From contig NZ_JALJCJ010000001.1 of NCBI RefSeq assembly GCF_022899935.1, positions 642,053 through 706,052 of the forward strand: a stretch of 64,000 bases of DNA, in the 5' to 3' direction. Below the pieces are notes generated by a model. It saw only the letters and a program-made list of their open reading frames with translations, was not told the DNA's origin and made no database searches. This DNA is from Shinella curvata (GTDB lineage Bacteria > Pseudomonadota > Alphaproteobacteria > Rhizobiales > Rhizobiaceae). How positions within the stretch are numbered: position 1 is the stretch's first letter; each line of letters begins with the position of its first letter. Below, one piece after another: positions 1 to 64,000 of the stretch. Made by a program: the position numbers and the translations under genes.

Positions 1-1112
1 CGATCTATGTCACCTCACCGCGAGAGAGCGCCACGGTCTATGCGGATGCCGGCGGCACGATCATCGGCGGCGATCTCTCCAACACCGCGCGCGCCCGCAA
101 CATGAATTTCATCAATGATGACGACTGGCCGAAAGAAGCGGCCATCGAAAGCCTGACCGGCGTCATCGGCGGCCAGCCCATCATCCGCGATCTCACCGTC
201 TATCCGAAATCCGTGCAGGTGAAGGCCGACCATCCCACCACCAAGGGAGCTACGGTCGGCTACTCCTGGGACATTTCCGGCGTCATGCGCTCACCGATCT
301 CTTCCCCGATGTTCCCCGGCACCGAACAGGAGCCGGCGCTGTCGCTTGGCGAGATCGACCTTTCCAAACTGAGCCAGGTGCGCGACGCCGCCAAGAAAGC
401 CTGGGGCAACGACAAATCGACGCTGAACTACATGATGCTGCGGCTGTTTTCCGACGGCCCCGGCAAGCCGGAGCCGCGCTGGACGGTGCATTTCACCGAC
501 TGGACACAATCGGGTGAGCTGGCACTGTTCACCAACAGCGGCACCGTCGATCTGACCGCTGACGGCACCGTGCGGGCGACCGACCTGCCCGATGCGCGCC
601 AGCCCAACCGCAACTGGCTCGACGCCACGACGACGCGCGACGTGTTTGCCGTGGTGAACGAGCAATTCGGCAAGAATGCACGGTTCGCCGAACTCAGCGT
701 GTCCAACGATTCCATGCGGATTCTGGCCGAAGTGCCGGATACACCCGGCAAGATGCGCGAATACAATGCCAACGACCGGGGGATCACAGCCTCCAGCATG
801 ATGATGCCCTGGGATGCGGAGTTCCATCCAGAGCGACTGTTCCGCATGGACGACCTTGCCTTTTTCTCGGCGGAAAAGCTCAATGAGTTGACAGCCCGCA
901 CCTTCACGCGGCTGAAGGTCGGCTCGGACATGTCGCTCAGCCGCTACACCTTCTCCATCGGCCAGCTGATGTCGCCGGACGGCAGCTTCATGGTGCCCTC
1001 GCCCGATGGCAAGGTCACGCTGGAAATCCGCCTCGAGGGGCAGGACGGCTGGAAAGGCGGGCGCGTCACCTATTCCTCGACCGGTGAGGAAATCGATGTG
1101 GTGATGCCATAA
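1..1112 (+). CDS. Hypothetical protein, 5'-truncated by the window edge
   Basis: The frame is open from base 3 to a TAA at 1110-1112 and gives at least 369 residues; the true start lies upstream. An internal ATG at 102 has no convincing ribosome binding site and the frame continues before it. The protein is soluble-looking, rich in Asp, Thr and Ser, with no transmembrane segment in the visible part. It seems to contain two or three loosely similar beta-rich modules, each running from a conserved DL start to a strand of the GTVDLTADG or GKVTLEIRL kind. I do not recognise the family and assign no function. It ends six bases from the convergent Lrp-type gene. Confidence 0.75.
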   Translation, partial: IYVTSPRESATVYADAGGTIIGGDLSNTARARNMNFINDDDWPKEAAIESLTGVIGGQPIIRDLTVYPKSVQVKADHPTTKGATVGYSWDISGVMRSPISSPMFPGTEQEPALSLGEIDLSKLSQVRDAAKKAWGNDKSTLNYMMLRLFSDGPGKPEPRWTVHFTDWTQSGELALFTNSGTVDLTADGTVRATDLPDARQPNRNWLDATTTRDVFAVVNEQFGKNARFAELSVSNDSMRILAEVPDTPGKMREYNANDRGITASSMMMPWDAEFHPERLFRMDDLAFFSAEKLNELTARTFTRLKVGSDMSLSRYTFSIGQLMSPDGSFMVPSPDGKVTLEIRLEGQDGWKGGRVTYSSTGEEIDVVMP

Positions 1113-1118
1113 CGCCTG

Positions 1119-1550
1119 TCAAAGCGTGGTCAGCAGCAGGCTGGTCTCGGATTTCGACACGCCGTCCATGGCGCGGATGCCGCGCAGCACGCGCTCGAAC
1201 TCCACGAGATTTTCCGCATGCAACTCGGCGACCAGGTCCCAGGCACCGTTCGTCGTGTGCAAGGCGCGTACTTCTGGGATACCGCGCAGCGCTTTCACAG
1301 CGGCGAGTGTCTTCTGGCCGGTGATCTCGATCATCGTGATGGCGCGCACCGCATGGGGATCGTCCGCCTCCGTCACCCGCACGGTGAACCCTGAAATGAC
1401 ACCGTCACGCGTCAACCGGTCGATACGGTTCTGCACCGTGCCGCGCGAGACGTTGAGCTCAGCGGCGAGCGCCGAAAGCGAGGCACGGCCGTCTTTGCGC
1501 AGGAGGGCGAGAAGTTTGCGGTCGATCGTGTCCATAATATCCGTTGTCAT
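1119..1550 (-). CDS. Lrp/AsnC family transcriptional regulator
   Basis: A 143-residue protein of typical Lrp/AsnC length. The N-terminal winged helix (about 8-60) opens with DTIDRKLLALLRKDGRASLSALA and has recognition helix SRGTVQNRIDRL; the C-terminal RAM ligand-binding domain (about 70-140) contains the GAWDLVAEL segment. Such regulators usually sense amino acids and control the adjacent gene. It is divergent from the RocB-like peptidase at 1676, and the 125-bp gap holds a perfect 13-bp inverted repeat, so control of itself and the peptidase is the likely job (inference). The ATG at 1550 is used; an ATG five codons downstream is an alternative. Confidence 0.92.
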   Translation of the reverse strand: MTTDIMDTIDRKLLALLRKDGRASLSALAAELNVSRGTVQNRIDRLTRDGVISGFTVRVTEADDPHAVRAITMIEITGQKTLAAVKALRGIPEVRALHTTNGAWDLVAELHAENLVEFERVLRGIRAMDGVSKSETSLLLTTL

Positions 1551-1567
1551 AACGCCAGATCTGAGTG

Positions 1568-1616
1568 GCGAAACGGCAATTTAAGGTGCAATTTTTTCAA
1601 AAGATTGCCGTTTCGC
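1568..1616. promoter_or_regulatory. 13-bp perfect inverted repeat, candidate Lrp-type operator
   Basis: GCGAAACGGCAAT at 1568-1580 is exactly mirrored by ATTGCCGTTTCGC at 1604-1616, with a 23-bp AT-rich spacer. It lies between the divergent Lrp-type gene and the RocB-like peptidase gene. The arms are about 36 bp apart start to start, compatible with two regulator dimers on one helix face. Confidence 0.6.
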
Positions 1617-1675
1617 TTGTCGCCATCCTTGGATAGCGTTCGTCTCAATGCAACCGCTTTCGACAGGCGCCCTTC

Positions 1676-3319
1676 ATGACGACTGAAAATGCCATCCACA
1701 CCGCCGCCGCCCGCGCCAAAAATCTTTCGCTGCTGATGACCCGCTGGCCGAGTGTCACCGGCTCGCCGGATGAAGCGGCCTTTTCGGAAAGTCTGCGAGC
1801 GAATCTGGCCGAAACACCCTATTTCAAGAGCCATCCCGACCAGATCTTTACCGTGGATAGCCATGGCGAACCGATGACGCAGAATGTCGTGGCGCTGGTG
1901 CGCGGCCGCGGCCGGCGCGCGGTGGTTCTGGCGGGGCATTTCGATACCGTATCCATTGCCAATTACGGCACATTGGCGCCGCTCGCCTGCGATCCGGAAC
2001 CGCTGACGAACGCCCTGCTCCAGGAGTTGCGCAGCCGCCCGCTGAACGGCGCGGAGACGAAGGCGCTCAAGGATTTCGAGAGTGGCGATTTCATTGCTGG
2101 GCGCGGCCTACTCGACATGAAAAGCGGCCTTGCCGCTGGCATCGCCGCGCTGGAGCGTTTTGCCGGGCTGGAGGCGCCTGAGGGTAACATCCTCTTCGTC
2201 GCGACGCCCGACGAAGAGAATCGCTCGCGTGGCATGCGCAGTTTGCGCAATGCCCTTCCGGAGATCGCCCGCCGCTTCGACCTCGATATCGTCGGCGGCA
2301 TCAATCTGGATGCATCGAGCTGCGAGCGCGACGGCGAGGAAGGCCGCGCGGTCTATCTCGGCTCGATCGGCAAATTCGCGCCCTTCGCCTTCGTCATCGG
2401 CCGCCCCACCCATGCCGGCTATCCGTTCAACGGCACCAGCGCCCATCGCATCAGTGCGGAAATCGTGCGCGCCATGGATACCGTGCCGGAATTGAGCGAC
2501 GAGGCCTTTGGCGAGCGTTCTCCACCGCCGGTCTGCCTGGAAGCGCGCGATATCCGGGACGGCTATGACGTCACGACGCCGGATCGTGTCTGGCTCTCCT
2601 TCAACTGGCTGACCCACCGCCGCAGCCCCGCCGAAATTCTCGGCGAATTCCGGACAATCGTGACCGGCGCGCTGAACGCCGCGCTGGAAGCGCAGGACGC
2701 CCATAAGGCGCGCTATCGTGGCCGGCCGGCAACGAAGACCGAAGGCACCGTTCTGACCTATGCGGAGCTTCTGGAACGGCTGAAGGCGCGTGGCGGCGAT
2801 GCACTCGACCGTCTCGCCGCGCTGGACCGATCATTGTCTGGCGGCACCGACCCTCTGAAGGTCAGCCGCGAGATCGTGGCGGCGGCAGCGATGGAAGCCG
2901 GCATCGAAGGCCCCGCCATCATCATCGGCTTCGGCAGCCTGCACTATCCGCTGGTCCATCTGGAGCGCGCCGGCGAAGGCGTACGCTCGATACAGGCCCG
3001 GCTGGAGACTGTCATGCAGGACACCGCCAAGCGGCACGGCACGTCGATCAAGTTCAAGCAGATCTTTGCCGGCATTTCCGACATGAGCTTTTTCGGGCAT
3101 CGGCCGGATGCCGGCGACACCGGCCTGCTCACCGCCAACACGCCGTCAGCGGCCTTCACGGATGATGCACCGGACGGCTTGCTGTCCTTCCCAACTGTCA
3201 ATATCGGGCCTTGGGGGCGGGATTATCACCAGAAGTGGGAGCGCGTGCATGCGCCTTACACATTCGAGGTGCTGCCGGATTTGGTGTTCGAGTCGGCGCT
3301 GGCGTGGCTGGCGGAATAG
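1676..3319 (+). CDS. M20/M25/M40 family metallopeptidase, RocB-like
   Basis: A 547-residue protein of the M20 dizinc amidohydrolase family, resembling the arginine-utilisation protein RocB, which is longer than ordinary M20 enzymes. Visible metal-site motifs are LAGHFDTVS (about residue 90), GRGLLDMKSGLAAG (about 145) and TPDEENRSRGM (about 180); further histidines lie in the GRPTHAGYPF segment, where the dimerisation domain normally sits. The substrate is probably an N-acyl amino acid or dipeptide-like compound, but the sequence does not fix it. No signal peptide is seen, so it should be cytoplasmic. It is divergent from an Lrp-type regulator, which suggests amino-acid-responsive expression. 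Translation starts at ATG 1676 with only a weak purine stretch upstream. Confidence 0.88.
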   Translation: MTTENAIHTAAARAKNLSLLMTRWPSVTGSPDEAAFSESLRANLAETPYFKSHPDQIFTVDSHGEPMTQNVVALVRGRGRRAVVLAGHFDTVSIANYGTLAPLACDPEPLTNALLQELRSRPLNGAETKALKDFESGDFIAGRGLLDMKSGLAAGIAALERFAGLEAPEGNILFVATPDEENRSRGMRSLRNALPEIARRFDLDIVGGINLDASSCERDGEEGRAVYLGSIGKFAPFAFVIGRPTHAGYPFNGTSAHRISAEIVRAMDTVPELSDEAFGERSPPPVCLEARDIRDGYDVTTPDRVWLSFNWLTHRRSPAEILGEFRTIVTGALNAALEAQDAHKARYRGRPATKTEGTVLTYAELLERLKARGGDALDRLAALDRSLSGGTDPLKVSREIVAAAAMEAGIEGPAIIIGFGSLHYPLVHLERAGEGVRSIQARLETVMQDTAKRHGTSIKFKQIFAGISDMSFFGHRPDAGDTGLLTANTPSAAFTDDAPDGLLSFPTVNIGPWGRDYHQKWERVHAPYTFEVLPDLVFESALAWLAE

Positions 3320-3330
3320 GCAAGAAAGGC

Positions 3331-3470
3331 CCTCTCTGCCTGCCGGCATCTCCCCCACAAGGGGGGAGAAAGGCTAGAAGCTAACTCCTCGCGAGCGATT
3401 CTGCACCGAGCATGCCGCACGTTAAGTCCCTCCTCCTTGTGGGGAGGGATTTAGGGAGGGGTCTTCCCCG
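3331..3470. repeat. Rhizobial-type intergenic palindromic repeat
   Basis: The gap between two convergent genes holds two related, oppositely oriented palindromic blocks: TCTCCCCCACAAGGGGGGAGA near 3350-3370 and CCCTCCTCCTTGTGGGGAGG near 3427-3447. The C-run/ACAAG/G-run pattern is a very common interspersed palindrome in Rhizobiaceae intergenic regions (RIME-like). It can form strong hairpins and may end transcription from both flanking genes. Confidence 0.6.
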
Positions 3471-4694
3471 TCAGGCGGCGAGCCGCTCCGTGCTCAGCAG
3501 ACGGCCGAGGCGGGAAATACCCTCCTCAATGGTCGCGGCGTCCGCGCAGGAGAAGCTGAGACGCAGCGTGTTGGCGCCGCTACCATCGGCGTGGAAGGCC
3601 TGGCCGGGCACGAAGGCGACCTTTTCCGTTTCAATGGAGCGGGCAAGCAGCTTGGCACCGTCCATGCCCGCCGGCAGCGTGACCCAGACGAACATACCGC
3701 CTTCCGGCTTCGTCCAGGAAACGCCTTCCGGCATATATTTCTGAAGCGCCGCCAGCATGGCATCGCGGCGTGCGCTGTAGGCGGCCTTGATTTTTGCCAC
3801 CTGCGCGTCGAAACCGCGCTCGGCGACATGGGCGATGGCCATCTGGTTAATGGTCGAGGAATGCAGGTCCGCCGCCTGCTTCATCAGCACGAGCTTGCGG
3901 ATGACGGGCGCAGCCGCGACGATGTAGCCGACGCGCAGGCCCGGAGCCAGCGTCTTGGAGAAGCTGCCGCAATAGATGGTGCGGGCGGCATCGATATTGC
4001 CGGTCTTGGCGATTTCCAGCGCCAGGATCGGCGGCACGGCCTCACCGTCATAGCGCAGCGACTGGTAGGCCGCGTCCTCGATGACCGGGATATCCAGCTC
4101 TTCGGCGAGCGCCAGCAGCTTTTCGCGGCCGGCGCGGTCGACGGTCTCGCCGGTCGGATTCGCGAAGTCGGCGGAGAGATAAGCGAACTTGACGCGGCCA
4201 CCGGCCTCTTCCGCCGTGGCGCGATAGGCGTCCGGCGTGCGGTTGCCGGTCAGGCTCAGGCGGTCATAGGTCGGCTCGTAGGCATTGAAGGCCTGCAGCG
4301 CGCCGAGATAGGTCGGCCAGGTGACGAGCGCGGTGTCCTTCGGCGACAGGAACAGTTTGCCGAGATAATCGAGGCCCTGCTGCGAACCGGAAACTATGAA
4401 GACGTTTTCGGCCGTACAGGGAATGTCGAGCTTGCCCATTTCACCGGCGAGCCATTCGCGCAAAGGCTTGTAGCCCTCGCTGACGGAATATTGCAGGCCT
4501 GCGGCCGCGCCCTCGCCCGCCAGCACATCCGTATAGGCGGCGGAGAAGGCTTCCTTGGGAAACAGCGCCGGATCCGGAATACCGCCAGCAAACGAGATGA
4601 TATCGGGCCGTTCCAGCAGTTTCAGGAGTTCACGGATTTCGGATGCCTTCATCCGCGACGCGCGGGTCGCGAAGGCCTGTTCCCATTTGAACAT
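3471..4694 (-). CDS. PLP-dependent aminotransferase, class I/II (MocR/2-aminoadipate type without HTH)
   Basis: A 407-residue fold-type I aminotransferase. PLP-site motifs include the catalytic lysine in YCGSFSKTLAPGLRVGY (about 240) and the nucleotide-anchoring SGSQQGLDYLGK segment (about 95). The opening SRMKASEIRELLKLLERPDIISFAGGIPDP is typical of LysN/2-aminoadipate and aromatic aminotransferase-like proteins; substrate cannot be fixed from sequence. ATG 4694 is preferred over an in-frame ATG eleven codons upstream because GAGGAA lies six bases before it. An inverted repeat at 4744-4770 overlaps a TTGACA-like -35 box on the same strand, so regulated transcription is likely. Confidence 0.87.
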   Translation of the reverse strand: MFKWEQAFATRASRMKASEIRELLKLLERPDIISFAGGIPDPALFPKEAFSAAYTDVLAGEGAAAGLQYSVSEGYKPLREWLAGEMGKLDIPCTAENVFIVSGSQQGLDYLGKLFLSPKDTALVTWPTYLGALQAFNAYEPTYDRLSLTGNRTPDAYRATAEEAGGRVKFAYLSADFANPTGETVDRAGREKLLALAEELDIPVIEDAAYQSLRYDGEAVPPILALEIAKTGNIDAARTIYCGSFSKTLAPGLRVGYIVAAAPVIRKLVLMKQAADLHSSTINQMAIAHVAERGFDAQVAKIKAAYSARRDAMLAALQKYMPEGVSWTKPEGGMFVWVTLPAGMDGAKLLARSIETEKVAFVPGQAFHADGSGANTLRLSFSCADAATIEEGISRLGRLLSTERLAA

Positions 4695-4743
4695 AGGGGT
4701 TTCCTCGGGCTTGTTGTTTGAACGCACCTCATCACGGCGCCGT

Positions 4744-4770
4744 ATTTATGTCAATAATGCTGACCTAAAT
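4744..4770 (-). promoter_or_regulatory. Inverted repeat over a -35-like box upstream of the aminotransferase
   Basis: ATTTATGTCA (4744-4753) and TGACCTAAAT (4761-4770) form a 10-bp inverted repeat with one mismatch and a 7-bp spacer, about 50 bp upstream of the aminotransferase start. On the minus strand it contains TTGACA, a plausible -35 element. A repressor or activator operator is inferred; the regulator is unknown. Confidence 0.45.
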
Positions 4771-4868
4771 ATTCGCACGCCGAAAAAGGTGCACCAACAA
4801 GACTACGCACAGAGAAAGACTGTCCGGACCGTGGCTGCTCCGGCAACCCTTTCAGACTGCGTAAGCGC

Positions 4869-4970
4869 TCAGGTGGCGCGGTCGCTGTAAAGGCTGAGCA
4901 GCACCAGCATGGCTATACTGCCCAGGATAAAAAGGTCGAACCAGGCGAAGTATTGGATAATCGTGGTCAT
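4869..4970 (-). CDS. Small single-pass membrane protein (33 residues)
   Basis: A short ORF with strong expression signals. ATG at 4970 is preceded by AGGAGG with eight bases spacing and ends at TGA 4869-4871. The product begins MTTIIQYFAWFDLFILG and continues through a hydrophobic stretch to residue 27, then a short polar tail SDRAT, so it should be a single-pass inner-membrane peptide. A promoter-like pair lies upstream at 5009-5014 and 5032-5037 with a 17-bp spacer, bracketed by an inverted repeat. I recognise no family. It sits between the ilvC terminator and the aminotransferase, on the same strand, and appears to be its own transcription unit. Confidence 0.62.
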   Translation of the reverse strand: MTTIIQYFAWFDLFILGSIAMLVLLSLYSDRAT

Positions 4971-5001
4971 CGCACCATCCTCCTGACGGCTGAACGAAAC
5001 A

Positions 5002-5038
5002 CTTGCGTATTTTGTTCCCGTTTCGGCATTCACGCAAG
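5002..5038 (-). promoter_or_regulatory. Promoter with flanking inverted repeat for the 33-residue protein gene
   Basis: On the minus strand TTGCGT (5032-5037) and CAAAAT (5009-5014) are separated by 17 bp, a sigma70-like arrangement placing the start about 30 bases before the ATG. CTTGCGT (5002-5008) and ACGCAAG (5032-5038) are perfect inverted arms; one covers the -35 box, the other the expected transcription start. Confidence 0.45.
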
Positions 5039-5082
5039 ATTATTACTTGCTGCGCCGCAATAAGTCAGAGGATGCGCTGCAT

Positions 5083-5103
5083 TATTTCAGCTTGACTGAA
5101 ATA
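5083..5103. promoter_or_regulatory. 8-bp inverted repeat of unknown role
   Basis: TATTTCAG (5083-5090) and CTGAAATA (5096-5103) form a perfect inverted repeat with a 5-bp spacer just downstream of the ilvC terminator and upstream of the small membrane protein promoter. It could be a second weak terminator or an operator. Confidence 0.35.
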
Positions 5104-5104
5104 G

Positions 5105-5128
5105 AAAGCCGGGCGGATACCGCCCGGC
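5105..5128 (-). terminator. Rho-independent terminator of ilvC
   Basis: The perfect 9-bp stem GCCGGGCGG / CCGCCCGGC (5108-5116 and 5120-5128) has a 3-base loop and on the minus strand is followed by TTTCTATTT. It lies 29 bases past the ilvC stop codon. Confidence 0.8.
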
Positions 5129-5156
5129 CCTTCGTCTGCGCTTTCGCGCGGGACGA

Positions 5157-6233
<1,077 letters not shown>

Positions 6234-6890
6234 TTACCCTTTCGCGCCGTGAAGCGTCAGGAAGGCGTCGACCGCCTTCTCCGCGCGTGGCGAGAATTCC
6301 TTTTTGAGTGCACTCGCGTCCTCGCCCAGCAACATGCGCAGATGCATGTCGGAGACGACGAGGCCGTAGAGCGTGCCGTATGCCGCGTCGGCGGTGTCGA
6401 ATGCAAGCAGCTTCGCCTTGCGGCCGGCTTCCAGCAGCGCTGCGGCGCGCTTGCCGATCTGCCGGCGCCCCCGCTCCTGCAACAGGCGACCGAGACCGGC
6501 GCCCTCGCGGCTCGCCTGGCCGATGGCAAGACGGTTCAGCGCCAGCGACACATCGCCCGAGAGAACATCGATGAGATCGCCCGCGAAGGCGACGAGATGC
6601 TTGCGCAGGCTTTCCGCCGTCAGCGCACGCGCATCGACCTCAACGGTGCGAACCTTGCCGGCCTGATAGGTGATCATCGCCGAGATGAGCCCGTCGCGAT
6701 CGCCGAACCACTTATAGAGACTTTCCTTCGAACAGTTCGCGGCGCGCGCAACGCCCGCCGTGGTCAAGGCCCGCTCGCCACCTTCCACCAGCAGGCCGAG
6801 CGCACGCTCCAGCACCGCGCCCTGACGTTCCGTCAGTCCCGCGGCGGCTGCGCCCGTCTTTGCCTGCTCTGCGATCTGCAAGATTTCCAC
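6234..6890 (-). CDS. TetR/AcrR family transcriptional regulator
   Basis: A 218-residue TetR-family repressor. The N-terminal HTH (about 22-68) reads GVARAANCSKESLYKWFGDRDGLI, a classic TetR recognition region; the C-terminal region (about 90-215) would be the ligand-binding and dimerisation domain. The start is GTG at 6890; the site upstream is weak. A perfect 16-bp palindrome lies 12 bp before the start, strongly suggesting autoregulation. There is no closely divergent gene (the next + strand gene begins 386 bp away), so any other target is unclear. Confidence 0.88.
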   Translation of the reverse strand: MEILQIAEQAKTGAAAAGLTERQGAVLERALGLLVEGGERALTTAGVARAANCSKESLYKWFGDRDGLISAMITYQAGKVRTVEVDARALTAESLRKHLVAFAGDLIDVLSGDVSLALNRLAIGQASREGAGLGRLLQERGRRQIGKRAAALLEAGRKAKLLAFDTADAAYGTLYGLVVSDMHLRMLLGEDASALKKEFSPRAEKAVDAFLTLHGAKG

Positions 6891-6901
6891 CCGTCATTTT
6901 G

Positions 6902-6917
6902 CGTACCGTACGGTACG
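6902..6917. promoter_or_regulatory. 16-bp perfect palindrome, candidate TetR operator
   Basis: CGTACCGTACGGTACG is self-complementary over all 16 bases and sits 12 bp upstream of the TetR-family GTG start. Length and position are typical of a TetR autoregulatory operator. Confidence 0.65.
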
Positions 6918-7276
6918 GTTCGCATCTTCTAGCGATGTATGATCTTCTGGTCAACGCCCTTCTTGCCGCGACTGAAAAAACCGCAATCCGGCGCCTTGAT
7001 ATTTTGGCGCGCCGACCCAAGCGAGCATTGCAACGCACAAAGGCGCTCAAAAATTTCTTCCGCCTATGTCGCTGTTTTGAAACAGAACTCCAATGCGAAG
7101 CAACAACGGACGGGTGGCGAACAAAATATTTCGCTTCCCAATCCGTTTCCCCTTGTTAAGATTTGTGAGACCTGCGGTGCAGCAGGCCGATTTGCGTCGT
7201 GCATCGGCAAGCCTCATCCCCAGGATCAGAGTACTGGAGTAACAAGCGAAACGCCCTTACGCCAAGGAGACAGAAA
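6918..7276. other. 359-bp intergenic region without a supported gene
   Basis: No ORF here has a credible start site or recognisable product; short frames reaching into it show no family features. It is less GC-rich than its flanks and contains several A/T runs. An AAGGAG-type ribosome binding site at 7264-7270 belongs to the next gene. The stretch could hold its promoter and a long 5' leader, or a small RNA, but I see no clear hairpin plus U-run inside it. Confidence 0.4.
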
Positions 7277-7657
7277 ATGTTGAATTTCCTGCCAGACCTT
7301 CACGAAGGACATGCTCCCATCACGCTTCAGCAACTGTTTGGTGACGCTCTTGAGGCCTTCGATGCCTGGGAAGACGAACGCGCCGAACCGATGGTGATCT
7401 TCGAAGACAAGATCGTCCCCATTGGCGCCGTGTTCGACAGCATGCTGGACTGCACCGACCTCCTGCCGCGCACCATGGCAGATATCGTTGCCGATAGCCT
7501 CGCCCGCAATCCGTCAGCACCGGAAACGGAAATCGCCACCTTCGGCGATGCCGCGCGCCTTGCATCCGCACTCGTCGAACAGCGCCGGCTGTGCGGCGAA
7601 GCCGCCATCGCCGCCTTCCTCGACCATAACCGCGTCGATAAGCGTCGCCCCGCCTGA
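7277..7657 (+). CDS. Conserved hypothetical protein (126 residues)
   Basis: ATG 7277 has AAGGAGA seven bases upstream and the frame ends directly before a strong terminator, so this is a real single-gene unit. The product is acidic and cytoplasmic-looking: N-terminal MLNFLPDLHEGHAPITLQQLFGDALEAFDAWEDE, then helical segments rich in Ala and Leu, ending DHNRVDKRRPA. No catalytic motif or transmembrane segment is seen. I do not recognise the family; no function is proposed. Confidence 0.75.
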   Translation: MLNFLPDLHEGHAPITLQQLFGDALEAFDAWEDERAEPMVIFEDKIVPIGAVFDSMLDCTDLLPRTMADIVADSLARNPSAPETEIATFGDAARLASALVEQRRLCGEAAIAAFLDHNRVDKRRPA

Positions 7658-7662
7658 GCCCG

Positions 7663-7689
7663 AAAAGCCCCGCTTCTGCGGGGCTTTTT
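7663..7689 (+). terminator. Rho-independent terminator
   Basis: An 11-bp stem AAAAGCCCCGC / GCGGGGCTTTT with a TTCT loop, ending in five T residues, directly follows the 126-residue protein gene. Confidence 0.9.
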
Positions 7690-7770
7690 GTGCCGGCAGC
7701 CCGCGCGAGAATAATTTGCGCCGCTCGCCCGTTACGGGAGTATCCACCCTCCTGTTTCGGAACCCGCGCC

Positions 7771-8067
7771 ATGCTTCGTCTCGCCGCCGTCGCCCTGCTC
7801 GCCTCGACCCTTTCCGCCGCCGCAACCGACGAGCCGCCCTATGTCGGCACGTGGGATTGCGAGGTCGCGACCTTCACGTTCACCGCCGACAGCTATGATT
7901 CGGGCGAAGGCCCGATGCCAATTCTCAAGAGCGAGAAGGATGGCGGTGCCTATACGCTGACCTTTGCCGACGACTACCGCATCGGTCTGGCCAATTTCAC
8001 CGGCACCGAAATGGACTGGGCATCCGAGGCAAGCGGCGATACCTTCCATTGCAAGAAAATCGACTGA
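7771..8067 (+). CDS. Small secreted hypothetical protein (98 residues)
   Basis: ATG 7771 begins a typical Sec signal peptide, MLRLAAVALLASTLSAAA, with likely cleavage after residue 18. The mature part is about 80 residues, acidic, with two cysteines (WDCEVATF and FHCKKID) that could form a disulfide and a repeated YTLTFADDYRIGL-like beta pattern resembling small lipocalin-like or membrane-inhibitor-like domains. This resemblance is only visual. It is 13 bp upstream of another exported small protein, so the two may be co-transcribed. Confidence 0.7.
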   Translation: MLRLAAVALLASTLSAAATDEPPYVGTWDCEVATFTFTADSYDSGEGPMPILKSEKDGGAYTLTFADDYRIGLANFTGTEMDWASEASGDTFHCKKID

Positions 8068-8080
8068 CAAGGGCTGCCCG

Positions 8081-8443
8081 ATGAAAAAGACGCTTCTTGC
8101 CGTACTTCTCGCTTTGGCTGCCCTGCCCGATATCGCCCAAGCCGCCGAGAGCCGCTGCGGCTGGCTGCAGAACCCGACGCCGGGCAACTGGTGGCTGGAC
8201 GATGCCGACGGCACGTGGACGATGATGAGCCAGGGCGGCGGCACCGAACCTGACGGCATGGACCGGATCCCCGATATTTCCGAGGGTGACTATGTGCGCA
8301 CCAACGGCAACTATGGTTATGCCTGCGCCTGTCTGAAGGTCGATACGGACGAGGACGAGGGCCGGATTCTGGCGATTTACGCCTTCCGCCAGCTGCCGAT
8401 CTCGCAATGCGCGAACGATGAGGCACTTTCCGCACCAGAATGA
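8081..8443 (+). CDS. DUF4087 domain secreted protein
   Basis: A 120-residue protein with Sec signal peptide MKKTLLAVLLALAALPDIAQA. The mature protein opens with RCGWLQNPTPGNWWLDDADGTW, the hallmark of DUF4087, and has four cysteines (RCGW, ACAC, QCAND) likely paired by disulfides in the periplasm. Function of the family is unknown. It follows the preceding secreted protein by 13 bp and probably shares its transcript. Confidence 0.85.
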   Translation: MKKTLLAVLLALAALPDIAQAAESRCGWLQNPTPGNWWLDDADGTWTMMSQGGGTEPDGMDRIPDISEGDYVRTNGNYGYACACLKVDTDEDEGRILAIYAFRQLPISQCANDEALSAPE

Positions 8444-8583
8444 ACGGGAGCAGGCAGGCGCGTCTTGACCGGCTGCGTCGAAGCAATTATTTCTCCCGCA
8501 TCGAGATTTGAACGTTGACGTCGCATTTGCGGGTTTCCAGCCTGCAGCTTCACGAACTTCCCCTTCAAATTCGACCACCCAAA

Positions 8584-8600
8584 GCCGCCCGACGGGCGGC
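8584..8600 (+). promoter_or_regulatory. GC-rich hairpin in the cspA leader region
   Basis: GCCGCCC GAC GGGCGGC folds into a 7-bp stem 36 bases before the cspA ATG. No T-run follows on the plus strand, so it is either the end of the upstream unit or a structured element of the cold-shock 5' leader. Confidence 0.4.
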
Positions 8601-8635
8601 CTAAGATTGATTTGACGGCTAGGAAAGGTTTCGTC

Positions 8636-8845
8636 ATGGCAACTGGTACCGTAAAGTGGTTCAACACGACCAAGGGCTACGGCTTCATTCAGCAGGACAG
8701 CGGTGAACCGGACGTTTTCGTCCACATCTCCGCCGTACAGCGCGCAGGCCTCGCAGGCCTCAACGAAGGTCAGAAGGTCAGCTTCGAGCTGATCCGCGAC
8801 CGCAAGTCCGGCAAGATGTCGGCTGATCAGCTCGTCGCAGCCTGA
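8636..8845 (+). CDS. cspA: Cold-shock protein, CspA family
   Basis: A 69-residue single cold-shock domain that binds single-stranded RNA/DNA and acts as an RNA chaperone. RNP1 (KGYGFIQQD, about 16-24) and RNP2 (VFVHISAV, about 31-38) are intact, and the N-terminus [16 protein letters not shown] is canonical. ATG 8636 has AGGAAAGG eight bases upstream; an in-frame TTG farther upstream is less likely. A strong terminator follows, so it is monocistronic. The 190-bp upstream gap with a hairpin may be a regulated leader. Confidence 0.96.
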
Positions 8846-8865
8846 TCCTTCGAGACATAAAATGG

Positions 8866-8893
8866 AAAAGGCCGGTTTCGACCGGCCTTTTTT
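8866..8893 (+). terminator. Rho-independent terminator of cspA
   Basis: The 11-bp stem AAAAGGCCGGT / ACCGGCCTTTT with a TTCG tetraloop runs into six T residues just after cspA. It also precedes the end of the convergent Lrp-type gene. Confidence 0.92.
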
Positions 8894-8903
8894 ATGCGCG
8901 CCG

Positions 8904-9380
8904 TCAGGCATGCTCGACAGGAAGCCGCATTCCGCTTTTCAGCACCTCCATCGAAATGGACGCCGACACGTCGAAAAGCTCGACCCGGCGCACGATGCGC
9001 TTGTAGACCACGTCATAGTGCTCGACACGCGGCAGCACGATCTTCAGGATATAGTCGTAGTTGCCGGTCAGCCGATGTGCCTCGACGACTTCAGGAATGT
9101 CGGCGATCGCCTTCGAGAACAGCTCGATCCAGTCGTCGCTGTGGTGCGCCGTCTTAATGAGGGCAAAAACCGTCGTCGGCACGCCCATTTTGTCACGATC
9201 GAGCAGCACAACCCGGCCCGCGATATGGCCGCTCTCCTCCAGCCGCTGGATACGCCGCGCACAGGCCGAGAGCGACAGGCTCACCTTCTCCGCCAGCACG
9301 GAAACGGGCACGCCCGCATCCTCCTGCAACAGCGCCAGCAATTTCCGGTCTCGTTCATCCAACACGCTGGAATTCTCCAT
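8904..9380 (-). CDS. Lrp/AsnC family transcriptional regulator
   Basis: A 158-residue Lrp/AsnC protein: N-terminal winged helix (about 7-60) with LDERDRKLLALLQEDAGVPVSVLAEKV and SLSACARRIQRLEESGHI; RAM domain (about 70-150) with HRLTGNYDYILKIVLP. It is divergent from an amino-acid racemase-family gene at 9534, the usual arrangement for a local Lrp-type activator or repressor of an amino-acid enzyme. ATG 9380 is chosen because the helix begins seven residues in and AAGCGAG lies upstream; in-frame ATGs at 9392 and 9404 are alternatives. Confidence 0.92.
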   Translation of the reverse strand: MENSSVLDERDRKLLALLQEDAGVPVSVLAEKVSLSLSACARRIQRLEESGHIAGRVVLLDRDKMGVPTTVFALIKTAHHSDDWIELFSKAIADIPEVVEAHRLTGNYDYILKIVLPRVEHYDVVYKRIVRRVELFDVSASISMEVLKSGMRLPVEHA

Positions 9381-9533
9381 AACTCGCTTCATTCGCGCAA
9401 ACATTGAGCGCCATTCAAATTTCATGCAAGAAAATTTCCCGAGCTTTCTCAAAATGAGCGCGAACTTTGCGAACAATCGCCGCCGATCACGCGGCATTCT
9501 CTGCGCCATCCAGACAGAGCGGAGGAAACCACC

Positions 9534-10247
9534 ATGAAAACGATCGGCCTTATCGGCGGCATGAGCTTCGAGAGCACGGCGGTCTATTACCGGATGATCA
9601 ACGAGGCGGTGCGCGAACGACTTGGCGGCCTGCATTCGGCCGAGGTGCTGGTGCATTCCGTGGACTTCCAGTCCATCGTCGAGCTTCAGAAGACCGGCCG
9701 CTGGGATGCCGCCGGCGCACGGCTCGGTGCGGTTGCCGCGGGCCTTGAAAAGGCTGGCGCCGACTGCGTGCTGATCTGCACCAACACCATGCACCTCGTC
9801 GCCGATGCTGTGCAGGCCGCGACCAAGGCGACACTGCTCAACATCATCGACGAGACCGCCCGCGAGATTCTCGCCAAAAGCTCGCGCCGACCGCTGTTGC
9901 TCGCCACACGCTACACGATGGAGCACGACTTTTATGCGAAGCGCATGAAGGCTGCCGGCCTCGACGTCATGGTGCCCGATGAAGCCGGCCGCACGCTGAT
10001 GCACGACGTCATCTTCAACGAGCTGTGCCAGGGCAAGGTGCTGGATTCGTCGCGCGACCGTGTGCTCGCCTTGATCGAAACCGCCCGCGCCGAAGGCGCC
10101 GACAGCGTCATCCTCGGCTGCACGGAAATCTGCCTGCTGCTCGATCCCGATGCGCTGGCGCTGCCAGGCTTCGATTCCACCGCCATCCACGCCCGGGCCG
10201 CGGTGGACTTCGCCCTCGGTTCGCTCCCCGCGAGCATGGCAGCCTAA
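9534..10247 (+). CDS. Aspartate/glutamate racemase family protein
   Basis: A 237-residue PLP-independent racemase-family protein. The two catalytic cysteines are in LICTNTMHL (about 82) and LGCTEICLL (about 194), and the N-terminal KTIGLIGGMSFESTAVYYRMINE motif is the phosphate/carboxylate-binding loop of the aspartate racemase (YgeA-type) subgroup. It should interconvert an L/D amino acid, probably Asp, Glu or a basic amino acid; the substrate cannot be read from sequence. It is cytoplasmic. The divergent Lrp-type regulator suggests amino-acid-dependent expression. A GGAGG-like site precedes ATG 9534. Confidence 0.9.
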   Translation: MKTIGLIGGMSFESTAVYYRMINEAVRERLGGLHSAEVLVHSVDFQSIVELQKTGRWDAAGARLGAVAAGLEKAGADCVLICTNTMHLVADAVQAATKATLLNIIDETAREILAKSSRRPLLLATRYTMEHDFYAKRMKAAGLDVMVPDEAGRTLMHDVIFNELCQGKVLDSSRDRVLALIETARAEGADSVILGCTEICLLLDPDALALPGFDSTAIHARAAVDFALGSLPASMAA

Positions 10248-10252
10248 ATTAC

Positions 10253-10265
10253 TTGACTCAGTCAA
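10253..10265. promoter_or_regulatory. Palindrome overlapping a -35-like box, candidate MarR operator
   Basis: TTGACT C AGTCAA is a perfect 13-bp palindrome 35 bp before the MarR-GNAT gene. Its left arm is a near-consensus -35 element (TTGACT). A regulator bound here would block polymerase, consistent with autoregulation. Confidence 0.6.
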
Positions 10266-10300
10266 ATAAATAGCAAACATGGTGACCAAAGGAGATCACC

Positions 10301-11269
10301 ATGACTGCGCATGCCTCTACCGAAGCCACGACAGACCCGATTGAAACGATCCGGGCCTTCAACCGCTTCTACACAAACCGGATCGGCGTGCTCGACCGCG
10401 CCTTTCTCGACACGCCCTACACGCTGACGGAAGCCCGCGTTATCTATGAACTCGCCGCACGCGGCACCACATCCGCCTCGCAACTCACCGAGGAGCTTTC
10501 ACTCGATCCAGCCTATCTCAGCCGCCTCCTGAAGACCTTCATCGGCAAGGGTTTCGTCGAGGCGCGAAAAGACCCGGCGGATGGCCGCGGGCGACTGCTG
10601 AGCCTGTCCGAGAAGGGGTGCGCCCTCGCCGCTGATCTCGCCAAACGGTCGCGCAAGAGCATAGCGGACCTGGTCGAGCCGCTCGGGGAAACCGAACGGC
10701 TGGACCTGACGACCGCGTTGCGTCGCGCGACGACCCTGCTCTCGGGTGCCCCCGCCGCCGGCAAGGCGCTCATCCGAAACCACCGCCCCGGAGACATGGG
10801 CCGCGTGATCGCGAGCCAGGCCCAAAGCTACGCCGAAACCTACGGCTGGAACACCGAATACGAAGCGCTCGTCGCCGAAATCTGCGCGCAGTTCCTGCGC
10901 CATTTCGATCCCGCGCGGGAGCGTTGCTGGATCGCCGAACTGGATGGCCAGTTCGTCGGCAGCATCTTTCTGGTCAAGGGCAGCGCAACGACGGCGAAGC
11001 TGCGCCTGCTGCATGTCGCCGATGCCGCGCGCGGTCAGGGGCTTGGCACGCGGCTGGTGACCGAATGCATCCGCTTTGCGCAAAGCGCCGGTTACCAACG
11101 GCTGGAGCTCTGGACAAACGACATCCTGATCGCCGCCCGTCGTATCTATCAGGCGGCCGGCTTCGTGCTCGAAAAAGAGGAAGCACATCACAGCTTCGGC
11201 AAGGATCTCGTCGGCCAGACCTGGGCGCTCGACCTCGACGGTTGGAATCCCCCCGGTCAGGCCTCCTGA
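10301..11269 (+). CDS. MarR-GNAT fusion: helix-turn-helix regulator with N-acetyltransferase domain
   Basis: A 322-residue protein with an N-terminal MarR-like winged helix (about 15-145; LTEARVIYELAARGTTSASQLTEELSLDPAYLSRLLKTF) and a C-terminal GNAT acetyltransferase domain (about 160-315) with the acetyl-CoA loop RGQGLGTRLV. This fusion is a known architecture, in which the enzyme may sense or modify an effector. A palindromic operator-like site overlaps the -35 region just upstream. ATG 10301 follows AAAGGAGATCACC, a good ribosome binding site. The 3' end overlaps the convergent monooxygenase gene by 13 bp. Confidence 0.9.
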   Translation: MTAHASTEATTDPIETIRAFNRFYTNRIGVLDRAFLDTPYTLTEARVIYELAARGTTSASQLTEELSLDPAYLSRLLKTFIGKGFVEARKDPADGRGRLLSLSEKGCALAADLAKRSRKSIADLVEPLGETERLDLTTALRRATTLLSGAPAAGKALIRNHRPGDMGRVIASQAQSYAETYGWNTEYEALVAEICAQFLRHFDPARERCWIAELDGQFVGSIFLVKGSATTAKLRLLHVADAARGQGLGTRLVTECIRFAQSAGYQRLELWTNDILIAARRIYQAAGFVLEKEEAHHSFGKDLVGQTWALDLDGWNPPGQAS

Positions 11270-12501
11270 AGCACGCTCTCCAGCCAGCGGCATTCCTCGA
11301 GGCCTGCCCGGGCAAACGGGTCGGCAAGCGTGCCGGATACGATGGCGGCCAGAATTTGCGGCGCCGGCGGGATTTTCGCGACCGTTGCGACGAGCCGGTC
11401 GCGCAGCCAGGCGATCGCGCGCGAATCCGACTGGTAGAACGGCGTGAAGACGTAGGAAAGCAGCTGGAACAGGCGCACATGGTTGCGCCGCGCGGCGGCA
11501 TAGGCTGCCAGCCCCTCGTCGAGCGTCGCCGCCGATGACAAGGCGTGCGCCAGCGCCGCAGCGTCCAGCAGCGCCATGTTGGCGCCCTGTCCGAGCTGCG
11601 GGCTGGTCGAATGGGCGCTGTCGCCGATGAAGACGATGCCGTCGGCATAGGGCGGCAATGCCGTGCGATGAGCATAGCGGGCGAGCGTCAGCTGGTCCCA
11701 GTCCGTGACCTGGTCGAGGAAGGGTACCGCCTCCGGCCAGTAACCGGCGATGCCCGCCTTCCAGCGCTCGAGGCCGGCCTGCTTCACCGCATCGGCATCC
11801 GCCGTCTTGAGGCTCCAGAAGAAGGCGACCTTCCGCCCGTCGCCGGCATGCGCACGGCCGACCGGCAACACGCCGATCATGACTCTCGCTGCGTCATACC
11901 GTTGAGTCAGTGCCGTAGAGTCATGCGGGACGCCTTCGCAATCCAGCGTCGCCCAGAAAGCCCCCCAGGGCAATTCCTTCACCGGCGGCGCGACGACGGA
12001 GGCGGCGACGAGCTGCGAGCGCGCACCCGTCGCATCGATCACCAGATCGTAGTCACCGACGATCTCGCCATCGGGATCGTGCAGCGCCGTGCGGGTCTGT
12101 CGTGTTTCCGCCTTCGCCACGGTGATGCCGGTGCGGATCGGCAGGCCGGCGGCAGCCACCGCATCATGCAGCGTCGAAAACAGCGCGGCACGATGAACCG
12201 CAAGCCCGTAACGCCCGCCCGCAAGCGCATCGTAGCGTACGTCGAGCACGGTCCTGCCGCTCAGGGCATCCGCACCGTGAAGACGGTCAATCCGGTTTCC
12301 AAGCGCGTGAATGGCGGGAGAAAGGCCGAGGGCATCGAGCACGGTGAGCCCCGTCGGCTGCATCAGCAGGCCGGAGCCGACGGGTGACGGGCGCTCGAAC
12401 CGCTCGATGAGCTCGACCCGATGACCGGCGCGCGACAGGAACAGTGCCGCGGCCAGCCCCGCAGGCCCCGCCCCGGCAATACCGATATCCAGTGACCTCA
12501 T
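11257..12501 (-). CDS. FAD-dependent monooxygenase (PheA/TfdB, UbiH-like)
   Basis: A 414-residue class A flavoprotein monooxygenase. The N-terminal Rossmann motif is IGIAGAGPAGLAAALFLSRAGHRVELIERF (about 5-35), and the second FAD motif is GIVFIGDSAHSTSPQLGQGANMALLDAAALAHAL (about 285). Such enzymes use NAD(P)H and O2 to hydroxylate aromatic or polyketide-like substrates; the substrate is unknown. It lies 20 bp downstream of an HxlR-type regulator on the same strand, and the pair may be co-transcribed. Confidence 0.9.
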   Translation of the reverse strand: MRSLDIGIAGAGPAGLAAALFLSRAGHRVELIERFERPSPVGSGLLMQPTGLTVLDALGLSPAIHALGNRIDRLHGADALSGRTVLDVRYDALAGGRYGLAVHRAALFSTLHDAVAAAGLPIRTGITVAKAETRQTRTALHDPDGEIVGDYDLVIDATGARSQLVAASVVAPPVKELPWGAFWATLDCEGVPHDSTALTQRYDAARVMIGVLPVGRAHAGDGRKVAFFWSLKTADADAVKQAGLERWKAGIAGYWPEAVPFLDQVTDWDQLTLARYAHRTALPPYADGIVFIGDSAHSTSPQLGQGANMALLDAAALAHALSSAATLDEGLAAYAAARRNHVRLFQLLSYVFTPFYQSDSRAIAWLRDRLVATVAKIPPAPQILAAIVSGTLADPFARAGLEECRWLESVLQEA

Positions 12502-12521
12502 GCCGTCCCCGCTGCGCCGCG

Positions 12522-12929
12522 TTATGCCTGCTCCGCATCAAAGGCCGCCCGCGCGGCCCGGATCGCGGTGTGGTTTTCCGATGACCACTGCACCAGCGAC
12601 CGCAGAAGCGCAAGGAAGGAATGACCAAGCGGCGTCAGCTTGTATTCCACGCTCGGCGGCTGTGTGGGATAGACGGTGCGCGTGAGATAGCCGTCACGCT
12701 GGAGGTCGCGCAGCGTCTGCGTCAGCATGCGCTGGGAAATATCGGGAATGAAACGGCGCAATTGCGAGAAACGACGGGGACCGTCGGCAAGGCCGAGGAT
12801 CATCAGCGAGGTCCATTTGCCGCCGACGCTGTCCAGCACATCGCGCACGGGACAATCGTCCATCGACATGGGCACGCCGTCGATGAGGATGACGCGCTCG
12901 CCATCGGCGCTTCCGACGACCTTGTTCAT
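12522..12929 (-). CDS. HxlR family transcriptional regulator
   Basis: A 135-residue HxlR-type winged-helix regulator. [34 protein letters not shown] and [39 protein letters not shown] (about 27-100) are characteristic; the Cys near residue 26 is the position that senses redox or electrophile stress in some members. ATG 12929 has GGAGGGAA eight bases upstream. It is divergent from an NmrA/QorB-like quinone reductase-family gene, a very common pairing in which the regulator controls the reductase. The monooxygenase follows downstream. Confidence 0.92.
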
Positions 12930-13007
12930 AGTCGGTTCCCTCCAGGTAACCATCGCAGAAAAAACTGCCTTCTTTACAGGCTCTATCAGATTACCAGATA
13001 AGAGCAA

Positions 13008-13022
13008 GTCTCAATAAGAGAC
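13008..13022. promoter_or_regulatory. Inverted repeat in the HxlR/NmrA divergent promoter
   Basis: GTCTC AATAA GAGAC (13008-13022) is a perfect short inverted repeat in the 159-bp divergent gap. A second weaker dyad, TATC-N9-GATA, lies at about 12984-13000. Both are candidates for the HxlR-type operator. Confidence 0.35.
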
Positions 13023-13088
13023 CGACTTCCACGGGTTTGACGGCACCTCCCCGCCCCGGCCGATAGCCCTGCCCAGAAAGGCAAAGAC

Positions 13089-13976
13089 ATGACCGATACG
13101 ATTCTCGTCACCGGCGCCTCCGGCCAGCTTGGCCGCCTCGTCATCGACAACCTTCTCGCTTCCGGCAAGATCGCACCCGCCAGCATCATTGCGGCAACCC
13201 GCGATGTCGCGAAGCTTTCCGACTACGCGGCCAAGGGCGTTACCGTACGCGCCGCCGACTTCGATGACCCGGCATCGCTCGACGCCGCCTTCGCAGGTGC
13301 CGGCAAGGTGCTGATCATCTCCACCGACGCGCTCGGCGAAGCCGGCAAGCGTCTTTCCCAGCACAAGGCCGCCGTCTCCGCCGCCAAGAAGGCCGGCGCC
13401 AAGCACATTCTCTATACGTCCATGCCGCAGCCGGACGATTCGCTCGTCACCTTCGCCCCCGACCATCTCGGCACCGAAGACGCCATCAAGGCGACCGGCA
13501 TTCCCTACACGATCCTGCGCGACGGCTGGTATGCGGAGAACCTGTTCATGTCGCTGCCGCACGCGCTGCAGACCGGTTCCTGGTATACCTCGACCGGCGA
13601 CGGCAAGATTGCCCATATCACGCGTGCCGACACGGCCGCCGCCCTTGCCGGCGCCGCGTTGAAAGCCGGCGGCGAGAGCAACACCTACACGTTGACCGGC
13701 ACCAAGGCCCGCACGGCCGAGGAAATCGCCGCAATTGTCTCCGCCGCCACCGGCAAGCCGCTGAATGTCGTGCATGTCACGGACGCGCAACTCGCCGAAG
13801 GCCTCAAGGCCGCCGGCCTGCCGGAAGGCTTCATCCCGACAATCGTCTCCTTCGACGCCAACACGCGCGAAGGCAAGATCGCAGCCGTCACTGGCGACGC
13901 GGAAGCCCTGTCGGGCCGCAAGCCAACCGCATTCGAGGATTTCGTCGCCGCCAGCAAGGCAGCTTTCCTCGGCTGA
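13089..13976 (+). CDS. NmrA-like/QorB-type NAD(P)H-binding reductase
   Basis: A 295-residue atypical short-chain dehydrogenase. The N-terminal cofactor loop is ILVTGASGQLGRLVIDNLLA (about 5-24), followed by the typical HILYTSMPQPDDS and YTILRDGWYAENL segments seen in QorB (quinone oxidoreductase 2, YtfG). It probably reduces quinones with NADPH or acts as a redox sensor; enzymatic activity is inferred. ATG 13089 follows AGAAAGG. It is divergent from the HxlR regulator. A hairpin separates it from convergent pdxJ. Confidence 0.9.
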   Translation: MTDTILVTGASGQLGRLVIDNLLASGKIAPASIIAATRDVAKLSDYAAKGVTVRAADFDDPASLDAAFAGAGKVLIISTDALGEAGKRLSQHKAAVSAAKKAGAKHILYTSMPQPDDSLVTFAPDHLGTEDAIKATGIPYTILRDGWYAENLFMSLPHALQTGSWYTSTGDGKIAHITRADTAAALAGAALKAGGESNTYTLTGTKARTAEEIAAIVSAATGKPLNVVHVTDAQLAEGLKAAGLPEGFIPTIVSFDANTREGKIAAVTGDAEALSGRKPTAFEDFVAASKAAFLG

Positions 13977-13987
13977 TGGAGAAAGCA

Positions 13988-14010
13988 GCGGCGCTCCAAA
14001 AGAGCGCCGC
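13988..14010. terminator. Bidirectional hairpin between convergent genes
   Basis: A perfect 9-bp stem GCGGCGCTC / GAGCGCCGC with a CAAAA loop lies between the NmrA-like gene and pdxJ. It lacks a U-run on either side, so termination there would be partial or factor-assisted. Confidence 0.5.
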
Positions 14011-14018
14011 ACAGCCCC

Positions 14019-14771
14019 TCAGATGTCCTGGCCGCAGGCGCGGCAGAAGCGGCGTACCGTTTCCGCCATGCCATATTCCAGCGCATCGGCCGTCAGGCCG
14101 TGGCCGATGGAAACCTCCGCAAGACGCGGAATGCGGGCGACAAGGGCCGGCAGGTTGGCCACCGTCAGGTCATGGCCGGCATTGACGCCCAGGCCGAGTT
14201 CGAAGGCGATATCCGCCGTCTCACCCAGCAATTCGACCATATGCACAGCTTTCGCCGGATCGTCGTAGCAGCCGCCATAGGGACCGGTATAAAGCTCGAT
14301 CCTGTCGGCTCCGAGCTCCCTCGCAATCGTCAGCGCCTCACGATCCGGCTCGCCATCGGCGAAGACAGAGACGCGCAGGCCGAGCTTCTTCAGGCGGCCG
14401 ACAATGTTGCCGAGCAGGTTGTGGCTCTTGCGGAAATCCCAGCCGTGGTCCGAGGTCGCCTGGGCCGGATCGTCCGGCACCAGCGTTACCTGCTCCGGGC
14501 GGTGCTCCTCCACGAGCCGCATGAAACTTTCTTCCGGAAAGCCTTCGATGTTGAATTCCGTACTGGAAAACTCGCTGTCGATGAGGCTGCGGATGGGTGC
14601 CAGATCGCTGAAACGCACATGGCGCTGATCCGGCCTCGGATGCACCGTGAGCCCGCTGGCGCCCGCTTCCAGCGCGATCCGGCCGAGCGCGATGACGCTC
14701 GGCCAGGGCAAGTCCCGGCGGTTGCGCAGCATGGCGATTGCGTTGAGATTGACCGACAGTTTCGCAGGCAT
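14019..14771 (-). CDS. pdxJ: Pyridoxine 5'-phosphate synthase
   Basis: A 250-residue PdxJ, which condenses 3-amino-2-oxopropyl phosphate with 1-deoxyxylulose 5-phosphate to make pyridoxine 5'-phosphate in the DXP-dependent vitamin B6 pathway. It forms a TIM barrel. Visible conserved parts are [16 protein letters not shown] (N-terminus), the HPRPDQRHV active-site motif (about 41-49), [26 protein letters not shown] and GVNAGHDLT (about 195). The start is ATG 14771. An AGGAG lies 11 bases upstream, slightly long spacing. Confidence 0.96.
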
Positions 14772-15018
14772 GACGACGCGGACTCCTATTGCATCACGCA
14801 AGGTCTAGCGCGTTGTTTCCACAAGGGCAATCGCCCGCAAACACCTGTCGGCCGCGCCGCGGCGCACATTTGCCGCAACCATGCTCCGTCGCCTCTTGCT
14901 CCTGATCAAGAATCACCGCTAAACTCCGCCAGCTTTGAAGGCTGTGCCATTGGGCCGCCTTGATCAGGAACCGGGAAGGAACTCAGGTAGCGACGATGGC
15001 CTCCTCCGTGGCGACACC

Positions 15019-16101
15019 ATGAGCGGGACCGACAGGCCGGCGTGCGATCTCGTACGACGTGCACTTCATGCCGTCGTTGCAAGCGATACCTTTGCCCGCT
15101 CCGAACGTTTGCGCTCTTTCCTGTCCTACATTGTCGAGAGCGAACTTGCCGGCAAGGCGGCCCAGCTGAAGGGCTACAGCATCGGCGTAGACGTGTTCGG
15201 CCGCTCGCCGGGTTTCGATGCCGGGAACGACCCGCTTGTACGCGTGCAGGCCGGCAAGCTGCGCAAGCTTCTCGAACAGTATTACGATACGGAAGGCGCG
15301 ACTGAACGGCTGCGCATTCGTGTGCCGCTCGGCAGCTACGTTCCAGAATATAGCGTCACACATGTGCTGCTGGAGAACGAGACGACGGCAAACCGATCCG
15401 CGTTGCAGCGCACGCCGCCACCGAAACGCTCCTGGCTGCCCAGGCCCGTTTCCTCTCCGCTGGCGCTCTTCTCGTTGTTGCCGCTGCTTTTCCTTGCGCC
15501 GTCCATCTACCCGGATGCAACCAGCGCGGCGATTGCGAAGGTGCAAGTTGCACTCTCGGCACACAACCGGATCGGCAGCATGGTCGAAGTTCTGCCGCAA
15601 CTGAGCATCCTGCAATGCTGGCCGCAGAGCGGCGAATGCAACGCCCTTGCTCGTGCCGTCTCCAGTTCCGCAGAATATTATCGCACGGTGCGTCTTGCCG
15701 ATGCGCGCCAAACCGGCGCACCGCCACCGCTATCCTATTCCATCCGCGTGGAAAACCGGACGGACGGGCTTGGCGTCTATGCACGATTGATCCACGATCA
15801 GTCGGGTGCCACGATCTATGCACGGCATTTTTCACGCGATCAGCTGAAGAGCGAGGCCGGCATAGCCTATGAAGCCGTCGCCTTCACCGCCCGAACCCTT
15901 TCAGCCAGTGGACCGCTTTACCGTCACGCCATACGCATGGGCACGGCAAGCAGCGTGATGCAGTGCCTGTTCCACAGCAGCCAGACGACGCCCCGTGGCA
16001 CGCCGCATTTCGGCCAGCCGACCGCCTGCACCATAACGCCGGGCGCGGCTCTCGCCGAGGCGGCCTTCGTCGAGGAATCCGGCGCCACCCTGACGCGATA
16101 G
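15019..16101 (+). CDS. Membrane-anchored protein with an N-terminal domain found in alphaproteobacterial adenylate cyclases
   Basis: About 360 residues. The cytoplasmic N-terminal domain (about 8-105) contains SERLRSFLSYIVESELAGKA, KGYSIGVDVFGRSPGFDAG and DPLVRVQAGKLRKLLEQYY, a module known at the N-terminus of many alphaproteobacterial adenylate cyclase or TPR proteins and thought to be a winged-helix-like domain. One transmembrane segment follows (about 143-163), then a roughly 190-residue periplasmic part with cysteines at QCWPQSGEC and no cyclase domain. A ToxR-like regulator topology is inferred. ATG 15019 overlaps the stop of an 8-codon ORF at 14996; starts at an upstream TTG (14935) are possible. 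Confidence 0.65.
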   Translation: MSGTDRPACDLVRRALHAVVASDTFARSERLRSFLSYIVESELAGKAAQLKGYSIGVDVFGRSPGFDAGNDPLVRVQAGKLRKLLEQYYDTEGATERLRIRVPLGSYVPEYSVTHVLLENETTANRSALQRTPPPKRSWLPRPVSSPLALFSLLPLLFLAPSIYPDATSAAIAKVQVALSAHNRIGSMVEVLPQLSILQCWPQSGECNALARAVSSSAEYYRTVRLADARQTGAPPPLSYSIRVENRTDGLGVYARLIHDQSGATIYARHFSRDQLKSEAGIAYEAVAFTARTLSASGPLYRHAIRMGTASSVMQCLFHSSQTTPRGTPHFGQPTACTITPGAALAEAAFVEESGATLTR

Positions 16102-16433
16102 CCCGGCCCGCCCTTTCGCAAAGCGAGAAGGTCGCCCAGGAAATACATCCCTAGATATAACGATAGGCACGCTCGGCCCCAGGGTTTATTTTATGAACCT
16201 GGGCGGATTGGTATTCTGTGCCGCTCCAGGGTTCGGGATCCCAGCACAATCTTTTTCGAGATGGATCTCCAACTCTGACGATCGCGTGCGGCTTCATCGG
16301 CGGACAGGCTGGCGGAGCGGCAATCGACAAAGGGGCGTTTTGCGTCGTCTCGATACCTCGTTCCACAACGGGGGATCGCGTCGGCGACCGGGGGTAAGGA
16401 CATGACCGATCTTCTTTTTTGCGGACTGCTTTC
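16102..16433 (+). other. 332-bp intergenic region with a dyad and an 11-codon upstream ORF
   Basis: An imperfect dyad CCCAGGGTT / AACCTGGG (about 16180-16205) flanks an AT-rich spacer. Near the end, ATG 16402 starts an 11-codon ORF preceded by GGTAAGGA whose TGA (16435-16437) overlaps the ATG of the MerR-like gene, which would allow translational coupling. No longer gene is supported here. Confidence 0.45.
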
Positions 16434-17120
16434 ATGATGACGAACGAGTCGAAGAAAGCATCCACCGACGCCCGCTCCGGCGCGCGTAAATCCATCCGAT
16501 ACCTGCCTGTGGCCCCACTTCCGGAGAATCTGCCGGCTGGACGCCTGGCGATCGCCGATATGGCGAACGCGTTCGGCGTGACGCATCGTACGCTGCATTT
16601 CTACGAGGAAAAGGGTCTGCTGACCGCAGCCCGCGTCGGCCCGATGCGTGTATACGGACCTGACGAAATCCAGCAGATGGCGGTGGTCAATACATGCCGC
16701 GAGACGGGCATGCCCGTCGCGGTCATCCAGGAACTGCTGGAGCGTCTTTCGTCCGCAGAAAGCCAGGACGAGGCTGACACGATCTTCCGTACTGCAATGA
16801 CGGCGCGCAAGCGCGAGCTTGCCGCCCAGCAATCGACGATCCGTCGCCAGATGCAGCAGATCAACGAATTGCTCGATTTCACGGGTGCGCTGGAATCGGA
16901 GACCAACGACAACACGCCGCAGGCCAATCTGACATCGGCGGAGTTGCGCTGCCTCGCCCTGATGGCCGAGGGATATCCGACGAGCCGAATTGCGCGCGCA
17001 CTCGAAGTCGAGCCCGGCGAAGTGCAGGTGATGGAAAAGAACATCATCGCCAAGTTCAACAGCAACAACCGTTTTCAGGCCGTCGCCAAGGCGGTCATGC
17101 TCGGGATCGTCGGCCATTAA
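16434..17120 (+). CDS. MerR-type regulator fused to a C-terminal LuxR-like helix-turn-helix
   Basis: A 228-residue protein. Residues about 38-110 form a MerR winged helix (LAIADMANAFGVTHRTLHFYEEKGLLTAARVGPMRVYGPDEIQQM); about 115-150 is the usual MerR coiled coil (TARKRELAAQQSTIRRQMQQINELL). Instead of an effector domain, about 166-226 match a LuxR/FixJ-type DNA-binding HTH (LTSAELRCLALMAEGYPTSRIARALEV, then KNIIAKFNSNNRFQAVAKAVMLG). No metal-binding cysteines are seen. The start is one of two tandem ATGs at 16434 and 16437. Target genes are unknown. Confidence 0.82.
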   Translation: MMTNESKKASTDARSGARKSIRYLPVAPLPENLPAGRLAIADMANAFGVTHRTLHFYEEKGLLTAARVGPMRVYGPDEIQQMAVVNTCRETGMPVAVIQELLERLSSAESQDEADTIFRTAMTARKRELAAQQSTIRRQMQQINELLDFTGALESETNDNTPQANLTSAELRCLALMAEGYPTSRIARALEVEPGEVQVMEKNIIAKFNSNNRFQAVAKAVMLGIVGH

Positions 17121-17200
17121 GGCTGGCGTCAAGCGGCCGGACATGATGACCGGCCTCTCGTCTCCGCCTCCTGAAAGGCGGTTCGTCGTGCGGGTCCCAA

Positions 17201-18328
17201 CTATCGTACGACGGTGAGCGTTTCCGCGGCGCGCGTAATGGCAGTGTAAAGCCAGCGTTCACGCGTGTCGCGGAATGCAAAACTCTCGTCGAACAGCACG
17301 ACATCGTTCCACTGCGAACCCTGCGCCTTGTGCACGGTCAGCGCATAGCCGAAATCGAATTCGTCATAACGCTTGCGCGTCGACCACGGGATCTCTTCCT
17401 CGAGATTCTCGAAGGCCGCCTTCAACAGCTTGATCTTGGCCGCGCCTCGATCCATGTCGTCGTCTTCGGGCCGGATCATCAGGTTGATGCCGGGTTTCAC
17501 CGTTTCCTTTGACGAACTCATCACCTGCCAGAGCGAGCCGTTGAGCAGGCCCTTGGCCGGGTCGTTGCGCAGGCACACCAGCTTGTCGCCGGACTGCGGA
17601 TAGTCGGTCGTAAAACCCTTCAGCTCGCGAAGGCGCTGGTTGTAGCGCCGGCGCGTGCGGTTGGTGCCGACGAGCACCTGATCAGCCTCGAGTACCAGGG
17701 ACTGATCCACCTCGTTGCGGCCGATGACACGGGCAGCACCATAGTCGCCATAACCGATGTCATTGCCTTCGCGCACCTGCATGGCGAGGCGGATGATCGG
17801 GTTGTCGCGCGCCTGCCGGTGGATGTCCGTCAGCAGGTAATCCGGCTCCTGGTTCGTGAAGTAGCCGCCGCCGGTGACGGGCGGCAGCTGGCCGGGATCG
17901 CCGAGCACGAGGATCGGCGTGCCGAAGCTCATGAGGTCACGACCAAGTGCCTCGTCGACCATCGAGCATTCGTCGACCACCACGAGGGCCGCTTTAGCGA
18001 CCGGGCTCTGGCGATTGATCGAGAACATCGGCGCAATCGAGGTCTTGCCCGTCTCTTCGTCCGACACCTCTTCCTCGCCGCGCGGGCGATAGATCAGCGA
18101 ATGGATCGTCTTGGCATTGCTTGCGCCCTTGGAGCGCAGCACCTGCGCGGCCTTGCCGGTGAAGGCGGCAAAGAGTACCTCGCCATCGACATTTTCGGCG
18201 AAATGCCGTGCCAGCGTCGTCTTGCCCGTTCCGGCATAGCCGAACAGCCGGAAAAGCGGTTCGCGCCCATCCTTCAGCCACTTTGCGACGGCCTTGAGCG
18301 CTTCATCCTGTTGGGGTGCGAATTCCAT
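17201..18328 (-). CDS. ATP-dependent RecD/Dda-like DNA helicase
   Basis: A 375-residue superfamily 1B helicase, close to the size of phage T4 Dda. Motif I is FGYAGTGKTTLARHF (about 29-43); motif II VVVDECSMVDEA (about 112-123); motif III ILVLGDPGQLPPV; the C-terminal UvrD-like 2B/motif VI region is FGYALTVHKAQGSQWNDVVLFDES and RERWLYTAITRAAETL. It should unwind DNA 5' to 3'. No RecB or RecC neighbours are present, so it is not part of RecBCD. The start is ATG 18328 with a weak upstream site; the N-terminus MEFAPQQDEALKAVAKWL fits the Q-motif position. Confidence 0.88.
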   Translation of the reverse strand: MEFAPQQDEALKAVAKWLKDGREPLFRLFGYAGTGKTTLARHFAENVDGEVLFAAFTGKAAQVLRSKGASNAKTIHSLIYRPRGEEEVSDEETGKTSIAPMFSINRQSPVAKAALVVVDECSMVDEALGRDLMSFGTPILVLGDPGQLPPVTGGGYFTNQEPDYLLTDIHRQARDNPIIRLAMQVREGNDIGYGDYGAARVIGRNEVDQSLVLEADQVLVGTNRTRRRYNQRLRELKGFTTDYPQSGDKLVCLRNDPAKGLLNGSLWQVMSSSKETVKPGINLMIRPEDDDMDRGAAKIKLLKAAFENLEEEIPWSTRKRYDEFDFGYALTVHKAQGSQWNDVVLFDESFAFRDTRERWLYTAITRAAETLTVVR

Positions 18329-18470
18329 GCCCGGACTTGGCAGGATTCGCGTCCGCGAAGCAAGGGGCGAAGCCCCGTTCACCGGCCGCACAATCCCCCT
18401 ACCCCCTGTTTTGGCCCTGTTCGCCACGACGTCGCCGCTGTATGGAAAACGCGATCCACGGAGCGATGAT

Positions 18471-19562
18471 GTGTCCCCCGCCTCCCCGACCCCAGACGAA
18501 ACCTTACCCTCGCCCACCGGCCTTGGACGCCTGCCGGCCGTCCTGCAATGGGCCTGCGTTGCCGGCCTGTCGCTGGTAGCGACCACGCCTCTCTCCATGA
18601 CCGGCTTTCCGGCGGCGCTGATGATCGGCCCCATGCTTGCCGGGATCGTCGTGGCGCTTGCCGGCGGCACGATCCGCCTGCCGCGCCCCTGCTTCTTCAT
18701 CGTGCAGGTCGTTCTGGCGCTGATGATCGCCGGCACGGTGTCGCAGGATTTTGTCGCCACCTTCCTAAACAACTGGCTGCTCATCCTCGCGGTCGTCTTT
18801 TCCGTGATCGCGGTCAGCGCCTTCAGCGGCTGGATGATCGCGCGTACCGGCGTCCTGCCCGGAACAACCGCGATCTGGGGATCTTCGGCGGGCGCCGCCT
18901 CCTCCATGCTGATGATGGCGGAAGCCTATGGCGCCGACATGCGCCTCGTCGCCTTCATGCAATATCTGCGCGTGCTGTTCGTCGCGAGCCTGGCCACCCT
19001 TGTCGCGCATTTTGCCGGCCATGAAGGTGCGGCCGCACCGCCGCATGCCTGGTTCGAGGCGGTGCCCCTGCTTCCGCTGGTCGCCATGCTGCTCATCGGC
19101 ATTCTCGCCGGCCTCGCGGCGCAGAAACTGCGCATCCCGGCCGGCGCCTTTCTCCTGCCCTTCGCTCTCGCCTCGGTGCTCAACACCTCCGGCACCGTGA
19201 CAATCATCCTGCCGCAATGGCTGCTGGTCATCGCATTTGCGCTGCTCGGCTGGAATATCGGCCTCGGCTTCACACGCGCCATCCTCCTGCATGCGCGCCG
19301 CGCCCTGCTGCCAACGGTGCTGTCCATCGTCGCGCTGCTCTGTTTCTCGGGTCTGCTTGCGGCAGCGCTCGTCGTCCTGCTCGACGTCGATCCGCTGACG
19401 GCCTATCTCGCCACCAGCCCCGGCAGCCTCGATTCGGTCGCCGTCATCGCCGCCTCCGCCAATGTCGACATCGCCTTCGTCATGACCTTGCAGACGGCGC
19501 GCCTGATCCTCGTGACCTTCATCGGTCCATGGCTTGCCCGCTTCGTGGCGGACCGGATCTAG
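18471..19562 (+). CDS. AbrB family (ammonia monooxygenase-like) membrane protein
   Basis: About 363 residues, very hydrophobic, with some ten transmembrane segments in two repeats; the family (Pfam AbrB, unrelated to the transcription factor AbrB) contains predicted transporters of unknown substrate. Repeat signatures are MIGPMLAGIVVALAGG (first half) and LATSPGSLDSVAVIAASANVDIAFVMTLQTARLILV (C-terminus). The start is uncertain: GTG 18471 has GGAG at good spacing and fits the family length, while the frame extends upstream over the helicase start. It ends overlapping the convergent nitrile hydratase accessory gene by 4 bp. Confidence 0.85.
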   Translation: MSPASPTPDETLPSPTGLGRLPAVLQWACVAGLSLVATTPLSMTGFPAALMIGPMLAGIVVALAGGTIRLPRPCFFIVQVVLALMIAGTVSQDFVATFLNNWLLILAVVFSVIAVSAFSGWMIARTGVLPGTTAIWGSSAGAASSMLMMAEAYGADMRLVAFMQYLRVLFVASLATLVAHFAGHEGAAAPPHAWFEAVPLLPLVAMLLIGILAGLAAQKLRIPAGAFLLPFALASVLNTSGTVTIILPQWLLVIAFALLGWNIGLGFTRAILLHARRALLPTVLSIVALLCFSGLLAAALVVLLDVDPLTAYLATSPGSLDSVAVIAASANVDIAFVMTLQTARLILVTFIGPWLARFVADRI

Positions 19563-19915
19563 CCAGCATTCCCCAGAAGAATAGGTTTGCCATGCGGCGT
19601 CGCTTCGGCGGCACGCGCCCAGCGATCGGAAAGCGCTGTTTGTTCCGCTTCGCTCGCCACGCCGCGCTCGGAGAGCAGCGACGAGAGAGCCGTCACCCAG
19701 CAATCGAAATAGTCGGCACCATCGACGGCACGGCCGGGCTGATGCACTTCACGCGACAGCGCCTCGGCCCATTCGGCCCAGGAAAACACGCCCTGCTCGT
19801 GCAGCCGCACCGTCATCGCAAAGGCCTGCGCCTGCCAGGGCTCGGCGAAGACCGGGTCGCCCTCGGCGGATTTCGGCAGGCCGGGCGTGTCGGCAAGCGT
19901 CTCACACCGGCTCAA
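19559..19915 (-). CDS. Nitrile hydratase accessory (activator, P14K-like) protein
   Basis: A 118-residue protein of the small nitrile hydratase activator family, which shares ancestry with the beta subunit N-terminal region. In cobalt enzymes it escorts the alpha subunit and helps insert Co(III) and oxidise the active-site cysteines. Recognisable parts are FAEPWQAQAFAMTVRLHEQGVFSWAEWAEALSREV and YFDCWVTALSSLLSERG. It is third in the minus-strand operon LysE-alpha-beta-accessory and overlaps the beta gene by 14 bp, so translation is coupled. Confidence 0.92.
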   Translation of the reverse strand: MSRCETLADTPGLPKSAEGDPVFAEPWQAQAFAMTVRLHEQGVFSWAEWAEALSREVHQPGRAVDGADYFDCWVTALSSLLSERGVASEAEQTALSDRWARAAEATPHGKPILLGNAG

Positions 19916-20561
19916 GGTAGCTCTCCCAGGCGTCGATGGAGACGGTCAGGCCGGGCGCCGCGCCCTCGCCCCAGATCTCGCCGCCGTCGAACACGACGGT
20001 ATAGACCCATTGCGGGCTCTCGCCCTTGCCATGAGCATTGTCGTCGGGAAACACGAAGGAACCCTGCACGGTCTCGACCACGCCCACCTTGTCGCGGGCA
20101 TAACGCGGCAGGCGCGTGTGGGTCGTCGGGTTGAAATTGCGGGTGCGCACGTGTGCGCCGGCAGAAAAACGCGGTGCGGCCTCCACCGGCCGGTCGCAGG
20201 GACCGCCCTTAGCGAGCACCGCCGGCACCATATCGGCCTTCAGGACACGCTTCGGCGCGGCACCCTTTTCCAGCATCCGCCCCTCGGCCAGCTCTTCGCC
20301 GCTGACGAAGCCATGGCGCTGCAGCAATGTTTCAAGCGCGCGGATCCAGATTTCGTAGTAACTCGCCGAGAGATAGGTGGCGGGCGGGATGTTTTCGCGG
20401 GCATGCCGGCTTTCGTCGATCGTCCAGGCGCCGAAGGCGCCGCAGGACAGCGTCACGCCCAGAGCGCGCTTTTCCCAGTCGCCATGAAAATACGGTTCGT
20501 TCAGCTCCGGCGCGACCGGACCGAGGCCATGCTGGCCGCCAAGATCGTGCGGGCCGTTCAT
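19902..20561 (-). CDS. nthB: Nitrile hydratase beta subunit
   Basis: A 219-residue beta subunit that pairs with the alpha subunit to form the alpha2beta2 enzyme hydrating nitriles to amides. The N-terminus [16 protein letters not shown] is the family hallmark; also seen are [20 protein letters not shown] (about 82-100) and the C-terminal SH3-like barrel with [16 protein letters not shown] and [17 protein letters not shown] 20561 overlaps the alpha gene stop (ATGA-type overlap), so the two are translationally coupled. Confidence 0.96.
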
Positions 20562-21190
20562 GGCCGCGCCTTCGGCATCAGCGCCAACCCGGTACCAATC
20601 ATGGCGTCGCGCGTCACGAGATCGGCAAGTGCCTCCTGGTCCAGCCCCTCGGTGCCCTCGGGGCGCTGCGGCACGACGAGATAGCGCAGCTCGGCCGTCG
20701 AATCCCAGACACGGATTTTTTGATCCTCCGGCAAGGTCACGCCGAATTCCGAAAGCACGCCGCGCGGATCGATGACGGCGCGTGAGCGATAGGGCGGCGC
20801 CTTGTACCAGACCGGTGGCAGCCCCAGCACGGACCAGGGATAACAGGAGCACAGTGTGCAGACGACGAGGTTGTGCGTCTCGCCATCGTTAAACACCGCC
20901 CGCATATGCTCGCCCTGCCGGCCGGTATAACCAAGACTGGCGATTGCCGCCGTCGCATCCCGCTTCAGCCAATCGGCGAAATCCGGCTCCGCCCAGGCCT
21001 TGGCCACCACGCGGGCGCCATTGCGCGGGCCGATCTTCGTCTCATAGGTCTCAACGATGACGTCGATCGCCTTGGGATCGATCAGGCCCTTCTCCGTCAG
21101 GATGGTTTCCAGCGCACGAACACGCGCTTCCATCGGCGAGAAATGGTTGTCGTGGTGGTGATGGTCGTCGTGATCATGGTCATGCGACAC
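20558..21190 (-). CDS. nthA: Nitrile hydratase alpha subunit, cobalt type
   Basis: A 210-residue catalytic subunit. The metal-binding claw VCTLCSC places cysteines at residues 111, 114 and 116; Thr after the first Cys is characteristic of the cobalt(III) type (iron types have Ser there). The extreme N-terminus is unusual, with a run of alternating His/Asp ([17 protein letters not shown]), which could bind metal and help cobalt delivery (inference). The C-terminal half holds [34 protein letters not shown], strongly conserved. It sits 34 bp behind a LysE-type exporter gene. No cognate amidase is adjacent; an amidase occurs at 56503. Confidence 0.96.
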
Positions 21191-21224
21191 GGCAGTCCCT
21201 CCAACTTCACCTCTTCATACGCCC

Positions 21225-21818
21225 CTAGCGCAGCATCGGCCAGAGGCTGGCGACGAGCAGCAGCGCCATGGTGATGTTGAACCATTTCAGCCGGACCGGC
21301 ACGGACAGCCACTCGCGCAGCGCAGAACCGAAGCCGGCCCATGTCGAAACGCTCGGGAAATTGACGATGGCGAAGGCGATGCCGACGATCAGCACACTCA
21401 TCGTGTAATTGGCCGAGTTGGTATAGGTCGCCATGGCGGAGACGGCCATGACCCAGGCCTTCGGATTGACCCACTGGAAGGCTGCGGCTTCGAGAAAGCT
21501 CATCGGCCGCGCGCCGGTCTTGCCCTCGCCGAGCGAGCGCGAGGTGCCGATCTTCCAGGCGATCCAGACGAGATAGGCGCCGCCGGCGAATTTCAGCGCC
21601 GTATAGATCAGCGGCACGGCCTCCAGCAGCGCGCCGAGCCCGAAACCGACGGCCAGCAGCAGCACGAGAAAGCCGACACCGATGCCGCACATATGCGGGA
21701 TCGTGCGCACGAAACCGAAATTCACGCCGGAGGCGAACAGCATCATGTTGTTCGGGCCGGGCGTGATGGATGTCGTGAAGGCGAAGACCAACAGCGCCAG
21801 AAAGATTTCGATCTGCAT
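21225..21818 (-). CDS. LysE family translocator (RhtB-type amino acid exporter)
   Basis: A 197-residue inner membrane protein with about six transmembrane helices. The N-terminal AFTTSITPGPNNMMLFASGVNFGF is the LysE/RhtB signature, and FQWVNPKAWVMAVSAM (about 117-132) is the second conserved motif. Family members export amino acids or small metabolites. The start at ATG 21818 matches family length; the frame continues upstream without a better site. It is only 34 bp upstream of nthA on the same strand and is probably the first gene of the nitrile hydratase operon. Confidence 0.9.
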   Translation of the reverse strand: MQIEIFLALLVFAFTTSITPGPNNMMLFASGVNFGFVRTIPHMCGIGVGFLVLLLAVGFGLGALLEAVPLIYTALKFAGGAYLVWIAWKIGTSRSLGEGKTGARPMSFLEAAAFQWVNPKAWVMAVSAMATYTNSANYTMSVLIVGIAFAIVNFPSVSTWAGFGSALREWLSVPVRLKWFNITMALLLVASLWPMLR

Positions 21819-21867
21819 GGCAGTCTCTTGTGATCCGGATTGTTTTTCCCGATTGATAGTCCATCTC

Positions 21868-21922
21868 TTGGCTACGACCAGCCAATTCTTGTCATACATA
21901 CAATTCGGATTGCTGATGTATG
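21868..21922. promoter_or_regulatory. Two inverted repeats in the LysE/aldo-keto reductase divergent promoter
   Basis: TTGGCT-N6-AGCCAA (21868-21885) is perfect, and CATACAT (21893-21899) pairs with ATGTATG (21916-21922) over a 16-bp spacer. They occupy the 125-bp gap from which the nitrile hydratase operon and the reductase are transcribed in opposite directions. No regulator gene is adjacent. Confidence 0.45.
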
Positions 21923-21943
21923 GCGTCTCTCTTGGAGTGCAGC

Positions 21944-22789
21944 ATGAAAGCGGAACTACCGGCAGTCACCCTTCCCGGCGGACGACAGGTCCCAGCGCTC
22001 GGCCTCGGCACCTGGCATATGGGCGAAGGCGAAGCATCGCCCGAAGAGGAGGCCGCAAGCCTGCGTGCCGGCCTCGATCTCGGCATGACCGTCATCGACA
22101 CGGCGGAAATGTATGCCGATGGCGGTGCGGAGGAAGTCGTTGGCGAGGCCATCAAGGCGCGGCGCGACGAGGTGTTCCTCGTCAGCAAGGTCCTGCCCTA
22201 CAATGCCAGCCGCGCCGGCACGATCGCCGCGTGTGAAGCCAGCCTGAAACGTCTCGGCACCGACCATATCGAGCTCTACCTCCTGCACTGGCGCGGCCGC
22301 CATCCTTTCTCCGAGACGGTGGAGGCCTTCGAGACGCTGAAAGCGCAGGGCAAGATCGGCGCCTGGGGCGTCTCGAACTTCGACGTCTCCGACATGAAGG
22401 AGCTGCTGGAAGACGCCGAGCCGCTTCGTCCATCCGCCAACCAGATCCTCTACAATCTCGCCCGCCGCGGCATCGAATTCGATCTCTTGCGCTGGAGCCA
22501 GGTACAGGGCATCCCTCTCATGGCCTATTCGCCGCTCGATGAGGGCCGTCTGCTCGGCCATCCCGTGCTGGAAGAGATCGGCCGCATCCACAATGTCGGC
22601 TCCGCCCAGGTGGCGCTCGCCTTCCTGCTCACCAAGGCCGGCGTCATCGCCATCCCAAAGTCGGGTTCGCCCGAACGCGTGCGCGACAATTTCCGCGCCT
22701 CGGAAATCCGCCTCACCTCGGAAGACCTGCGCCTGCTCGACGAAGCCTTCCCGCCGCCGACCCGCAAGCGGCCGCTGGAAATGATCTGA
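21944..22789 (+). CDS. Aldo/keto reductase
   Basis: A 281-residue TIM-barrel NADPH-dependent carbonyl reductase. The catalytic tetrad is visible: Asp and Tyr in [13 protein letters not shown] (about 46-53), Lys in [12 protein letters not shown] (about 77) and His in [12 protein letters not shown] (about 111). The C-terminal cofactor segment is [17 protein letters not shown] (about 238). The start ATG 21944 has GGAG eight bases before it; an in-frame ATG at 21920 lacks a site. It is divergent from the LysE/nitrile hydratase operon. Substrate unknown. Confidence 0.93.
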
Positions 22790-22793
22790 GCGA

Positions 22794-23504
22794 TCATTCC
22801 GCGCCGGCGCCGAGCTCCTGCATCATGCTTCTGGCGTAGTCGCAGGCCGGGAAATCCGGTTTGATCTCGCAGGCTTGCAGATATCGCCGCTGCGCGGCGT
22901 CCATATCCGGCGCCACCCCCTCGCCCAGCTGGTAGGATTGCCCGAGCATCGTGCAGCCCCAGGCATCGACGTCGCCGCAGCTGAAGGAAAATGTCCGGAA
23001 ATAGCAGGACGCAAGTTTTTCCGGATCGGTCGCAAGCATCGGATCGCCGTCATATTGCGCGTTGCGAATACCAGAAGCTCGATTGGTGCATCCACCGCGA
23101 CTGCCCAGCGCACAGGCTTCGGCGAACAACATCTGGGAGAGATGCGACGAAACGGCAGGGATAGCCTTCTCATAGGCCCGCCCAAGCGCGAAGCAGGCAC
23201 TCTCATTGCGCCACTCCATGCACTCATGATGGCAGGCTTCGATGTCCTTTTCGCAGCGCTCTTCAGCCCATTCGTCGCTCGACCAGAGGCTTTTCCACAG
23301 CGGACGGGCTGTTCTTGCAATATCCGCCGGGCAGACTTTGTAACGCGACTGGATTTCGGCATTGCCGAGCACGAGATTGCCAATGGCGTCATAGCCGGCA
23401 GGAGGAGCCGCGCCGGCACCAGCATCCTGCGCATGGATTGGCGACGATAACGAGATCATCGCCAGCATCCATGTAGCAGTCAGCCGATGCCGCGCGGCAG
23501 GCAA
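22794..23504 (-). CDS. Cysteine-rich secreted Sel1-like repeat protein
   Basis: About 236 residues with an N-terminal signal peptide ending near IHAQDAG. The mature part carries many paired cysteines and Sel1-like helical repeats (SACFALGRAYEKAIP..., AWGCTMLGQSYQLGEGVAPDMDAAQRRYLQACEI), resembling Helicobacter cysteine-rich (Hcp-type) proteins; a periplasmic binding role is likely but unproven. The start is doubtful: TTG 23504 abuts the ilvH stop codon and gives a positively charged signal-peptide start, while ATG 23468 gives a shorter one. It may be co-transcribed with ilvIH. Confidence 0.75.
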   Translation of the reverse strand: MPAARHRLTATWMLAMISLSSPIHAQDAGAGAAPPAGYDAIGNLVLGNAEIQSRYKVCPADIARTARPLWKSLWSSDEWAEERCEKDIEACHHECMEWRNESACFALGRAYEKAIPAVSSHLSQMLFAEACALGSRGGCTNRASGIRNAQYDGDPMLATDPEKLASCYFRTFSFSCGDVDAWGCTMLGQSYQLGEGVAPDMDAAQRRYLQACEIKPDFPACDYARSMMQELGAGAE

Positions 23505-24077
23505 TTACATGCCCTGCGGGCCGCGGTTCATAGCGGCAATGCCCGTACGGCAGACTTCGGACAGGCCGAGGGGCTTCATGACGGCCACGAATTGGTCGAC
23601 CTTGGACGACTTGCCGGTGATCTCGAAGATGAAGTGGTCGACGGTCGCGTCGACGACCTTGGCATGGAAGGCATCGGCAAGGCGGAGCGTTTCCGCGCGC
23701 ATCTCGCCGGAACCGGTCACCTTGACCAGCGCCACTTCGCGTTCGATCGGCCGTTCCTGGCCCATCGTCTTGGCGCGAACCGTGAGGTCGACCACGCGGT
23801 GGACAGGGACGATGCGCTCGAGCTGCGACTTGATCTGCTCCAGCACGCTCGGCGTGCCACGCGTCACGATGGTGATGCGCGACAGGTGCGATTCATGCTC
23901 GGTCTCGGAAACCGTGAGGCTTTCGATGTTGTAGCCGCGGCCGGAGAACAGGCCGATGACGCGGGCAAGGACGCCCGGCTCGTTGTCGACGAGCACGGAG
24001 AGCGTGTGGCTCTCCGCGACCTGGGTTTCCTTGGCGATGAAATAGGCAGAACCGGTGGGTTGAAGGTGTGCGTTCAT
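23505..24077 (-). CDS. ilvH: Acetolactate synthase small (regulatory) subunit
   Basis: A 190-residue regulatory subunit. The N-terminal ACT domain (about 23-95), HTLSVLVDNEPGVLARVIGLFSGRGYNIESLTV, binds valine and gives feedback inhibition; the C-terminal domain (about 100-180) activates the catalytic subunit. It follows ilvI by 19 bp and should be co-transcribed under the ilvI attenuator. About twenty extra residues precede the ACT domain. Confidence 0.97.
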   Translation of the reverse strand: MNAHLQPTGSAYFIAKETQVAESHTLSVLVDNEPGVLARVIGLFSGRGYNIESLTVSETEHESHLSRITIVTRGTPSVLEQIKSQLERIVPVHRVVDLTVRAKTMGQERPIEREVALVKVTGSGEMRAETLRLADAFHAKVVDATVDHFIFEITGKSSKVDQFVAVMKPLGLSEVCRTGIAAMNRGPQGM

Positions 24078-24096
24078 ATCAGTTTCTACCTTTTCA

Positions 24097-25875
24097 TCAA
24101 ACGAGCTGGCGGCCCTTGGCGTCGATCGCGTTGGCGACCGCTTCGTCCGTGGCCTCGTCGGGCAGCAGCATTTCGTTATGCGCCTTGCCCGAGGGGATCA
24201 TCGGGAAGCAGTTGGCGAGGTTCGCCACGCGGCAATCGAAGATGACCGGGCGCTTGACGTCGATCATCTCCTGGATGGCGCCGTCGAGATCACCGGGCTT
24301 GTCGCAGGCAATGCCGACGCCGCCATAGGCTTCCGCCAGCTTGACGAAGTCGGGCATGGCTTCCGTATAGGAGTTCGACAGGCGGTTGCCGTGCAGCAAC
24401 TGCTGCCACTGGCGCACCATGCCCATGTACTGGTTGTTCAGGATGAAGATCTTGACGGGCAGATTATACTGGACCGCACAGCTCATTTCCTGAATGCACA
24501 TCTGGATCGAGGCGTCGCCGGCGATGTCGATGACGAGGCTGTCGCGGTGCGCGACCTGCACGCCGATCGCCGCCGGGAAGCCGTAGCCCATCGTGCCGAG
24601 GCCGCCCGAGGTCATCCAGCGGTTCGGCTGCTCGAAACCGAAGAACTGCGCCGCCCACATCTGATGCTGGCCGACTTCCGTCGTAATGTAGGTGTCGCGG
24701 TCCTTGGTCAGCTCATAGAGCCGCTGGATCGCATATTGCGGCATGATCACGTCGTCGCTGTGCTTGTAGGCGAACGAGTTGCGGGCGCGCCACTTGGCAA
24801 TCGACGTCCACCAGTCGCCCTGAACCGCCTTGTCGTAATCCTTCGCACCGGCGCGCCACAGGCGAACCATGTCCTCGAGGACGTTGCCGACATCGCCGAG
24901 GATCGGAACGTCGACACGGACGTTCTTGTTGATCGAGGACGGGTCGATGTCGATGTGGATCTTCTTCGAGTTCGGCGAAAACGCGTTCAGGCGGCCTGTG
25001 ATACGGTCGTCGAAGCGCGCGCCGATGCAGACCATGACGTCGCAGTCATGCATCGCCATATTCGCCTCGTAGGAACCGTGCATGCCGAGCATGCCCAGCC
25101 AGTTCTTGCCCGAGGCCGGATAGGCGCCGAGGCCCATCAGCGTGGAGGTGATCGGGAAGCCGGTGATCTCGACCAGTTCACGCAGCAGGCGCGAGGCCTC
25201 CGGACCCGAATTCACGACGCCGCCACCGGAATAGATGATCGGACGGCGGGCGCCCTTCATCAGGCTGACGGCCGCCTCGATGGCACGCGCATCGCCCGAG
25301 ACCTTCGGCTGGTAGGATTTCTGAGCCGGCGCGGCCGACGGCGGCGTGTAGGTGCCGGTGGCGAACTGCACGTCCTTCGGGATATCGACGACGACAGGAC
25401 CCGGGCGGCCGCTCTGCGCGACGCGGAACGCCTCGTGGATGATGCGCGCGAGGTCGTTGACGTCCTTGACCAGCCAGTTGTGCTTGGTGCAGGGGCGCGT
25501 GATGCCGACCGTGTCGCATTCCTGGAAGGCATCCGAACCGATGAGCGTGGTCGGAACCTGACCGGTGAGGCAGACAAGCGGAATGGAATCCATCAACGCA
25601 TCCTGCAGCGGGGTGACGGCATTCGTCGCACCCGGACCCGACGTGACGAGCATGACGCCGACCTTGCCGGTGGAGCGGGCGTAACCTTCGGCCATGTGGC
25701 CGGCGCCCTGCTCGTGGCGAACGAGGATGTGCTCGATATCGTCCTGCTGGAAGATCTCGTCGTAGATCGGCAGCACGGCGCCGCCGGGATAGCCGAAGAT
25801 ATGCTCTACGCCGTTGTCTTTCAGCGCCTGCAAGACAATTTCGGCGCCTGTCATCTGGTTTTCTGTTCCGCTCAT
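24097..25875 (-). CDS. ilvI: Acetolactate synthase large (catalytic) subunit, biosynthetic type
   Basis: A 592-residue thiamine diphosphate enzyme making acetolactate from pyruvate, the first common step of valine/leucine synthesis, and acetohydroxybutyrate for isoleucine. The catalytic glutamate lies in HILVRHEQGAGHMAEGYARSTGKVG (about 53-77); the FAD-binding middle domain includes GMLGMHGSYEANMAM; the ThDP motif is GDASIQMCIQEMSCAVQYNLPVKIFILNN (about 450-480). ATG 25875 is chosen because it is preceded by a purine-rich GAAACCG stretch and the conserved region begins 8 residues later. The frame is open far upstream but crosses the attenuator, so longer versions are not credible. Confidence 0.97.
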   Translation of the reverse strand: MSGTENQMTGAEIVLQALKDNGVEHIFGYPGGAVLPIYDEIFQQDDIEHILVRHEQGAGHMAEGYARSTGKVGVMLVTSGPGATNAVTPLQDALMDSIPLVCLTGQVPTTLIGSDAFQECDTVGITRPCTKHNWLVKDVNDLARIIHEAFRVAQSGRPGPVVVDIPKDVQFATGTYTPPSAAPAQKSYQPKVSGDARAIEAAVSLMKGARRPIIYSGGGVVNSGPEASRLLRELVEITGFPITSTLMGLGAYPASGKNWLGMLGMHGSYEANMAMHDCDVMVCIGARFDDRITGRLNAFSPNSKKIHIDIDPSSINKNVRVDVPILGDVGNVLEDMVRLWRAGAKDYDKAVQGDWWTSIAKWRARNSFAYKHSDDVIMPQYAIQRLYELTKDRDTYITTEVGQHQMWAAQFFGFEQPNRWMTSGGLGTMGYGFPAAIGVQVAHRDSLVIDIAGDASIQMCIQEMSCAVQYNLPVKIFILNNQYMGMVRQWQQLLHGNRLSNSYTEAMPDFVKLAEAYGGVGIACDKPGDLDGAIQEMIDVKRPVIFDCRVANLANCFPMIPSGKAHNEMLLPDEATDEAVANAIDAKGRQLV

Positions 25876-25931
25876 CGGTTTCCCGTCCGTCTCTTTCGTA
25901 TTTCCAGGGTGCTTATCGAATTTTCGGGCAT

Positions 25932-25956
25932 AAAAAAAGGCCCCTTGGAGGAGCCT
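25932..25956 (-). terminator. Attenuator terminator of the ilvIH leader
   Basis: On the minus strand AGGCTCC, loop TCCAA, GGGGCCT forms a 7-bp stem (one G-U pair) directly followed by seven T residues, 57 bases before ilvI. A terminator inside a leader before the first gene is the key feature of transcription attenuation. Confidence 0.85.
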
Positions 25957-25962
25957 GCTTAC

Positions 25963-26011
25963 CGCGCATGGGTGCTTTCGCCGGATGGTTACACCACCCT
26001 GCCCATGCGCG
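25963..26011 (-). promoter_or_regulatory. Protector hairpin (segments 1:2) of the ilvIH attenuator
   Basis: CGCGCATGGG (minus strand 26011-26002) and CCCATGCGCG (25972-25963) are perfectly complementary 10-bp arms; inside them GGGTGG and CCATCC can extend the structure. The 5' arm overlaps the last codons of the leader peptide, so ribosome position would decide whether this hairpin forms. The antiterminator pairing is not obvious to me by eye. Confidence 0.75.
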
Positions 26012-26048
26012 TTCCCACCACAAGAATAATAGAAGTCAGATTTTTCAT
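25989..26048 (-). CDS. ilv leader peptide, Ile/Leu/Val-rich (19 residues)
   Basis: The ORF reads MKNLTSIILVVGTRMGRVV and ends at TAA 25989-25991. It contains Leu-4, Ile-7, Ile-8, Leu-9, Val-10, Val-11, Val-18 and Val-19, the products of the pathway encoded downstream, as in classical branched-chain attenuators. Stalling at these codons when charged Ile, Leu or Val tRNA is scarce would prevent the protector hairpin and terminator from forming. No Shine-Dalgarno sequence precedes the ATG; a promoter just upstream places the transcription start within a few bases of it, so the peptide is probably translated from a nearly leaderless mRNA. Confidence 0.85.
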   Translation of the reverse strand: MKNLTSIILVVGTRMGRVV

Positions 26049-26056
26049 GGAGCGAA

Positions 26057-26085
26057 GTGTTAGCTACAAAGCCAACACACGTCAA
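26057..26085 (-). promoter_or_regulatory. Promoter of the ilv leader-ilvIH operon
   Basis: On the minus strand TTGACG (26085-26080), a 17-bp spacer and TAACAC (26062-26057) make a good sigma70-type promoter. The expected start site falls at about 26048-26051, essentially on the leader-peptide ATG. Confidence 0.65.
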
Positions 26086-26220
26086 CGCTTTTCCGGATGT
26101 TTCGAAACGGCACGGAAACCGGCGTGCCGGCCGAAAGGTGAACCAAGGCTGCGCCGGCACGAAACGTCTTATTAAGCGGCACCCGCTAGACTTCCGCTTT
26201 GATGGCAAGGAGTGCCGTGA

Positions 26221-28359
26221 TTGCTGAACAGTGATTTTCAGAGTTCCATCGTGGCGGGCGAACAGGAACGTCGGGATGATGCGTTGCAGGGCAACCGTCT
26301 GATGGGCCGTGTCGTGGCCTGCAACGGTTCGCACGCCACCATCAGCGCCGTCGCCGAAAGCGGGCAGACAGCACTTACCGAACTGTGGGCCGTCGGCCGC
26401 CTCATCTCGATTTCCGTCGGCCGCAATCGCATCGTCGCCCTCGTCTATTCCATGGCCACCGATCAGCAGAGCTGGGTGGAGAACCGCGACACCGTCTTCC
26501 GCATCGAGGTGGAGCTTCTCGGCGAAGTCCATGTCGGCCCTGACGGCCGCGAGGAGTTTTCCGCCGGCATCACTGACTATCCGCATCTCGGTGCCATCGC
26601 ACACCGCATTCGCGCCGCCGACCTCGCGAAGGTCTACGATACCGGCAAGAACGACGTCTGCGCCATCGGCAAGCTGACGCAGGATGAAAGCCTGGACGCC
26701 ACGATCCACGTCCCGTCCATGCTGGAAAAGCATTTCGCCATCGTGGGAACCACCGGCGTCGGCAAGTCGACCTCCGTCGCACTGTTGCTGCACAAGGCCA
26801 TCCAGGCCAATCCGCGCCTGCGCGTGCTGATCCTCGACCCGCACAATGAATTCGCCTCCGCTTTCGGAAATCTCGCCGTCGTCATAGACACGGATACGCT
26901 GGATCTGCCCTTTTGGCTGTTCCGGCTGGAGGAATTCGCCGAAGTGGTCTTCCGCGGTCGCCCGCCGGTGCCGGAAGAAATGGACATTCTGCGCGACCTC
27001 ATTCCCGAGGCCAAACGCGCCTTCCGCGGCTCCAGCGACAATGGCCTTATGCGCCGCGCCAGCGAAAAGAGTTCGGTAACGTCGGATACGCCGGTGCCTT
27101 TTCGCATCGCCGACCTGCTGGCGCTTATCGACGAGCGCATCGGTCGCCTCGAAGGCCGCGCCGAGAAGCCGCATCTGCGCTCGCTCAAGGTCAAGATCAT
27201 GTCGGCGATCAACGACCCGCGCTACCACTTCATGTTCTCCTCGAACACCATCACCGATACGATCCTCGACACCATCGCCCGCATCTTCCGCATTCCCGGC
27301 GACGGCAAGCCGGTGACGACGTTCCAGCTCGCGGGCATTCCGTCCGAGGTGGTCAATTCCGTCGCGTCCGTTCTCTGCCGCATGGCCTTCGAAATCGGCC
27401 TGTGGAGCAATGGCGGCGTGCACATGCTGGTGGTTTGTGAAGAGGCGCACCGCTACGTGCCGGCCGACCCGAAGCTCGGCTTCCTGCCGACGCGCCAGGC
27501 CATCGCACGCATCGCCAAGGAAGGCCGTAAATACGGCGTTTCGCTCGGCATCATCACGCAGCGCCCCGGCGAACTCGATCCGACCATCCTGTCGCAGTGC
27601 TCGACGATCTTCGCGATGCGCCTCGCCAACGATCACGACCAGGAGATCATCCGGTCGGCGATTCCCAATTCCTCGTCGTCCACGACGAGCTTCATCTCGT
27701 CAATCGGCAATGGCGAAGCGATCGCCTTTGGCGAAGCGGTCGCGGTGCCGATGCGCATGCGCTTTTCCCGCGTGGACTCAGACCGCCTGCCCAAAGCGAA
27801 CGGCACCGGCGTGAAGATCAACGAGGAGACGCCGCAAAGCGTCGACCTGCGCAACATCGTCGCGCGCATGCGCGCCATCACCGGACCCGACATTTCCGGT
27901 TTCCAGAACGCCTATCTCGCCACGCAGAGCCAGGGCGCCCTGCCAACGGGCTATGAGGACGCACCTTACGAGGACGAAGAAGGGTATATCGACACGCTGC
28001 AAAACGCAGCATCCGCACCACGCCCTTCAGGCACGGTACCGGCACAGGATCCCTATCGCCCCGCCGCGACCGCGACGGCGCCCGAGACGTATCGCCCGGC
28101 CGCTGCAGCGCCCATGCATGAGCCCTACCGCCCCGACATGCTGCCAGGTGCCGCCGGCGCCTACGATCCTCCGGCGCAGGAACGGTTCGAAGCCATCCGC
28201 CGCGAGCTGACGACGGATCAGGCGCGCCCTGCCGTCGATCCCTACCGGCAGCCGGCCCGCCCGGCCTTCGGCGAACCACAGCCGGAGCAGCCAAGGCGCG
28301 AAGGCTCGATCCGCGAACAGCTGCTCAAGAAACCTCTAAGCAGCCTTATCCGCCGCTGA
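26221..28359 (+). CDS. HerA-like (DUF87) AAA+ ATPase with proline-rich tail
   Basis: A 712-residue protein. A small beta-barrel HAS-like N-terminal domain (about 20-120) precedes the HerA/FtsK-type motor: Walker A VGTTGVGKSTSVALLLHKA (about 173-191), Walker B HMLVVCEEAHRYVP (about 402-415) and ITQRPGELDPTILSQCSTIFAMRLAND (sensor region). HerA ATPases translocate or pump DNA, usually with the nuclease NurA; no NurA gene is next to it here. The C-terminal 120 residues are low-complexity with repeated YRPA/PYR units. TTG 26221 is used because AAGGAG stands eight bases before it and no in-frame ATG is placed well. Confidence 0.9.
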   Translation: MLNSDFQSSIVAGEQERRDDALQGNRLMGRVVACNGSHATISAVAESGQTALTELWAVGRLISISVGRNRIVALVYSMATDQQSWVENRDTVFRIEVELLGEVHVGPDGREEFSAGITDYPHLGAIAHRIRAADLAKVYDTGKNDVCAIGKLTQDESLDATIHVPSMLEKHFAIVGTTGVGKSTSVALLLHKAIQANPRLRVLILDPHNEFASAFGNLAVVIDTDTLDLPFWLFRLEEFAEVVFRGRPPVPEEMDILRDLIPEAKRAFRGSSDNGLMRRASEKSSVTSDTPVPFRIADLLALIDERIGRLEGRAEKPHLRSLKVKIMSAINDPRYHFMFSSNTITDTILDTIARIFRIPGDGKPVTTFQLAGIPSEVVNSVASVLCRMAFEIGLWSNGGVHMLVVCEEAHRYVPADPKLGFLPTRQAIARIAKEGRKYGVSLGIITQRPGELDPTILSQCSTIFAMRLANDHDQEIIRSAIPNSSSSTTSFISSIGNGEAIAFGEAVAVPMRMRFSRVDSDRLPKANGTGVKINEETPQSVDLRNIVARMRAITGPDISGFQNAYLATQSQGALPTGYEDAPYEDEEGYIDTLQNAASAPRPSGTVPAQDPYRPAATATAPETYRPAAAAPMHEPYRPDMLPGAAGAYDPPAQERFEAIRRELTTDQARPAVDPYRQPARPAFGEPQPEQPRREGSIREQLLKKPLSSLIRR

Positions 28360-28365
28360 ACCTCT

Positions 28366-29274
28366 TCAAGTGTCTGCCAAAGGATCGATCCGCCGCCAGC
28401 TTTCGTCGAGCTGGTTGCGGAACCAGGTCATCTGGCGTTTGGCATATTGCCGCGTCGCCGCGGCCCCCCTCTCGATCACTTCGGCCTCGCGCATCTCGCC
28501 CGCCAGCATGGCCGTAATCTGCGGCACGCCGATCGCCTTCATGACAGGCATGGCCGGCGAGAGATTTTGCGCGAGCAACGCCCTCACCTCCTCCACCGCA
28601 CCCAGCTTGAGCATCAGGCCGAAACGCCGATCTATGCGAGCAGCCAGAACGGCACGGTCCGGCAGAACGACGATCTTTTGCGCCCGCTCCGGATCGATCG
28701 CCGCCGGCCCCGACATCGACTGGAAGGCAGAGATTGACTTGCCCGTCGCTTCGATCACCTCAAGCGCCCGCACGATGCGCTGGCCATCGCCGACCATCAG
28801 CCGTGCAGCTGTTTCCGGGTCGCGTTCCGCAAGATCCCGGTACAGCGCCTCCGCGCCCTCAACCGCGAGCCGTGCGCGAACCCGTTCGCGGATATCGTCG
28901 GGAATGGCGGGCATATCCGACAGGCCGCCCGTCAGCGCGCGAAAATACAGTCCCGTACCGCCGACGAAGACCGGCAGCTTGCCTCGCGCGCGCAGCTCTA
29001 TCAGCAGAGCACCAGCCTCGCGCAGCCAGTCGCCGGTGGAATAGGTAGCCCCAGCAGGAACATGGCCGTAGAGCCGGTGTTCGATGCCGCCCATCTCGCC
29101 GGGCTGTGGGCGCGCGGTGAGCACGTTCAGCGTGTCATAGACCTGCATGCTGTCGGCATTGACCACGACGCCGCCGTGCTCGGCGGCAAGGCGCACGGCA
29201 AGCGCGGACTTGCCGCTGGCCGTCGGGCCCGTTATCAGGATCGCGTCCCGCTTTTGATCAAGGTTTTCCATCAT
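28366..29274 (-). CDS. miaA: tRNA dimethylallyltransferase
   Basis: A 302-residue enzyme adding the dimethylallyl group to N6 of adenosine-37 in tRNAs reading UNN codons. The P-loop is ITGPTASGKSALAVRLAAEHGG (about 14-35) and the conserved NADSMQVYDTLNVLTARPQPGE follows (about 39-60); PVFVGGTGLYFRALTGGL and the C-terminal RQYAKRQMTWFRNQ are diagnostic. Two tandem ATGs exist (29274, 29271). The first shares the palindromic CATG with the ATG of divergent serB, so the two genes have overlapping start codons. It ends six bases from the HerA-like gene. Confidence 0.96.
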   Translation of the reverse strand: MMENLDQKRDAILITGPTASGKSALAVRLAAEHGGVVVNADSMQVYDTLNVLTARPQPGEMGGIEHRLYGHVPAGATYSTGDWLREAGALLIELRARGKLPVFVGGTGLYFRALTGGLSDMPAIPDDIRERVRARLAVEGAEALYRDLAERDPETAARLMVGDGQRIVRALEVIEATGKSISAFQSMSGPAAIDPERAQKIVVLPDRAVLAARIDRRFGLMLKLGAVEEVRALLAQNLSPAMPVMKAIGVPQITAMLAGEMREAEVIERGAAATRQYAKRQMTWFRNQLDESWRRIDPLADT

Positions 29275-30166
29275 GGCTTTCGTTGCCACGCTTGTCGCCA
29301 ATCCGTCAAACCCTGTTCTGACCGCAGCGCTCGCCGAAAAGGCCGCCGAGGCCGTCAATGCGTCCGGCCTCTACTGGCTCGCCGACGGCATCGCCTGCGA
29401 CATCGCGCTGCGCGACGACAGCGATCCGGATGAAGCGGGCGGTAAAATCCGCGCCGTCATCGGCGACGCGCCAATCGATCTGGCCGTGCAGAACGCCGAG
29501 ACACGCCGCAAAAAGCTTCTCATCGCCGACATGGATTCGACGATGATCGGTCAGGAATGCATCGACGAACTGGCCGCCGAAGTCGGCCTCAAGGACAAGG
29601 TCGCCACAATCACCGCCCGCGCCATGAACGGCGAGATCGCCTTCGAGCCCGCGCTTCGCGAGCGCGTCGCCCTGCTCAAGGGCCTGCCGATCTCCGTCGT
29701 CGACGAGGTCATCGAAAAGCGCATCACGCTGACGCCGGGTGGTCTCGAACTCATCGCCACCATGAAGGCAAAGGGCTACTACACCGCCCTCGTCTCCGGC
29801 GGCTTCACCGTTTTCACGAGCCGCATCGCCGCGACGCTGGGCTTCGACGAAAACCGCGCCAACCTCCTTCTCGACGCCGACGGCAAGCTGACTGGCGAAG
29901 TCGCCGAACCGATCCTCGGCAAGCAGGCCAAGGTCGATGCGCTGAACGACATCGCGACGCGCCTCGGCATTACCCCTGATGAAGCCATGGCCGTCGGCGA
30001 TGGCGCCAACGACCTCGGCATGCTGCACCTCTCCGGCGCCGGCGTCGCTCTGCATGCCAAGCCCGCTGTTGCGGCCGAGGCGAAAATCCGCATCGATCAT
30101 GGGGACCTTACCGCGCTGCTCTACCTGCAGGGCTATCGCAAGTCCGACTTCGTGATCCCCGCCTGA
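29273..30166 (+). CDS. serB: Phosphoserine phosphatase
   Basis: A 297-residue HAD-family enzyme for the last step of serine synthesis. HAD motif I is IADMDSTMIGQECIDELA (about 84-100; nucleophile Asp in DMDST), motif II is ALVSGGFTVF (about 168) and the terminal Asp pair is VGDGANDLGML (about 240). An N-terminal ACT-like extension (about 1-75) is typical of proteobacterial SerB. AAGG lies nine bases before ATG 29273. The gene is divergent from miaA with overlapping start codons. Confidence 0.97.
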   Translation: MAFVATLVANPSNPVLTAALAEKAAEAVNASGLYWLADGIACDIALRDDSDPDEAGGKIRAVIGDAPIDLAVQNAETRRKKLLIADMDSTMIGQECIDELAAEVGLKDKVATITARAMNGEIAFEPALRERVALLKGLPISVVDEVIEKRITLTPGGLELIATMKAKGYYTALVSGGFTVFTSRIAATLGFDENRANLLLDADGKLTGEVAEPILGKQAKVDALNDIATRLGITPDEAMAVGDGANDLGMLHLSGAGVALHAKPAVAAEAKIRIDHGDLTALLYLQGYRKSDFVIPA

Positions 30167-30177
30167 TCCCATGCAAA

Positions 30178-30206
30178 AGGCCGTTGAAGCGACGCTCCAA
30201 CGGCCT
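30178..30206 (-). terminator. Terminator hairpin between serB and degP
   Basis: AGGCCGTTG (30178-30186) and CAACGGCCT (30198-30206) form a 9-bp stem. On the minus strand it is followed by TTTT and best serves degP; on the plus strand it lacks a T-run but may still end serB transcripts. Confidence 0.65.
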
Positions 30207-30259
30207 GAATCGATCTCTCTGTTGCCGACAGCAAGTCCCTGACGGGGCTTTGCCTTTTA

Positions 30260-31810
30260 TCAGTCGATGCGAACCGTGATGTAGCGCAGAGCGCCGGTGC
30301 GGTTGGCGATCATCATGAGCGCGTTGCGGCGGTCTTCCGACTTCAGCTTGTCGACGCGGGTCCTGACCTCCTCGGCGGTCGCCACCGTTTCCTGGCCGAT
30401 CTCAACGATCACGTCGCCCGGCACGATGCCGCGCTCGGCGGCGGCGGAGTCCGGAGCAACCTCGGTGATGATAACACCCTTGACGCTTTCGACGATATCG
30501 AAGGTCTTGCGCGCATCCGCGTCGAGATCGCTGATCGCCATGCCGAGCACCAGATCGGCTTGAACGGGTGCGGCCTTCTCGCCGGTCTCGGGCGTCGTGC
30601 CCTCTTCTGTCGTGCCGTCTTCCTGCGTCACTTCGTCTGCAGCATCCGCCTGCTTTTCACCGTCTTCGAGACGGCCGAGCGTAACCTTGACGGTGATCTC
30701 CTTGCCGTCACGCAGCAGCTGCACATCCACCGCCTTGCCGACCGGGCTTTCCGCAACGACGCGCGGCAGATCGCGCATCTCGTGCACATCCTTGCCATCG
30801 AAGCGGATGATGACGTCGCCCGTCTCGATCGAGCCGTTGTCGACCGGACCGCCCTTGATGATGCCGGCCACCAGCGCGCCCTTGGTCTCCTTCATGCCGA
30901 GGCTTTCGGCAATATCGTCGGTGACGGGCTGGATGCGCACGCCAAGCCATCCGCGACGCGTCTCGCCATAGTCGCGCAGCTGCGTGAAAATGTTCTGCGC
31001 CAGCTCCGTCGGTACGGAGAAGCCGATGCCGATCGAGCCGCCCGAGGGCGAGATGATGGCGGTGTTGATGCCGATGACCTCGCCCTTCATGTTGAACAGC
31101 GGGCCGCCGGAATTGCCGCGATTGATGGCCGCATCCGTCTGGATGAAGTTATCGTAGGGGCCGGCATTGATGTTGCGGCCGCGCGCCGAAATAATGCCGA
31201 CCGTCACCGAACCGCCCAGGCCGAACGGATTGCCGATCGCCATCACCCAGTCACCGATACGCATCACGCGGGAATCGCCGAAGGGCACGGCCTTCAGCGG
31301 CGCTTTCGGCTCGACCTTGAGAAGTGCAAGGTCGGTCTTCGGGTCGGTGCCGACGAGCTTGGCCTTCAGCTTGGAGCCATTGGCGAAATTCACCTCGATA
31401 TCGTCGGCGCCCTCGATGACGTGGTTGTTCGTCGCGATGAAGCCCGAGGGGTCGATGACGAAACCGGAGCCGAGCGAATTGACCGTCTGGCCCTGGTTGC
31501 CGCCCTCGCCGCCTTCGCCCTTGAAGAATTCGTCGAAGAAGTCCTGGAAGGGCGAGCCCTCCGGCACCTGCGGAACAGGCGCCTTGTCGTCGCTCTTGAC
31601 GTTCTGCGAGGTGGAAATGTTGACGACGGCGTCGAGCAGGCTCTCGGCGAGGTCCGCCACGGATTCCGGACCGTTGTTCGCCGGCTTCACCTCGGCGGCG
31701 GCCGGCACGGTGAACGGTGCGCCTGCCACCAGCGAGAATGTTACCGCGAGCGCAAGCGCCGCTTTGGCTGCGCTGGACGTCGTCTTCAAAGCCATATCAG
31801 GCATCCCCAT
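30260..31810 (-). CDS. degP: DegP/HtrA (Do) family periplasmic serine protease
   Basis: A 516-residue periplasmic chaperone-protease. A signal peptide (about 1-39, ending VPAAAEV) precedes the trypsin-like domain with triad His in ATNNHVIEG (about 132), Asp in PKTDLALLKVE (about 162) and Ser in INRGNSGGPLF (about 236). Two PDZ domains follow (about 285-380 and 425-510), separated by an unusually acidic linker rich in Glu, Asp and Thr (about 385-415). A Gly/Glu-rich LA-loop-like insert lies near 95-105. It ends the cluster hflK-hflC-DUF2065-degP. Membrane and periplasmic protein quality control is the shared theme. Confidence 0.96.
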   Translation of the reverse strand: MGMPDMALKTTSSAAKAALALAVTFSLVAGAPFTVPAAAEVKPANNGPESVADLAESLLDAVVNISTSQNVKSDDKAPVPQVPEGSPFQDFFDEFFKGEGGEGGNQGQTVNSLGSGFVIDPSGFIATNNHVIEGADDIEVNFANGSKLKAKLVGTDPKTDLALLKVEPKAPLKAVPFGDSRVMRIGDWVMAIGNPFGLGGSVTVGIISARGRNINAGPYDNFIQTDAAINRGNSGGPLFNMKGEVIGINTAIISPSGGSIGIGFSVPTELAQNIFTQLRDYGETRRGWLGVRIQPVTDDIAESLGMKETKGALVAGIIKGGPVDNGSIETGDVIIRFDGKDVHEMRDLPRVVAESPVGKAVDVQLLRDGKEITVKVTLGRLEDGEKQADAADEVTQEDGTTEEGTTPETGEKAAPVQADLVLGMAISDLDADARKTFDIVESVKGVIITEVAPDSAAAERGIVPGDVIVEIGQETVATAEEVRTRVDKLKSEDRRNALMMIANRTGALRYITVRID

Positions 31811-31923
31811 TCGTTCCGGATCTCATGGCGAGTGTTTGCCCCGGATACGGCAAAAATCAGTCCGCCACGCTGAATTGATGTGAAAGTCATGCCCGTCTTC
31901 GCGGGTCGCTGCAAGAGCCGCCG

Positions 31924-32112
31924 TCATGCGCCCCGGATGAACCAGACCATCAGTACGCCGAGCCCGACGGCGAAGAGCCCGCTTGCCCGCAGCTGGTTCT
32001 CGGGAATGCGCGGCAGCATTTCCGCCATACGCCTCAAAACCGAAGGGGCCAGTGCGTACACCAGCCCCTCGATGATCAGGAAGAAGGCGATTCCCGTCAG
32101 GAAATCGGCCAT
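31924..32112 (-). CDS. DUF2065 family small membrane protein
   Basis: A 62-residue protein with two transmembrane helices (about 5-22 and 42-60), beginning MADFLTGIAFFLIIEGLVYALAPSVLRRM, the DUF2065 (YjeT-like) pattern. It starts 5 bp after the hflC stop. DUF2065 genes accompany hflKC in many proteobacteria, suggesting a role with the HflKC complex, though none is proven. Confidence 0.92.
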   Translation of the reverse strand: MADFLTGIAFFLIIEGLVYALAPSVLRRMAEMLPRIPENQLRASGLFAVGLGVLMVWFIRGA

Positions 32113-32117
32113 GGTCT

Positions 32118-33059
32118 TCAGTTCGCGGTCGACGGCGTCGTTGCCGTGCCGGAGGTCGCGCCCGTGGATGCCGCAGGCTTGTTGCCGGCTGCATTCTCGA
32201 AATAGCGGAAGAACTCCGACTGCGGCGACAGCACCAGTGTGGTGTCGGACGAACCCATCGCAGCCTGATACGCGCTCATCGACCGATAGAAGTCGAAGAA
32301 AGCCGGATCCTGCGAGAAGGCCTGACCGAAGACGCGGTTGCGTTCGCCGTCGCCTTCACCGCGCAGGATTTCCGAGTCGCGCTGCGCGTCCGCGATGAAC
32401 TCGACGACCTGACGGTCGGCGATGGCGCGGCGGCGCTGGCCGGCTTCGTTACCGCGGGCGCGGATGAGCTCGGCTTCAGCCAGACGCTCCGCCTTCATGC
32501 GGTCATAGGTCTGCTGCGAGACCTCCTGCGTCAGGTCAGTACGGCGGATGCGCACATCCGAGATCGTCAGGCCGAGGTTCGAGGCGTCGTTGGTCAACTC
32601 GCCACGGACTTCGCGCATCATCGAAGCGCGCTCTTCGGAAAGAGCGGATTCGAAGCCACGCAGACCGTAGACACGACGCAGCGCCGCATCGAGACGGGTG
32701 CGCAGGCGCGATTCCGCCGATTCCCGGTCACCCGAGACGGCCTCGCGGAAGCGACGGGCGTCCGTGATCTTGTAGACCACGAAAGCATCGACCTCGTAGA
32801 ACTTGCCGCCCGAGACCTGGACGCGGATGTCGTCGAGATCGAAGCGCAGCGCCTGGTCCTGGATGTACTGGACGCTGTCGGCATCCATGAAGCCGAAGGG
32901 CAGCTTGAAATAGATGCCCGGTTCGGTCTTGACGTCCTGGATCTGGCCGAAGCGGATGACGATCGCCTGCTGGCGCTCGTTGACCACGAACACCGAGGAA
33001 TAGGCGATGAAGAGAAGAACGCCGACGGCGACCAGGATGGCTGGCAAACGGTTACCCAT
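32118..33059 (-). CDS. hflC: HflC, SPFH/prohibitin-family regulator of FtsH
   Basis: A 313-residue protein with one N-terminal transmembrane helix (about 5-24) and a large SPFH/PHB domain (about 25-190: VFVVNERQQAIVIRFGQIQDVKTEPGIYFKLPF) followed by a coiled-coil segment. With HflK it builds the membrane cage around the FtsH protease and modulates degradation of membrane proteins and regulators. Its ATG overlaps the hflK stop (TAATG). The final 30 residues are Ala/Thr-rich. Confidence 0.96.
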   Translation of the reverse strand: MGNRLPAILVAVGVLLFIAYSSVFVVNERQQAIVIRFGQIQDVKTEPGIYFKLPFGFMDADSVQYIQDQALRFDLDDIRVQVSGGKFYEVDAFVVYKITDARRFREAVSGDRESAESRLRTRLDAALRRVYGLRGFESALSEERASMMREVRGELTNDASNLGLTISDVRIRRTDLTQEVSQQTYDRMKAERLAEAELIRARGNEAGQRRRAIADRQVVEFIADAQRDSEILRGEGDGERNRVFGQAFSQDPAFFDFYRSMSAYQAAMGSSDTTLVLSPQSEFFRYFENAAGNKPAASTGATSGTATTPSTAN

Positions 33060-34189
33060 TACTGCGTACCTCCCGCCTGCTGGCCCGTCGTGCGGCCCAG
33101 TTCGTTGAGGGGAAGGAAGGGTACGACCCCCTGTCCGCCCTGATTCTCGTTGATGATGACCTTCTTGGAGTTCTTCATCACGCCTTCCATGGTTTCAAGG
33201 AAGAGACGCTTGCGGGTAACATCGGGCGCTGCCTTGTATTGTTCGTAGATGGAAAGGAAGCGTGCCGCCTCACCTTCCGCTTCCTTGACGACACGGTCCT
33301 TGTAGGCGGCCGCCTCTTCGCGGATCTGCGCGGACTGACCGCGGGCAAGACCGAGCTTCTGGTTGGCGTACTGGTTCGCTTCTTCGACGAAGCGGTCCTC
33401 ATCCTGCTCGGCACGCTGCACTTCGTCGAACGCGTCGGCCACTTCGCGCGGCGGCGCCGCGTCTTCGATGGCGACGGTGTTGATCGAGATGCCGGCGCCA
33501 TAGGCGTCCATGGTCGCCTGGATCGTCGTCTTCACGCCCTCGGCGATCGCCTGACGGTTATCACGGAAGATGTCCTGGGCCGGACGGCGCCCGACGACTT
33601 CGCGCATGGCGCTTTCGGCGACCTGCTGCAGCGTCTCGGCGGGATATTCGAGATTGAAGAGGTAGGCCTGCGGATCGGTGACCGAATAGAGCACCGAGAA
33701 CTGGACGTTGACGATGTTCTGGTCACCCGTCAGCATCAGCCCCGAAGCGTCGGAATTCGACGACGCCGCGCGGCGGCCGATATTCTGCTGCTGTTCGGTG
33801 ATCTTGACGAGTTCGACGGTCTCGAAGGGCCACATATGGAAATGCAGGCCCGGCATGGAAACTTCCTGCTTGGGCTTGCCGAAGCGCAGCTCGACGCCGC
33901 GCTCATCCGGCTGGACGGTGTAGATGGAGTTCATCAGCCAGAAAACGCCGAGAAGCAGGAGGCCGATCACAACGGCGCCGCCGTTGAAACCACCCGGCAT
34001 GACGTTCTTCAGCTGGTTCTGGCCACGTCGGATGATTTCCTCAAGGTCCGGCGGGCCGCCACTGCCGTTGCCGCCGCCACCGCGGGGCCGGTTCGGACCC
34101 TGCCCCCATGGCCCCTGATTGTTTCCACCACCGCCGCTGCCGCCGCCACCCCAAGGGCCGCCGCCGCCATTCTGATTGCTCCAGGGCAT
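33059..34189 (-). CDS. hflK: HflK, SPFH/prohibitin-family regulator of FtsH
   Basis: A 376-residue partner of HflC. The N-terminal cytoplasmic part is Gly/Asn/Pro-rich (MPWSNQNGGGGPWGGGG...), followed by one transmembrane helix (about 75-95), the SPFH domain starting YTVQPDERGVELRFGKPKQEVSMPGLHFHMW, and a coiled-coil with FVEEANQYANQKLGLARGQSAQIREEA. The start ATG 34189 is preceded by AGAGG at proper spacing; an upstream in-frame start has none. Cotranscribed with hflC by one-base overlap. Confidence 0.96.
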   Translation of the reverse strand: MPWSNQNGGGGPWGGGGSGGGGNNQGPWGQGPNRPRGGGGNGSGGPPDLEEIIRRGQNQLKNVMPGGFNGGAVVIGLLLLGVFWLMNSIYTVQPDERGVELRFGKPKQEVSMPGLHFHMWPFETVELVKITEQQQNIGRRAASSNSDASGLMLTGDQNIVNVQFSVLYSVTDPQAYLFNLEYPAETLQQVAESAMREVVGRRPAQDIFRDNRQAIAEGVKTTIQATMDAYGAGISINTVAIEDAAPPREVADAFDEVQRAEQDEDRFVEEANQYANQKLGLARGQSAQIREEAAAYKDRVVKEAEGEAARFLSIYEQYKAAPDVTRKRLFLETMEGVMKNSKKVIINENQGGQGVVPFLPLNELGRTTGQQAGGTQ

Positions 34190-34398
34190 CAATACCTCTT
34201 TCTTTCGAATCCCCTTGGCGCATCTCCGCAAACCGCGAAAATCCGCCATCGATCTGTTGCTGAGCGTTTCGCGGATTGTTTCGCCGCGCAACGCTAGGTG
34301 AACCCGTTATAGGTATCCCTCGGGCACCTTTCAACAAATCCGCGACGGGATGCGCGCCCGTGCGGCAAAATAGTTCGTGATCGGCGCGATTTGGAGCT

Positions 34399-34920
34399 TC
34401 AGGCCGCTGTTTTCCGGCGCCAGGTGACGAAACGCATGGCGTGGCTGTCCTTCTCGCCCTGGGGAATGGGCTCCTCGACGACCTTGTCGAACACGGCCGG
34501 GTCGATTGCGGGGAACCGCGTGTCACCTTCGATATCCGCCTCGACATGGGTGACGTGGAGAATATCCGCCCGGTCGAAGACCTGCGCATAGATCTGCCCG
34601 CCGCCGATGACGCAAACCTCGTCAACACCGAGCTTTTCGGCTTCGCGGCGCGCCGAGACCAGCCCCGCGTCGAGCGAGGAGACCACCTCGGCGCCCGGTG
34701 CGGAGAACGTCGTATCCCTGGTGATGACGATGTTCGGGCGGCCCGGCAGCGGCCGGCCGATCGAATCCCACGTCTTGCGGCCCATCAGGACCGGCTTGCC
34801 GAGGGTCAGCAGCTTGAAGCGCTTGAGGTCGGACGGCAGGCGCCATGGAAGGTCGCCGTCACGGCCGATAACACCGTTTTGCGCCACGGCGACGACGAGG
34901 ACGATCTTGGCTTGGCTCAT
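34399..34920 (-). CDS. folA: Dihydrofolate reductase
   Basis: A 173-residue DHFR reducing dihydrofolate with NADPH. Conserved parts are VAQNGVIGRDGDLPWRLPSDLKRF (about 12-35, including the catalytic Asp that follows the WRLPSD pattern), VLMGRKTWDSIGRPLPGRPNIVI (about 44-66) and VIGGGQIYAQVF (about 109). It lies 15 bp downstream of thyA, which regenerates its substrate, so the two are an operon. The 209-bp gap to hflK contains no gene I can support. Confidence 0.97.
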   Translation of the reverse strand: MSQAKIVLVVAVAQNGVIGRDGDLPWRLPSDLKRFKLLTLGKPVLMGRKTWDSIGRPLPGRPNIVITRDTTFSAPGAEVVSSLDAGLVSARREAEKLGVDEVCVIGGGQIYAQVFDRADILHVTHVEADIEGDTRFPAIDPAVFDKVVEEPIPQGEKDSHAMRFVTWRRKTAA

Positions 34921-34935
34921 GCGAATTCCCGGAAA

Positions 34936-35730
34936 TCAGACGGCGATCGGCGCCTTGATGGATGAATCAGCTTCGTAGCCGATCAGGGTGAAGTCCTCGA
35001 ATTTGAAGGAGAAAAGGTCCTTCACATCGGGATTGATCTTCATGAACGGAAGCGGCTTCGGCTTGCGCGTCATCTGCGTGCGCACCTGCTCGAAATGATT
35101 GGCATAGATATGTGCATCGCCGAGCGTATGCACGAAATCACCCGGCTGCAGCCCCGTCACCTGCGCCACCATCATGGTCAGTAGCGCGTAAGAAGCGATG
35201 TTGAAGGGCACGCCGAGGAAGATGTCGGCCGAGCGCTGGTAGAGCTGGCAGGACAGTTTTCCGTCCGCCACATAGAACTGGAACAGGCAATGGCACGGCG
35301 GCAGCGCCATCTCGTCGACGAGCGCCGGGTTCCAGGCCGAGACGATGTGGCGGCGGGAATTCGGATTGCGCTTAATGCTATCGATGACCGCGACGATCTG
35401 GTCGAGATGACGGCCGTCATGGGTCGGCCAGGAGCGCCATTGATAGCCATAGACCGGGCCGAGTTCGCCCTTCTCGTCCGCCCATTCGTCCCAGATGGTG
35501 ACGCCGTTGTCATGGAGATAGCCGATATTGGTATCGCCCTTCAGGAACCACAAGAGTTCATGGATGATGGAGCGCAGGTGCAGCTTCTTGGTCGTCAGGA
35601 CCGGAAAACCCTCCGACAGGTCGAAGCGCATCTGGTGGCCGAAGACGCCGCGCGTACCCGTGCCGGTCCGGTCTCCGCGGTCGGAGCCGTTTTCCATCAC
35701 ATGGGCGAGAAGGTCGAGATATTGCTGCAT
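34936..35730 (-). CDS. thyA: Thymidylate synthase
   Basis: A 264-residue ThyA, the same length as the E. coli enzyme. It methylates dUMP to dTMP with methylene-tetrahydrofolate and yields dihydrofolate, the substrate of the neighbouring FolA. The nucleophilic cysteine is in [14 protein letters not shown] (about 146); other conserved parts are [29 protein letters not shown] (about 21), [31 protein letters not shown] and [15 protein letters not shown]. Confidence 0.98.
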
Positions 35731-35849
35731 GGTCGCCGCCGATTCGTTGTCCAGCGTGAGATACTAATGCGCGAACGGCGGCGACCAAAGGGCGAAATGG
35801 GATTTCCCCGTTTTCCCCAAGACTGTGTGTTGTTCAGGCCGAGCCTTTC

Positions 35850-36161
35850 TCAGGCGAGCGCGCCGAGTTTCCCAAGTTCCCTGGCCGTCAGATAGTAGAA
35901 GGTGACCCGCGATTTCGAGCGATCGTCGGCCATCGCCTTGCAGACGGCCTCTACCGCCTTGTCGGCGGCATCGCCCGTGATGCCGAACTTCTTGCCGCAC
36001 CACTTCTCCTTGACGCGGTCGAGTTCCGCGGGGTCGGAGCAGGAGACCAGCGAGGAGTCGCGGTTGCGCAGCGCAATGCCGAGATGGCTCACGATCTTCT
36101 TGACGATGGCCTCGTCGGCACCGCTGTCATATTTGCGGACATCTGCGAGATAGTCGGTCAT
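35850..36161 (-). CDS. DUF2853 family protein
   Basis: A 103-residue protein matching the DUF2853 family: MTDYLADVRKYDSGADEAIVKKIVSHLGIALRNRDSSLVSCSDPAELDRVKEKW, ending in a short Ala-rich tail. It is cytoplasmic, charged and helical with two cysteines. Function is unknown. ATG 36161 has a GAGGAAAC site five to six bases upstream. It is transcribed toward thyA with a 119-bp gap. Confidence 0.88.
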   Translation of the reverse strand: MTDYLADVRKYDSGADEAIVKKIVSHLGIALRNRDSSLVSCSDPAELDRVKEKWCGKKFGITGDAADKAVEAVCKAMADDRSKSRVTFYYLTARELGKLGALA

Positions 36162-36406
36162 GATGTTTCCTCTACTCCCTCGACCAGGGTACGCCATCAT
36201 GGCGGCCTGATGCCAGGCCATGTTTTTCAAGCCGCCAAGGCAAGTCAAGCTCTAATAAACGCCGGCGTTGTGGCATCGGAAGCGGCAAACTAACCCCGAG
36301 TTACTGGTGGTGCGTATTTTTGCACTTTCTGAAGGAATGTCGCGTAGGCATAATCACAAACGGCCTGCCCGACAGGCCCAACAACAGCAATGACGGTTCG
36401 CATCAC

Positions 36407-37738
36407 GTGAAGCAACTCGAAGACCAATCCCGGCGCTTCAGGCTTGCCTATGGCACGGCCGCGTTAACGGTTGGCATTTTGACGACAGGCTGGGGGCTCG
36501 TTTTCGCCTACATGCAGGCCTGGTCGCTTGCAGTCATGGATGCGGCCCTGATCGTGACGGCCTTTGCCAGCTACGCGCTGACGCGCCGCCATCAGCTTTC
36601 GGCCGCCCTCTTCCTCTCCCAGTTTTCATTCCTTGCCATCGTCATCGTCTTCTGCCTGCTGTTCGATGTGCCGAGCGCCGTGGCGCCGCGGGTCTCCCAT
36701 CTTTTCCTGCTTGTTCTGGCCCTTCTCGGCTACATCAACTACCAGCGCGAAAACTCGCGCCTTCAGGTCGCACTGATCGCGCTCTGCCTGGTATCCTTCG
36801 TCTTCTTCGCCAGCACGAATTTCCGCGTGCCCTACGCCGATCCGATCGCTGACGAATTCCGCATCTACGGTTCGTGGCTCAACACCATTGTCGCCATTAT
36901 CATGCTCTGCGGCGGCGTTTACGCCATGCAGCGGGAGTTTGCGCGCAATCTCGACCAGGCCCGCGACCTCAAGGCCGCACTGACAAACCGGGAATTCGAG
37001 CTTTTCTATCAGCCTCAGGTCGATCAAACCGGAAAACTGACGGGCGCCGAAGCGCTGCTGCGATGGAAACGGCCGGGCGGCGGATACGTCTCCCCTGCCG
37101 AATTCATTCCCGTTGCGGAGGAGGCAGGCTTCATGCCTGTCATCGGCGACTGGGTGTTCAACGAATCCTGCAAGACGCTCGTCTTCTGGCAACAGGATGC
37201 AGCAACGCGCGATCTGAAGCTCTCCGTCAATGTCAGCGTCGACCAGTTCATGAAAGACGACTTCGTCGACACCGTGCTTGCGCGCCTGACCACGCTCGAA
37301 ATCGATCCGACCCGGCTCAAGCTGGAACTGACCGAAAGCATGATGGCCGACGATGTGGATCTCATCGTCAGCAAGATGAGCGCACTGCGCACCGCTGGCG
37401 TCACCATATCGCTTGACGACTTCGGTACCGGATATTCCTCGCTCAGCCACCTGCGCCGCCTGCCCATCCACGAAATCAAGATCGACCGTTCCTTTGTGCA
37501 GGAAGCACCCGGCAACAAGCGCAACCAACTGCTTCTAAAAAGTATTTTCGACATCGCCCGCACGCTCGACATGTCTGTCGTCGCCGAAGGCATCGAAACA
37601 AAGGAGCAGTTCCTTCTGCTGCAATCCTTCGGCTGCACCGTCTTCCAGGGCTATTATTTCGGCCGCCCTTTGCCGCTGCCGGGGTTCCACAAGCAATGGG
37701 CCCACGACAGCGCGCCGCCGCTTGCCGAAACGGCCTGA
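36407..37738 (+). CDS. Membrane-bound EAL-domain cyclic-di-GMP phosphodiesterase
   Basis: About 443 residues. The N-terminal half (about 15-185) holds five or six transmembrane helices; the C-terminal half is one EAL domain with the signature GAEALLRW, LELTESMM, LDDFGTGYSSLSHLRRLP, EIKIDRSFV and VVAEGIET, so catalytic residues look intact and no GGDEF domain is present. It should hydrolyse c-di-GMP and affect motility or biofilm. The start is uncertain: GTG 36407 gives a cytoplasmic tail of 12 residues, TTG 36320 would add 29 polar residues; neither has a clear Shine-Dalgarno. Confidence 0.88.
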   Translation: MKQLEDQSRRFRLAYGTAALTVGILTTGWGLVFAYMQAWSLAVMDAALIVTAFASYALTRRHQLSAALFLSQFSFLAIVIVFCLLFDVPSAVAPRVSHLFLLVLALLGYINYQRENSRLQVALIALCLVSFVFFASTNFRVPYADPIADEFRIYGSWLNTIVAIIMLCGGVYAMQREFARNLDQARDLKAALTNREFELFYQPQVDQTGKLTGAEALLRWKRPGGGYVSPAEFIPVAEEAGFMPVIGDWVFNESCKTLVFWQQDAATRDLKLSVNVSVDQFMKDDFVDTVLARLTTLEIDPTRLKLELTESMMADDVDLIVSKMSALRTAGVTISLDDFGTGYSSLSHLRRLPIHEIKIDRSFVQEAPGNKRNQLLLKSIFDIARTLDMSVVAEGIETKEQFLLLQSFGCTVFQGYYFGRPLPLPGFHKQWAHDSAPPLAETA

Positions 37739-37839
37739 TCCACAGCGCGGCGCCAACTTCCGCAAATCCTTGTCACAAAGCCCTTTTCTTACCCGTCGGG
37801 AATGCCTATATGTGACGTGCTGCCTCGGCAGCTATGGCA

Positions 37840-38150
37840 ATAAACGGGCGGTGTAATAAACCCATTGGACCCGGGGGCGGTACCCGGCGCCTCCACCAAA
37901 AACCGGTCAACCCTTGACGGACCGGCTTTTGATGGGGGCGAAATAGGATCGACAAGGGCGTAAAGATCGACTTTTTGCTCGGCATTGTACCACCGTTATC
38001 GGGCTAAACTTGTAGTTGCAAACGACAACTATGCGGAAGCTCGTCTCGCTGCTTAATCGCGGTGTGACACTTCACTCAAAGTCCTGACGGGTCGCACCGG
38101 CAGGCGGGGTCCGAAGGCACCTGGCAACAGAAGCCTTCACCTTCTCCAAT
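37840..38150 (+). ncRNA. ssrA: Transfer-messenger RNA, circularly permuted two-piece type
   Basis: The acceptor piece comes first: T-arm stem CCGGG / CCCGG and a 3' end GCGCCTCCACCA ending at 37898, with the terminal CCA encoded. The coding piece begins GGGGGCG at 37934, which pairs with CGCCTCC of the acceptor piece (one G-U) to remake the acceptor stem, and continues with GAAATAGGATCGACA. The region between (37899-37933) is the excised intervening segment. The tag frame starts with GCA at 38018 and ends with TAA at 38054-38056, giving ANDNYAEARLAA. This order is known for alphaproteobacteria. The exact 5' and 3' ends are estimates. Confidence 0.93.
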
Positions 38151-38253
38151 CCCTTGAAATGGTCTATAGCTGTGCCAGATGACTCGTGCCGGAAGGCATG
38201 AGATGAGACGCAATGCCTGAATACAAAGGCATCAGGAAGAAAGACAGGAACGG

Positions 38254-38772
38254 ATGGCGCAAGACCACATTCGCTACGACATTCTCGCTCAGGACGCGCT
38301 GCGCAGCGTCATTCGCAAGGTTTTGTCCGAAGTCGCGGTTACCGGTCATCTGCCCGGTGAGCACCATTTCTTCATCACCTTCCTGACGAACGCCCCCGGC
38401 GTGCGCATCTCGCAGCACCTCAAGGCGAAATATGCCGAGCAGATGACGATCGTCGTGCAGCACCAGTTCTGGGACCTCAAGGTCACCGAGAGCCTGTTCG
38501 AGATCGGCCTCTCCTTCTCCGATACGCCGGAAAAGCTGGTCATTCCCTTCAACGCGATCCGCGGCTTCTACGACCCCTCGGTAAGCTTCGAGCTGGAATT
38601 CGACGTGCCGGCCGTCGAGGAGGAGGAAGAACACTCCGCCGAGATTACCGCCTATCCCGCAGTGCCCGAAAAGGCCGAGGATAACGGCGATGAGCCGACG
38701 CCGCCGACCGGTGGCGACGACAACAAGGGCGGCTCCGTCGTCTCGCTCGATTCCTTCCGCAAGAAGAACTGA
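38254..38772 (+). CDS. sspB: ClpXP adaptor SspB (alphaproteobacterial type)
   Basis: A 172-residue protein. The globular domain (about 5-125) binds ssrA-tagged substrates and contains HHFFITFLTNAPGVRISQHLKAKYAEQMTIVVQHQFWDL; an acidic flexible linker (about 120-160) ends in SVVSLDSFRKKN, the likely ClpX-binding tail. The gene lies about 100 bp after ssrA, so the tag RNA and the adaptor recognising its product are neighbours. AGGAACGG precedes ATG 38254. An ATGCCT/AGGCAT hairpin lies in its leader at 38213-38232. Confidence 0.95.
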   Translation: MAQDHIRYDILAQDALRSVIRKVLSEVAVTGHLPGEHHFFITFLTNAPGVRISQHLKAKYAEQMTIVVQHQFWDLKVTESLFEIGLSFSDTPEKLVIPFNAIRGFYDPSVSFELEFDVPAVEEEEEHSAEITAYPAVPEKAEDNGDEPTPPTGGDDNKGGSVVSLDSFRKKN

Positions 38773-38779
38773 GTTTCCG

Positions 38780-38998
38780 ATGAGCGGCGACGTCGTCAAT
38801 CTTCGCCAGTTCCGCAAACAGAAGGCCCGTTCCGACAAGGAAAAGCAGGCCGAGCAGAACCGGCTGACCTTCGGTCGCACGAAGGCCGAGAAGACATTGA
38901 CGCGCGCCCTCAACGAGAAAGCGGAAAAGACCCTCGACCAGGGCCGCCTCGAGCAATATCACCACGACAAAGAGCGGCCCGACGAGACCAAGGACTGA
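38780..38998 (+). CDS. DUF4169 family protein
   Basis: A 72-residue, highly charged helical protein beginning MSGDVVNLRQFRKQKARSDKEK, the DUF4169 pattern. The last SspB residues (VVSLDSFRKKN) and this N-terminus (VVNLRQFRKQK) look alike, which is odd and may mean a shared binding motif. It starts eight bases after the sspB stop and is surely in the same operon. Function unknown. Confidence 0.9.
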   Translation: MSGDVVNLRQFRKQKARSDKEKQAEQNRLTFGRTKAEKTLTRALNEKAEKTLDQGRLEQYHHDKERPDETKD

Positions 38999-39066
38999 AA
39001 GCTTTTCAAGCCTTTACCGGGAAAACCGGAATCGATCCCCCAAACCCTTGAATCGATACACAAGGC

Positions 39067-39297
39067 ATGATCCGCAAATATTCCACGACCCTTCACGGCC
39101 ACCGCACGAGCTTTTCGCTGGAGCCAGCCTTCCACGACATGCTGAAGGGCATTGCCGAGATGCGCGCCCTGCCACTCGCAGGCCTGATCCGCGAGATCGA
39201 CGACACGCGCGCAGTGGACGACAACCTCTCCTCGGCGCTGCGCCTCTATGTGCTGGAATGGCTGAAGGAGCGCGCGGCCGAAAATCCGGTCAGTTGA
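39067..39297 (+). CDS. Ribbon-helix-helix domain protein
   Basis: A 76-residue protein: MIRKYSTTLHGHRTSFSLEPAFHDMLKGIAEMRALPLAGLIREIDD. The pattern is a ribbon strand followed by two helices (RHH_4 type), probably DNA binding as a dimer. It lies 68 bp downstream of the DUF4169 gene on the same strand, and its end overlaps the convergent AsmA gene by 8 bp. Confidence 0.9.
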   Translation: MIRKYSTTLHGHRTSFSLEPAFHDMLKGIAEMRALPLAGLIREIDDTRAVDDNLSSALRLYVLEWLKERAAENPVS

Positions 39298-42200
39298 CGC
39301 CTGGCAGGCTGTCGAAATTCAATTGGCCGCCATCGACCGGCGGCAGATCCTCGCCACGCTCGACACCCTCGCCGGGAGAGACCAGGCGACGGCGCCTGGC
39401 TTCGTCCTCGGCCTTGCGCGCCTCCTCAGCCGCCCGCTGTTCGGCAAGACGGCGCGCTCCCTCTTCTGCTTCCCTGAGCCGCCGCTCATCGTCCGCCGCC
39501 TTGCGGCGCGCACGTTCGGCCTCTTCGGCAGCCGCGCGTGTGACGCGCTCCTGTTCCAACCGCTGCTGCGCTTGCGCCCTTCGACGCGCCTCCTCTTCCG
39601 CCTGCAGGCGCATCGCCTCGGCAAGCGCTTCACGCGCCTCCGCACGGGAGCGGTACAGCGCCGCCTCGCGGCGCAGGCGCTGTTTTTCCAGCACATTGGC
39701 CTGCAGCGTCTCGACACGCCGACGCTCCGTCTCGAAGCGGCGCAACGAGAGGAAATTGGCGAGCGGCTGCACGTCGAGTTCGAAGCCCGGCGCCTCGACA
39801 AGTCCGCGATAGCCGAGCACCACCTCGGGTTCGGCGCCCGCCAGCGCCTCCTCGCCCGCCTTGTAGACAACGGAAAGACGCGCGGCCATGGTGTCGCCGG
39901 CAAGATCGACATCCGCATCGCCCGTGAGCGCCGCCCCGGCATCCTCGGCCGTCACGCTCTGGACGCGCAACTTCCCGCCGGCAAGCGCAAAAGGAATGCG
40001 GACATCCCCGAACGACGCCTCTTTCTGAAGAATGGCGCCGGAGGCAAAGCGTGCAACGCGCTCCGGTGTTATATCCCCCTCGAGACGATCGGCTTCCGCC
40101 AGAAGCGAAGGCAGTGCCCCGGTGTGGAGTCCGCGCAGGACGAGGCCGGAAGCATGCACCTCTCCGGAGCCGCTGGCGCCCTCCACCATGGTTCGGATGC
40201 TTTTGCCGGAGGCATCGACGGCAAGCGTCATATCCGCCTTGCCTGTTGCCACAGGACCTCCGGTGCCGGCCCAGACGATCCTCGAAAGATCCGCACCCGT
40301 CAGCCGCGCACGTGCCTCAAAAAGGCCGTTCTCGTCGGCATTCGCCACCTTGACGCGCCCCGAAAGACGCCCGCCCAGCCAGTCGCCCTCCATGTTATCA
40401 AGCGTCAGCTCGCCACCCTTCCACTGGAGATTGCCCTTGAAGCCATCGACGGCGCCGTAGAGCCCCGGCCAGAAGGAAGCGGCCGTGAGCGCGACCGAAA
40501 CATCCGCCGCCTCCTGCAGCGGCGGCACGAGCGGCGCGGCATTGAGCCCGCCTTCAAGCATGTCCTGTACCGGACCGGCGACCGCCTCGGCGAGGAAAGC
40601 GAAATCGACCGTGTCGAAACGCAGCGCGCCCGTGCCCTTCAACGTTGCCGCCGTACGGTCGAGGGTCAGATTGCCGGAAAACGTGTTGCGGTCGGCCTCG
40701 CCCGCAATATCGGTCATGGCGATGGCCTCGGGACTGGTTTTGACCGACATCGTCAATGAGATCGGCAGGCCCGCGCCTGCCTGCGGCAGGGCGATGCCGT
40801 TCATCATCAGATAGGGCTCGATATCGTCGCTTCTGGCGGCCAGGGCGAGCGCTCCCTCAAGGAACCTGTCTGCGCCGAGGAGCGCCGTACCCTTCGCCGA
40901 AAGCGTCGTGCCGCCTGCGGTGAAGGAAGCGGAGACCGTCGCCGGCCCCTCGCCCGGCTGCGTCGCGCGGATGGTGACACTGCCGTCCGGTTCGGCATCG
41001 AAGGGCAGCGGATCGAGCCCGATCTGCCCGGCGAGGACGACGGATTGCGGGTTGAACAGACTGCCCTCCAGCTCGAAGCCGTTGCCGGCCAGAAGCGCAG
41101 CCGTCGATTCCGCCGAAAGCTTCAATTCCAGACGGCCCTCGTTGACGGGTCCGGTCACCGTGAGTGTCGCCGGATTGCCTTCCGCCATTATCGCGCGGAG
41201 AGAAAGCTCGGCATTGTCGTAGTAGCCGGCATTGGCGACGAAACGGCTGAGAAGCGGATGCGCCGGCATGTGACGCGCCAGGAGATCGGCGACAGGACGC
41301 ATGGCGTCCGCCTTCAGCTTCACATCGATACCCGCACTCGGCGCCAGCAGCGTTCCGCCGAGCGTGCCGCTCGCCGAAAGCGCTGCCCCCTCCAGCGACG
41401 CGATGTCGAGACGGCTGATCGTCAGCAGACCATCCCTCATCGACAACGCAGCGGTAACGCCGGAGGCGCTTTCACCGAAAGCATCGAAGCGGTCCGCCTT
41501 GATGTCCACTGCCATCGCATGGTCGGCAAGCGCACCCAGAGAGGTATCGCCCGCAACCAGACCGGTCAGCGCCTGGAGCGATTCCAGCCGCACTTCGTTG
41601 CCGCGCAGTTCGAGCGAAAGCGTCGGCTCCGCGCCGGCACGGGATTCCCGTTCCATTCGGCCGTTCAGCGAGGCGCCGCCGATGGCGATTTCCAGATTTT
41701 CAAAGCGCTGCAGTTCGTCCGTCAGGCTCACATCGGCGGAAAAGCCGGCCGTCTTCAACTTGCGGATTTCCGGATCGACGGCACCGGCAAGCCAGGTGGC
41801 AAGGCCGGACGGCTGGTTGGATGCGATCAGGAGGTTGCCGACGAAGCCGCGATTGTCCCGCAGCGTCAGCCGCCCCTTCGCCTCCAGCGCGGTGCGACCG
41901 GGCAGTTGCGCATCCGCCCGGTCGATGCGCCAGCCGTCGCCGGCAGGCTTCACGTCGAGTCGGATCTCGCGCACCGTCGTATCGCCCACCACGACAGCGG
42001 GCAGGAAGAGGCTGGCACGGCCCGGCACCTGCGGGATCGGTATGTCCGCGGCGATCGCCAGCAGCGCCTGGAGCCGCTGTCGGGCCGAAAGCTGCGGGTC
42101 GCGGCCGGTCTTGCCGGTCTCGCCGCTGGCGCCGATGCGCGACACGTCGATCTGCTGGCCATCGGCGATCAGCAGGAACTCCGGCGCGCGCCCCGTATCC

Positions 42201-43078
42201 AGTGTCGCTTCCCCCGTCACCACATAGGGGTCGGCAGCCGGCCCGGCTTCCAGCCGGTATTCCGGAATGCGCACGCGTTCGTTGGAAAGCTCGAATTTGC
42301 CGGCGATGCGGATCGGATCACTTGGCGTCTCGCCCTTGGCACGCGGCTTTTCAGACACGGTAAAACCGCCCTGATATCGCGGGCGGAAATCGACGATATC
42401 TACTGCGCCATCGAGATCTGCGGTGAAAGCAAGCTTGTCCGGAACGATCCGGGCGCGCAGCGAAAGCGCGCCATTCTCCACCTGCCCGCTCGAAAGCTGG
42501 AACGCACCGCTCTCGCCGTCCAGCGCGCCCCGCCCATCGACGCGCCATGGCCCCGCCAGCGTTTTTGCCGAAATCTGTGCATCGAGACCGGTGAGGTGGC
42601 GGGTCCGGCCGGTCTGTTCGTCGACGAACTCGATCTCGCCGCCGGTAACGGCGACATTTTCGAGGATGACGGTCCGCGCCGGGATATCGGACTTGCGGCC
42701 CCGCGCCCAGTCGAGCGTGCCATCCTGGAAGAGCTTGACGCGTGCCCTCGGCTCTTCGATCCGCATATCGAAGATCAGCGCCTCGCCGGAAAGAAACGGC
42801 GCCAGTTCCGCATCCATCGAGAAACGCGCGACCTCAACCAGCGGCCTGCCATCTTCCGGTGAGCCGACGCGCACATCGTTGAGCGTCACGGACGGAAACG
42901 GGATCAGGCGGGCATCGACGCTGCCATGCACGGTGACGGGCCGGCCCATGATACGGCTTGCCTCACGCTCGAAATCCTGCCGGAAATTCGTCCAATCGAC
43001 GAAGAGCGGCGCCAGCAGCGCCACGAAGAGCGCCACGACCACCAGGCCGCCAACGATAAGCATGATCCTAGAAAGCAC
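39290..43078 (-). CDS. AsmA family protein, large, with C-terminal coiled coil
   Basis: About 1262 residues. One N-terminal transmembrane helix (about 6-28) anchors a long periplasmic region. The AsmA N-terminal domain (about 30-330) has VDWTNFRQDFEREASRIMGRPVTVHGSVDARLIPFPSVTLNDVRVG. Such proteins form bridge-like channels that may carry phospholipids between membranes. A C-terminal AsmA_2-like domain lies at about 850-1105, and the last 130 residues are a charged Glu/Arg/Ala-rich coiled coil. GTG 43078 is chosen because GAGG precedes it by eight bases; ATG 43063 is an alternative. Confidence 0.92.
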   Translation of the reverse strand: MLSRIMLIVGGLVVVALFVALLAPLFVDWTNFRQDFEREASRIMGRPVTVHGSVDARLIPFPSVTLNDVRVGSPEDGRPLVEVARFSMDAELAPFLSGEALIFDMRIEEPRARVKLFQDGTLDWARGRKSDIPARTVILENVAVTGGEIEFVDEQTGRTRHLTGLDAQISAKTLAGPWRVDGRGALDGESGAFQLSSGQVENGALSLRARIVPDKLAFTADLDGAVDIVDFRPRYQGGFTVSEKPRAKGETPSDPIRIAGKFELSNERVRIPEYRLEAGPAADPYVVTGEATLDTGRAPEFLLIADGQQIDVSRIGASGETGKTGRDPQLSARQRLQALLAIAADIPIPQVPGRASLFLPAVVVGDTTVREIRLDVKPAGDGWRIDRADAQLPGRTALEAKGRLTLRDNRGFVGNLLIASNQPSGLATWLAGAVDPEIRKLKTAGFSADVSLTDELQRFENLEIAIGGASLNGRMERESRAGAEPTLSLELRGNEVRLESLQALTGLVAGDTSLGALADHAMAVDIKADRFDAFGESASGVTAALSMRDGLLTISRLDIASLEGAALSASGTLGGTLLAPSAGIDVKLKADAMRPVADLLARHMPAHPLLSRFVANAGYYDNAELSLRAIMAEGNPATLTVTGPVNEGRLELKLSAESTAALLAGNGFELEGSLFNPQSVVLAGQIGLDPLPFDAEPDGSVTIRATQPGEGPATVSASFTAGGTTLSAKGTALLGADRFLEGALALAARSDDIEPYLMMNGIALPQAGAGLPISLTMSVKTSPEAIAMTDIAGEADRNTFSGNLTLDRTAATLKGTGALRFDTVDFAFLAEAVAGPVQDMLEGGLNAAPLVPPLQEAADVSVALTAASFWPGLYGAVDGFKGNLQWKGGELTLDNMEGDWLGGRLSGRVKVANADENGLFEARARLTGADLSRIVWAGTGGPVATGKADMTLAVDASGKSIRTMVEGASGSGEVHASGLVLRGLHTGALPSLLAEADRLEGDITPERVARFASGAILQKEASFGDVRIPFALAGGKLRVQSVTAEDAGAALTGDADVDLAGDTMAARLSVVYKAGEEALAGAEPEVVLGYRGLVEAPGFELDVQPLANFLSLRRFETERRRVETLQANVLEKQRLRREAALYRSRAEAREALAEAMRLQAEEEARRRAQAQQRLEQERVTRAAAEEAERARRKAADDERRLREAEEGARRLAEQRAAEEARKAEDEARRRRLVSPGEGVERGEDLPPVDGGQLNFDSLPGVN

Positions 43079-43129
43079 GCCGCATGCCTCGAATTCCAAT
43101 CCACCGCGTTACGATAACGCGAACTGTCG

Positions 43130-44542
43130 CTACAGGGTCGAAAAAATCTTGCCGGGGTTGAGAATATTATCGGGATCGAGCGCCTGCTTGATCTGCTTCA
43201 TCAGGGTCACCGAGCCGCCAAGTTCCGTCGGCAGAAAAGCCTGCTTGCCCTGGCCGATGCCGTGTTCTCCCGTACAGGTCCCATCCATGGAGAGGGCACG
43301 GGCATTCAACCGGCCAACAAAAGCCTCGACCTTCTCTACATATGCCGGGTCCTTGTCATCGAAGACCACGCAGACGTGGAAATTCCCATCCCCGGCATGG
43401 CCGACGATGGGTGCCAGCAGGCCGTGTTCCTCGATGTCGCGCTCGGTCTCCGCCACGCAATCGGCAAGGCGTGAGATCGGCACGCAGACATCGGTCGCGA
43501 TTGCCTCATAACCGGGGCGCAGCGCCTTCGATGCCCAGTAGACATTGTGCCGGGCCTTCCAGAGTTTAGCCCGCTCCTCGGCGTCCGCACTCCAGTGAAA
43601 CTTGCCGCCACCACATTCGGCGGCGATGGCACCGAATTCTTCCGATTGCAGGCGTACACTCTCTTCCGTGCCATGGAACTCCACGAACAGCGTCGGCTGT
43701 TCCGGCAGATCAAGGCCGGAATAGGCGTTGCAGGCCTTGATCTGCAACGTGTTGAGCAGTTCGATGCGGGCAACGGGAATGCCGAGCTGGATGGTCATGA
43801 TCACGGCGTTGCTGGCATCCTTCAGCGTCGGAAAACCGCAGATGCCGCCGGCGATGACCGCCGGAATACCTTGCAGGCGCAGGGTGACGGAGGTGAGCAC
43901 GCCGAGCGTGCCTTCCGCGCCGACAAAGAGGCGCGTGAGGTCATAACCTGCCGAGGATTTGCGCGCCCGCCGCGCGGTGCGGATCTCCTCGCCGGTCGCA
44001 GTGACGGCCGTGACCGCCAGCACATTGTCCTTCATCGTGCCGTAGCGCACGGCATTGGTGCCCGAAGCGCGCGTCGAGGCCATGCCGCCGATCGATGCAT
44101 TGGCGCCGGGATCAATGGGGAAGAACAGGCCGGTATCACGCAGATAGATATTCAGTTCCTCGCGGGTGATCCCCGGCTCGACCGTGCAGTCGAGATCCTC
44201 TGCATTCACCTCGAGGACACGCTTCATGTTGCTGAAATCGATCGAAATTCCGCCAAAAGGCGCATTCACCTGACCTTCCAGCGAAGAGCCCGTGCCGAAG
44301 GGGATAACGGGAACCCTGAATTCCGCGCAGAGCCCGACGACCGCCTTCACCTCCTCGGCATTTTCCACGAAGACGACGGCATCGGGAAGCTGGGCGGGAA
44401 TGTAGGTGGTGGTGTGGGCGTGCTGCGTGCGGATCGCCTCGCCGGTCTGCAACCGCGTGCCAAAGCGCTCCGAAAGCCGGGTAAGCGCCAGCGCGATCCC
44501 CGTTTCGTTGCGCTGGCCCGTCCTGATATCCGCCAATGCCAT
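43130..44542 (-). CDS. FAD-linked oxidase, GlcD/D-lactate dehydrogenase (cytochrome) type
   Basis: A 470-residue flavoprotein of the vanillyl-alcohol oxidase fold. The FAD-binding PCMH domain (about 45-220) has VIPFGTGSSLEGQVNAPFGGISIDFSNM and GGMASTRASGTNAVRYGTMKDNVL; the C-terminal cap ends with the metal-site VGHAGDGNFHVCVVFD and the MDGTCTGEHGIGQGKQAFL motifs typical of D-lactate/glycolate dehydrogenases. It probably oxidises a D-2-hydroxy acid and passes electrons to cytochrome or quinone. No GlcE/GlcF subunits follow, so a single-subunit DLD-like enzyme is more likely. Confidence 0.92.
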   Translation of the reverse strand: MALADIRTGQRNETGIALALTRLSERFGTRLQTGEAIRTQHAHTTTYIPAQLPDAVVFVENAEEVKAVVGLCAEFRVPVIPFGTGSSLEGQVNAPFGGISIDFSNMKRVLEVNAEDLDCTVEPGITREELNIYLRDTGLFFPIDPGANASIGGMASTRASGTNAVRYGTMKDNVLAVTAVTATGEEIRTARRARKSSAGYDLTRLFVGAEGTLGVLTSVTLRLQGIPAVIAGGICGFPTLKDASNAVIMTIQLGIPVARIELLNTLQIKACNAYSGLDLPEQPTLFVEFHGTEESVRLQSEEFGAIAAECGGGKFHWSADAEERAKLWKARHNVYWASKALRPGYEAIATDVCVPISRLADCVAETERDIEEHGLLAPIVGHAGDGNFHVCVVFDDKDPAYVEKVEAFVGRLNARALSMDGTCTGEHGIGQGKQAFLPTELGGSVTLMKQIKQALDPDNILNPGKIFSTL

Positions 44543-44635
44543 GGTAAGATCCTCACTCTCTGAGGTTTACTCAGCAAATTGGCGCCCGGCTGTCCAGCCG
44601 CAATATCCGATCATGCCGGCCATTTCCCGCAGCGA

Positions 44636-47600
44636 TCATTCCGCCGCCTGCGGCAGCGCCTCTTCCTTCGGCGGCACTTTCTCCCGGGTGCGTGTCAGCA
44701 TCTCCGCATGCTGCAGTTCGGCAGCGAGGCGACGCTCCTCATCGGCATGCGGGCTCGTGAAGCGGGCGATCGCCAGATAGGCGACGGGCGTCAGGTAGAG
44801 CGTCACGACCGTCGCAAGACCCAGCCCGCCCACAAGAACCCAGCCGAGCGAGATGCGTGCTTCCGCGCCTGCCCCGCTTGCCAGCACCAGGGGTACCGCA
44901 CCGACGATGGTGGCGATCATCGTCATCAGCACGGGGCGCAGACGGATATTGGCGGCATTCTCGATGGCGTTGCGGATATCCTGCCCCTGGTCGCGCAGCT
45001 GGTTGGCGAATTCGACGATCAGAATACCGTTCTTCGCCATGATGCCGACAAGCAGCACGAGACCGATCTGACTGTAGATATTGAGCGTCGTGCCGGTCAG
45101 GATCATCGCGAAGACAGCGCAGGCAAGCCCGAGCGGGACCGTCACCATGATGATGATGGCGCTGACGAAGCTTTCGAACTGTGCGGCCAGCACGAGAAAG
45201 ATGATGGCGATGGCAAAGCCGAAGGTGATGATGAGGCCATTCGAATTCTCCTGCAGCGAGGCGGCTTCGGCCATCGGCATCAGACGCGAGCCCTCCGGCA
45301 GCAGGGGCTGCGCCATCTCTTCGACCATGGTGAGGGCATCACCCAGCGCAAGCCCATCCTTGAGGCCGGCGGAGAGCGAGACGGCGCGCAACTGCTGCTC
45401 ACGCGAAAGCTGCGGTGCAACGGCCTTCTCTTCCAGGGTCGCGATGGAGGACATCGGCACGATCTTGCCGTCGCCGGTCTTGAGGAAGATGTTTTCGAGG
45501 TCCATCGGGTCGTTGATGGGCGTCGTGGTGGAGGACAGCTTGACCGGATAGGATTGACCCTCGACATAGATGTCGACGACGCTCGTGCCCTCCAGCATCG
45601 CCTGCAAGGCGGCGGAAAGACCCGTGATATCGATGCCGAGATCGGCCGCGCGCTCGCGGTCGACGGTCACGGAAAGCTGCGCCTGGTTGGCCTCGTAGTT
45701 GAGGCGAACGTTTTCGAAGCGGCCGCTGTCCTCGATCTTGCGCACCAGCTCCGCCGCGGCGTTGCCGAGCTTGGTGTAGTCGTTCCCGACCAGCGCCACC
45801 TGCAAACCGTTGCCAGCGCCGCGAATGCCGAGACTGTTCGGCTGCTGCGCGAAGGCACGCACCGACGGCACGGTGGCGACGGCCGTGTTGATATCCTGCA
45901 CGATCTGCTGCTGCGAGCGCTCCCGCTCGCTCCAAGGCGCCAACGTCAGCACCATGAAGCCGCTGTTGGTCGAACCGCCCTGCCCCGAAATGGAGAAGAT
46001 GTTGACGATCTCGCCGTCGTCATAGAGTGGGCGCAGCTTGTCCTCGATGATCTTCATCTGGTCCTGCGCGTATTCGAGCGACACGCCCTGCGGTGCGTTG
46101 ATGCGCAGCATCACCATCGAGCGGTCCTCGGTCGGCGTCAGCTCCGACTTGATGGTGAAGAACGAGGTGGCGCCTGCCACAGTGAAGAGCAGCGCGACGA
46201 TGAAGACAATGAAGGGGGCGCCGAGGCAGGCGCTCAGCGACGCGCGATAGAAGCGCGAGGCGGCCCCGCCGATGCGGGCAAGGACGCCCGTATGCCCATG
46301 CGTCATGTCCTTCGTCAACATGCGCGAGGCGAGCATGGGGCAAAGCGTCAGCGCCACGAAGGAGGAGAGCAGGATGGCGAAGGCGAGCACGAAACCGAAT
46401 TCGCGGAAAAGCCGGCCCGCCTGGCCAGGCAGGAAGGAGAGCGGCACGAAGACGGCGGCAAGGGTGGCCGTCGTGGCGATGACCGCGAAGAACACTTCCA
46501 GCGTTCCGAGAATGGCGGCAGCGCGCGGCTTCAGCCCCTCGGCCCGGCGGCGCACGATGTTTTCCAGAACCACGATGGCGTCATCCACCACGAGGCCGGT
46601 CGCCAGCACGATGGCAAGCAGGGTCAGGATATTGACGGAGAAGCCCGCCATGTAGATCGCCGCGATCGTGCCGATCAGCGCGATCGGCATGCTGATCGTC
46701 GGGATCAGCGTCGCACGCCAGTCGAGCAGGAAAAGATAGATGACGAGCGTCACGATCACGACGGCGACGACCAGCGCGATCTCGACCTCATGGATCGCAC
46801 CATCGATGAAGACGGCGTCGTCGCTGGTGATCTTGATCTGTGTGCCTTCGGGCAGGATGGTGCCGAACTGCGCCACCATCTGTTTGACGCCGGTGGAAAT
46901 GTCGAGCGTGTTCGACTGCGCCTGCCGGATGATGCCCAGCCCGATCCCCTGCCGTCCGTTGGAACGCAGCGCCGTCGAGCCCTCGTCCGGGCCGAGCGTG
47001 ACCATGGCGACATCGCCAAGGCGCACATGGTTTTTGAGGATGAGGTTTTCGAAATCGGACGGCTTGGTGAGGTCCGCCGTGGCGCGGACCGTGATGTCCT
47101 GGCTCTGGCTCTTCAACGAACCGGCCGGCACGTCGAAGGCGGCGGTTGCGAGTGCGTTGCGCAGGTCAGCGACCGTCAGCCCGCGCGCAGCAAGCTTCGC
47201 CTGATCGACATCGACGCGAAAGATTTTCTCCTGGTCGCCATAGACGGCGACGTCGGCGACACCCTCGACGGAGGCAAGGCCGTCGGTGATCTCGTTTTCG
47301 GCCAGCAGCGTCAGGTCTTCGAGCGACAGCGTATCGGAGGTCAGCGCAAGGCGCATGATCGGCTGGCTGTCCGCATCGGCCTTCACGACGCGCGGATCAT
47401 CGGCATCGTCGGGCAGCTGGTTCGTCACGCGTCCGAGCGCGTCGCGCACGTCGTTGGCGGCCTGGTTGATATCCGTCGTGTCGGAGAATTCCAGCGTCAC
47501 GCGGCTGCGGCCGAAGGACGAGACGGAGGAGATCTTCTTGATGCCCTGCACGCGCGAAACACCACCCTCGACGATATCCGTGATCTCACGGTCGATGGTT

Positions 47601-47809
47601 TCGGGCGACGCACCGTCGAAATCGGTGGTGACGGTGATGACCGGCTGGTCTACGGAGGGCAATTCGCGGATTTCGACGCCGGTGAAGGCGGCAAGGCCGG
47701 CAATGATGATCAGCGTGTTGATCACGAGGGCGAAAATCGGCCGGCGGATGAAAAGCGCGGTAAAACCAGCCTTTCCGCTATCGTTCATTCCGCTCGCCTC
47801 GCCCGACAT
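44636..47809 (-). CDS. RND efflux transporter permease (HAE1 family)
   Basis: A protein of about 1057 residues with twelve transmembrane helices and two large periplasmic loops, the usual length for AcrB/MexB-like pumps. Conserved parts are FIRRPIFALVINTLIIIAGLAAF (TM1), VVDDAIVVLENIVRR and VPLSFLPGQAGRLFREFGFVLAFAILLSSFVALTLCPML (TM4-TM6), and GIMAKNGILIVEFANQLRDQG near the C-terminus; VTTDFDGASPETIDREIT is the first periplasmic signature. It uses proton motive force to expel drugs or other compounds. Its ATG (47809) overlaps the stop of the adaptor gene. Confidence 0.95.
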   Translation of the reverse strand: MSGEASGMNDSGKAGFTALFIRRPIFALVINTLIIIAGLAAFTGVEIRELPSVDQPVITVTTDFDGASPETIDREITDIVEGGVSRVQGIKKISSVSSFGRSRVTLEFSDTTDINQAANDVRDALGRVTNQLPDDADDPRVVKADADSQPIMRLALTSDTLSLEDLTLLAENEITDGLASVEGVADVAVYGDQEKIFRVDVDQAKLAARGLTVADLRNALATAAFDVPAGSLKSQSQDITVRATADLTKPSDFENLILKNHVRLGDVAMVTLGPDEGSTALRSNGRQGIGLGIIRQAQSNTLDISTGVKQMVAQFGTILPEGTQIKITSDDAVFIDGAIHEVEIALVVAVVIVTLVIYLFLLDWRATLIPTISMPIALIGTIAAIYMAGFSVNILTLLAIVLATGLVVDDAIVVLENIVRRRAEGLKPRAAAILGTLEVFFAVIATTATLAAVFVPLSFLPGQAGRLFREFGFVLAFAILLSSFVALTLCPMLASRMLTKDMTHGHTGVLARIGGAASRFYRASLSACLGAPFIVFIVALLFTVAGATSFFTIKSELTPTEDRSMVMLRINAPQGVSLEYAQDQMKIIEDKLRPLYDDGEIVNIFSISGQGGSTNSGFMVLTLAPWSERERSQQQIVQDINTAVATVPSVRAFAQQPNSLGIRGAGNGLQVALVGNDYTKLGNAAAELVRKIEDSGRFENVRLNYEANQAQLSVTVDRERAADLGIDITGLSAALQAMLEGTSVVDIYVEGQSYPVKLSSTTTPINDPMDLENIFLKTGDGKIVPMSSIATLEEKAVAPQLSREQQLRAVSLSAGLKDGLALGDALTMVEEMAQPLLPEGSRLMPMAEAASLQENSNGLIITFGFAIAIIFLVLAAQFESFVSAIIIMVTVPLGLACAVFAMILTGTTLNIYSQIGLVLLVGIMAKNGILIVEFANQLRDQGQDIRNAIENAANIRLRPVLMTMIATIVGAVPLVLASGAGAEARISLGWVLVGGLGLATVVTLYLTPVAYLAIARFTSPHADEERRLAAELQHAEMLTRTREKVPPKEEALPQAAE

Positions 47810-48984
47810 CACGTGCCCTCCGCGACGGCGGGTTTTTGCTTGGTGGAGCGCTCTTCGGCGGTGCGCACCGCTCCGCCCTGGCGCAGCGTCTGCACACCCT
47901 CGACAACGACGGCGTCGCCCTCGGCAAGCCCGGCCTTGACCAGCACCTTGTCGGGATTGCGCTGCACGATGTGAACGGGAACGCGCTCGACCTTGTCGCC
48001 CTTCACGCGCCAGATATAGGAACCGTCAGCACTCCACTGGAGCGAAAGCGGATCGACGCTCGGATAAAGATCGCCGACAAAGCGCATGGTTACCTGAAAG
48101 GACATGCCGGCGCGCAGCACGTCGTCGGGATTGGCGATGCGCGCGCGGACGCGCAGCGTGCGGCTTTCCTGATCGATGCGGTTGTCGATGGCCTGCACCG
48201 TGCCGGTAAAGGTCTCGCCCGGCCGCGCGACGGCCGTGGCACTCACCTCCCCGCCGACCTTGACGCTCACCGCAAAACGCTCGGGCACCCAGTAATCGAC
48301 GAGGATTTCCGAACGGTCGTCGATGCGCGCAATGGCGGTTGAGGTCGTGACATAGTCGCCCGGATTGACGGAGATGATGCCGACAACGCCGCCATAGGGG
48401 GCGGTGATATCGCGGCGGCGCAGCGTCAGCTCGGCATTGCGCAGAGCGAGTTCGGCTGCTTTCAGCGCGGTCTGCGCATCCTGCAGGTCGGCCGTGCTGG
48501 TGGAGGAACGCAGGTTTTCCAGGCGCTTCAGCTTCTGCTGGGCCGCCTCGACGGTCACACGCGCCTGATCGGCGGCGATCTTCTGCTCATCACTGTCGAG
48601 CCGGGCGATGACCGCCCCCTGCTCCACCCGCGTGCCGGATTCGACGAGCACTTCGGTCAGATTACCAGTGGCATAGGGCGTGACCGTCACGGTGCGGATC
48701 GCCTCGCCATCGCCGATGGCGTTCAGCCGGTCATTGACGGTTGCCATGGCGACCGGCTTGGTGGCGACCAGCGTCGGCCCGCCGCCGAAACCGCCGCGAC
48801 GGCTCCCGCTTTGGTTCCCACCGTCCGCCTTTTCCCCGGAGGCCGGAGCAATGGCTGCGACGAGCGGCGCTGGCAGGCCGGCGGCCGTCAGCACCCCGTT
48901 TGCACCGGGCGCGAAGCGACCCCAGAGCAGAACCCCGGCCGAAATGACGCCAAGGCCGATAAGGAGCTGTTTCCAAACCCGCAT
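47809..48984 (-). CDS. RND efflux periplasmic adaptor (membrane fusion protein)
   Basis: A 391-residue adaptor that joins the RND pump to an outer-membrane channel. An N-terminal hydrophobic anchor (MRVWKQLLIGLGVISAGVLLW) is followed by a linker rich in Gly/Ser/Arg, the lipoyl half-motifs (VTVTPYATGNLTEVLVESGTRVEQGAVIARLD and RRDITAPYGGVVGIISVNPGDYV), a hairpin of helices (about 130-195) and beta-barrel domains. ATG 48984 is preceded by GGAGAGAG at good spacing. No TolC-like gene is adjacent. Tandem TTAC-N6-GTAA sites lie about 100-150 bp upstream. Confidence 0.94.
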   Translation of the reverse strand: MRVWKQLLIGLGVISAGVLLWGRFAPGANGVLTAAGLPAPLVAAIAPASGEKADGGNQSGSRRGGFGGGPTLVATKPVAMATVNDRLNAIGDGEAIRTVTVTPYATGNLTEVLVESGTRVEQGAVIARLDSDEQKIAADQARVTVEAAQQKLKRLENLRSSTSTADLQDAQTALKAAELALRNAELTLRRRDITAPYGGVVGIISVNPGDYVTTSTAIARIDDRSEILVDYWVPERFAVSVKVGGEVSATAVARPGETFTGTVQAIDNRIDQESRTLRVRARIANPDDVLRAGMSFQVTMRFVGDLYPSVDPLSLQWSADGSYIWRVKGDKVERVPVHIVQRNPDKVLVKAGLAEGDAVVVEGVQTLRQGGAVRTAEERSTKQKPAVAEGT

Positions 48985-49084
48985 GCACACTCTCTCCGAT
49001 GGAAGCGAACCGTCACTTGTTGCGTTGCGACATAGGGCAAGTATCCCGTTTTGAAAATGAACCGGCAATGAAAGAATCGGATCA

Positions 49085-49130
49085 TTACGGATTTGTAAGA
49101 TTGGTGGCTCGATCTGTTACCGAAATGTAA
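49085..49130. promoter_or_regulatory. Tandem TTAC-N6-GTAA operator-like sites upstream of the RND operon
   Basis: TTAC-GGATTT-GTAA (49085-49098) and TTAC-CGAAAT-GTAA (49117-49130) are two copies of the same dyad, each followed by GA, 32 bp apart (about three helical turns). They lie in the gap between the divergent RND operon and the cyclase-family gene. A TetR- or response-regulator-type protein is the likely binder; none is encoded nearby. Confidence 0.5.
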
Positions 49131-49280
49131 GAAAACGTGGAGAAATCTTTCTTTCCCGCGTCCTATCCGAGCATGCGCGCGACTGGACGCGTCCTTTACT
49201 TGTGATAGCGTTTCTAACGGCTCCAGAGCCGGATTATATCAGCATTATTTCACAAACGCATTGACCGAGAGGGGAAATCC

Positions 49281-50102
49281 ATGTGCGACGCCTGCGTCAT
49301 TGAATCCGTGAAATCCCGCATGCTTTCGAGACGAAGCTTCTTCCGCACCGCCGCCGCGGGCGGGGCCGCCGTTGCCGCCGCAAGCTCCGGCGCGCTCAGT
49401 CCCGCGCTCGCCCAGGCGCCATCGAAGGTAACGGACCTCACCCACGAACTTTACGAGGAATTTCCGACGTTTTTCGGCCAGCAGCAGTTCTGGCGCGAGC
49501 AGAAGTTCAATTACAAGGAACACAAGTTCAATCTCTTCGAGTTGCGCGTCAACGAGCACACCGGCACCCATCTCGATGCACCGCTGCACTTTTCCGAGGA
49601 CGGCAAATCGGTTGCTGAAATCCCGGTTTCCGACCTCGTCGTGCCGCTCGCCGTCATCGATATCAGGGAAAAGGCCGATGCCAGCCCGGATGCGCAGCTG
49701 ACGCCCGATGACATCAAGGCATGGATCGCAGCCAATGGTGACCTGCCGGAGAAGGCGTGCGTCGCTCTCCATTCCGGTTGGGGCAAACATCTCGGCACGG
49801 ACAAGTTCCGCAATGCCGATGCCGAGGGCAAGATGCATTTCCCCGGCTTCCACGTCGAAGCGGTGCAGTATCTCGCGGAAAATTCCAGCGCCGTCGGTAT
49901 CGCCGTCGATACGCTTTCGCTTGACTACGGCATCTCGCCGGACTTCGCCACGCATTATGCCTGGCTCTCCTCCGGCCACTGGGGGCTTGAAGGCGCGGCC
50001 AATCTGGACCAGCTTCCGGCAAAGGGCGCCACGATCTTCGTCGGCGCACCGAAAGTGCGTGGCGGCACGGGCGGCCCGTCCCGCGTCTTCGCACTCGCCT
50101 GA
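49281..50102 (+). CDS. Tat-exported cyclase family protein (putative metal-dependent hydrolase)
   Basis: A 273-residue protein. The N-terminus carries a Tat signal, SRRSFFRTAAAGGAAVAAASSGALSPALA (about 17-45), for folded export. The cyclase domain (about 50-270) contains the metal motif NEHTGTHLDAPLHFSEDG (HxGTHxDxPxHF) and VALHSGWG, as in kynurenine formamidase and related hydrolases. Tat export suggests a metal-containing enzyme folded in the cytoplasm. A perfect CGGCTC/GAGCCG dyad lies at 49218-49231 upstream. ATG 49281 follows GAGGGG. It is 48 bp before an AhpD-like gene, with a hairpin between. Confidence 0.92.
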   Translation: MCDACVIESVKSRMLSRRSFFRTAAAGGAAVAAASSGALSPALAQAPSKVTDLTHELYEEFPTFFGQQQFWREQKFNYKEHKFNLFELRVNEHTGTHLDAPLHFSEDGKSVAEIPVSDLVVPLAVIDIREKADASPDAQLTPDDIKAWIAANGDLPEKACVALHSGWGKHLGTDKFRNADAEGKMHFPGFHVEAVQYLAENSSAVGIAVDTLSLDYGISPDFATHYAWLSSGHWGLEGAANLDQLPAKGATIFVGAPKVRGGTGGPSRVFALA

Positions 50103-50110
50103 TATCTGCC

Positions 50111-50132
50111 GGCCGGCGGTTCGCCGCCGGCC
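50111..50132 (+). promoter_or_regulatory. Intercistronic hairpin
   Basis: A perfect 9-bp stem GGCCGGCGG / CCGCCGGCC with a TTCG tetraloop separates the cyclase and carboxymuconolactone-type genes. No T-run follows, so it more likely stabilises the upstream mRNA or uncouples the two genes than terminates. Confidence 0.5.
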
Positions 50133-50150
50133 CTTCCGGAGGAGATTGTC

Positions 50151-50564
50151 ATGAGCACCATCAAGCCAGCCGAAGACATCGAAGCGGATCCGCGCGTCAA
50201 GGTCGTCTTCGACGACATCCGCGCTGTGAGGAAATCGGATTTCGTCAACAATATGTGGCGCTACCTCGCCTTCGATCCGGCACTGCTGGAGCGCACCTGG
50301 GCGGAGGTGAAGGCTGTCATGGCGACACCCTCGACGCTCGACCCGCTGGTCAAGGAAATGCTCTATATCGCGGTCTCCGTCACCAATGGCTGCTCCTACT
50401 GCGTCCACTCCCACACGGCCGCAGCCAAGGCCAAGGGCATGACGGATGCGCAATATGGCGAGCTGCTCGCCATCGTCTCGCTTGCCGGCAAGACCAACCA
50501 GTTGGCGACAGCGCTGCAATTGCCCGTGGATGCCGTGTTCGATGCGGATCGCGCAACGCCCTAA
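50151..50564 (+). CDS. Carboxymuconolactone decarboxylase/AhpD-like protein
   Basis: A 137-residue member of the CMD family. The CxxC-type redox centre with following His is in VTNGCSYCVHSHTAAAKAKGM (about 79-99), characteristic of AhpD-like peroxidase partners. It may reduce peroxides or act as a small decarboxylase. ATG 50151 has GGAGGAG at ideal spacing. It follows the Tat-exported cyclase-family hydrolase and could be co-transcribed. Confidence 0.92.
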   Translation: MSTIKPAEDIEADPRVKVVFDDIRAVRKSDFVNNMWRYLAFDPALLERTWAEVKAVMATPSTLDPLVKEMLYIAVSVTNGCSYCVHSHTAAAKAKGMTDAQYGELLAIVSLAGKTNQLATALQLPVDAVFDADRATP

Positions 50565-50667
50565 GCCGGCAAGGCTTTCCACAATCTCCTGGCCAATCTT
50601 TTCCCCGGCGGAATAAAAGCAGAACGGAAAACTGGTCTTTCGGACCCGAATCACTACATTGAGCCGC

Positions 50668-53133
50668 ATGACCAGCGGTTACGACAACATTCCCTTCTTC
50701 GATGAAGACCCGCAGCTCGGCGCCAAGCCTGCCGCCCCGGCCAAGCCGTCCGGCGGCATCGGTATCGCCGCGCGCGCCATGGCGGCCCGCGATGCACAGC
50801 GCGCGCCTGACTATCTTTCCGGCCTGAACCCCGAACAGCGCGAGGCGGTCGAGACCGTTGACGGCCCGGTTCTGGTGCTCGCGGGTGCGGGCACCGGCAA
50901 GACACGCGTGCTCACCACCCGCATCGCCCATATCCTCGCGACCGGTCGCGCCTTCCCCAGCCAGCTTCTCGCCGTGACCTTCACCAACAAGGCGGCGCGC
51001 GAAATGAAGGAGCGCATCGGTCTCCTCGTCGGCGGCGCTGTCGAGGGCATGCCGTGGCTCGGCACCTTCCACTCGATCGGCGTTAAGCTTCTGCGCCGTC
51101 ACGCCGAACTCGTCGGCCTGCGCTCGGATTTCTCCATCCTCGACACCGACGATGTCGTGCGCCTGATCAAGCAGATCCTCCAGGCTGAAAGCATCGACGA
51201 CAAGCGCTGGCCGGCAAAACAGTTCGCCGGCATGATCGATGGCTGGAAGAACAAGGGCCTCGATCCGGCGCAGATCCCGGAAGGCGATGCCCGCGCTTTC
51301 GCCAACGGCAAGGGCCGCGAACTCTATGTCGCGTACCAGAACCGCCTGAAGACGCTGAACGCCTGCGATTTCGGCGACCTGCTTCTGCATCCGATCCGCA
51401 TGTTCCGCGCCAATCCGGATGTGCTGGCAGAGTACCACCAGAAATTCCGCTACATTCTCGTCGACGAGTATCAGGACACCAACACCGCCCAATACATGTG
51501 GCTGCGCCTGCTGGCCCAGCGTCCCAAGGGCACGCCGCAGAACGTCTGCTGCGTCGGCGACGACGACCAGTCGATCTATGGCTGGCGCGGCGCGGAGGTG
51601 GACAACATCCTGCGTTTCGAGAAGGATTTTCCTGGCGCCAAGGTCATCAAGCTGGAGCGCAATTATCGTTCCACGGCTCATATCCTCGGCGCCGCCGGCC
51701 ATCTGATCGCCCATAACGAGGACCGGCTCGGCAAGACGCTGTTCACCGACCGGCACGATCCTGATGACGACAAGGTCATCGTTCACGCCGCCTGGGACTC
51801 GGAAGAAGAGGCACGCGCCGTCGGCGAGGAAATCGAGCAGCTCCAGCGCAAGGAGCACAAGCTCAACGACATGGCGATCCTGGTGCGCGCCTCCTTCCAG
51901 ATGCGCGAATTTGAAGACCGTTTCGTCACGCTCGGCGTCAACTACCGCGTCATCGGCGGCCCGCGCTTCTACGAGCGCCTCGAAATCCGCGATGCCATGG
52001 CCTATCTGCGCCTCGTCAGCCAGCCGGCCGACGATCTCGCCTTCGAGCGTATCGTCAACACGCCGAAGCGCGGCCTTGGCGACACAACGATCCGCAACCT
52101 GCATGACTATGCCCGTGCCCGCGACATCCCCATGCTCGCCGCCGCCGCCGATATCATCGAGACGGACGAGCTGAAGCCGAAGGCGCGCAAGGCGTTGTTC
52201 GACGTCGTCACGGATTTCCGTCGCTGGCAATCGCTGCTGGAGACCACGCCGCATACCGAGCTTGCCGAACAGATTCTCGACGAGAGCGGCTACACCGCCA
52301 TGTGGCAGGCCGATAAGTCGGCCGAAGCGCCGGGCCGGCTGGAAAATCTCAAGGAACTCATCCGCTCGATGGATGCGTTCGAATCGCTGCGTGGCTTCCT
52401 CGATCACGTGTCGCTGGTGATGGATGTCGAGCAGAACGCCGAGCTCGACGCCGTCTCGATCATGACGCTGCACTCAGCCAAGGGCCTCGAATTCGAGACC
52501 GTCTTCCTGCCCGGCTGGGAGGAAGGCCTCTTCCCGCATCAGCGTGCGCTGGACGAAGGCGGCCGCTCCGGCCTCGAGGAAGAACGGCGCCTCGCCTATG
52601 TCGGCATCACGCGCGCCAAGCGCCGCTGCCACATCTGGTTCGTCTCGAACCGCCGCATCCACGGCCTGTGGCAATCGACCCTGCCCTCTCGCTTCCTCGA
52701 CGAATTGCCGGAAGGCCATGTCGAGGTGGCGGAAGTCGAACAATCCTATGGCGGCTACGGCCGTGGCGGCGGCTACGGCCAATCGCGCTTCGACAAGCAG
52801 GAGCCGTTCCAGAACGCCTATTCGACACCCGGCTGGCGCCGCGCGCAGGCCAACCGCACCGATGCGACGCGCGACAACTGGGGTTCACGCTCCGGCCATG
52901 CGGTGGAACGCATCGGTTATGGCGAAAGCGGACCACGCTCGAAGACGATCGACGGGGAACTGGTGGCAAAATCCACCATGAGCGAACCGTCGAAATTCTC
53001 CGTCGGCGACCGGGTCTTCCACATGAAGTTCGGCAACGGCAATGTGGCGGCGATAGAAGGCAACAAGCTGACGATCGATTTCGACCGCGCCGGCCAGAAA
53101 CGCGTGCTCGACGGTTTCGTCAACAAGGTCTGA
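50668..53133 (+). CDS. uvrD: UvrD/PcrA family DNA helicase
   Basis: An 821-residue superfamily 1A helicase acting 3' to 5' in nucleotide excision and mismatch repair. The Q-motif LNPEQREAVETVDGPVLVLAGAGTGKTRVLTTRI contains Walker A; motif II is ILVDEYQDTNTAQY, motif III VCCVGDDDQSIYGWRGA, motif IV LERNYRST and motif VI RRLAYVGITRAKRRCHIWF. The C-terminal stretch (about 695-770) is Gly/Tyr/Arg-rich, followed by FSVGDRVFHMKFGNGNVAAIEGNKLTIDFDRAGQKRVLDGFV, the RNAP/DNA-binding tail. ATG 50668 is chosen; TTG 50659 is also possible. Confidence 0.96.
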   Translation: MTSGYDNIPFFDEDPQLGAKPAAPAKPSGGIGIAARAMAARDAQRAPDYLSGLNPEQREAVETVDGPVLVLAGAGTGKTRVLTTRIAHILATGRAFPSQLLAVTFTNKAAREMKERIGLLVGGAVEGMPWLGTFHSIGVKLLRRHAELVGLRSDFSILDTDDVVRLIKQILQAESIDDKRWPAKQFAGMIDGWKNKGLDPAQIPEGDARAFANGKGRELYVAYQNRLKTLNACDFGDLLLHPIRMFRANPDVLAEYHQKFRYILVDEYQDTNTAQYMWLRLLAQRPKGTPQNVCCVGDDDQSIYGWRGAEVDNILRFEKDFPGAKVIKLERNYRSTAHILGAAGHLIAHNEDRLGKTLFTDRHDPDDDKVIVHAAWDSEEEARAVGEEIEQLQRKEHKLNDMAILVRASFQMREFEDRFVTLGVNYRVIGGPRFYERLEIRDAMAYLRLVSQPADDLAFERIVNTPKRGLGDTTIRNLHDYARARDIPMLAAAADIIETDELKPKARKALFDVVTDFRRWQSLLETTPHTELAEQILDESGYTAMWQADKSAEAPGRLENLKELIRSMDAFESLRGFLDHVSLVMDVEQNAELDAVSIMTLHSAKGLEFETVFLPGWEEGLFPHQRALDEGGRSGLEEERRLAYVGITRAKRRCHIWFVSNRRIHGLWQSTLPSRFLDELPEGHVEVAEVEQSYGGYGRGGGYGQSRFDKQEPFQNAYSTPGWRRAQANRTDATRDNWGSRSGHAVERIGYGESGPRSKTIDGELVAKSTMSEPSKFSVGDRVFHMKFGNGNVAAIEGNKLTIDFDRAGQKRVLDGFVNKV

Positions 53134-53154
53134 GGGGCCGCCTGACGGCCCCTC
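53132..53154. terminator. Bidirectional hairpin between uvrD and the chemoreceptor gene
   Basis: A perfect 9-bp stem GAGGGGCCG / CGGCCCCTC with a CCTGA loop overlaps the uvrD stop and lies between convergent genes. Short T-containing tails on the plus strand make it a plausible terminator. Confidence 0.55.
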
Positions 53155-53166
53155 GCATTCTGTTTG

Positions 53167-54897
53167 TCAGGATGCCTTGCGCATGGCGCCAAGGCGCGCG
53201 GCGCGCTCTTCCGGTGTCCAGATCTCGCTTCCATCGCGGCGCATGGTGCGGCGGTTGAGCTGGAAGCGGTTCACCAGTTCGCTCAGCGTGATGGCGCCTT
53301 CCGCAAGGGTCTGACTGGTCGCGGTCGTGTGCTCGACCATGGCGGCATTTTCCTGCGTGATACGGTCGACGTCGCTGACGGCGGCGCTGATCTCCTCCAG
53401 GCCGCTCGCCTGCTCGGCGGCGGAGGTGGCGATGGCATCGACATTGTGGTCGATCTCTTCGACGAAATTCTCGATTTCGCGCAGCGCCCGGCCGGTTTCG
53501 CCAACGAGCCGCACACCCTCCTGCACTTCCGCACTGGAATTGGTGATCAGCGTCTTGATTTCGCGCGCCGCCTTGGCGGATCGCTGGGCGAGTTCGCGCA
53601 CCTCCTGCGCCACGACGGCGAAGCCACGGCCCGCTTCGCCGGCGCGTGCGGCCTCGACACCGGCATTCAGCGCCAGGAGGTTGGTCTGGAAGGCGATCTC
53701 GTCGATCACGCCGATGATCTGGCTGATTTCGCTTGAGGCGGATTCGATGCGCTGCATGGCGCTCACCGTGTTGTTCACGACACTGGCCGACGTGTTGGCC
53801 GAAACGCGGGCATCCTGAACGAGCTTGCGCGTCTCGCGGGTGCGCTCCGTCGAGGAACGGACGGCAACCGTTGCCTGCGTCAGTGCGGCAGCGGTCTCCT
53901 CCAGCGCGACGGCCTGCTGGCGCGTGCGCTCTGAGAGCTCCTCGGCCGCCTTGCGCATATCCTGACCGCTGCGGTTCTGCGTGTAGGTCTGGTCGAGCAC
54001 TTCCGAGAGCGTTTCCTGGAAAGCGCCGATCGAATTGTTGAAATCGCGCCGCAGCGGCTCGAATTCCGGAATGAAGTCGTTGTCGATCGTCATGCGGATG
54101 TTGCATTCGGCAAGACGGCCGAGACCCGCGCCGATCTCCTCGATCGCACGCACGCGCTCGGTCACGTCGGTCGCGAATTTCACGACCTTGAACACCTTGC
54201 CGTTCGCATCGAGGATCGGGTTGTAGGAGGCCTGGATGTAGATCTTGCCGCCATCCTTGGCGATGCGCGTGAACTGGTCGGAAACGAAATGCCCTTCGGC
54301 GAGCCGTTTCCAGAAGTCGCGATAGGCCGCGCTCGCCACATACGTCGGTTCGCAGAACATGGAATGATGCCGGCCGACGATTTCCGGCAACTGATAGCCG
54401 AGTGTCGCAAGGAAATTGCCATTTGCCGTCAGGATCTGGCCATCGGGGGTGAATTCAATGACGGCCTGCGCGCGACCGAGCGCCGTCAGCTTGCCGTCGT
54501 CCTCCATTGCCTTGCGCTTGGCATCGGTGATGTCGGTGGCGAACTTCACCACCTTGTAGGGCTTGCTGCCGCGGAAGACCGGGTTGTAGGACGCCTCGAT
54601 CCAGATCTCACGGCCGCCTTTGGCCACACGCCTGTACTGGCGCTGGTCGAAACGGCCTTGGGCAAGCCCGGCCCAGAAGGCTGCGTATTCGGCAGAGCGC
54701 GCTTCTTCCGGCTCGACGAAAATGCGATGATGTTTGCCGACGATCTCCGAAAGCTCGTAGCCGACCGTATCAAGGAAATTCTTGTTAGCGTGCAGGATCT
54801 TGCCCGTCAGATCGAATTCGATGATCGCCTGCGATTTGTTCATCGCGGCAAGCACGGCACGGGCATCCATTCCAAAATCGAAAGCAGTCACGTTCAT
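53167..54897 (-). CDS. Soluble methyl-accepting chemotaxis protein with two PAS domains
   Basis: A 576-residue chemoreceptor without any transmembrane segment. Two similar PAS domains are in tandem (about 15-125 and 135-245), each with the pattern ...[32 protein letters not shown]... and a terminal [11 protein letters not shown] or [12 protein letters not shown] linker leads to the signalling domain (about 320-560) with the hairpin tip [39 protein letters not shown]. It could sense an intracellular ligand, redox state or light through a PAS cofactor. ATG 54897 starts a sensible N-terminus, [15 protein letters not shown]. Confidence 0.94.
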
Positions 54898-55053
54898 TCC
54901 CCAAGCCACTGAACTTGGCAAGAATTGATCGAAAATTGTTAGCGTTTGCTAAACCAAACCGCTGTTCGGCGTGACATTTGCGAAAAAAGTACGATGAAAC
55001 GAAAATCGGCACCCGAAGGCGCCGATTTTGAAGAAAGCCATCGCAAGTCCAGT

Positions 55054-56250
55054 TCAGGCGCCGGCCTTGCGGTAGAGCGCGGCAAGCTGCGAGCGGGACG
55101 ACGGGATTTCCGGCACGACAACCATCATCGTGATATGGCCGCGCTTGAAGGCTTTGAGGAACGGCTCGTAGTTCTGGAAGGCGACACAGCCATGCGAGCC
55201 CTTCTGGCCGCGCAGAAGGTTGGTGTGGGTCAGAAGACCGGTGCGGTTCTTCGGATCGCGCCCATCGACGGACAGCATGCGGATAGCTTCGACACCGTGG
55301 AAACGCTGCTCGCGCATCCGAAGGCGATAGACACCGGCCGGTGTCGGCCCCGTCATCTTGACGTGTTCGTAGCGCGGGTTGTCCCGCATCTTGCCGATGC
55401 CGGAATGCGCACGCAGCTTTGTGCCGTCAGGCATGTAGACGGTCGCGTTGGAGACGTCGTAGATCGCAACCCTCGTCCCACGGCCTGGCCAGCCGGTGCC
55501 AGACCCCTTGTTCTTGAAGAGATCGCCGAACAGAGAACGCTCCGGCTTCACGAGCGCGACGTCTTCGTCCTTGTCCTTGGCATCGTCGCGCTTGTTGGTG
55601 CGCGCAACGGGCTTTTCCTCGACAACGGGCTTTTCGATGGTGACGGTCTCAAGCGCCGGCCTTGCTTCCGGCAGCGGAATTTCGCTGAGGAGGTCTTCCT
55701 CCTCGGTTTCCGGCTTGTTCATGACCAGACCGAAGGGCTGGATATCCTTGCGCGCGGAATGCTCCTCGACGAGCGCCGTGACGAGCGTCGGTTGACCGGT
55801 TATGGCCTTTTCCTGTTCCACGCTGCGTTCTGCACGGGCGACGGCTGCGTCGATCATGGCGGCTTTCGCCTTTTCGCGTTTCACGACGGCGGCGAGCTGG
55901 ATGGAAATCTTGCGCTGGTGCGCGACCTGGATGGCCTCGGCCGTCAGAAGCTTCTGGCGGATCTCGCTTTCCGACGGTTTGGAAAGACGTCCGAATTTCT
56001 GGATTTTCAGCGAGCGCTCGGCGCCACCCTTGTCCGTCGCGAGCGATGCGACGTGAAGGGGAGCCGAAAGGCTCTTCTTACCTTCAGAAAGCGAGGTGGC
56101 CGCATGCTGCATCGCGCCCAGCGTGGAGACGACGGCCCAGGCGGACCCGGCGATGACGCCGCAAGCAAGCAATGCGCTGAGAAGGATACCGCCGGAACGA
56201 CCCGAACGGGTTTTCGCCGCGGAACGCGCGGAACTGTACACAGACGCCAT
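55054..56250 (-). CDS. DUF2778 (L,D-transpeptidase-like) membrane-anchored protein
   Basis: About 398 residues. An N-terminal transmembrane helix (about 24-43) precedes a charged linker (to about 250) and the C-terminal DUF2778 domain (about 260-390) with RVAIYDVSNATVYMPDGTKLRAHSGIGKM and HTNLLRGQKGSHGCVAFQ. The SHGC motif is the catalytic Cys/His signature of YkuD-type L,D-transpeptidases. A role in peptidoglycan cross-linking or remodelling is likely. ATG 56250 is chosen because the family starts with a short cytoplasmic tail; the frame extends further upstream without a site. Confidence 0.88.
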   Translation of the reverse strand: MASVYSSARSAAKTRSGRSGGILLSALLACGVIAGSAWAVVSTLGAMQHAATSLSEGKKSLSAPLHVASLATDKGGAERSLKIQKFGRLSKPSESEIRQKLLTAEAIQVAHQRKISIQLAAVVKREKAKAAMIDAAVARAERSVEQEKAITGQPTLVTALVEEHSARKDIQPFGLVMNKPETEEEDLLSEIPLPEARPALETVTIEKPVVEEKPVARTNKRDDAKDKDEDVALVKPERSLFGDLFKNKGSGTGWPGRGTRVAIYDVSNATVYMPDGTKLRAHSGIGKMRDNPRYEHVKMTGPTPAGVYRLRMREQRFHGVEAIRMLSVDGRDPKNRTGLLTHTNLLRGQKGSHGCVAFQNYEPFLKAFKRGHITMMVVVPEIPSSRSQLAALYRKAGA

Positions 56251-56502
56251 GATACTCGTTACCCGAAACTCGTTACTCAACGCGGCCGCGGAAACAACAC
56301 TCCGAGAGCCACTACGCTGGCGGCGGTGGGAGCCACGGGCTCCAGAATTCCGCCGAACGAGCAAAGAATGACGAAATATGGTAAGCAAATCCTAAACGGC
56401 GCCTCGTGTTTTTGAAGGGAACCGCCGGGAGGTCCTCAACGCCCGGCGAAACTGCCCTGTCACGAGAATACGGCGCTCGCGTGTCCGAACGCCCTCGCCT
56501 CC

Positions 56503-57936
56503 CTAGAATTGGGGATGCCGGTTTAACCAGTCGGTCGCTTTTTCGTAAGCCGCGGCCGCCGAGAGCACATCCCGGTCGGCCCGCGCCGGGCCGATGATCT
56601 GGATACCAGCCGGCAGACCATTGTCGCTAAAACCCGCCGGCATGGCCGCAACGGGCAGGCCCGCCAGCGTCGGGCCAATCACCACCTCCATCCAGCGGTG
56701 ATAGGTGTCCATCGCCCGCCCGCCGACCGTCTTCGGCCAGTCCATCCCGGCATCGAAGGGGAACACCTGCGCGGAGGGCAGGATCAGGAAATCATATTTT
56801 TCGAAGAGGTCGGCGACATGGCGGTGCCAGTCGCTGCGCGCCAGCGAGGCGGCATAGACGTCCTTTGCCGCCAGCTGGTGGCCGTTCTCGATCTCCCAGA
56901 TCATCTCCGGCTTCATGTTTGCCCGCTTTGCCGGATCGGCATAGTCGGCCGACTGGCCATTGGCGACGAGGAAATGGCGCAGCGTGCGCCAGGTCTGCCA
57001 TAGCCTTTCCATGTCGAAACTGGGCGCGACCTCCTCGACGGTGCAGCCGAGCCCGCGGAAAACCGCAAGCGAGGCGCGGCAAAGCTCCAGCACGCCAGGC
57101 TCGAAGGGCAGGTATCCGCCGAAGTCACCAAGCCAGCCGATACGGGTGCCCGAAAGATCCCGGTGGGGATCATAGGCCAGACTGTCATCGGTCAGCGACA
57201 GCGGATCGCGCGGGTCATGCCCGGCCTGCGTGGCAAACAGCGCGGCGACATCGGCGACGGTGCGGCCCATCGGGCCGTTGACAGCGAGCTGGCCGAGGAA
57301 GAGTTCATTGCCGAGCGAGGGAATGCGGCCGAAGGACGGACGGAAGCCGACGACATTGTTGAAGCCCGCCGGGTTGCGCAGCGAGCCCATCATGTCGGAT
57401 CCATCGGCGACCGGAAGAATCTGTGCCGCAAGGCCCGCCGCCGCGCCGCCGGAGGAACCGCCGGCGCTCTTGGCCGTATCGTAGGGATTGCGCGTGACGC
57501 CGAAGACCGGATTGTAGCTGTGCGATCCCAGGCCCATTTCCGGCGCATTGGTCTTGCCGATGATGATGGCGCCGGCCGCGCGGATGCGCTCGACATGGAT
57601 ATCGTCATAGTCGGGTACGAAATCCGCATAGTTCGCCGAGCCGAAGGAGCAGAGGATGCCCTTGGCCTCGGAGAGGTCCTTCACGGCGAAGGGAATGCCG
57701 TGCAGCCAGCCGCGGTATTCGCCGGCCGAGAGCGCACGGTCTGCGTCTTCCGCCTCAGCCAGAACCGCATCCGCCGGACGCAGGCTGACGATGGCGTTGA
57801 TACGGGGATTGATCGCCGCGATGCGGTCGAGATAGGCCGCCATCACGTTTCGGCAGGTCAGCCGGCGTTCGGCGATGGCGGCGGAAAGGTCAAGGGCGGA
57901 AAGGGCGGTGATGTCCTGCAAGGTCGGCTCCGGCAT
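56503..57936 (-). CDS. Amidase (amidase signature family)
   Basis: A 477-residue Ser-Ser-Lys amidase. The catalytic Lys is in GIPFAVKDLSEAKG (about 87), and the serine-rich signature is KSAGGSSGGAAAGLAAQILPVADGSDMMGSLRNPAGFNNVVGFRPS (about 157-202). It hydrolyses an amide to acid and ammonia; it could finish nitrile breakdown begun by the hydratase at 19.9-21.2 kb, but the two are 35 kb apart and no link is shown. It lies 51 bp downstream of the DUF1772 gene on the same strand. Confidence 0.94.
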   Translation of the reverse strand: MPEPTLQDITALSALDLSAAIAERRLTCRNVMAAYLDRIAAINPRINAIVSLRPADAVLAEAEDADRALSAGEYRGWLHGIPFAVKDLSEAKGILCSFGSANYADFVPDYDDIHVERIRAAGAIIIGKTNAPEMGLGSHSYNPVFGVTRNPYDTAKSAGGSSGGAAAGLAAQILPVADGSDMMGSLRNPAGFNNVVGFRPSFGRIPSLGNELFLGQLAVNGPMGRTVADVAALFATQAGHDPRDPLSLTDDSLAYDPHRDLSGTRIGWLGDFGGYLPFEPGVLELCRASLAVFRGLGCTVEEVAPSFDMERLWQTWRTLRHFLVANGQSADYADPAKRANMKPEMIWEIENGHQLAAKDVYAASLARSDWHRHVADLFEKYDFLILPSAQVFPFDAGMDWPKTVGGRAMDTYHRWMEVVIGPTLAGLPVAAMPAGFSDNGLPAGIQIIGPARADRDVLSAAAAYEKATDWLNRHPQF

Positions 57937-57987
57937 TTGTCTTTGACAGAGCTAGCAGGCCGTTTGCGGAAGCGCCAGCCCGGCCTT

Positions 57988-58479
57988 TCAGCCGAGCTGC
58001 GCCCCCTGGCGGAAGGCCAGCGCCAAGAGCGCGACCGCAGCAAGCGAGCCAAGCGTGCGAACGTGGTTCCACATCACCCAGACATCAAGATACCGCTGCC
58101 AGAGCGTCGCCTGCTCCGCGCTGCCGGCAGGGGCTGCGGCAAGCGCATCGTTGAGCGGCACGTTGAAGACCACGGTCACGCCGAAAACCGAGATGAGGAA
58201 GACGACACTGCCTGCCGCCGCCATCAGCCCGGCCGCCCCGCCCTGCATGTAGCCGAGCACCGCGAGGGCGAGCGACAGCAGCGTCGCGCCGAAAAAGGCC
58301 GAAAAGAACAGCGGGTTCTGAATGACCGCGTTAATCGCATTCATCGCCGCCGCACCCTCGGCCGGCGACAGGCGCGCAAAGGCCGCCATGATGCAAACGG
58401 AGAAGATGAAGAACAGACCCGCATTGAGCGCGGTCGCGAGAATGGCAAGGAAGTTCAGGATGGGAAACAGGCTTGCCAT
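57988..58479 (-). CDS. DUF1772 family membrane protein
   Basis: A 163-residue protein with four transmembrane helices, matching DUF1772 (anthrone oxygenase-like) with NAGLFFIFSVCIMAAFARLSP near the N-terminus and an interior FNVPLNDALAAAP motif, usually FNVPLNxxL. A predicted redox or small-molecule role in the inner membrane. Its start lies two bases after the NmrA-like gene stop, so they form an operon under the divergent TetR regulator. Confidence 0.9.
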   Translation of the reverse strand: MASLFPILNFLAILATALNAGLFFIFSVCIMAAFARLSPAEGAAAMNAINAVIQNPLFFSAFFGATLLSLALAVLGYMQGGAAGLMAAAGSVVFLISVFGVTVVFNVPLNDALAAAPAGSAEQATLWQRYLDVWVMWNHVRTLGSLAAVALLALAFRQGAQLG

Positions 58480-58481
58480 GA

Positions 58482-59300
58482 TCAGGTCCTCCAGAAACCG
58501 GTTGCGGCCACATCGCGGGCAAAATCGGCAAAATCGCGCGGCTCGCGGCCGAGCACGCGGTGGATATCTTTGCTCAGGCGCTCGTTGCGTCCATCCAGCA
58601 CCGAGCCGAAGAGATAGCTGACGAGCCAGATGACGTCTTCCGGCATCTGGGCTTCGCGCAACATATCCGCATAGGCATCAATGGTAACGGGCGTATAGGT
58701 GACCGCACACTCGCCCGCTGCGGCGAACTCCGCCACGGCCTGTGAAAACGTCATCAACCGCGGGCCGGTCAGTTCGTAGGTCTTGCCCGCATGCCCCTCT
58801 TCCGTCAGCACCGATATGGCCATGTCGGCGATATCGGCCGTATCGACGAAAGGCTCGCGCACCGTGGCCGAAGGCAGAACGAGTTCGCCTGCAAGGATCG
58901 GTTCGGCAAACAGACCTTCACTGAAATTCTGGAAGAACCAGCTGCCGCGCAGCACCGTCCAAGCAATGCCCGCCTCCTTCATCGCCTCCTCGCTGATCTC
59001 GGCTGCATCCTCTCCGCGCCCAGAGAGCAGAACGAGGCGCTGGACACCCGCCTCGGCAGCAAGGCGCGAGACGAGGCGGATGTCGTCATCGGAGCCCGGC
59101 ACCGCGAGATCGGGCTGGTAGGCGATATAGACGGCGTCCACGCCAGCAAGGGCTGCCGACCAGCCGGACGCATCGCGCCAGTCGAACGGGATGACCGCCG
59201 AGCGCGAGCCGATCCGCACGTCATATCCCCTCGCCCGCAACCGCTCTGCGACAGGGCGCCCGGTTTTTCCTTCACCACCCAGAACCAGAATCCGCTTCAT
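58482..59300 (-). CDS. NmrA-like NAD(P)H-binding protein
   Basis: A 272-residue atypical short-chain dehydrogenase. The cofactor loop is ILVLGGEGKTGRPVAERLRARGYDVRIGSR (about 4-33), followed by FDWRDASGWSAALAGVDAVYIAY and the LVLLSGRGEDAAEISEEAMKEAGIAWTVLRGSWFFQNFSEG core. Possible quinone or aldehyde reductase; substrate unknown. Divergent from a TetR regulator with a perfect palindrome between, and two bases from the DUF1772 gene downstream, which together form a small regulated cassette. Confidence 0.9.
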   Translation of the reverse strand: MKRILVLGGEGKTGRPVAERLRARGYDVRIGSRSAVIPFDWRDASGWSAALAGVDAVYIAYQPDLAVPGSDDDIRLVSRLAAEAGVQRLVLLSGRGEDAAEISEEAMKEAGIAWTVLRGSWFFQNFSEGLFAEPILAGELVLPSATVREPFVDTADIADMAISVLTEEGHAGKTYELTGPRLMTFSQAVAEFAAAGECAVTYTPVTIDAYADMLREAQMPEDVIWLVSYLFGSVLDGRNERLSKDIHRVLGREPRDFADFARDVAATGFWRT

Positions 59301-59327
59301 CTCTCATCCTCCAAAATATGAGCTTTA

Positions 59328-59348
59328 CTCACATTTGCAAAATGTGAG
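59328..59348. promoter_or_regulatory. 9-bp-arm palindrome, candidate TetR operator
   Basis: CTCACATTT (59328-59336) and AAATGTGAG (59340-59348) are perfect arms with a GCA centre, in the 98-bp gap between the NmrA-like and TetR-family genes. Weaker copies of the half-site occur on both sides (AAATATGAG at 59314-59322 and CTCGTATTT at 59354-59362), suggesting two overlapping operators serving both divergent promoters. Confidence 0.65.
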
Positions 59349-59398
59349 GAATCCTCGTATTTGTCAAGTATGATTTGCGACGACCGAAGGAGTGGGCG

Positions 59399-60007
59399 AT
59401 GAACGACACGCAGATGCGCCGCGCGCCGAGCCAGAAGCGCAGCCGCGAGCGGTTGGATGCCATCCTTGCCAATGCGACGGAGATGATTGCGCACACGGGC
59501 AGCGATGCGCTGCGCATGAGCGAGCTTGCCCAGCGCACGGGCATCTCGATCGGTTCACTCTACCAGTACTTTCCCGACAAGAGCGCCGTCGTGCATGCGC
59601 TCGCCGAACGCTGCAACGAGGAGAGCCGTGCCTGCATCGCCGAAGGCCTGTCCGCTGTCGCCAGCATGGAGGACTTCGCCATCGCCTTCGGCGCGCTGAT
59701 CGACACCTATTATGCGATCTTCCTCGCCGAGCCCGTCATCCGCGACATCTGGTCGGCAGTGCAGGCCGACGGCGCCTTGCGGGCAATGGAGGTGGCGGAA
59801 AGCCGCCGCAACGGCGCCCTGCTTGGCGCGCAACTGAAGGCATTGCGGCCGGCGGTCAACCCCGCGAAAATCGACGCAACCGCCCTGCTCGTCATGCATC
59901 TCGGCGAAGCCACGATGCGGCTTGCCGTCTCCGTCGAGCGAGCAGAAGGCGACGCGCTGGTCGAGTCCTACAAGCGCATGGCGATCAGGGACCTGACGGC
60001 GCTGTAG
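59399..60007 (+). CDS. TetR/AcrR family transcriptional regulator
   Basis: A 202-residue regulator. The HTH (about 15-62) has RLDAILANATEMIAHTGSDALRMSELAQRTGISIGSLYQYFPDKSAVVHALAER, and the remaining region is the ligand domain. ATG 59399 is set by AAGGAG at seven bases; an earlier in-frame ATG at 59375 has no site. It is divergent from the NmrA-DUF1772 operon, with a perfect palindrome in the gap. Confidence 0.93.
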   Translation: MNDTQMRRAPSQKRSRERLDAILANATEMIAHTGSDALRMSELAQRTGISIGSLYQYFPDKSAVVHALAERCNEESRACIAEGLSAVASMEDFAIAFGALIDTYYAIFLAEPVIRDIWSAVQADGALRAMEVAESRRNGALLGAQLKALRPAVNPAKIDATALLVMHLGEATMRLAVSVERAEGDALVESYKRMAIRDLTAL

Positions 60008-60101
60008 AACAGGTCCAAAATCAGCGTTTTTTTGAAGACTCCACCCTTTCCCTTCAGCGCGCCTGGGCCATTTATAGCGGTATGCGCAGAGGGTGACGGT
60101 C

Positions 60102-60890
60102 ATGATGACGATGCTTGCCTTGCTGATGAGCCTGACATCCGGCACCACGCTTGCCGCGTCCGGAGAAGAAGTCGACGTGGAACTGGTCCTGGCGGTCGAT
60201 GTGTCCGGGTCGATGGATATCGAGGAGGCGCAGATCCAGCGCGCCGGCTATGTCGATGCCCTGCGCCACGCCGAGTTCATCAATGCCGTGCGGGACGGGC
60301 TGACCGGCCGCATCGCCATCACCTATTTCGAATGGGCCGGCACGGTCCGCGACAGCTCGCACATCCCCTGGCAGATCATCTCCGGCCCTGACGACGCCAA
60401 CGCCTTCGCCGCCCTCCTGGAAGCCCGCCCGATCGCCACGCGCCGTGGGACCTCCATTTCCAGTGCCATCGCCTATGGCGCCAAACTGTTCGATGCCAAC
60501 AGCTATTCCGGCATGCGCCGCGTCATCGACGTGTCCGGCGACGGGCCGAACAATTTCGGTTCGCCCGTCACACCGGCGCGCGATGCCGCCAATGCGCTCG
60601 GCATCATCATCAACGGCCTCGCCATCATGATCCGCCCCTCGGCCGCCTATGGCTCGCTCGACGATTATTATTCGAACTGCGTCATCGGCGGCCCCGGCGC
60701 CTTCGTTCTGCCGGTGCAGGAGCCGGAGGATTTCGCCATCGCCATCCGCCGCAAGCTGATCCTCGAAGTTAGCGGCGCCGAGCCGCCCGCCCGTATCGTG
60801 CCGGCCGCCGGAAGCGACGTCGATTGCCTGATCGGTGAACGGCTGCGCCCCAGCAACATGGACCGCTACTACCCGGAACTCGACCGCTAA
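60102..60890 (+). CDS. DUF1194 (von Willebrand factor A-like) secreted protein
   Basis: A 262-residue protein with a signal peptide (about 1-22) and a vWA-type domain: VELVLAVDVSGSMDIEEAQIQRAGY contains the MIDAS motif DxSGS, and VIDVSGDGPNNFGSPVTPARDAANALGI follows. It matches DUF1194, common and of unknown function in alphaproteobacteria; binding of a partner protein through the metal site is plausible. GAGGG is eight bases before ATG 60102; GTG 60093 is too close to it. Confidence 0.9.
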   Translation: MMTMLALLMSLTSGTTLAASGEEVDVELVLAVDVSGSMDIEEAQIQRAGYVDALRHAEFINAVRDGLTGRIAITYFEWAGTVRDSSHIPWQIISGPDDANAFAALLEARPIATRRGTSISSAIAYGAKLFDANSYSGMRRVIDVSGDGPNNFGSPVTPARDAANALGIIINGLAIMIRPSAAYGSLDDYYSNCVIGGPGAFVLPVQEPEDFAIAIRRKLILEVSGAEPPARIVPAAGSDVDCLIGERLRPSNMDRYYPELDR

Positions 60891-60991
60891 ACGCCTGTTC
60901 CAGCCGAAACAGCGCCCTCGACCCTCTCGTGTCACAGTGATCGTACTGGATGAAATACCTTCATCCTTTCACTGGAAGAGAGGAGACTGAA

Positions 60992-61246
60992 ATGCGCAAA
61001 TTCCTCATGACCGCCGTCGTCGCGACCATCGCAGCGGTATCCTTCGCAGCCCCCTCGCAGGCCGGCGGCTTCTATTTCGGCTTTGGTGGCGGCCATGGCT
61101 GGGGTGGCCACCATGGCTGGGGCGGCCACCATGGCGGCTATGTCACCCACTACTACGGCCACCGCCGCCACTGCTTCTGGAAGAAGATCAAGCGCTACGA
61201 TCATTGGGGCAACCTCGTCATCAAGCGCGTGAAGGTCTGCCGTTAA
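60992..61246 (+). CDS. Gly/His-rich small secreted protein
   Basis: An 84-residue protein with a signal peptide (MRKFLMTAVVATIAAVSFAAPSQA). The mature part starts with a Gly/His/Phe-rich repeat (GFGGGHGWGGHHGWGGHHGGY), then a basic tail KIKRYDHWGNLVIKRVKVCR with two cysteines. Histidine repeats could bind metal; no function is known. ATG 60992 has GAGGAG at proper spacing; a strong terminator follows. Confidence 0.82.
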   Translation: MRKFLMTAVVATIAAVSFAAPSQAGGFYFGFGGGHGWGGHHGWGGHHGGYVTHYYGHRRHCFWKKIKRYDHWGNLVIKRVKVCR

Positions 61247-61286
61247 GCGGCGGCACCGTCCCGGCTTTCGCTCGAAAATCCCCCTG

Positions 61287-61313
61287 CCCCGGCCGTCCTG
61301 CGGCCGGGGTTTT
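61287..61313 (+). terminator. Rho-independent terminator
   Basis: A perfect 9-bp stem CCCCGGCCG / CGGCCGGGG with loop TCCTG, followed by TTTTC, ends the Gly/His-rich protein gene. Confidence 0.85.
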
Positions 61314-61379
61314 CATCACTGAAAAACACCTTCGTTTCGCAAGCTATTCCTTTTCAACGAAAATCGTGCTTATATTGAA

Positions 61380-61389
61380 TGAACGTTCA
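61380..61389. promoter_or_regulatory. TGAACGTTCA palindrome upstream of the Rieske oxygenase
   Basis: A perfect 10-bp palindrome lies 21 bp before the ATG, just after a TATATT box that may be a -10 element (61371-61376). TGAA-type repeats of this kind are common targets of TetR-family repressors. The binding protein is unknown and none is adjacent. Confidence 0.4.
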
Positions 61390-61409
61390 GCAAAAGAATG
61401 GGGAGCGAC

Positions 61410-62603
61410 ATGAACGAGATGATCCGCGATATCAGCATTCCCAACGATTGGGACCGGAGCGGACTTCCCGGCTGGTGTTATCACAGCCCCGCGCTTCTGG
61501 AGCTGGAAAAGCAGCACGTCTTCCGCGAGCACTGGCAGATCGCCTGCCACGTTTCCGACATTCCCGAGCCTGGCAACTACCTCACCATGGATGTCGTCGG
61601 CGAGCGTGCGCTGATCCTGCGCGGACAGGACGGCGCGGTGCGCGCCTTCCACAATATCTGCCGCCATCGCGGCTCCCGCCTCGTCGCGGACGAGACGGGA
61701 AGCTGCCGCAACGCGCTGGTCTGTCCGTTCCACGGCTGGGTCTACAATCTCGACGGCACGCTGCGCGGTGCCGCCCGCCCGCGCAGCTTCCCGCCGCTCG
61801 ACAAGGATGAATTCGGCCTGAAATCGCTGGAATGCGAGATCTGGCAAGGCTTCGTCTTCATCCGCTTCGCCCCCGGCCCGCAGCCCTCTGTCGCCGAGGT
61901 GATGAAACCCTTCGAGGCCGAGCTGTCCCACTACCGGTCGGAAGAGATGATCCCGACCGGCGGCATCTGGACACAAGAAACGCCCGTCAACTGGAAGTCC
62001 GTGCGCGACGTCGACAACGAGGGCTATCACGTCGCCATGGCGCACCCGGCGCTACAGGACCTCTACGGCTCGACCTATTACGACGAGCCCTTCGTCGATG
62101 GTCTCTGCCGGTCGTTTGCGACTTACAATCCGCATGCCGGCCGCCGCTGGAGCGTGCGCAACTATGTGAAGATTTCACCCGAAAATACGGCGCTGCCGGA
62201 GCATCTGCGCAAGGCCTGGATCTATTTCGGCCTGTTCCCGAACTGCGTCATCGCAGTCACGCCGGAAACAATCCAGTTCTATCAGGAATTCCCGGTCGCC
62301 ATCGGCAAGACCATGCTGCGCGGCGGTATCTACCGGTATCGCGAGGAAGACCGCGCCCACCGGCTCGCCCGCTACCTCGCCTTCCGCATCGATCGCGACA
62401 CGCAGGCGGAAGACGTACAGCTCACCGTGTGGTCCAATGAGGCGATGACCTCGAACGCCTTTTCGGGCTTCTACCTCTCGGACCTCGAATATGGCGTGCG
62501 CACCCATCACGACCATCTGCGCAGGGTGCTGCCGGTCATGACGCTGAAGGACGCGCCGGACGAGAAGACGATGGCAGAGGCCAATAGCGGCCTCAAAACC
62601 TGA
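61410..62603 (+). CDS. Aromatic ring-hydroxylating dioxygenase, Rieske-type alpha subunit
   Basis: A 397-residue oxygenase. The Rieske [2Fe-2S] ligands are in CRHRGSRL and CPFHGWVY (CxH...CxxH, about 87-110); the catalytic non-haem iron motif is DVDNEGYHVAMAHPALQD (about 200-217). Family members hydroxylate or demethylate aromatic or quaternary-amine substrates such as carnitine, glycine betaine or stachydrine; the substrate here is unclear. No reductase or ferredoxin gene is adjacent. ATG 61410 has GGGGAG at ideal spacing; ATG 61398 lacks a site. Confidence 0.93.
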   Translation: MNEMIRDISIPNDWDRSGLPGWCYHSPALLELEKQHVFREHWQIACHVSDIPEPGNYLTMDVVGERALILRGQDGAVRAFHNICRHRGSRLVADETGSCRNALVCPFHGWVYNLDGTLRGAARPRSFPPLDKDEFGLKSLECEIWQGFVFIRFAPGPQPSVAEVMKPFEAELSHYRSEEMIPTGGIWTQETPVNWKSVRDVDNEGYHVAMAHPALQDLYGSTYYDEPFVDGLCRSFATYNPHAGRRWSVRNYVKISPENTALPEHLRKAWIYFGLFPNCVIAVTPETIQFYQEFPVAIGKTMLRGGIYRYREEDRAHRLARYLAFRIDRDTQAEDVQLTVWSNEAMTSNAFSGFYLSDLEYGVRTHHDHLRRVLPVMTLKDAPDEKTMAEANSGLKT

Positions 62604-62610
62604 GCAGGCC

Positions 62611-63681
62611 TTATGAGGGACGTGGCTTCGGCAGCGGCACGTCCTTCACCGTTTCGTCCACCCATGTCTTGATGGTGTGGACCTGCTCGGCAATCCGGTC
62701 CTTCAGATAGGTTTCCTGCCCCGGCAGGCCCATCGGATAGAGCGCGTCACGGCTCGCCTCATAGGCCGCCGCCTTGTCGGTGCACAGTTGGATACGCATG
62801 TCTTCCGGCACCGCGCCGACCTTGTTCTGCAAGCCCTCGACAGGCCCGGCACCGGTCGGCAGACGGCCATCGAAAGCCTGCGTCAGATATTGCGCCGAGC
62901 GTTCATTGCGCTCGCGCTCCGTCGTCGCGCCGAGCACGACCACCATCATGCGCCGGCCGCCCCGCGTCGCAAGCCCGACGATATTGCGCCCGGAGGCACA
63001 GATGAAGCCGGTCTTCATGCCGATCGTGCCGCTGAACTGGGTCAAAAGCAGATTGTTGGACTTGATCTCCTTGCCGTCGATCGTGACGGCGGACGCCTGG
63101 AAGAAGCGGCGGTAGCCGGGAAACGACCGGTCCACTTCCATGCCGAGAATGGCGAGATCCCGTGCGGTCGTGTAGTTCGCCTTGTCGAACAGGCCGTTCG
63201 GATTGGAAAAATGCGTGCCGGTCAGCCCGAGGCGCTCGGCCGTCTTGTTCATCCGGGCGACAAACGCCGCCTGATCGGGGGCCACGGCTTCGGCGAGCGC
63301 GACGGCGACATCATTGGCGGAAGCGGTGATGACAGCATAGAGCGCGTCTTCCAGCGTCATCGCGCGCCCGAGCGTCAGGCCGGACTCCAGAAACGCCTGC
63401 TTCGTTGCGTTGCGCGTCATCGTCACATGGGTCGACATGGTGACTTCGCCGGCTTTCAGCGCCTCGAACACGACGAGCGCGGTCATCAGCTTGGTCGTGG
63501 AGGCGGGATACCACGGCGCGCCCGCATCTTCCTGGTAGAGCACCTGACGGCTGTCGGCATCCACGACCAGCACGGGCGTGGCAAGGGCCGGCGCGCCGGT
63601 GAAAAGCGGTCCTAGCGCGAAAAGCGATGCGAAAAGGGCCTGTCTCCTCCACGGCCGTTCTGCTGTTGTGTCGTTGCTCAT
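62611..63681 (-). CDS. D-alanyl-D-alanine carboxypeptidase (low-molecular-weight PBP)
   Basis: A 356-residue penicillin-binding enzyme that removes the terminal D-Ala of peptidoglycan pentapeptides. Active-site motifs are SxxK in PASTTKLMTALVVFEA (about 65), SxN in ITASANDVAVALAEAV (about 118) and KTG in GTIGMKTGFICASGRNIVGLA (about 220). An N-terminal signal peptide (about 14-35: ALFASLFALGPLFTGAPALA) exports it; the last part is a DacA/DacF-like tail. ATG 63681 has CGGAGA at good spacing; the upstream ATG two codons earlier is too close to it. Confidence 0.93.
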   Translation of the reverse strand: MSNDTTAERPWRRQALFASLFALGPLFTGAPALATPVLVVDADSRQVLYQEDAGAPWYPASTTKLMTALVVFEALKAGEVTMSTHVTMTRNATKQAFLESGLTLGRAMTLEDALYAVITASANDVAVALAEAVAPDQAAFVARMNKTAERLGLTGTHFSNPNGLFDKANYTTARDLAILGMEVDRSFPGYRRFFQASAVTIDGKEIKSNNLLLTQFSGTIGMKTGFICASGRNIVGLATRGGRRMMVVVLGATTERERNERSAQYLTQAFDGRLPTGAGPVEGLQNKVGAVPEDMRIQLCTDKAAAYEASRDALYPMGLPGQETYLKDRIAEQVHTIKTWVDETVKDVPLPKPRPS

Positions 63682-63804
63682 GTCCATTCTCCGAAGAAGC
63701 AGTCCTAATGCCATCATGGGCCGCGTGAGCGCAAGCTTTTGCTGCGGCTCGAAACCGGCGGACCGGCCGCTTCTCCTGCATCGAACACAGATATGACAGC
63801 ACAT

Positions 63805-63834
63805 AAAAAGAGGCCCGCTTTCGCGGACCTCAAA
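63805..63834 (-). terminator. Rho-independent terminator of the minus-strand aminotransferase gene
   Basis: On the minus strand GAGGTCCGC, loop GAAA, GCGGGCCTC (one T-G wobble) is followed by TTTTT. It lies 47 bases past the aminotransferase stop codon. Confidence 0.85.
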
Positions 63835-63880
63835 AGTTTGGACCGGGGAATGGTCGCTCCAAACAAGCCTTTTGAAGGGC

Positions 63881-64000
63881 TTAGCCCCTCCAGAGCCCCT
63901 CGCGGACGAGGTCGTCCATGGTGAGCTCGATGCCCTTGCGCAGGATCGCCGTCATGTCGTCGATCTGCGAAAGCGAGATGGTGAGCGGCGGCGACATCAC
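63881..64000 (-). CDS. Class III (omega-amino acid) aminotransferase, C-terminal fragment
   Basis: Only 39 codons are inside the window; the gene continues past the edge. The visible end, VMSPPLTISLSQIDDMTAIL then RKGIELTMDDLVREGLWRG, is the characteristic C-terminus of PLP-dependent class III aminotransferases (omega-amino acid:pyruvate or putrescine type). The stop is TAA at 63881-63883. Reading continues without a stop to the window edge. Confidence 0.75.
   Translation of the reverse strand: MMSPPLTISLSQIDDMTAILRKGIELTMDDLVREGLWRG

Follow-up and report, generated by a model that had tools for sequence, protein, structure and literature searches.

Several described systems resemble the leader considered here. 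In Sinorhizobium meliloti, the trp attenuator RNA is described as starting at the AUG of its leader, with a terminated product that is itself a small RNA (rnTrpL/peTrpL; passages in PMC7298713 and PMC10117765). That system senses tryptophan and is reported there to act in trans; the ilvIH leader is likened to it by features, not by sequence. The Caulobacter ilvBN leader, as summarized in PMC4117421 from Tarleton 1994, has tandem Ile/Val codons and a Rho-independent terminator, and so matches the ilvIH leader in the codons, the terminator and the acetolactate synthase operon that follows. The E. coli leaders ilvL, leuL and thrL also share with it a peptide rich in the regulated amino acid and a set of competing hairpins. 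In addition, an 'ilvIH cis regulatory' element was listed in 2008 beside SMc01431 (ilvIH) of S. meliloti, citing Vitreschak et al. 2004 (PMC2573895); this is the same type of cis element beside the same operon. Beyond that element as cited there, we add a comparison of relatives for a start at the AUG and a description of copies that precede a transporter.

The window, the whole stretch of 64,000 nucleotides of Shinella curvata DNA that was analysed, carries ilvI (acetolactate synthase large subunit, 592 aa, 24097..25875, minus strand, with the ATG at 25875 as the chosen start) and ilvH (small subunit, 190 aa, 23505..24077, minus strand). Both were identified with Pfam and NCBIfam, the match to NCBIfam PRK09107 scoring 1227 bits against a cut-off of 974. 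The closest named IlvI among the matches listed was that of Shinella sp. CPCC 101442, at 98% identity. Some 170 bp separate the predicted start of the leader from a divergent 712-aa ORF upstream of it (26221-28359, plus strand), which places the leader promoter in a divergent intergenic region. Elsewhere in the window, 37780-38141 (plus strand) is an alphaproteobacterial tmRNA gene (306.7 bits), to which the permuted tmRNA family also matches.

The sequence-only reading had proposed a promoter, a 19-codon peptide, a 10-bp protector hairpin and a seven-T terminator ahead of ilvIH, and inspection and folding of the minus strand confirmed all four. The -35 element TTGACG lies at 26085-26080 and the -10 element TAACAC at 26062-26057, with a 17-nt spacer between them and 8 nt separating the latter from the leader ATG; the corresponding consensus in relatives, CTA[A/T]CA, is offset one base upstream. 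A scan with a generic sigma-70 consensus found no promoter at the window leader, TAACAC being a poor version of TATAAT, and support for the promoter consequently comes from its conservation among relatives. Transcription is predicted to start within 26048..26051, position 26048, the A of the AUG, being the likeliest base. The leader ORF (25989..26048, minus strand; ATG 26048-26046, stop codon TAA 25991-25989) encodes the 19-residue peptide MKNLTSIILVVGTRMGRVV, in which 8 of the 18 residues after Met are Ile, Leu or Val. Folding placed the 5' arm of the protector, CGCGCATGGG, at 26011-26002 and its 3' arm, CCCATGCGCG, at 25972-25963, the two forming 10 perfect pairs; the 3' arm also takes part in a weak antiterminator candidate. 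An inner hairpin (25983..25999) lies inside the protector, and its loop overlaps the stop codon. The intrinsic terminator stem-loop, AGGCTCCT-CCA-AGGGGCCT, occupies 25956-25938 and runs into seven T (25938-25932), where the attenuated RNA is predicted to end. The generic scan that detected this terminator scored one hit against a mean of 0.8 in shuffled sequence, and so by itself proves nothing. Counted from the AUG through the last T, the RNA measures 117 nt; it folds with a z-score of -3.93, and none of 200 shuffles was equally stable. The proposed short attenuated RNA corresponds to a stretch that matches a catalogued RNA family, its predicted length being corrected from about 110 nt to 117.

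The family in question is Rfam RF02502, "Rhizobiales sRNA Atu_C8". Positions 25922..26043 (minus strand) of the window matched all of the model (positions 1-122 of 122) with 111.9 bits, against a gathering score of 50, and an E value of 7.7e-24, the hairpins and terminator being common to both. The match starts 5 nt inside the window ORF, the window leader being one codon longer than the model. The Atu_C8 RNA was reportedly detected by sequencing in A. tumefaciens by Wilms and co-workers in 2012, and we presume that the Rfam name and type reflect that RNA. Rfam types the family 'Gene; sRNA', whereas here it is read as an attenuator ahead of ilvIH whose near-leaderless ORF is coding. Two further matches on the terminator, isrD (18.0 bits) and ctRNA_p42d (17.6 bits), fell below the Rfam cut-off and were set aside as hairpin look-alikes. 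Given the full match to RF02502 and the 2008 listing in S. meliloti, the ilvIH cis element is already known and not new. A statement that Atu_C8 is the ilvIH attenuator was not found in the titles, abstract openings and cited passages of open-licence papers. RF02502 appears in PMC5913331 only among listed test families; 'ilv' is absent from the main texts of PMC2873474, PMC4201532, PMC3927594 and PMC2881028; and its absence from the main text of the S. meliloti small-proteome paper (PMC10117765) implies that the ilvIH leader is unreported there.

Within the family, the distribution of RF02502 follows that of ilvI. At E ≤ 0.001 the model matched 146 of 151 family genomes, 141 of them with scores above the cut-off. 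In the order it matched 161 of 297 genomes, a set that overlaps in part with the family set, and 49 scored above the cut-off. It matched four of 190 genomes drawn from the class: the window's own, another from its order, and two from other orders, of which one matched strongly. It was found in none of 14 control genomes; we take a Caulobacter to be among these, which would set the Caulobacter leader apart from this family. The five family genomes without an RF02502 leader are 1.2-2.0 Mb in size, and IlvI gave no match in three of them, a 27% relative in one (G005) and broken fragments in another (G091). In genomes where the leader scored weakly, IlvI lay directly downstream at 71-80% identity in all seven tested. 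Within the family, then, the leader is missing where a true IlvI is missing. Two genomes of family f11 (G406 and G369; loci L158/L159) each had two weak RF02502 matches ~2.7 kb apart on the same strand.

This co-occurrence bears on whether Atu_C8 could be an independent sRNA gene that has its own promoter, happens to lie upstream of ilvI and has nothing to do with ilvIH control. Such a gene would suit how Rfam names and types the family, some of whose other copies do stand before different genes, as described below. Against it, no leader occurs in the family where there is no true IlvI, the leader encodes a run of Ile, Leu and Val codons, and ilvI, encoded on the same strand, begins 57 nt past the T run, a generic scan showing no further terminator in that gap. 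We regard a stand-alone gene as highly improbable, and treat the element as a leader of ilvIH in what follows.

For the comparison of leader starts, an ilvI-like match was present in 205 of 209 loci; the 200 at ≥60% identity were used, of which 194 had a leader candidate, 178 of them distinct. Among 144 distinct leaders from the family or from named relatives, TTGA lay 33-40 nt before the leader ATG in 133, a fraction somewhat inflated because candidates were picked by branched-chain content with a bonus for an ATG at that distance from TTGA. The spacing held for 74 of 74 distinct named relatives (the 80 named loci are relatives by IlvI and were not assigned to the family one by one, and some are metagenome bins) and for 59 of 70 other distinct same-family loci, leaving 11 of those 70 without it. 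A Shine-Dalgarno-like motif was absent from 131 of the 133 leaders with the spacing.

Dropping L111 and L176, in which no T run was found, reduced the aligned set to 131 leaders, 125 of them distinct, including the window's own (L001). In these 125, selected for TTGA 33-40 nt before the ATG, the distance was 37 nt in 78 leaders, 38 in 21, 36 in 19, 39 in four and 35 in three. The bases after TTGA, which were free in the selection, were C (0.99) and G (0.81). The -10 element of relatives reads as given above and the stretch from it to the ATG is C-rich, which makes the A of the AUG the likeliest purine at which to start. In two Agrobacterium leaders (L063 and L065), the G of the ATG is the first base matched by RF02502, so that the catalogued RNA starts at the AUG to within 2 nt; we infer that this boundary reflects a mapped 5' end. 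The window leader is thus likely to start at its AUG, judging from sequence comparison. Leaderless or nearly leaderless messages are described in both A. tumefaciens, where 12 of 675 genes had a 5' UTR of ≤10 nt (Lee 2013), and S. meliloti, with 171 leaderless starts (Schlueter 2013); 'ilv' is absent from the main text of either paper.

A conventional leader, transcribed from farther upstream and with its ATG either translated from a ribosome-binding site or untranslated, would account for the empty generic promoter scan. It also has a counterpart outside the family, where 21 of the 34 distinct loci have their leader candidate farther from TTGA and some of them carry a Shine-Dalgarno-like motif; these out-of-family counts are rough, the choice of leader in distant families being partly wrong (e.g., L209), and one such family (f23) has the TTGA spacing in nine of nine. 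The narrow 35-39 nt spacing in the selected leaders, the near absence of Shine-Dalgarno-like motifs and the beginning of RF02502 at the AUG in Agrobacterium all speak against a conventional leader, which seems to us improbable. We therefore retain a start at or very near the AUG as the preferred reading.

The codon content of the leaders points to branched-chain amino acids, and to valine in particular. Leaders were aligned by codon (124 of them, L144 having been dropped) on the branched-chain pair that precedes G-x-R; this pair is Ile, Leu or Val by construction, and the leaders had also been chosen for branched-chain content. The two codons preceding the anchoring pair encoded Ile, Leu or Val in 122 and 123 of the 124. 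The last codon of the pair was GTG in 84, GTA in 39 and CTT in one, and never GTC or GTT, whereas the 47 Val codons of the window ilvI comprise 33 GTC, seven GTG, six GTT and one GTA. This difference suggests that the leader may sense valine through the tRNA that reads GUA/GUG codons, relatives being non-independent samples of it.

Both hairpins covary. Compensatory changes occurred at three pairs of the protector (T-A in 112 leaders and C-G in 13; G-C in 111 and A-T in 11; G-C in 108 and C-G in 12) and at two pairs of the inner hairpin (A-T in 70 and G-C in 47; T-A in 80 and C-G in 42). Across the alignment, 1208 of 1250 cells of the protector and 697 of 748 of the inner hairpin were paired, the outermost pair of each being often unpaired in relatives. 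Sliding one arm by one column lowered the paired fraction to 0.24-0.25 for the protector and 0.37-0.45 for the inner hairpin, and slides of two or three columns gave 0.20-0.63 and 0.23-0.51, respectively. The terminator was excluded as covariation evidence, owing to misalignment from differing loop lengths: its arms were 0.87 paired in register and again 0.87 when slid by -1. An intrinsic terminator was present in the aligned relatives, L111 and L176 having been left out of this set beforehand for want of a T run.

We consider it very probable that the window leader is a ribosome-mediated transcription attenuator of ilvIH whose RNA starts at, or within ~3 nt of, its AUG. RNA polymerase would start at that point and a ribosome would load on the leaderless or near-leaderless message. 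With branched-chain aminoacyl-tRNA plentiful, above all the GUG/GUA valine tRNA, the leader would be translated and the protector would form, and transcription would stop at the T run to leave an RNA of ~117 nt, the Shinella form of Atu_C8. A ribosome stalled on the last Val codons would instead cover the 5' arm of the protector, and the sequence thereby freed would pair with the 5' arm of the terminator, allowing transcription to continue into ilvIH. The earlier suggestions of a branched-chain attenuator and of a near-leaderless start have both gained comparative support, the first from ilvI co-occurrence, codon content and hairpin covariation, the second from the TTGA-AUG spacing, the lack of Shine-Dalgarno-like motifs in most relatives and the RF02502 boundary.

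The switch between the two outcomes was examined by folding. In an equilibrium test in which a ribosome masked each leader codon in turn, the terminator kept a probability of 0.95-0.97 in the window. The proven E. coli attenuators thrL, leuL and ilvL failed in the same way (0.83-1.0), and the test was dropped for that reason; in 42 of 174 relatives it gave values below 0.5, many of them 0.00 even at the leader end, which we attribute to the register of the terminator stem. It was replaced by folding the RNA before the 3' arm of the terminator has been transcribed, a test that the E. coli controls pass: pairing of the terminator's left arm on most control codons was 0.75 for thrL, 0.60 for leuL and 0.85 for ilvL, and 0.01-0.03 at the stop codon. 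In the same test, the median pairing in 109 of the 125 relatives (the remainder lacked a terminator stem or the G-x-R pattern) was lowest, 0.02-0.03, when the ribosome stood two or three codons short of the last Val; it rose to 0.30 at one codon short and to 0.53 on the last Val itself, was 0.32-0.51 past that codon, and without a ribosome came to 0.31. The window leader itself gave 0.37 at the last Val, 0.37 at the first Ile and 0.40 at Leu4. Stalling on the last valines may thus favour sequestration of the terminator 5' arm in these folds, as the classical model needs; the predicted effect is modest, and the valine stall is only modestly separated because pairing persists beyond the last Val and without a ribosome. 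The E. coli leaders accordingly have stronger antiterminators than the ilvIH leader, whose candidate is worth ~-4 kcal/mol against -12 for the terminator, and the weakly supported antiterminator is the least certain part of the model. One pairing considered as a general antiterminator, CC(A)UGC:GCAGG, fits the window, but leaders of the Agrobacterium type read CGAGG and have no CAGG, so that it is at best one of several pairings. The additional pairing that Rfam marks with brackets is broken in L151 and partly so in the window; no conclusion was drawn from it.

Attenuation of ilvIH would leave room for a second function, in which the terminated RNA, the 19-aa peptide or both also regulate other genes in trans, as suggested by analogy. 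The precedent is rnTrpL/peTrpL, as described in passages of PMC7298713, PMC10117765 and PMC7143759, and the Rfam type 'Gene; sRNA' would fit. In the alignments, judged by eye, GTGTAACC, GGCGA-AGC and similar loop and linker stretches seem more conserved than base pairing demands, but the conservation of the second half of the element is at least partly explained by the hairpins and the overlying reading frame. We hold a role in trans to be a tentative possibility, rather doubtful than probable; if the ilvIH RNA or peptide did act in this way, the trp case would no longer be alone.

The window's own genome has a single RF02502 copy, and a search at 1e-80 did not find in it the MFS transporter described next. 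Second copies are common in the genus of G128, which we take to be Rhizobium: at least two RF02502 matches were present in 95 of 120 genomes, and by eye we counted two copies in 93, three in two and one in 25. Thirty second-copy loci were taken from the best RF02502 matches listed with coordinates in this putative Rhizobium. In 27 of these the gene downstream encodes a Bcr/CflA-like MFS transporter (64-72% identity to the L151 protein), in two it encodes an acetolactate synthase paralogue (71-73% to IlvI), and one proved to be a primary-type ilvI (86.5%). TTGAC lay 36-37 nt before the ATG in all 30. The MFS-linked second leaders (L218-L241, L245-L247, L151 and L152) have the promoter spacing, a Val-rich peptide and a terminator. 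The second leaders that stand before the paralogue of the acetolactate synthase large subunit (71-73% identical to IlvI), rather than a transporter, are L150, L242 and L243. The commonest MFS-linked peptide, MNTALVLVVVGRRMGRMV, was encoded by eight of 33 leaders; in the MFS-linked set the protector hardly varies, and changes on both sides are seen in the inner hairpin.

The transporter tracks the extra copy. At E ≤ 1e-120 it turned up in 62 of 95 genomes with several copies, two of which carry it with an in-frame stop, and in none of the 25 single-copy genomes; the Fisher p is 4e-10 if genomes are treated as unrelated. Relaxing the threshold to 1e-80 brought up a relative in two of the 25 single-copy genomes, one at 50% identity and one a partial match at 67%. 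Four copies in family f6 (L120, L121, L248 and L250) likewise precede a related MFS transporter; the L120 and L151 proteins are 49% identical, and the NCBIfam Bcr/CflA cut-off is reached by the former and missed by the latter. In one genus of another order, RF02502 scored over the cut-off in five of five genomes (L258, L260-L263), in each of them before a transporter 65-68% identical to the L120 protein; the leader peptides there keep Val-Val-Gly and the 36-nt spacing, and vary in Ile/Leu content. That leader and MFS transporter also occur together outside the family suggests a horizontally transferred or an old module. Transporter relatives 71-74% identical also occur in plasmid records H1-H8, from large replicons of Rhizobium and one Phyllobacterium. 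A literature search found no paper on RF02502 copies before an MFS transporter.

These copies raise the possibility, to which we give an even chance, that Atu_C8 is a portable, near-leaderless, valine-centred cassette. Such a cassette, complete with promoter and peptide, would have been recruited by at least three lineages for a Bcr/CflA-like MFS transporter and by some Rhizobium for a second acetolactate synthase, and it would turn these genes on as branched-chain aminoacyl-tRNA becomes scarce. What is observed is the linkage of the copies and their intact anatomy; any function or substrate named for the transporter would be a guess.

For the family, the comparisons assign a likely function to the catalogued 'sRNA' Atu_C8, namely to attenuate ilvIH, and provide family-wide comparative evidence that ilvIH leaders start at their AUG. 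What most deserves to be followed is the recruitment of the element to a transporter; the MFS-linked copies offer a testable link between branched-chain starvation and a rhizobial transporter. If the cassette is real, the transporter or the spare enzyme would come on in the presence of an acetolactate synthase inhibitor, a valine analogue or excess valine, and the Atu_C8 family would link amino-acid sensing to efflux or uptake.
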